This document shows positions 1-21,052 of a DNA stretch of 21,052 nt, piece by piece. The translations under genes and the position numbers were made by a program. The stretch covers positions 1-21,052 of IMG/VR virus record IMGVR_UViG_3300007775_000027; one strand, 5' to 3'. Source of the stretch: a virus. The number at the start of each line of letters is the position of its first letter. The first letter of the stretch is position 1. The notes below the pieces were generated by a model. That model had not been told where the DNA came from, made no database searches, and worked only from the letters and a program-made list of their open reading frames with translations.

Positions 1-1
1 C

Positions 2-430
2 TCAGTCCTCAGTGATAGTAGAGCCGGTAGTAAGCTGCGGAGTCACACCAGACGATATTGAGATATTAGGTGATATTGCCCCGCTGTAATATAGATTCCC
101 TGCCCCACTTGAGGCTGATCCAATACCGGCATGTGTTGCAGTCTCAGTACCCCCCGTTGCCTGCGGAAAACTGATAGTGGACGCAGGGCTGACTGAGTTG
201 CCTGATACGGTCCAGCCCCCAGATGTACGGGCTACCGCCACACGAGCATACGAAGTGTAGGCACACTCGTTGGTGGTTTGGTCTCCGGCCTCACCGGGAT
301 CTCCAGTATGTAGTGACACGTATAGGTTTGTAAGTGGTGACGTGCCTGCATTGTCGGCTACATTAGAGATAGCCGTAGCATTGAACAGCAGGTCCAGGAT
401 AGCATTTTCAAATGCATTGGTCTTTGACAT
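2..430 (-). CDS. Small beta-rich phage virion-associated protein, 142 aa
   Basis: This is a complete reading frame from ATG at 430 to TGA at 4-2. An AGGAG Shine-Dalgarno lies 6 nt upstream and overlaps the end of the collagen-like gene, so the two are probably translated together. The N-terminal ~25 residues look helical. After that comes a motif of the type LYVSLHTGDPGEAG-QTTNE at residues ~36-55, followed by Y-ARV, then a Ser/Thr/Gly-rich beta region to the end. From memory, short phage proteins with this LHTxDPG...TNE...YARV signature are common in tail-fibre or structural neighbourhoods and are usually annotated as hypothetical or tail-fibre proteins; their exact role is not settled. Its place directly after a collagen-like fibre gene suggests a fibre, knob or virion-surface part. 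That assignment is inference. No signal peptide or membrane segment is seen. Confidence 0.75.
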   Translation of the reverse strand: MSKTNAFENAILDLLFNATAISNVADNAGTSPLTNLYVSLHTGDPGEAGDQTTNECAYTSYARVAVARTSGGWTVSGNSVSPASTISFPQATGGTETATHAGIGSASSGAGNLYYSGAISPNISISSGVTPQLTTGSTITED

Positions 431-444
431 AATAGGCTCCTATT
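431..444 (-). promoter_or_regulatory. Inverted repeat around the Shine-Dalgarno of the 142-aa gene
   Basis: AATAGG, CT, CCTATT form a perfect inverted repeat just before the ATG at 430. Folded as RNA with a 4-nt loop, it gives a weak 5-bp AU-rich stem (AAUAG/CUAUU) that covers or presents the AGGAG ribosome site. The TAG stop of the collagen-like gene (442-440) lies inside it. Ribosomes finishing that gene would open it, which is compatible with translational coupling. The stem is weak, so a chance occurrence is quite possible. Confidence 0.25.
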
Positions 445-1063
445 GGAACGTGATATTGTTAGAGCCAGCCGAGCCGGACTCATCCTTAAATGACACAAGC
501 TGTGTCGGCTTGATGTCTTTCGGCAGCGTGACTGTCACTGCCCCGGCATAGTCAACTCCGAATATGTTCAGGCCATCTATGAGCTGGCTCCTGGTGATCT
601 GGTACTCAGCCTGCTGGATCTTGGTGTACTGGACAAACTGACCACCTCCGCCGCCACCAGGTGCATGTCCCTTCGGACCTGTAAGGTCTGTACCTTCTCC
701 CCACGTACCATTGGGCTTTTCAAAGTACAGCTTGTTCCCTACCCATTTGTGATCAGGGATGCGCCCATCTTCGCCAGCCGGCCCTTCTGGGCCTGTATCC
801 CCAGGTTTGCCAGGCGCTCCTGAGAGGCCCTGTGGCCCACGATCTCCCTTCGGGCCTGGCGGTCCCATAGGGCCGGGCTCTCCCTGCGGCCCCGGATCGC
901 CCTGCGGCCCCGCAGGCCCCATCGGACCTCGCTCTCCCTGTAGCCCTGGCATTCCCTGAGCGCCGGATTGCCCATCCTTGCCCCGGAATATCTTCACCTC
1001 ATTCGGCATCTTCTGAAGAGGGGCGAGAGGGGCCAGCTTACTTAACGACTGTGGCTTTGCCAT
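440..1063 (-). CDS. Collagen-like tail-fibre protein, 207 aa
   Basis: The start is ATG at 1063 with a strong SD (GAGGTG) 5 nt before it, inside the last 26 nt of the preceding gene; the stop is TAG. Residues 1-27 form a short Pro/Leu/Lys leader. Residues 28-99 are 24 uninterrupted Gly-X-Y triplets with frequent GPM, GPQ, GEP, GDR and GPK units, expected to form a collagen-type triple helix. Residues ~100-140 hold a W-containing linker ([10 protein letters not shown]...GTWGEG) and a Gly6 hinge. The rest is a small beta domain with AVTVTLPK and FKDESG motifs that occur in phage fibre tips. Collagen-like segments are known from phage tail-fibre and spike proteins as rigid trimeric rods. Here it would be a fibre or a trimeric appendage. 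The tip domain ends abruptly after NNITFQ, so it may be short. Attachment site and receptor are unknown. Confidence 0.8.
767..982 (-). repeat. Gly-X-Y collagen repeat coding tract (24 triplets)
   Basis: These 216 nt encode 24 consecutive Gly-X-Y triplets without interruption. The repeat is at protein level: codons are varied enough that it is not a simple DNA tandem repeat, but the 9-nt periodicity of GGN-CCN-NNN is obvious. It also creates Gly/Pro-rich open frames on the other strand and in another frame that are artefacts. Such tracts can change length by slippage or recombination between related phages. Confidence 0.85.
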
Positions 1064-2939
1064 CCTTCACCTCTACGATGTTGCCGTTGCCATCACTGTA
1101 CAGGCCGTCTGTAGTATTGGCGGCCCCACCACGCTGGCCCCGGCTGGCCCCTTGATCCTGCTTCTCAGCTTCTTGCTCCTGAAGGTAGGTCACTCGATCC
1201 TGAATTCTACGAATGATCTCCTGATGGAAGGTATCTCTGTCCACCTTGAACTCCGTGGCCCAGCCTCCATTGTTCACAGCATCTAGGAAAGGTTGTATCT
1301 TTTTCATAGCCCGGAGCTGGCTAGTGGTCCGGGTACGGCCCCGGCCTGTGGCCACTGAGATACCCAGCTTACCATTCGGGTCGATATGCACACCTTCCAT
1401 CATCTGATCGGGCTGTCCGAAGTCAATGATCTCTCGTGCGGCCTGATCGATCAGGTTCCCCGGCAGTCCTTCCTGAGCCGGCTGGCCGATATACGTGTTG
1501 AACTGAGACCGCATCCAGCCCACCTCGCCTTCAGTGGCCCGTGCCCTAGGAATCTTCTGAGCTATGATAGAGGCTGCTCGGATTGGAGACGTATTGCCCA
1601 GCGACTTGACGTACTCTTCCATTGTCTGATCCTGCCCCGGCTGGGTGATCGCAGTCTCAGCCAGGTGCCGGAACTGGAGATCTTCAGGCGCAAGAGGCTC
1701 TCCTCGGAACACCTTGTTGATATACCCCAGCGCCCCTTGGCCGGCCTGTGCCTGTGTCATCTGGCCCTGATCTATCAGTGTCTTGATGCCTGGGTCGAAC
1801 TTGTACACCAGATCGAACTGCTTCGGATCAGTCAGGTTGTCCATCATATCGAGCAGCTTGACAGCAATCTGTGGGCTGTAGGCTTGCGACAAGAATGTGA
1901 GCATAGGTGTGGTCTGGGCTGCCATTCGCTTATTCAGCTTGGCTACCACATCCAGGCGCTGGCCCAGGATCTCACCCAGACTGTTGTTCTTGATGTTATC
2001 CAGCAGTGGCCGGTACATATTGCTGACCTGATCAAGGGCCTTTTGATACTCGGTCGAGTCCACGCCGCCCAGCTCAGCAGCCTTCCTACGGACTGCCTGA
2101 CGCTCTACTTCCATCTGCTGCTGGACTGCATTCGTATATATCTGCGGATCTTGTAAGCCATTCTCAGCGCCACTTTTGGCCACCAGATCCAGGGTGGAAG
2201 CCAAGTCCGGGCCACGCTGGGAGAACGCCTTCTGTGCCCACTGGTTGAATGTGATAGAGCCACGGGACAGTTCTGTGTTGGCGTTATCCAGGAGCATCTT
2301 ATTGTGGGCTATCACACCCATGTTACCCAGAATCGTGTCAACCGAGATATCCTGGCCAGCCCTCAACAACTCTTCGTGGACAGCCTCAGCAGTCTGTACA
2401 TCCTTCTCGAACTGGGTCAGCTTGTGTGTGCCGGTAGGAGCCGTAACATCCAGCGTCTGACGCAGGGCAAAGCCTGTGGGGTCATACCCCAGCAGATCTC
2501 TGGCCTGCTGTCGGATCTCATCTTCAAAGCCTGGCGTCTGGTTGACCAGCTCCCGTATGGCACTCTCGGCCTCAAGGGCCGCAGCCTGCTTAGGCTTGGC
2601 TCCTTGAGACACAGCCGCAGCGATACGGGTGAACCGATCCCCAGCCTTACGCTTCACCGCTGCAATCTGGGCAGCCAGTTGAGAGTCCACGTTCGAGGTG
2701 TCCACCTGCCCTGATTGATCAAATACAGCGCCAGCCTCTTTCGCAGCGCCTACCGTGGTAGTGACTTCGGAGATATTGCTGATCTGTTCGTGTGCCTTGT
2801 TGGTCTGTATGTCCTGCACTGTCTGGCCGGCCACCTGCCCGAGTTGCTGAATGCCTTGGGCTATGCCTGCATTGGTGGCTGGCTCGGCTACGGGGCGGGC
2901 CTGAACAGGGATATCAGGGATCTGTCTTTGGAATGGCAT
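1038..2939 (-). CDS. Probable internal virion / DNA-ejection protein, 633 aa (gp15-like by position)
   Basis: The ATG at 2939 comes 1 nt after the TAG of the 1445-aa gene, with GGGAG 7 nt upstream; it stops at TAA 1040-1038. The protein is almost all helical and Gln/Ala-rich, with a Pro-rich N-terminus (residues ~1-22) and a Gln/Glu/Gly-rich, probably disordered C-terminal region (~590-620). No signal peptide, membrane helix or lytic transglycosylase motif is recognised. In T7-type phages three ejection proteins (gp14, gp15, gp16) are encoded after the nozzle. They sit on the portal inside the capsid and build a trans-envelope channel during DNA entry. This gene is the third of three such genes here. 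By length it resembles T7 gp15 (about 750 aa), though T7 puts gp15 second. The role is inferred from position, composition and length, not from a catalytic motif. Confidence 0.65.
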
Positions 2940-2940
2940 A

Positions 2941-5900
2941 CTATTGCTCCCGATTTACTGAATTCTGCTGTAGAATACCGTTGGCTGTCAGGGCATCCTT
3001 CATGCTCTCCAGCATACTGACCTGCCCATCATTCCACTCGAGGCGAGCTTTCTGGAAAGCCTTGGTGTATTCATCCTTGCCGTCGGTAAGCCGCTGCTTG
3101 ACAGCATCTCGGACCAGTTTACGATCCCGAGGTGTGTCCAGTGTCTGCATCATCAGGGCTATTTGGCGGCGGGCCGAGTCTCTCGCGTCGTCCGTGACAG
3201 TCTCATCGTGGACTTTGATCGAATAATCCCAGATGGTCTTGACAATCGAATCGGTGACATCTGACCGGAGCTGACGCTTCGTATTCAGCCTATTCTTGAG
3301 ATCCCAGGTCTGCACCTCTTCGGTGCTGCGGAAGCCGATGGCACGGGCCACCTCTTCCATAGTGCTGAAGTCTCGCTGAACTATTGGATTGCCATGCCGG
3401 TCCATGATAACCCCGAACCGATGCATGAACAGAGCCTTGCTCACATTGTCCCATGAGGACAGGGTGGTGGCCATATCACTTACAGCCTGTACCGGATCTA
3501 TCTCACGGACGCCGGCCATGCCGAGGGACACTGGCTCCCACACCTCAGTGAACCCTCTCCAGAATCGAGAAGATGTCGTGCCGAATGCACCTAGAAAAGC
3601 TTCAGCCAGATTGGTGTCTTCAAACAGCATCTTGTCAAGGAACTGATCTACACCGGCTGCCAGTGAGGCTCGCCGGCCTACGTCCACATCAATGCCGAAT
3701 AGGGCCATTGTAGCCCAGCCTTCAAAGCCTTCATTGATTGCCTTGCGCTTCTCAGGGGACATCTTGTTCTCAATGTCAGACTGGGAGTGATATCCCAGCG
3801 CCTGAGCCAACCAGTTTGCACCCATAGTGCCTAGTGGTACACCTGCTGCCCCGTACAGCAGAATCTGGCCGAGGAATATCTGAGCTCGCTCTGCTGCTGT
3901 GAAGTTCTTGTTCATCCCCAGCAGTGTCTCCATCGTCTTTGTCGAAATCTGAAGGAACTGTGTCGGCAGAGAGAGTATGCCCTTCTGCCAGGTGGCACGG
4001 TTTGCCCGCTGTAGATTTAGCATGAGATTATTGGACCGAGTCAGAATATCCTTTAAGGCTGCATCATCAATGGCCTTACCAGCATTCTTAGCCTGCCATC
4101 GAGCCAGTGCTGTAGCGAACGACAGTCTGCGATTGAACAACTCGCCCGCTCGATAGAAGATCAGCCCCTTGTCCGAGGCCCTCTTCACTGCATCCATCCC
4201 GATACCGTGGCCCCTGGCAGCAGCGGCATGGTCAGCAGTCTGCAAGATAGAGTCCTTCAGTCCTGTCTTGTCCCATACGCGCTTCAGCTCTAGTAGGTCG
4301 TCCTCTTTCATACCGAATGCTTTGGCTGCATGGGCCAGCGCCTTCGGATTCTCAATGTGGTCGATAGCCGACAGGGCTGTGGTCATCCTGATAGACTTGA
4401 CTAGCTCTCCAGGATGGAATAGGTTTGTAGCCAGCGCCACTGTTGCACCTTGTGCCTGCACCCACAATTGGATCGGATTGAACCAGCCTAGCAGGGAATG
4501 GAAAGCAGCCGCACGAGAAGCTGCAATTGGATCTTTGTGCTTCAGGTACAGCAGGGACTTCTTACCAAACTCCGGCATCCACTTGGACATGCCTACGCTA
4601 TCATAGATCTCCTGAGTGAGTCCCTGCCACAGCATCTCTTCCTTGGTAGGGAATCCCATCCACTCTTCAATCTGATCATGCAGCTTGCGGATAAATCGTC
4701 CAGCCTCGGTATCAGGGGCCTGTGTCAACTGATTAAAATGTGTGTACTCTGTTCCTTCCAGCAACTTGTTTGCTGTATTGATAGCTCGCTGTTCCATTCC
4801 CATCCGCCACACATTGCGTGGCACATGCTTAGACACACTAGAGATGTTCCGACTGATAGATTCAAATGAACCGAGCCTCTCGACTGGGAGGCCATCTGTG
4901 CCAAAGGGGATATCTTCGGATGCGCGTGGGCCAGTGTAAAGCCCATAGCCACCTGATCCGGGGCCATCCACCACACCAGCTCTACGCTCCTTTTCTAGCT
5001 GCCTGTCTTCTTTAACTTTGAGCACTCTATCCGGGTTCTTTGTCAGCTCTGCTTCTACCCAGGCATCTGCTTCTTTCTTGTTATCGAAGATGCGTATAGT
5101 GCTGACTTCCGCCCCAGGCTTATTAGCCGCAATGTTCACTCCGTCCAGACGAGTAGGCTTGAACTCCTTGACAAAATAGTTGGCGTGTTGATTGATCTTT
5201 GGAACATACCCGACACGGTAATGTAATACTTGGTCCGGTAGCTTCTTAATGTCATCTCCGTGTACCAGCGCATAGCTGACACGCTCACCTGCATTCGGCG
5301 GTGTGGCCGGATTGTTAAACTTGACCAGGCGATATCCATGCGTGTATTCTTCTCCTAGGTCCAAGTCAGCAGTACGAACAAGCGTGTTCGAGTCTTTGCG
5401 CCACAGGATCTTAGGTTTAGTCTGGTTGAGCGAGCCTTGTGCCTCTTCAACGGTCATGTACGGTTTGCCTACCTCAGCTTTCGCATCGGAGAGTTGAATG
5501 TGGCGCATACCCTTGATATGAAGCTCTTCCCTTGTGGCAGCATTGCGCAGCATGAATAGCGAATCCACCAGCGAGCGCGTCTTGTAGTAGGCTTCGATCT
5601 GCTTCTCATCCAGTGGTACGCCATCAACACCGGCTTTCAGCTCCAGCGGAGTATAGACCTTGCGCTCGTGATCGCCCACCTGAAGGACACGGTCTAGCTC
5701 CGCCAGCTTGCGCCGGCCACTAGGCGTTAGACCTTTCATGCCACCTGGCCCCAGGATAGTGCGTACAGCTTCCCGTTGAAATAACTGAAGCTGATTGAAG
5801 ATCTTAGCGTTCGACTCATCCAATCTTATCGCGGCATCCACTGACTCCCGCAGATTGCCCTTAGCCCACACAGCAGGAGAGGCCAGGAATCGGCTGACCA

Positions 5901-7278
5901 GGCCAACCTTAGACTGGGTAAATGTCCCTGTGTCACCAAGCGTGAGCTGCATCCTGTACTTGCCACGCACAACAGTGCCGTCTTCCTGCTTCACATCAAA
6001 GGCTATGTGTGATACCCCCGGCTCTCGCCCGACCACCCTGACATTCTCCATACCAGGTATGCTGGTCATCTCATCAATGCGGGCCTGCTCTACTATCTGC
6101 CGCTCCTGCTTGTTGAGCAAGTCCTCTTTCAGAAATGTGTTGCCGGAAGTGATTTCTTCTGTGGATGCTTTCAGACTGCGATTAAAAGCCTCGATGCTCC
6201 GCAATGACTCGGTGGAAATATCTTGTGTGTGAGCTGCATCCAGCTCAGACATGTCAAATCCTGTCGCATTATTGGAGGCCGTTACCTGATCCACATTGGC
6301 GATCTTAGCTGTCTCTTCATCAATCACTGATGCTGCGTTGGCTTTGCCTGCATCAACCACATTGTCGGCTGTCTCCAATGTCTTCACAGCATTGAGCATC
6401 TTACCGACACGAGCGATCTTGGCAGCCAGGGAGAGGCCAAGCGTGGCTACGTCTGCAAAGTCCAGTCCGGCCCATATCTTGTCAAACTGAGTAAGATCGT
6501 CTTCGCCGCCTGACTCTAGCAGATTGCTCATCACTTCAAGCACTTTGTACTTGTTGTCTAATTCCTGCGTGAGCACATCCTTGACAGCCGGCAGAATCTC
6601 AATCTGCTTCTCAGGCGGGAGCTGTTTGAAGTTCAATACGAAGTTCCGCATGTACTCTTTTGCATCAAACGGATGGCCGGTCATATCATAGTTGTCCTTC
6701 AGGATATTGCCGGGGACCAGCAGAGCCAATCCACTAAGCACCTTGTCACCAAGGCCCATGCTGTCGCTGGTCTCCTTCATCATCTTAGCAATCTTGAGGT
6801 TCACCGCGATACGCTGCTCAGTCTCTGCGTCAAGCTGGCCACCTGATGCGGCCCGGACGTACTGAAGGTCGGGGTCCATACCCTCTGTATTGAGATCCTG
6901 TATCAGACTATTGACGGCTTCCTGGTTGTCCCGGATCTGTTCTGGTGTGGCACCAGGGTTGGCCTTGAATGATTGCACGTATTCTTGCTTATCCTTCTCA
7001 GCTTGCTTAACAGAGCGAGAACCTAAGGCGGCTTTGCTGTTTGGTTCATTGGCCTGAATATCCTGGAATGCTTTGAACAGTGGCTTACCAGTTAGTCCTT
7101 GCTCAATAGATGCCGCCTGTAACACCTCAGTGTTGCGTAGTGTCTCGGACACAGGCCGTACAGTTGGCAGTGGAGATTCAATAGGCATATCCTCATTCAG
7201 ATCTACCTGCAACGGGTCTTCCGTGACAGGCATATCCTCATTGACTGGTATATCATTTGACTTGATAGGATCAGGCAT
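2941..7278 (-). CDS. Very large internal virion / DNA-ejection protein, 1445 aa (gp16-like)
   Basis: I chose ATG at 7278 because AGGTGA lies 6-7 nt upstream and the start overlaps the preceding stop by 8 nt (ATGCCTGA). An upstream in-frame TTG at 7317 would add 13 residues but lacks a better ribosome site. The N-terminus is acidic with a duplicated NEDMP motif. Long helical regions follow, with a Gly/Pro-rich linker near residue 780 and hydrophobic segments around 935-955 (FNPIQLWVQAQGATVALATN) and 1130-1155 (FLGQILLYGAAGVPLG). These could be membrane-active, as expected of a protein that crosses or lines the channel in the host envelope. T7 gp16 is about 1318 aa and carries an N-terminal lytic transglycosylase. 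I see no such motif here, so cell-wall digestion must be done elsewhere or by a fold I cannot recognise. Size and position make an ejection protein the best call. Confidence 0.7.
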   Translation of the reverse strand: MPDPIKSNDIPVNEDMPVTEDPLQVDLNEDMPIESPLPTVRPVSETLRNTEVLQAASIEQGLTGKPLFKAFQDIQANEPNSKAALGSRSVKQAEKDKQEYVQSFKANPGATPEQIRDNQEAVNSLIQDLNTEGMDPDLQYVRAASGGQLDAETEQRIAVNLKIAKMMKETSDSMGLGDKVLSGLALLVPGNILKDNYDMTGHPFDAKEYMRNFVLNFKQLPPEKQIEILPAVKDVLTQELDNKYKVLEVMSNLLESGGEDDLTQFDKIWAGLDFADVATLGLSLAAKIARVGKMLNAVKTLETADNVVDAGKANAASVIDEETAKIANVDQVTASNNATGFDMSELDAAHTQDISTESLRSIEAFNRSLKASTEEITSGNTFLKEDLLNKQERQIVEQARIDEMTSIPGMENVRVVGREPGVSHIAFDVKQEDGTVVRGKYRMQLTLGDTGTFTQSKVGLVSRFLASPAVWAKGNLRESVDAAIRLDESNAKIFNQLQLFQREAVRTILGPGGMKGLTPSGRRKLAELDRVLQVGDHERKVYTPLELKAGVDGVPLDEKQIEAYYKTRSLVDSLFMLRNAATREELHIKGMRHIQLSDAKAEVGKPYMTVEEAQGSLNQTKPKILWRKDSNTLVRTADLDLGEEYTHGYRLVKFNNPATPPNAGERVSYALVHGDDIKKLPDQVLHYRVGYVPKINQHANYFVKEFKPTRLDGVNIAANKPGAEVSTIRIFDNKKEADAWVEAELTKNPDRVLKVKEDRQLEKERRAGVVDGPGSGGYGLYTGPRASEDIPFGTDGLPVERLGSFESISRNISSVSKHVPRNVWRMGMEQRAINTANKLLEGTEYTHFNQLTQAPDTEAGRFIRKLHDQIEEWMGFPTKEEMLWQGLTQEIYDSVGMSKWMPEFGKKSLLYLKHKDPIAASRAAAFHSLLGWFNPIQLWVQAQGATVALATNLFHPGELVKSIRMTTALSAIDHIENPKALAHAAKAFGMKEDDLLELKRVWDKTGLKDSILQTADHAAAARGHGIGMDAVKRASDKGLIFYRAGELFNRRLSFATALARWQAKNAGKAIDDAALKDILTRSNNLMLNLQRANRATWQKGILSLPTQFLQISTKTMETLLGMNKNFTAAERAQIFLGQILLYGAAGVPLGTMGANWLAQALGYHSQSDIENKMSPEKRKAINEGFEGWATMALFGIDVDVGRRASLAAGVDQFLDKMLFEDTNLAEAFLGAFGTTSSRFWRGFTEVWEPVSLGMAGVREIDPVQAVSDMATTLSSWDNVSKALFMHRFGVIMDRHGNPIVQRDFSTMEEVARAIGFRSTEEVQTWDLKNRLNTKRQLRSDVTDSIVKTIWDYSIKVHDETVTDDARDSARRQIALMMQTLDTPRDRKLVRDAVKQRLTDGKDEYTKAFQKARLEWNDGQVSMLESMKDALTANGILQQNSVNREQ
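7183..7242 (-). repeat. 15-bp direct repeat encoding NEDMP twice
   Basis: AGGCATATCCTCATT occurs at 7183-7197 and again at 7228-7242 (45 nt apart, in the same frame). It encodes Asn-Glu-Asp-Met-Pro twice in the acidic N-terminus of the 1445-aa protein. The exact nucleotide identity suggests a recent local duplication or a conserved short linear motif, perhaps a docking site. Confidence 0.6.
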
Positions 7279-7723
7279 TGCTGTCACCTGTATTGTCGCT
7301 GCCGAACACACTAGCAAAAGAAGGTTTGATGCCCACTTGTGCTGGCAGCCCTGCGACAGCCTGTGCGATGTTACCTCGTGTCACAGCCCTATTGGCTGAA
7401 CTCTGGAGTACACCTGCCCGTAAGGCAGCCGCCTCCTGCCCATAACTAAAGCCCACAGCTTCCGCTGTCTGGGAGAATATAGACCCGGCTGCACCCTGCA
7501 CTGCCGAAGACTGCGAGGCCCCCTTAGATGCAGCCTCAGCCCGCAGCGATGCCCGCTGCTGGTTGGCTTGGGCCACTGCCCTACGCCGTGCCCGAGCATC
7601 GGCGAGTTGCTGCCTGCGGCGCTCTATGCGAGCCGCCTTCTGCTGATCCCGACTGGCTACTCGCTGCTCGTGGATGTTGTATACTGTCCCTACGGCAGTT
7701 ACTACTGCTGCTGCTGTAGCCAT
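7271..7723 (-). CDS. Small internal virion protein, 150 aa (gp14-like)
   Basis: The gene starts at ATG 7723 in a TAATG junction with the preceding gene, with a GAGGTAGGTGA ribosome site upstream. It stops at TGA 7273-7271, inside the start region of the 1445-aa gene. The N-terminus (residues 1-16, MATAAAVVTAVGTVYN) is small-residue and hydrophobic. It is followed by an Arg/Gln/Ala-rich helix at ~22-65 (RIERRRQQLADARARRR) and an Ala/Gly/Ser-rich tail. This pattern of a short hydrophobic N-terminus plus a long charged helix, and the place straight after the nozzle and GNAT-like genes, match gp14-type ejection proteins of T7-like phages. Those leave the virion first and enter the outer membrane. 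T7 gp14 is 196 aa, so this one is shorter. Function is inferred from architecture and synteny. Confidence 0.7.
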   Translation of the reverse strand: MATAAAVVTAVGTVYNIHEQRVASRDQQKAARIERRRQQLADARARRRAVAQANQQRASLRAEAASKGASQSSAVQGAAGSIFSQTAEAVGFSYGQEAAALRAGVLQSSANRAVTRGNIAQAVAGLPAQVGIKPSFASVFGSDNTGDSNA

Positions 7724-8193
7724 TATTCACCTACCTCAGTTAAGTCAATTGCGTGAACGGTTTCGACCTGCTTATAGCCAGCCGCCTGCGCTGTCTTGTC
7801 CCACCGATGCGACTCCATCATGGTTATCATGTGAGTCCTTGCACCGACCTCTTTCAGATATAGTTGCACTACTTTTAGGATCTCAACTGGAACATGGGTC
7901 TTCCTGTAGGCCGGGTGCACATAGAAGGCATCGTTGACAGCGTACTTTGTCCCCTTGTGGTGGATGTGGTCATGCACGAAGTCTATGCAATATCCAATCA
8001 GCGTATTGTCGCTGTTATACACCAGTATAGTTGAGAGGTTGCCGGCATCGTCCATCCTATTGTAGGCATCCCAGTCAATGTTAAGATTGATCTCATCGCG
8101 ACTGTACCCGACTTCCATCCAGTGTTGATACAGCAGCTCGTGGAATGCTGGGGGTACTTCTCGGAACTTGGCAGAGATAACATTGATAGCCAT
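7723..8193 (-). CDS. GNAT-like (acetyltransferase-fold) phage protein, 156 aa
   Basis: The ATG at 8193 is in a TAATG overlap with the nozzle stop, and the gene ends in another TAATG overlap, so it is tightly coupled to both neighbours. The layout fits a GNAT fold: beta strands around ILVYNSDNTLIGYCIDFV (~56-73), the core strand NDAFYVHPAYRK (87-98), a helix at ~101-115, THMITMM (~120-126), and the C-terminal W-K-A--AGYK--ET motif (~131-145). The usual pyrophosphate-binding loop R/Q-x-x-G-x-G/A is replaced by R97-K-T-H-V-P, without glycines, so acetyl-CoA binding is doubtful. T7 gene 13 sits at the same relative place between gp12 and gp14 and is needed for virion assembly; this protein may be its counterpart. 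Enzyme activity is unproven. Confidence 0.65.
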   Translation of the reverse strand: MAINVISAKFREVPPAFHELLYQHWMEVGYSRDEINLNIDWDAYNRMDDAGNLSTILVYNSDNTLIGYCIDFVHDHIHHKGTKYAVNDAFYVHPAYRKTHVPVEILKVVQLYLKEVGARTHMITMMESHRWDKTAQAAGYKQVETVHAIDLTEVGE

Positions 8194-10787
8194 TACGGGG
8201 TCGCATCTACAGTGTATGGGATCGAGTACCCTACGAGCTGGGCATCATATCCAGGCGTGGCGGCAAAGTATACGGCCAAAGCATAGCCTCTTCCTCGGAG
8301 CTTATTCTTTGTAATGATCACGCTCTCTCCTGTGTCGTAAGTGTCGCTTGTATCTGCCGGGATGTAGGTGCGTCTGTGCCGATATGCCTCGCGGGCCGTA
8401 GTGAACCTGTTTCCGGCTGAAGAATCATGCCAATCCCACCGGCCCTGCAATGATAGCTTGCTCTGCCCAAGAGGGGACAGCACTCCGCCACCGATATCCT
8501 CGAATCCGTACTCCGTTTTGTTCATGTACACCATGCACAGGACACTCTGTTTCTTCCGGGTCCAGTCACCCAGTGGGTCTGACCAACCTTCGATATACCC
8601 GCTGTACTCTGCATCCGTAGTAAGGCTGTGCTGATCGGCTACATAGTTCGTGTAGTCTACAAACTCCGAGCTGTTGAACTCCATAATAGGATAAAGCATT
8701 GTACTGTTGGTGTCTGACGAATCTCCCATGAATAGCTTCAACGGGATCTTGCCATCGCTGTCCGAAAAGTTAAGGTCTGATGCAAACCCGCGTATATGCA
8801 ACTCTGCATCGTCCCACCCAACAGGGCCTGTATATGTACCGGCAATCTTGAGTTTAGTGAAGCCATTAGTGACTAGATCAAGGTCCAAAATGCTGTCTCG
8901 GAAGCGAAGGCTCGATCTGCTTGTGGTAGACGTATATGCCCATAGCACACGTTGGTTGTATTGATCAAAGTGGCCTTTGACATAGGGCTTGGCTTCTGTG
9001 GGGATGTCTTTGAGCAACCCTTCTATCCTATTGGCACTCACGTTTTTAGCTTCATATCCCCCCGTCACATTAGCAGGCTCGATCACCCAGATATGGCTTC
9101 GTGTCCAGTACATGATCACCCCATCAATATCCACTACGGAATCCGGGCAGTCTGTACCGGGTGCACCGGAGATTTTAGTGACGGCGAAGTCATCGGCTCT
9201 AAATGCGCTGCGGTAATCTCCGCCTGTAATAGCCCAAACACCTTTCTTTGAAAATGCTAGAAATCCTGAGCCTACACTAACTAGCTTCAGGATATTGCCT
9301 GCTTCTGCGATATGAATAGTGAGGCCATCATCGGCCAACAGCTCATTGCCTATTTCGGCTGTAGGGTCGTTCTTCTGTGCGAACTGGAAGAATTTCTCGT
9401 AATAGTCCGAGGCAAGAGTTACACTTTGATCTACTGGCCTGTCTACTGTAGGGCTGATATAGATTGTCCCGCTGGTTCCTTTATTGTCAGCTCCTGACCA
9501 CGCCACTCTGTTAGCAAAAGAAGTGGCGGTATCAAAACCGTAATCTGGGGTTAGAGGGTCAAACACTGTGTTATTCCCCCACAGGCGCACATTGCCCGCA
9601 GCAATTTGATTCCTATTCATCTTGAACGGATCTAATCTCATTCTCCCGCGAGGTGCAGGGGTGCTGCCAAAATCAATCTTCACTAGCGCAGCAGGGTCAA
9701 AACTGCCAGAGGAGTCTTTGCCTGAAAACCACACCTGATTGTGCTTAGGGGCCGTATAGTAGTCTATGCCACTGAATGTATAAACACTTGATGAGCTCAT
9801 TAGATAGGCAAAGAAGTTATCGTAGCTCCAGCCTTGATTGCTGAGATTATAATAGTAAGCGTCGGAAATCCCATCTGCTGATGACGACACAGTGGCAGTG
9901 GCGGAACTGTCAGTACCTGTTAGGACACTTGATGTGTAATCTGTCCCGTCCGCTGCATCAAATGCCACGGACCCTGTGGCCGTATCGCTATCCGGCCATT
10001 TGTCTAGATGAATAACGCTATTGCCGGCGTCCCAAGCAACGACCCTGAAGCTCCTGCCATTGTCGCTGTCAGTGACCTCTTCCCCTACTGTGAATGTGCC
10101 TGAAACACTTGTGACAACCATGTGGTTGCAATACACAGGGCCGTCCTGTCCATCCGAACGGTAGCCATCATAGATACCGTCGAGATCCCTTACCCGCATG
10201 TTTGTTGTGTTGTTGGTGTCATCTACATAATCATAACCTGAAGAGCTTTGGGCTGCTAAGTTATAGGAGTAACTTGATCCATCAAACTGGATACCGACCG
10301 GAGCAATTTTCCGGCTGAATGCGAAAACTTGATCAGCAGCCTTAACAAATCGAAGAGATGGGTAATAGCCGTTACTATCTGTATAGGTAGCAGATTGGTT
10401 GAATCTTCCAAGAGGACTAGATATTATGGCAGACGACTTTACGCTATTGTCTGCCAGGACATTAGTAACTCCTTTGTCAAGCACCTGGACTACATAGTCG
10501 CCTGTTTGGCGAAGAGCTATATCTGCTCCGGGATACCCGCTAGTGCTATCAAACTCTGCATATCCATCGCCCAATAGAGGCTCTACGCCACTAATGACAG
10601 ACGATACAGTGGGCGAAGACGCTCCGGCTTCATAGTCTAGCCCTTTGCGATAAAAAGCTCCGCCAGGCATAAACCAAAAGTTCAACGCATCCTTGGCAGC
10701 GTTCTCGGCAGGAACAATGGGATCGCCGTCAGTGACGATACCACCTGTCAGGTTATTGTAATTCTGGATTGTAGTCTGGCGGGCCAT
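8193..10787 (-). CDS. Tail nozzle protein (tail tubular protein B-like), 864 aa
   Basis: The start is ATG at 10787, 6 nt after the stop of the 157-aa gene. The upstream sequence has only a weak GCGGT-type ribosome site, so coupling to the previous gene is likely. The N-terminus (Y10-NNLTGGIVTDGDPIVPAEN, then ALNFWFMPGGAFYRKGLDYE) matches the opening of tail tubular protein B, where an N-L-x-GG-I motif and an R-x-G/P-x motif are typical. The protein is largely beta-rich and close in length to T7 gp12 (794 aa). It should form the hexameric nozzle at the distal end of the short tail, binding the adaptor above and carrying the fibres. Residues ~223-302 hold a repetitive beta segment with FTVGEEVTD and SSVLTGTDSSATATV, which looks inserted relative to the rest. 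There is no signal peptide. Confidence 0.82.
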   Translation of the reverse strand: MARQTTIQNYNNLTGGIVTDGDPIVPAENAAKDALNFWFMPGGAFYRKGLDYEAGASSPTVSSVISGVEPLLGDGYAEFDSTSGYPGADIALRQTGDYVVQVLDKGVTNVLADNSVKSSAIISSPLGRFNQSATYTDSNGYYPSLRFVKAADQVFAFSRKIAPVGIQFDGSSYSYNLAAQSSSGYDYVDDTNNTTNMRVRDLDGIYDGYRSDGQDGPVYCNHMVVTSVSGTFTVGEEVTDSDNGRSFRVVAWDAGNSVIHLDKWPDSDTATGSVAFDAADGTDYTSSVLTGTDSSATATVSSSADGISDAYYYNLSNQGWSYDNFFAYLMSSSSVYTFSGIDYYTAPKHNQVWFSGKDSSGSFDPAALVKIDFGSTPAPRGRMRLDPFKMNRNQIAAGNVRLWGNNTVFDPLTPDYGFDTATSFANRVAWSGADNKGTSGTIYISPTVDRPVDQSVTLASDYYEKFFQFAQKNDPTAEIGNELLADDGLTIHIAEAGNILKLVSVGSGFLAFSKKGVWAITGGDYRSAFRADDFAVTKISGAPGTDCPDSVVDIDGVIMYWTRSHIWVIEPANVTGGYEAKNVSANRIEGLLKDIPTEAKPYVKGHFDQYNQRVLWAYTSTTSRSSLRFRDSILDLDLVTNGFTKLKIAGTYTGPVGWDDAELHIRGFASDLNFSDSDGKIPLKLFMGDSSDTNSTMLYPIMEFNSSEFVDYTNYVADQHSLTTDAEYSGYIEGWSDPLGDWTRKKQSVLCMVYMNKTEYGFEDIGGGVLSPLGQSKLSLQGRWDWHDSSAGNRFTTAREAYRHRRTYIPADTSDTYDTGESVIITKNKLRGRGYALAVYFAATPGYDAQLVGYSIPYTVDATP

Positions 10788-10793
10788 AGTTGA

Positions 10794-11267
10794 TTACCGC
10801 TTAGTTGAAGACTTACTCTTATCGCCTGATGCGACTGACACTGCCGGCTTAACATCAGCGGCTTTATCGGCTGCCACCTCTTCAGCTTCACTGACAGAAA
10901 CCTGAACGACCTCTTCCTTCTCAGTTACTGGGGCCTCAGTTCTAGTCAGCTCCTGATGCAGCTCATCATCCAGCTTGGCATCCTTCTCAGCACGGGCCAT
11001 CCATGCCTGCACCGCAGAGGCAGCCGATTTGATATCCGTGAACATGCCGCTCAATTCGCGTGGCAACTGGCCGCCTTCCTTGAACTTGGCCTTAACCAGC
11101 CCATTATCACGAGTGAAGAACTGCACGGTCTTTACCTCGGTGCTTTTCCTCGGACCAGCTACAGTCACCTCGACCTCATACGGGGCCTTGCCATGCTCAG
11201 GTCGGTCACGTACATCGAGGGAAGACTGCTCATCAACAATTTCATTAAAGCTCAGGGGTTTGCTCAT
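10794..11267 (-). CDS. Unrecognised phage protein between adaptor and nozzle, 157 aa
   Basis: The ATG at 11267 overlaps the adaptor stop by 4 nt (ATGA), and the gene ends at TAA 10796-10794. I do not recognise the family. Residues ~28-62 look like a small beta domain (YEVEVTVAGP...KTVQFFTRDN...). A helix follows at ~75-110 with W90, then an acidic low-complexity tail from ~112 to 148 rich in Glu, Ala and Val, ending in a basic KSKSSTKR. T7 has no gene of this kind between gene 11 and gene 12. Because it is coupled to both tail genes, a tail-assembly chaperone or a minor structural protein is possible, but this is inference from place only. Confidence 0.65.
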   Translation of the reverse strand: MSKPLSFNEIVDEQSSLDVRDRPEHGKAPYEVEVTVAGPRKSTEVKTVQFFTRDNGLVKAKFKEGGQLPRELSGMFTDIKSAASAVQAWMARAEKDAKLDDELHQELTRTEAPVTEKEEVVQVSVSEAEEVAADKAADVKPAVSVASGDKSKSSTKR

Positions 11268-12022
11268 TGCCTATGTCTCCCAAAATTTGGTTTGGTGTGA
11301 GAATTTTTGAGCCTCTTCTCACGTTTGGCTTTGTTGCGAAGGTATCTCCGATCTTCGCGTTCGGATCTCAGTGTAACCTGCCGCATCTGTTCGTTGCAGA
11401 CAATCTTACATTGAGAGATAAACAGTGAAAAGTGCCTCACCGGAAGGACAGGGTATGCAGCATTCGTATGAGACCAAGCATCAGCCGCTACACCGACTAC
11501 AATGCTATTGCTCTGTTGCAGTGTAGACTCTTCTGCTGAGTTGTAGGCATCGAACACGATGTACTCACCATCAAACGACGTGCAGTACGTCGGGCCTTGG
11601 TCATTACGAATGAACAGCGGCACACCCTCAACGTTATCATTAACTACATCAATCTCGCTGTCGCCGGTATTGCGCGAGTAGACCAGGTCTAAGAAATCAT
11701 TCGGGTCTTCGTAGTAAGTGATATCGTCTATGGTCTGATTGCTGTCGCCTGTCTCGGTATTGTCATAACGGATGTTCGTCACCTGAGCAACACTAGCCGG
11801 AATCTTCATGGTGGTCGGATAGTTCGTATCTCCCAGACCTGTGAGCTGATCCACCATCCTGATAGTGTCCAGATCCAATTCCGCAGCCAGCTTGAAGTAC
11901 TCCCCGCGCACCATGTTGGCGACTTGCTCAGACTCGGGTGTCTCAGATATGTCATTCACTGGATCGTAATCCATTGAATACATCACATCATTGACAATCT
12001 CAAGTAAAGTGCGTCTTTCCAT
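11264..12022 (-). CDS. Tail adaptor protein (tail tubular protein A-like), 252 aa
   Basis: The ATG at 12022 has a GAGGTG ribosome site 5 nt upstream; the stop is TGA 11266-11264. The N-terminal helical part (TLLEIVNDVMYSMDYDPVND...SEQVANMVRGEYFKLAAELD) followed by beta strands and a C-terminal helix (SLFISQCKIVCNEQMRQVTL) is the usual pattern of podovirus adaptor (gp11-like) proteins. These form a dodecameric ring between portal and nozzle. Length is above T7 gp11 (196 aa), partly because of an extra Asp/Asn/Ser-rich beta stretch at ~88-135. The last ~35 residues are strongly basic (RRYLRNKAKREKRLK), which could contact DNA or the portal. The order after capsid and before nozzle supports the call. 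Confidence 0.8.
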   Translation of the reverse strand: MERRTLLEIVNDVMYSMDYDPVNDISETPESEQVANMVRGEYFKLAAELDLDTIRMVDQLTGLGDTNYPTTMKIPASVAQVTNIRYDNTETGDSNQTIDDITYYEDPNDFLDLVYSRNTGDSEIDVVNDNVEGVPLFIRNDQGPTYCTSFDGEYIVFDAYNSAEESTLQQSNSIVVGVAADAWSHTNAAYPVLPVRHFSLFISQCKIVCNEQMRQVTLRSEREDRRYLRNKAKREKRLKNSHTKPNFGRHRQ

Positions 12023-12032
12023 TGTTCACCTC

Positions 12033-12062
12033 AAGAAAGGGCGGGAGGCCCTATTGCCTCCC
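12033..12062 (-). terminator. Putative intrinsic terminator or attenuator between head and tail genes
   Basis: On the minus strand GGGAGGC (12062-12056), loop AATAGG, GCCTCCC (12049-12043) form a perfect 7-bp GC-rich stem. It is followed after GCCC by TTTCTT (12038-12033). It sits in the largest gap of the head-tail region (63 nt), after the decoration gene and before the adaptor. The T-run is short and interrupted, so termination would be partial. T7 has its Tphi terminator at the equivalent place, after gene 10 and before gene 11, where it lowers tail-gene transcription relative to capsid. Confidence 0.55.
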
Positions 12063-12085
12063 AACCCAGGTTATGACGCAATACC

Positions 12086-12619
12086 TTACGTCTTGTCAGC
12101 CAGGTACTCCGTGAGCGGTGGGATATACGAAACAACAATGACTGCTGTACCAGTCAGTGTGTCCGTACCACCGGCCCACTTAGCATAGATGACGCCATCC
12201 TTATCCCCTGTCTCAGCTCCGATTAGAGCACCGTCACCTTCATCCCAACTCGTAGCGACGAGATTAGCCTTGGCACCGACGCCACCAACTTCGATGAAAC
12301 CATTGAAGTCAATCTCAGTTGAGCCATCGTCCGCCTGTACCAGACCTGCATCAATGCCCGTGGCACTGGATGTAGAAGTAAAGGCATCCTCAACATAGAT
12401 TGCGGCATGACGAATCAGAGAGTTTGCCGGGATCACGTTATACGTGTCATTGGCATCAAACTCTGAAGTCGGCACTAGAGTGGCTGAACTCGCAGTGGTG
12501 TAGATAGGCTGGATCATAGTCCGAACCACATCGCTGTCCGGCAGGACAACTGCTGTATCTACCTCACTTGTACGAGGGCCAAAGATATTGCGAGAACCGC
12601 TGATAATTGTCTTATTCAT
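12086..12619 (-). CDS. Probable head decoration / small capsid-associated protein, 177 aa
   Basis: The ATG at 12619 lies 14 nt after the capsid stop. AGGGAG about 9 nt upstream overlaps that stop, and the frame ends at TAA 12088-12086. The sequence is beta-rich with few Lys/Arg and many Thr, Ala and Asp. It has an IPANSLIRHAAIYVEDAF motif (~62-79) and a C-terminal strand pair ending in TAVIVVSYIPPLTEYL (~157-172). Proteins of this size and composition placed directly after the major capsid gene in podoviruses are often capsid decoration or head-surface proteins. No catalytic motif is seen. The upstream frame has a TGA just before the ATG, so it cannot be made as a frameshift extension of the capsid protein. 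The decoration role is inferred from position and composition. Confidence 0.65.
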   Translation of the reverse strand: MNKTIISGSRNIFGPRTSEVDTAVVLPDSDVVRTMIQPIYTTASSATLVPTSEFDANDTYNVIPANSLIRHAAIYVEDAFTSTSSATGIDAGLVQADDGSTEIDFNGFIEVGGVGAKANLVATSWDEGDGALIGAETGDKDGVIYAKWAGGTDTLTGTAVIVVSYIPPLTEYLADKT

Positions 12620-12633
12620 ATCTCAGTTCTCCC

Positions 12634-13617
12634 TTAGTAGTTGGTACGTGAAGTCAAGCAAACAACCACAGTCTGTAGTCGCTGCAAACCGAAACCCCAA
12701 CGAGCTGCCATGTAGAACTCGTCACGACGGCGAGGCGCGTTACGATAGCCTTCAAACTCAGGCATCTGACGCCATGCGCCCATGATCGGAGTTTCCATGT
12801 CATCGCTAACACACATGAACAGGTTGGCGACACCAGATGTAACAGACGCAGAGCTGGACGGAGCCGGCACTGTGATGGTGGAGGTGTCAACCGTTTCGCT
12901 GTTCACTTCATGCAGACGGTTCGACAGGTAAACGTCGAAGCCATAGATATTCCGCAGGAAGCGCATGTTCTTGGCGAAGCCCGTGTTGATGATACCTTCA
13001 ACCTGCGGGTTGTTGCTTACGTTGACCAGATTCGAGATCCGGTTCAGCGAGGCTTCCGCCAGCGGGTCAAAGATTGCAATACGGCCATCATCCGGCGCAT
13101 TGGCCTTATCCAAGGCGAGCTTGGCATAGATGAAGTCCTCAACGTCGATGACCTGGCTAGTACCAGATGCCACGAAACGGTGAGCGTAGCCGTTGATTGC
13201 GTTCGGATTAGAAGCAGTCTGACCGTTTGGAGCGGCCGCCAGCATGTCAGTTTCCCACCGCTCCTTCAGAGCGCGGAGCTGCTTCGGAGTAATGGCTGCA
13301 TCGAACTGCTGGACCTTCCAACTGTCCTGCTTGACCTTATCAGTCAGATAGACACCAGAACCTACATACTCGGTGATGGTTAGTGTGATCTCGCCGCTAT
13401 CGAATGGGTCGATAGGAGTCGGCTTGTCTTCGTCCAGATCACGGAGCACCAGATCACCAAACGTAGTGATATGCAGAGTGTCGCCGTCCTGGAAGTCAGT
13501 TACATCGCGGTGAATACCTTCAGGAAGAAAGTCATCCTTCAGGGTATCCAACGTAAGCTGCGAGTAGACTTCCGCACGGCGCAACGCTGAGGTGTTGTCA
13601 GTAGTATTACCTACCAT
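12634..13617 (-). CDS. Major capsid protein (HK97-like fold expected), 327 aa
   Basis: ATG at 13617 has AAGGGG 7-8 nt upstream, 25 nt after the scaffold stop; the stop is TAA 12636-12634. An N-terminal helix (ALRRAEVYSQLTLDTLKDDF, 11-30) and an E-loop-like beta region (GDTLHITTFGDLVLRDLDED) come first, then helical and beta P- and A-domain segments. IAIFDPLAEASLNRI (~180-194) is the typical 'make a subunit, read the coat' stretch, and the C-terminus carries RRRDEFYMAARWGFGLQR. Length is close to T7 gp10A (345 aa). The order scaffold, capsid, decoration, adaptor is the podovirus head order. About 415 or more copies per T=7 head would be needed, so this should be the most expressed gene of the block, consistent with a strong ribosome site and a terminator-like hairpin downstream. 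Confidence 0.88.
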   Translation of the reverse strand: MVGNTTDNTSALRRAEVYSQLTLDTLKDDFLPEGIHRDVTDFQDGDTLHITTFGDLVLRDLDEDKPTPIDPFDSGEITLTITEYVGSGVYLTDKVKQDSWKVQQFDAAITPKQLRALKERWETDMLAAAPNGQTASNPNAINGYAHRFVASGTSQVIDVEDFIYAKLALDKANAPDDGRIAIFDPLAEASLNRISNLVNVSNNPQVEGIINTGFAKNMRFLRNIYGFDVYLSNRLHEVNSETVDTSTITVPAPSSSASVTSGVANLFMCVSDDMETPIMGAWRQMPEFEGYRNAPRRRDEFYMAARWGFGLQRLQTVVVCLTSRTNY

Positions 13618-13642
13618 TGTTATTCCCCTTTATTGTTGTGCG

Positions 13643-14386
13643 TTAGACTCCGGCCTGTTTCATCAGACCAGATGTGTAAGCGATACGATCTTTCTCACGC
13701 ATCTTGGTGATGTTCTTCGGCCTTTCGTCTTCGTTGCTTTGCTGATTAAATGCAGCGGTATTAACGCTGCTGGAGCTAGGCTGATGAGACTGCTTCCTCC
13801 CTTCTGTTAAGAAGAGGTGAGCGAATGCTTCGGGACTGTCTTTCCCGAGTGCATCAATCTGATTCCCAGTCATACCTAATTCCTTACCCTTGGCAGTGAC
13901 GGTGGTGACATAGTCATCACCATACAGCTCCTTGGCCTTGGCTTCACACCGTGAGAGGTTGGCATTCTGCTGCGCTGCGGTTTGCCGGTTCTCGATGGTG
14001 CCCAGTGCTAGGTCTGCTGCCTGCTTGACGAGTTCTTCGTTACTCAGGCCAGTGGTGTTCTGGTCATTTCCTGAAGTGCTCTGCCGCGCTCCTTGCGTGT
14101 TGGCGTCCACAATCGCTTGCAGGCGTTCATTCTCTGCCTTCAGTTCCGAGCTCTCAGTTTTCAGCGTAGAGTTCTCAGACTCCAGATTAGAGATGTGATC
14201 CTGTGCGTGGCTGATATTCTTTACCACATCGTCACGAGTATGGAATGCACGTTCACCTACAGTCAAGAAGACATTCTCCCCGGTCGGAGTACTGTTCTGA
14301 TTGTTGGTGGGTTCCTGATGACCGCTCTGTTGTCCAGACTGGTCGTTGTTGCCAGGGTTGCTGGCGCTTGAATTGTCAAATGACAT
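13643..14386 (-). CDS. Capsid assembly scaffolding protein, 247 aa
   Basis: ATG at 14386 is preceded by AGGGG at 7 nt, overlapping the stop of the small basic gene. Residues 1-35 are an Asn/Gln/Ser/Gly-rich disordered leader. FLTVGERAFHTRDDVVKNI (~40-58) is a small folded motif seen in podovirus scaffolds. Residues ~60-95 form a clear coiled coil (ISNLESENSTLKTESSELKA, Leu heptads). A Gln/Asn-rich linker leads to a second helical domain (LYGDDYVTTVTAKGKELG). The C-terminus is a basic helix (MREKDRIAYTSGLMKQAGV), the usual capsid-binding end of scaffolds. It should form the transient core of the procapsid and guide capsid closure with the portal, then leave. Length is near T7 gp9 (307 aa). It lies directly before the capsid gene, as in T7. 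Confidence 0.85.
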   Translation of the reverse strand: MSFDNSSASNPGNNDQSGQQSGHQEPTNNQNSTPTGENVFLTVGERAFHTRDDVVKNISHAQDHISNLESENSTLKTESSELKAENERLQAIVDANTQGARQSTSGNDQNTTGLSNEELVKQAADLALGTIENRQTAAQQNANLSRCEAKAKELYGDDYVTTVTAKGKELGMTGNQIDALGKDSPEAFAHLFLTEGRKQSHQPSSSSVNTAAFNQQSNEDERPKNITKMREKDRIAYTSGLMKQAGV

Positions 14387-14395
14387 AATAATCCC

Positions 14396-14587
14396 CTAGA
14401 GGTTGTCGAGAGTTTTGCGGTGACGCTTGATTGCCTTGGCTGCGCCTCGCGCTGTGCCAGTGCCCAGTAGCTTCTCTAACCAGCTACCGCTGTCACTGGA
14501 CTTCTTCTTCTTCTGAATTGGGGGGTGCGAGCTTTTGGTCTTGTCCTTCCCCTTCTTCGGAATCTTCTTGTCTGATTGCTTGGCCAT
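14396..14587 (-). CDS. Small Lys-rich basic protein, 63 aa, overlapping the previous gene
   Basis: I start this at ATG 14587, which has TTGGAG 9 nt upstream, rather than the in-frame TTG at 14602. It ends at TAG 14398-14396. The first half is extremely basic (SDKKIPKKGKDKTKSS, then QKKKK). The second half has a short amphipathic helix (SWLEKLLG) and another basic stretch (AAKAIKRHRKTLDNL). The first 95 nt overlap the end of the 135-aa gene in another frame. Where that gene encodes four Glu, this one encodes four Lys from the same GAA/AAG run. A small basic protein between portal and scaffold could bind DNA, the acidic neighbour or the scaffold, but I do not recognise it. It could also be a spurious frame; the good ribosome site and continuation to the scaffold start argue that it is real. 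Confidence 0.6.
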   Translation of the reverse strand: MAKQSDKKIPKKGKDKTKSSHPPIQKKKKSSDSGSWLEKLLGTGTARGAAKAIKRHRKTLDNL

Positions 14588-14900
14588 AAATGTCCACTCC
14601 AAATAAATCTTTCAGTATCCTACGTATTGTCCGGCGAGTTGCATTGCAGTCAGCCTGGAACTCTGAGAAGGCCGGCAGCTTGTAGGACTCCGCTGATTCA
14701 GCCTTCTGCTCAGTGTTACGGTACTCAGTCATTAGGACTTTGATGGCCGCCAGCCGAACCAAATCAGCCTCTGTAAACTGAGCCACCAACGAGTCAAGAT
14801 CTTCCTCTGGGACAGCTCGCTGAAGCCTCAGCGGCACACCTGGCTTGGCCGGCCTGCGGGCTGTCCGCTTGATGAATCGTTTACGCTGCTGTGCCGACAT
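14493..14900 (-). CDS. Small phage protein with basic N-terminus and acidic tail, 135 aa
   Basis: The start ATG at 14900 is chosen over an ATG at 14921 because GGAGG lies 6 nt upstream of it. It overlaps the portal end by 20 nt and stops at TGA 14495-14493. The N-terminus is very basic (RKRFIKRTARRPAKPG, residues 6-21). The middle is helical (DLDSLVAQFTEADLVRLAAI, then FQADCNATRRTIRRILKDLF). The C-terminus is acidic (EDSEEGEG, then EEEEVQ). No known family is recognised. T7 has a small gene (7.3) before the portal and host-range genes nearby, but nothing equivalent after it. Possible roles include portal or scaffold assembly and head-tail completion; these are guesses from place. Confidence 0.65.
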   Translation of the reverse strand: MSAQQRKRFIKRTARRPAKPGVPLRLQRAVPEEDLDSLVAQFTEADLVRLAAIKVLMTEYRNTEQKAESAESYKLPAFSEFQADCNATRRTIRRILKDLFGVDIYGQAIRQEDSEEGEGQDQKLAPPNSEEEEVQ

Positions 14901-16674
14901 CCTGAACCTCCGGGCTATCATTCAGATTGACTGCATTCTCCTGTGTCAGCGTGTCCTGTGCCGTCTGCTGTCGCCTTGCCATCTCCAACTGCTCAGGGAT
15001 ACGGCCATACGGCTGAACCAACTGGTATTCTTCAAACTCCATGATCTCTTCCCACAGTCGTGCCAAACGCACAGATGGGAAGTGCTGCAACAGTTCCTTG
15101 TCCACATTGAGAACTTGGGACTCCAAAGTCATCAGGTTCTGGGTAAGCTGCTGTTTGCGAGCGTAGTGGCTGGCACCCTTCGGTATCAGCTTACCATTCG
15201 CTGTCAGATCTTCTTTTCCGATCTGCTTGAACAGCTTGGCCCCTGTCTCCTTGTCGGCCACCCTGATAGTCTCTTTCCGACTGGCAAGATAGCGTCGGGA
15301 CAGGTACACCTCCGCATTGATAATGTCCACCAAGAAGTTTTTCTCGAACTCGTTCATGTTGTGCTGGAAGAATCGCTGGCTGGCGTTCTCAAGCCGCTGT
15401 ACTTCAAACTTAGTCTTTTCGCCTGGTGTCCTGAAACCAACAGCTTCACGCGGGGCACCTGCATACTCGTCCATCTTGCGCTCGGTCTCTTCGATCTTGA
15501 AGTCGGCATTGAGCACTGTTGGATCAGGTGCCAAGTTCTTCACATCTCCGCCGTTGGCGATGTAATAAGTGACTTCACCTTTGTCCCCCGTGATCTCTTC
15601 ATCCACATCGCCTGTGATAACACGATCAGGAATCAGCATATCATCAAAAGCGTCAGCCTTAGCGTTCTCAAGGTGGTTGATGTAGTACTGCATACCTAAC
15701 AAGTTCTCCAGCGCCCCCATGCCCCACAGGTTATTCTTGCGCTGGCGGTAGCTGGCATGAAAGATCAACGGTTGCCCGTTCCACGTATCTACTGACTCAT
15801 TGCGGATCACATACCGGCGATCCACTACAGTCACGCACCGATTCTTATACAACACTTGATTGTCGAGATCGTAGATGTCGCCATAGAAGTCCAGAAACTC
15901 GACGAACTCGCCTATGATGTACTGAGCGAATGAGCCGAACCCATCAAGGCTTGCCTGCTCTGTCTTCCGAATGTCCTCTGTCTTCATCCCCCGAGCGTGA
16001 CTGCGGATCTTCATAATCTTGTCCCACACATCTCGCTGGTAGTTTAGATCAGGGCGCTCTTCGATATCCCGAGCCGCCTCACCTATAGTTTTAACTGACC
16101 GTATGATCTTCGGGGTGTGCTCCCAGTCAATAGCGAATGGGTTAAACACGATATCTTTCGGAGCAATCCGTTGGATGCGGGGACCAACATAGCCCTGCAC
16201 CAGTTCATCGTCTGGCATCTGATGCTGCTCATTCACATAGACCACTTGAGCAAAGCAGTCCCCGTCTATCCAGTCATCAACCAATTCTGTAACTTTGATG
16301 TCAAATTTGCTCATCCGATGTTTGGTGCGTAAGTACGCCTCGATGCCCTCCCTGACTTTCGATGTGACACTCTTCTCATCCTCGCCCTCGAACTCAAACC
16401 AATGGTCGTTCGGCATTAACCCTTGGACATAATTGGCCTTAAGGTTATCATATAGCTGCATGAGCTTGGGCCGATGAGTAGTGTGGTTGTGCCCATTGCT
16501 GTCATTCTCGGTGGTCTCAGTAGATGTGGCGTACTTGTACTGATTGACTTCATCAACGATCTGTTCACGCTGGATCTTAGCGTCTTTCCACTGGTCCCAG
16601 AAGCTAGATATAGTAGTTGCCATCTGGTCGGGGTTGCCGATAATCTCTTCAAATAGGTCGAGCGATTGATTCAT
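14881..16674 (-). CDS. Portal protein (head-tail connector), 597 aa
   Basis: ATG at 16674 follows the terminase TAA with no gap (TAAATG), and GGAGA lies 7 nt upstream; the stop is TAA 14883-14881. The N-terminal helices carry FWDQWKDAKIQREQIVDEVN (~25-44), then RPKLMQLYDNLKANYVQGLM (~68-87), a motif typical of podovirus portals. The wing region (IQRIAPKDIVFNPFA...) and the stretch YRQRKNNLWGMGALENLLGM (~311-330) with NHLENAKADAFDDML follow. The clip/crown part has TPGEKTKFEVQRLENASQRF. The C-terminal barrel is helical and Gln-rich (QLEMARRQQTAQDTLTQ). Length is in the range of T7 gp8 (536 aa). The protein should form the dodecameric ring through which terminase pumps DNA and onto which adaptor and internal core dock. 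Confidence 0.88.
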   Translation of the reverse strand: MNQSLDLFEEIIGNPDQMATTISSFWDQWKDAKIQREQIVDEVNQYKYATSTETTENDSNGHNHTTHRPKLMQLYDNLKANYVQGLMPNDHWFEFEGEDEKSVTSKVREGIEAYLRTKHRMSKFDIKVTELVDDWIDGDCFAQVVYVNEQHQMPDDELVQGYVGPRIQRIAPKDIVFNPFAIDWEHTPKIIRSVKTIGEAARDIEERPDLNYQRDVWDKIMKIRSHARGMKTEDIRKTEQASLDGFGSFAQYIIGEFVEFLDFYGDIYDLDNQVLYKNRCVTVVDRRYVIRNESVDTWNGQPLIFHASYRQRKNNLWGMGALENLLGMQYYINHLENAKADAFDDMLIPDRVITGDVDEEITGDKGEVTYYIANGGDVKNLAPDPTVLNADFKIEETERKMDEYAGAPREAVGFRTPGEKTKFEVQRLENASQRFFQHNMNEFEKNFLVDIINAEVYLSRRYLASRKETIRVADKETGAKLFKQIGKEDLTANGKLIPKGASHYARKQQLTQNLMTLESQVLNVDKELLQHFPSVRLARLWEEIMEFEEYQLVQPYGRIPEQLEMARRQQTAQDTLTQENAVNLNDSPEVQDVGTAA

Positions 16675-18291
16675 TTATCTTCTCCGTCCACCGAATCTGG
16701 ATGCGATTCGTGACTCAGTACCCGTCACTTCTGACTGGCCCTGGCCTCTACGCAGGCCTATGTGGTTTGTGCTCACTGTTGGTTTCTTGGCATTCTTGAC
16801 TGCGGTGCACACCGCATCCTTCAAGTCATCATTCTTTGACCGCATCTCTTTGAGCTGCTTTTCTAGGTCCGCCATCCACCCGCCCTTGTAGTGTTTGATG
16901 GTGCCGGCTGCATAGACTGGCTCCAGTATCATCATGTGTCGCTCTTCTTTCGACATGTTGCGCGGGACAGCCTTGGCCTTTACTGTGAGATGCAAGCCGT
17001 CATTGCGTACATACTCTGTCATCTGGTCGGCGATAAGCTTACCTGCACCGTCGGATTCAATATGGATGTGCTTGAAGCGCCACATATCGTAGAGCTTGGA
17101 GATGTGTCGGTAGTAAACGCTGTACTTGTCTGTCTGGAACTGCACTAGGTCCAGCAGGTAGATAAAGCCCTCGTCGTCAATGCCTATGACAGCGATAGCC
17201 GTATAGTCGGCCTTCTTGGCTGACTTCGCCTTGGCATCGGTCCAGGCCAGGTCCATGCCCGCAACCACGTTCAACTTCTTGTCTCCGTAGTACCAGATGC
17301 TCCCTACTCGGGTAAGGAACTTGCGGTTGTAATATTGGAACTCACTGGTCATCACATCCGGGTTGTGATTCGTGTTGTTGTAATACTGGGCAAAGAACTG
17401 TACCAGCTTACCAACGGACACGTACTCGGCCTTCTTCTTAGCCAGCTCCTTGACATCAAACCCGTACCACTCTCCGGTCTCAGGCGCTCTCGTGCGCGGC
17501 CACAGGAACTCACCCAGGCCATCGCCCTTGGTCTCTACCTCCCGCTTCATCACAGTCCACTGCGGTACAGCGCCTGTCTGCTCCCCTGTCTCCGGATCGA
17601 TTGTCGGTAGCTCAGCTTCCATAAACTGATGCCACACATCCTTCTCGTGGTATAGTGTGCCTACGGCACGAGTGACAGCCCCGGTATTCTTAATGGCGAT
17701 GAAGTCAGCCACTGAGTCCTCTACATCTTTGCGGCCGGCGTCCGTGTATGCATTTGTCTGCACCACGATGTCATCAAGCAGCAGAACATCACAGTGAAGG
17801 CCCGTCGCACTGGAGCCTACCGTCTTGATGATCAGCGTGTAGTCGCGGATACGACGCTTCTTGCGCTCTGGGTGGTCCGTGTTAATAGCCCAAGTTGCCC
17901 ACTTGTCTCTCATCGACTTCCGCTTGTGGAACATCTCAGGCCACAGGAGTCGGTATTCATCGCTTTCCAGCATTTGCTTTATAGCTGAAATCTGCAACTT
18001 GGCTAAATCATCGCCGGCTGTTAGATATACCATCGTAATCCAAGGCTTCTTGGTGATCATCCACGCAGCATAGCAGGCTAGAATATGGCTCTTCAGATGA
18101 CCACGTGGCAGCAGCATGAGGAAGTGTTCGTTATCGCCATTCTCCAGGGCCAGAGCCGCCTCCTGGTGGATATCCCCGTAGACATAGCCAGGGTTCACAT
18201 ACTGCATGAACCGAAAGAGTGAGCCTTCGTAATAAGCCCGCAGTTCCTTCTCTTTCTGGGTCAGCGTCGGGAGCTTAGTTGGTTCCGCCAT
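16675..18291 (-). CDS. terL: Terminase large subunit (packaging ATPase and nuclease), 538 aa
   Basis: I start at ATG 18291, 8 nt after AAGG, rather than the adjacent GTG at 18294; it overlaps the small-subunit gene by 17 nt. The N-terminal ATPase has the Walker A-like LLPRGHLKS at residues ~60-68 and Walker B CDVLLLDDI at ~167-175, with a coupling GTLYHEKD at ~211-218. The C-terminal RNase H-like nuclease shows its acidic residues in AGMDLAW (D347), HIESDGAGK (E412/D414) and NDDLKDAV (D489/D492). The C-terminus is basic (RIASRFGGRRR), as in many podovirus terminases. It cuts concatemers and drives DNA into the procapsid through the portal, which is encoded immediately downstream. Length fits T7 gp19-type and related enzymes (about 530-590 aa). 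Confidence 0.93.
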   Translation of the reverse strand: MAEPTKLPTLTQKEKELRAYYEGSLFRFMQYVNPGYVYGDIHQEAALALENGDNEHFLMLLPRGHLKSHILACYAAWMITKKPWITMVYLTAGDDLAKLQISAIKQMLESDEYRLLWPEMFHKRKSMRDKWATWAINTDHPERKKRRIRDYTLIIKTVGSSATGLHCDVLLLDDIVVQTNAYTDAGRKDVEDSVADFIAIKNTGAVTRAVGTLYHEKDVWHQFMEAELPTIDPETGEQTGAVPQWTVMKREVETKGDGLGEFLWPRTRAPETGEWYGFDVKELAKKKAEYVSVGKLVQFFAQYYNNTNHNPDVMTSEFQYYNRKFLTRVGSIWYYGDKKLNVVAGMDLAWTDAKAKSAKKADYTAIAVIGIDDEGFIYLLDLVQFQTDKYSVYYRHISKLYDMWRFKHIHIESDGAGKLIADQMTEYVRNDGLHLTVKAKAVPRNMSKEERHMMILEPVYAAGTIKHYKGGWMADLEKQLKEMRSKNDDLKDAVCTAVKNAKKPTVSTNHIGLRRGQGQSEVTGTESRIASRFGGRRR

Positions 18292-18853
18292 CACTCATGC
18301 CTTCGTGCAGTTTCTCAATGGCCGCTTGACGATCAGCCTCGTCTTGGGCATCTTCCTTTTCCTGTGCATCCGCCTTAGCGTTTGGACGGCCAACAGGACG
18401 CTTTGCTAACCGACTGTTGATATCTAGCAATAATCTGGCAGCGCCTGTGTCGCCTTTCTTGGCGCTTGCCATAATTCCTCTCTTAGCGTAACTAGCGTCC
18501 CTATCGGCCATATCCTCCCGCCACTGCTCCAGCCCTTCATAGCCTTTGCTTTTGTCTCCCTCTACGAACCATTTGCAGTTGCACAATCTGCGCCAGTGCT
18601 TCATTGAGCCGACCAGCCTCATGGCTGCATCGTACTCGTCAACACTATTCATGTACACATGGTAGGCACTGATCAGCCCTTCCGACAGTCTGTCCTTGTC
18701 AGACAGATTATACATCGGTGTATACCGCTTCTTGCTTGACGGCTGAATGGCTTCGACAAACAAGCTCTGAGTGCGAAGTGTGCCACGACTGTCAAGCAGG
18801 AGAGTCGGGTCTGCATTGTCGTGGGCGAACCCTTCGTACTTAGTATAGTCCAT
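18275..18853 (-). CDS. terS: Probable terminase small subunit, 192 aa
   Basis: ATG at 18853 is inside a small hairpin; AAGG lies about 9 nt upstream and is weak. The stop TAA (18277-18275) is inside the large-subunit gene, so the two are coupled. The N-terminal half has TPMYNLSDKDRLSEGLISAY (~45-64) and MRLVGSMKHWRRLCNCKWF (~78-96). The middle has YAKRGIMASAKKGDTGAARL (~122-141), a helix-turn-helix-like and oligomerisation stretch typical of phage small terminases, then LAKRPVGRPNAKA and a charged coiled coil (EKEDAQDEADRQAAIEKLHE). The protein should recognise phage DNA and regulate the large subunit. The call rests on place plus this helical, charged pattern. Two close cysteines (CNC, ~92-94) are noted but no zinc site is evident. 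Confidence 0.8.
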   Translation of the reverse strand: MDYTKYEGFAHDNADPTLLLDSRGTLRTQSLFVEAIQPSSKKRYTPMYNLSDKDRLSEGLISAYHVYMNSVDEYDAAMRLVGSMKHWRRLCNCKWFVEGDKSKGYEGLEQWREDMADRDASYAKRGIMASAKKGDTGAARLLLDINSRLAKRPVGRPNAKADAQEKEDAQDEADRQAAIEKLHEGMSDGGTN

Positions 18854-18861
18854 TGACTATA
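18844..18861 (-). promoter_or_regulatory. Hairpin with the small-terminase start codon in its loop
   Basis: On the minus strand TATAGTC (18861-18855), AATG loop, GACTATA (18850-18844) is a perfect 7-bp inverted repeat. The four-base loop contains the ATG at 18853. The AAGG ribosome site ends 1 nt before the stem. The second stem arm encodes the first residues after Met (Asp-Tyr). Such a structure could limit initiation or bring a distant ribosome site close to the start. The stem is AU-rich (2 of 7 pairs GC), so its stability is modest. Confidence 0.45.
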
Positions 18862-18906
18862 GCCTTATTGCCATAATGTTTGTTCCTGCATTTACACAAA
18901 TCCCCG

Positions 18907-18920
18907 CTGTTAATTAACAG
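18907..18920. repeat. 14-bp perfect palindrome over the tailspike stop
   Basis: CTGTTAATTAACAG is fully self-complementary and contains the TAA stop of the tailspike gene (18912-18910). It lies in the 56-nt gap before the small terminase (18854-18909). No T-run follows on the minus strand (GCGGGGATTT follows), so it is a poor terminator. It may be chance, a protein-binding site, or a transcript 3'-end structure. The remainder of the gap shows only a weak promoter-like arrangement (TTGTGT then CATTAT at about 15 nt). Confidence 0.35.
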
Positions 18921-21052
18921 AGCGCGAGACCTCCCTCCACACATCACTACGAACATTTATCAAGGTGATGTTGTCGTTAGTGTCGCCAGTGAAATCTGCC
19001 CCACCAGCAAGGAGTATGCTTCCACCGTTGGCAATGGTTGTATTAGAGTCTATTCTAATATTTATTATTTGTGATGGGTAGGCATCGTCAAAATCAGTGA
19101 TTGATGTAGCTCCAGTATTAGCTGTCTCAAATTGAACAACACCAGTTCTCCTCGTTCTTACCGATGGGGTTGTGTCGCCGTCTGTAAATATCACAAGGTC
19201 AAACTCATCAATATTATTCAGTAATAAACCATCATATTCGTTTCCTTGTACTACATTTTTAGATGTCGTAGTTGTATGACTTAGATTATAATCAAAGGCA
19301 TAAGTAAACCGACTTCCAGCAGTAAACTTATTGTTTCTCAATGAGACACCGTCAGTAGTGCCTGCGGGGAGAAACCTTACCCCTTTCCCGTCTGTGCCAT
19401 CAGCCTTTCCACAATCATTAAATTCATTATTGTCTATAGATAGTTCAGTAATGTCAGTGACTTCTATTACTGGTCTTCCATCACCCCCCGATGCGTAGTG
19501 AAAATAGTTATTGTTAATTTTTATAAAGCTACCTAATAACAGAGATACCGTGGGATTCCCGGATGTGGCCACGGTGTCTAATGAATTGTTCTCATAATAT
19601 AAGTCATAGACCTCATAGTTACTCCCTATTTGAGTTGCCACATTTGTAGTATTGTATATATCATTATCTCTAACATGGATTGTTTTTACCCCATCTATAT
19701 TCATACCTCTAACAGAATCTCTGATCGTATTGTTGATTACATGGATATTATTTGGAGGGGCTGTTTTTGGCGTAGTAGACGCCCCTTGAACTAATGTTAT
19801 GCCCCAGTTAGCAGTTAGATTCTTCATTGTATTATTTGTTATATAGATACCGGAATATGGTTCATCAACGGTGTCTTGAACGTGCGATGAGGAGACGAGG
19901 CTAACAGCTCCTGCTGTTCCTCCTATAGCGTCAAAAATATTACTATTTATGTGTATCTCATTCAGCCTGTCGCTATCATAGTTAGGCTCCATATCTATAG
20001 CCCCAGGCATAGTTGACTTGGTGCAATTTACAAAATAATTATTTTTAATCCACACATTCTCGCCATTTGTTAAAGATATGGCATTTCTGTTCTCATTATT
20101 AACCCCATCAAAAATATTATTCTTTATCCATACATTTTTAGGATGCGGTGTGTTTGCCCCAGTTGGAGCAAAGCCACCAAAATAAATGGCATCCCCTTCA
20201 AAAGCTCTGAAATAACACCACTCAATAACAACATTCTCAGATCCACGGATAATGACTTGAAAATTTGACTCATTAAAAGCCGTTTCAGAGAGACCATTAA
20301 ATTTTAGGTCTGTGATTCGGATATTGTCATACGCAGAACTCCCATCAAATGTACGTAGGATATGAACGCCAGACGATTCTTTTTCCAAAACAGACTCAAA
20401 ACCATCACCAAATATATGTTGTCCGTCCTTTAGTACTATGTCTGCAAGCACATAGGTACCAGCGGGGAAGTATATTCTATTCTCCCCGCTATCAACTGCG
20501 CTCTGTACGGATGTGCTATCATTGGTTACGCCGTCTCCAGTCGCCCCAAACCAGAGCACGTTCACCGCGCCAGGGAACTGCCTAACCCACGCACCGCTCG
20601 CCCCAGTAGTGTCACTGTTCGGAGGGATGTAAATACCATTCTGCGTGTCTGCTGTGACTTCGGCTGAGAGGTCGGATGAATTCCAAACAAATACCCCGTG
20701 GTATCCGTCATTGACAGATGCCCGATAAAGTACTCGTAGCGTCCGTGCGGATGACGGAATACCCAAGCCTTTTGCCGCAGTGATGTCTGACACCACATAG
20801 TCGGTTGACATTGTTTGTGTAGCAGCATAGGCGCTTGTGTCGTCAAGCACTGTGCCCATGAATGCACTCACACCAGATAAGCCTAGTGTAGCAATGGCCG
20901 CAACAACATCATCGATGTACTTCTTAGTCGCGGCATCGGAATTATTTACAGGGGCAGCGAGATTATGAATGTAGTTGCTATTCATATCCAACTGAGCCTG
21001 CATCGCGTTGGTGCCGGTGGTATCGTCACCGTACAGATTCAACAGGCGACTC
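18910..21052 (-). CDS. Tailspike / tail fibre with pectate-lyase-like beta-helix, 5'-partial
   Basis: The frame is open to the right edge (residues SRLLNLYGDD...), so the N-terminus and start lie outside; a TTG at 21042 is only the first permitted start inside. Numbering from 21042, residues ~19-45 contain a fibre motif (NYIHNLAAPVNNSDAATKKY) that is common in phage tail fibres. Residues ~55-158 form a beta domain with VFVWNSSDLSAEV and GAWVRQF. From ~160 comes a right-handed beta-helix of the Pectate_lyase_3 type: WFGATGDGVTNDST, RIYFPAGTYVLAD, GQHIFGDGFESVL, then many coils of the NVWIKNNIFDGV and NIHVINNTIRDS kind. The C-terminal ~100 residues are a separate beta domain. Such spikes are trimeric and bind or cut host surface polysaccharide. 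Catalytic residues cannot be assigned. From about 20450 downwards the DNA is much more AT-rich than its neighbours, suggesting an exchanged receptor-binding module. Confidence 0.85.
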   Translation of the reverse strand, partial: SRLLNLYGDDTTGTNAMQAQLDMNSNYIHNLAAPVNNSDAATKKYIDDVVAAIATLGLSGVSAFMGTVLDDTSAYAATQTMSTDYVVSDITAAKGLGIPSSARTLRVLYRASVNDGYHGVFVWNSSDLSAEVTADTQNGIYIPPNSDTTGASGAWVRQFPGAVNVLWFGATGDGVTNDSTSVQSAVDSGENRIYFPAGTYVLADIVLKDGQHIFGDGFESVLEKESSGVHILRTFDGSSAYDNIRITDLKFNGLSETAFNESNFQVIIRGSENVVIEWCYFRAFEGDAIYFGGFAPTGANTPHPKNVWIKNNIFDGVNNENRNAISLTNGENVWIKNNYFVNCTKSTMPGAIDMEPNYDSDRLNEIHINSNIFDAIGGTAGAVSLVSSSHVQDTVDEPYSGIYITNNTMKNLTANWGITLVQGASTTPKTAPPNNIHVINNTIRDSVRGMNIDGVKTIHVRDNDIYNTTNVATQIGSNYEVYDLYYENNSLDTVATSGNPTVSLLLGSFIKINNNYFHYASGGDGRPVIEVTDITELSIDNNEFNDCGKADGTDGKGVRFLPAGTTDGVSLRNNKFTAGSRFTYAFDYNLSHTTTTSKNVVQGNEYDGLLLNNIDEFDLVIFTDGDTTPSVRTRRTGVVQFETANTGATSITDFDDAYPSQIINIRIDSNTTIANGGSILLAGGADFTGDTNDNITLINVRSDVWREVSRSVN

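Follow-up and report, generated by a model that had tools for sequence, protein, structure and literature searches.

An acidic tail overprinted on a probable lysine-rich gene in the head block of a Zobellviridae-like podovirus

Two small genes overlap between the portal and scaffold genes in the window, i.e. the whole stretch of 21,052 nucleotides analysed here, which forms part of a virus record and carries the head block of a Zobellviridae-like podovirus on the minus strand. The first encodes 135 amino acids and the second 63. The reading favoured here, with fair confidence, is that of a PHROG 8956 hairpin gene with an overprinted disordered tail, overlapping a real small Lys-rich gene whose product would be a probable DNA-contacting accessory protein of the head or tail. 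The family membership of the hairpin core, the boundary between core and tail, the coupling of the two frames by the code, the codon support for the 63-aa frame and its counterpart in a relative were all computed. The opposite charges of the overlapping segments are for the most part a consequence of the genetic code and do not by themselves imply binding between the proteins. For the most part the result is thus ordinary, namely a small overlapping phage head-block gene with an instructive charge artefact.

Gene order and overlapping frames

The order of genes in the window is portal, 135-aa gene, 63-aa gene and scaffold. On the minus strand, the gene for the large terminase subunit (16675-18294) precedes the portal gene (14881-16674; phrog_332, head-tail adaptor, 7.5e-60), to whose product Zobellviridae portals are 38-42% identical. 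The 3′ end of the portal gene shares 20 nt with the start of the 135-aa gene, which runs on the same strand from an ATG at 14900 to a stop at 14493. The 63-aa gene, also on the minus strand, extends from an ATG at 14587 to a stop at 14396, and the scaffold-like gene (13643-14386, minus strand; phrog_7931, 7.4e-20), placed between portal and capsid, starts 9 nt past that stop. The capsid gene occupies 12634-13617 (minus strand) and is directly followed by a gene for 177 aa (12086-12619, minus strand) that matches nothing in Pfam and nothing convincingly in PHROG.

Other genes of the window, all on the minus strand unless stated, include a GNAT acetyltransferase-like gene (7723-8193; PF00583, 3e-4) that adjoins probable internal virion protein genes, a gene at 2-430 that matches podophage GP4 fibre gp80 (PF23140, 9.9e-21), and a pectate-lyase-like gene of 710 aa (18910-21042; PF12708, 5.4e-12), a probable tailspike. 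A collagen-like gene lies at 440-1063 (PF01391, 1.3e-15), and its periodic repeat also opens an antisense ORF of 66 aa (759-959, plus strand).

The layout described in the first-pass annotation is borne out by the sequence. The 135-aa and 63-aa genes overlap by 95 nt on the minus strand (14493-14587), the 63-aa frame being +1 relative to the 135-aa frame, so that the same letters give an acidic tail in the former gene and a Lys-rich N-terminus in the latter. A single run at 14501-14513 (minus strand; GAAGAAGAAGAAG on the coding strand) is readable as four GAA or four AAG codons, i.e. as Glu 130-133 of one protein or Lys 26-29 of the other. Ribosome sites precede both genes, with GGAGG before the 135-aa ATG and GGAGTGG before the 63-aa ATG. 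No strong RNA structure was found at the 63-aa start (z +0.9), and the start sites carry no structure beyond chance.

Also inside the overlap is a C6 run (14520-14525, minus strand), which had been proposed as a site of slippage between the frames. A programmed +1 frameshift at this run would yield a minor fusion of the N-terminal part of the 135-aa protein with the C-terminal part of the 63-aa protein, as suggested by the position of the run and by the +1 register of the downstream frame. However, the downstream gene comes with an ATG and a ribosome site of its own, the equivalent overlap in L010, the nearest relative among the matches listed (portal 60% identical), contains no C6, and other relatives are without such an overlap. 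Slippage is thus unsupported, and the fusion is very improbable.

The 135-aa protein and its family

The core of the 135-aa protein belongs to PHROG 8956. The profile matches residues 33-97 (phrog_8956, E 1.5e-4) and matches the L010 homologue at 6.9e-11, while the equivalently placed genes of 75-85 aa in Zobellviridae isolates give matches down to 1e-39. Residues Y73, Q82 and A83 of the 135-aa protein are conserved in the family alignment. The PHROG 8956-type core spans residues ∼24-104, flanked by a basic extension (residues 1-23) and by an acidic extension (residues 105-135) predicted to be disordered. In the AlphaFold2 model the core is a helical hairpin with pLDDT about 97, and the tail has values of 57-68. 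A fold search with the predicted hairpin against the PDB and viral models gave nothing below E 0.001, and a Pfam search gave no convincing match. Profile matches in the PDB to TAL effectors were rejected, covering only an 18-residue segment in which no stretch passed. The basic extension (14832-14900, minus strand) has charges of +8/-0, and most family members are without one.

The place of the gene is itself regular: among 138 distinct portal-scaffold intervals taken from relatives, where distinct means not letter-identical, 130 contain a PHROG 8956 member, and the commonest layout is portal, a single gene of ∼80 aa and scaffold. This regularity, to which the 135-aa gene conforms, is measured across relatives and is not a curated family criterion. 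The 135-aa protein thus resembles PHROG 8956 in its core match, its position between portal and scaffold and its predicted hairpin, but differs by carrying extensions at both ends, a basic one at the N-terminus and, overprinted with another gene, an acidic one at the C-terminus.

Is the 63-aa gene real?

The 63-aa protein has 19 K/R and 5 D/E residues and a pI of 10.6. A low-confidence model from two sequences predicts a disordered N-terminal half and a helical C-terminal half. Disorder is predicted both for the tail of the 135-aa protein and for the half of the 63-aa protein that lies in the overlap. Searches with the protein against PHROG returned no match at E≤1, and tblastn against phages with the 63-aa proteins of the window and of L010 returned nothing real, with chance-level matches to Listeria phages at E 2.

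The length of the ORF says little. In trials that kept the 135-aa protein but redrew its synonymous codons and shuffled the 106-nt spacer, 8% produced a +1 ORF of 63 aa or longer, so that length alone is weak evidence. Codon usage is more telling. In the overlap, the codon log-likelihood of the 63-aa frame exceeds that of the 135-aa frame by 5.9, a margin reached by 0/119 control windows in which the other frame is the real one; among windows in which a frame of the 63-aa type is real, 10% score as low or lower. In the non-overlapping half, the 63-aa frame is the sole positive one, at +3.5 versus -13.9 and -10.8.

A counterpart exists in L010, where a Lys/Arg-rich gene of 63 aa (L010:6062-6253) occupies the same place, stands in the same +1 relation and ends just before the scaffold gene, overlapping a 111-aa PHROG 8956 gene by 65 nt. 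The best alignment of the two 63-aa proteins is ungapped over the full length, with 17% identity. Its score has P 3.5e-4 against composition-preserving shuffles, and a gapped end-free global alignment has P 0.025, both tests having been picked after the data were seen. BLASTP finds no match between the two proteins. Homology is thus suggested rather than proven. The codon margin in the L010 overlap is small (1.4). Small proteins of the window and of L010 are 17-31% identical, and their scaffold-like proteins 41%.

An unlikely alternative is that the 63-aa ORF is no gene at all, with a short spacer separating the 135-aa gene from the scaffold gene, and with the Lys-rich frame as a by-product of a Glu-rich tail. 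The chance frequency of such ORFs agrees with this, as does the finding that, with the tail given, 76% of re-codings leave the +1 frame open. Yet in both halves the 63-aa frame is the better one by codon usage, L010 has a counterpart of the same length, the same frame relation and ungapped similarity, and the ORF has its own ribosome site and fills what would otherwise be a gap of 106 nt. Taken with the L010 counterpart, codon usage in both halves indicates that the 63-aa gene is probably real. The first-pass proposal of two overlapping genes in a head-assembly block hence holds, both being probably real, whereas its idea that their complementary charge serves as a device is not supported.

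Charge arithmetic in the overlap

The family core ends near residue 104, and the 63-aa ATG falls in codon 105 of the 135-aa gene; the overlap therefore contains the entire acidic tail, which this lineage has added to the family core. Residues 105-135 are not found in other PHROG 8956 members, and L010 has an unrelated tail. The tail carries charges of +2/-10 and the 63-aa protein +19/-5. Each tail codon consists of the last base of one codon of the 63-aa frame and the first two bases of the next, so that wherever the 63-aa frame has NNG and then AAR, the 135-aa frame has GAA (Glu). All tail Glu residues (8/8) are Lys codons of the 63-aa frame that follow a G-ending codon, and the phage uses AAG 237 times versus 86 for AAA. 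This simple rule, by which a Lys codon after G reads as Glu one base earlier, accounts for opposite charges arising from one repeat.

To what extent the code dictates the tail is seen when the codons of the 63-aa protein are redrawn from phage usage and only outcomes with an open tail frame are counted. Such re-codings give 8.4 ± 1.7 acidic tail residues versus 10 observed (P 0.27 for at least as many), and P is 0.10 for the net charge of the tail. Only 3% of the re-codings of the 63-aa gene leave the tail frame open over its 31 codons, so some weak selection may act to keep the tail. The L010 tail, at +5/-3, is slightly basic, and opposite charge is thus not conserved.

These results bear on the view that the overlap yields two segments of opposite charge which form a co-encoded assembly pair, binding one another or the scaffold. 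The charges of tail and 63-aa protein, the adjacency of the genes in the head block and the rarity with which the tail frame is open by chance are in keeping with it. Nevertheless, such a pair is very unlikely, since the charge is mostly explained by the code, the acidic tail is confined to this lineage and the L010 tail has the wrong sign. Even less probable, to the point of being remote, is an electrostatic pair in which selection keeps the tail open and the Lys-rich protein stays bound to the acidic tail until it is displaced by DNA packaging. More generally, acidic/basic overlaps in Lys-rich genes should not be taken for binding pairs unless they are conserved.

Relatives and the portal-scaffold interval

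Among the matches listed, the overlap layout is common to the window and L010 only. Scans with the 135-aa, portal, capsid and 63-aa proteins and with the scaffold pair revealed no relative closer than L010 among the matches listed, the portal scans being run with the window protein alone, together with L010 and from L010, and the capsid scan covering the best 80 of 403; genome contigs scanned for closer relatives likewise yielded nothing. In more distant relatives the interval of the 63-aa gene is wholly absent, rather than present as broken copies of the frame.

Lys-rich mini-ORFs recur, being found in 14 further intervals that are not letter-identical, although several are near-copies of one another. 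Thirteen of the 14 are located upstream of the PHROG 8956 gene; the fourteenth (L152) may instead be a truncated gene of that family. Mini-genes of about 27-87 aa between portal and PHROG 8956 gene are seen in L038, L062, L148, L149, L150, L155, L161, L176, L024, L137, L163 and L164, and from one group to another they seem not to be homologous. Like the 63-aa gene, these mini-genes of other Zobellviridae-like phages are short, Lys-rich and located in the same interval, but they lie on the portal side of the PHROG 8956 gene and have no demonstrable homology to the 63-aa gene. The interval thus combines a small hairpin gene that is all but universal and of unknown function with recurrent Lys-rich mini-genes, and its products are good targets for virion proteomics.

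A possible scenario and comparison with T7 gp7.3

For the direction of evolution, expression and a role on DNA or in the virion, we infer the following. The 135-aa gene is this lineage's version of the helical-hairpin protein of PHROG 8956, near-universal in Zobellviridae-like podoviruses. In the ancestor of the window phage and L010, a small Lys/Arg-rich gene would have come to separate the hairpin gene from the scaffold gene, and the former would read beyond its ancestral end into the Lys-rich gene, one base out of register, to give an unstructured tail. The acidity of this tail follows from the code: where a message is rich in Lys and many of its codons end in G, that frame has to be Glu-rich. 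The 63-aa gene would be initiated independently from its own ribosome site, and its product would most likely be a minor basic accessory protein of the head or of the portal-tail assembly that contacts DNA, in the manner of T7 gp7.3.

T7 gene 7.3 lies upstream of the T7 portal gene, whereas the 63-aa gene lies downstream, one gene away from the portal gene. The likeness of the two proteins described here is one of features, and a distant relationship in sequence could escape detection in a protein so short and of such composition. T7 gp7.3 is a small basic virion protein of the portal-tail channel (PMC11784390). Both proteins are small and positively charged, have a largely unstructured N-terminus (from a low-confidence model for the 63-aa protein) and are encoded near a podovirus portal gene. 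By this analogy, a gp7.3-like role is the most economical guess for the 63-aa protein.
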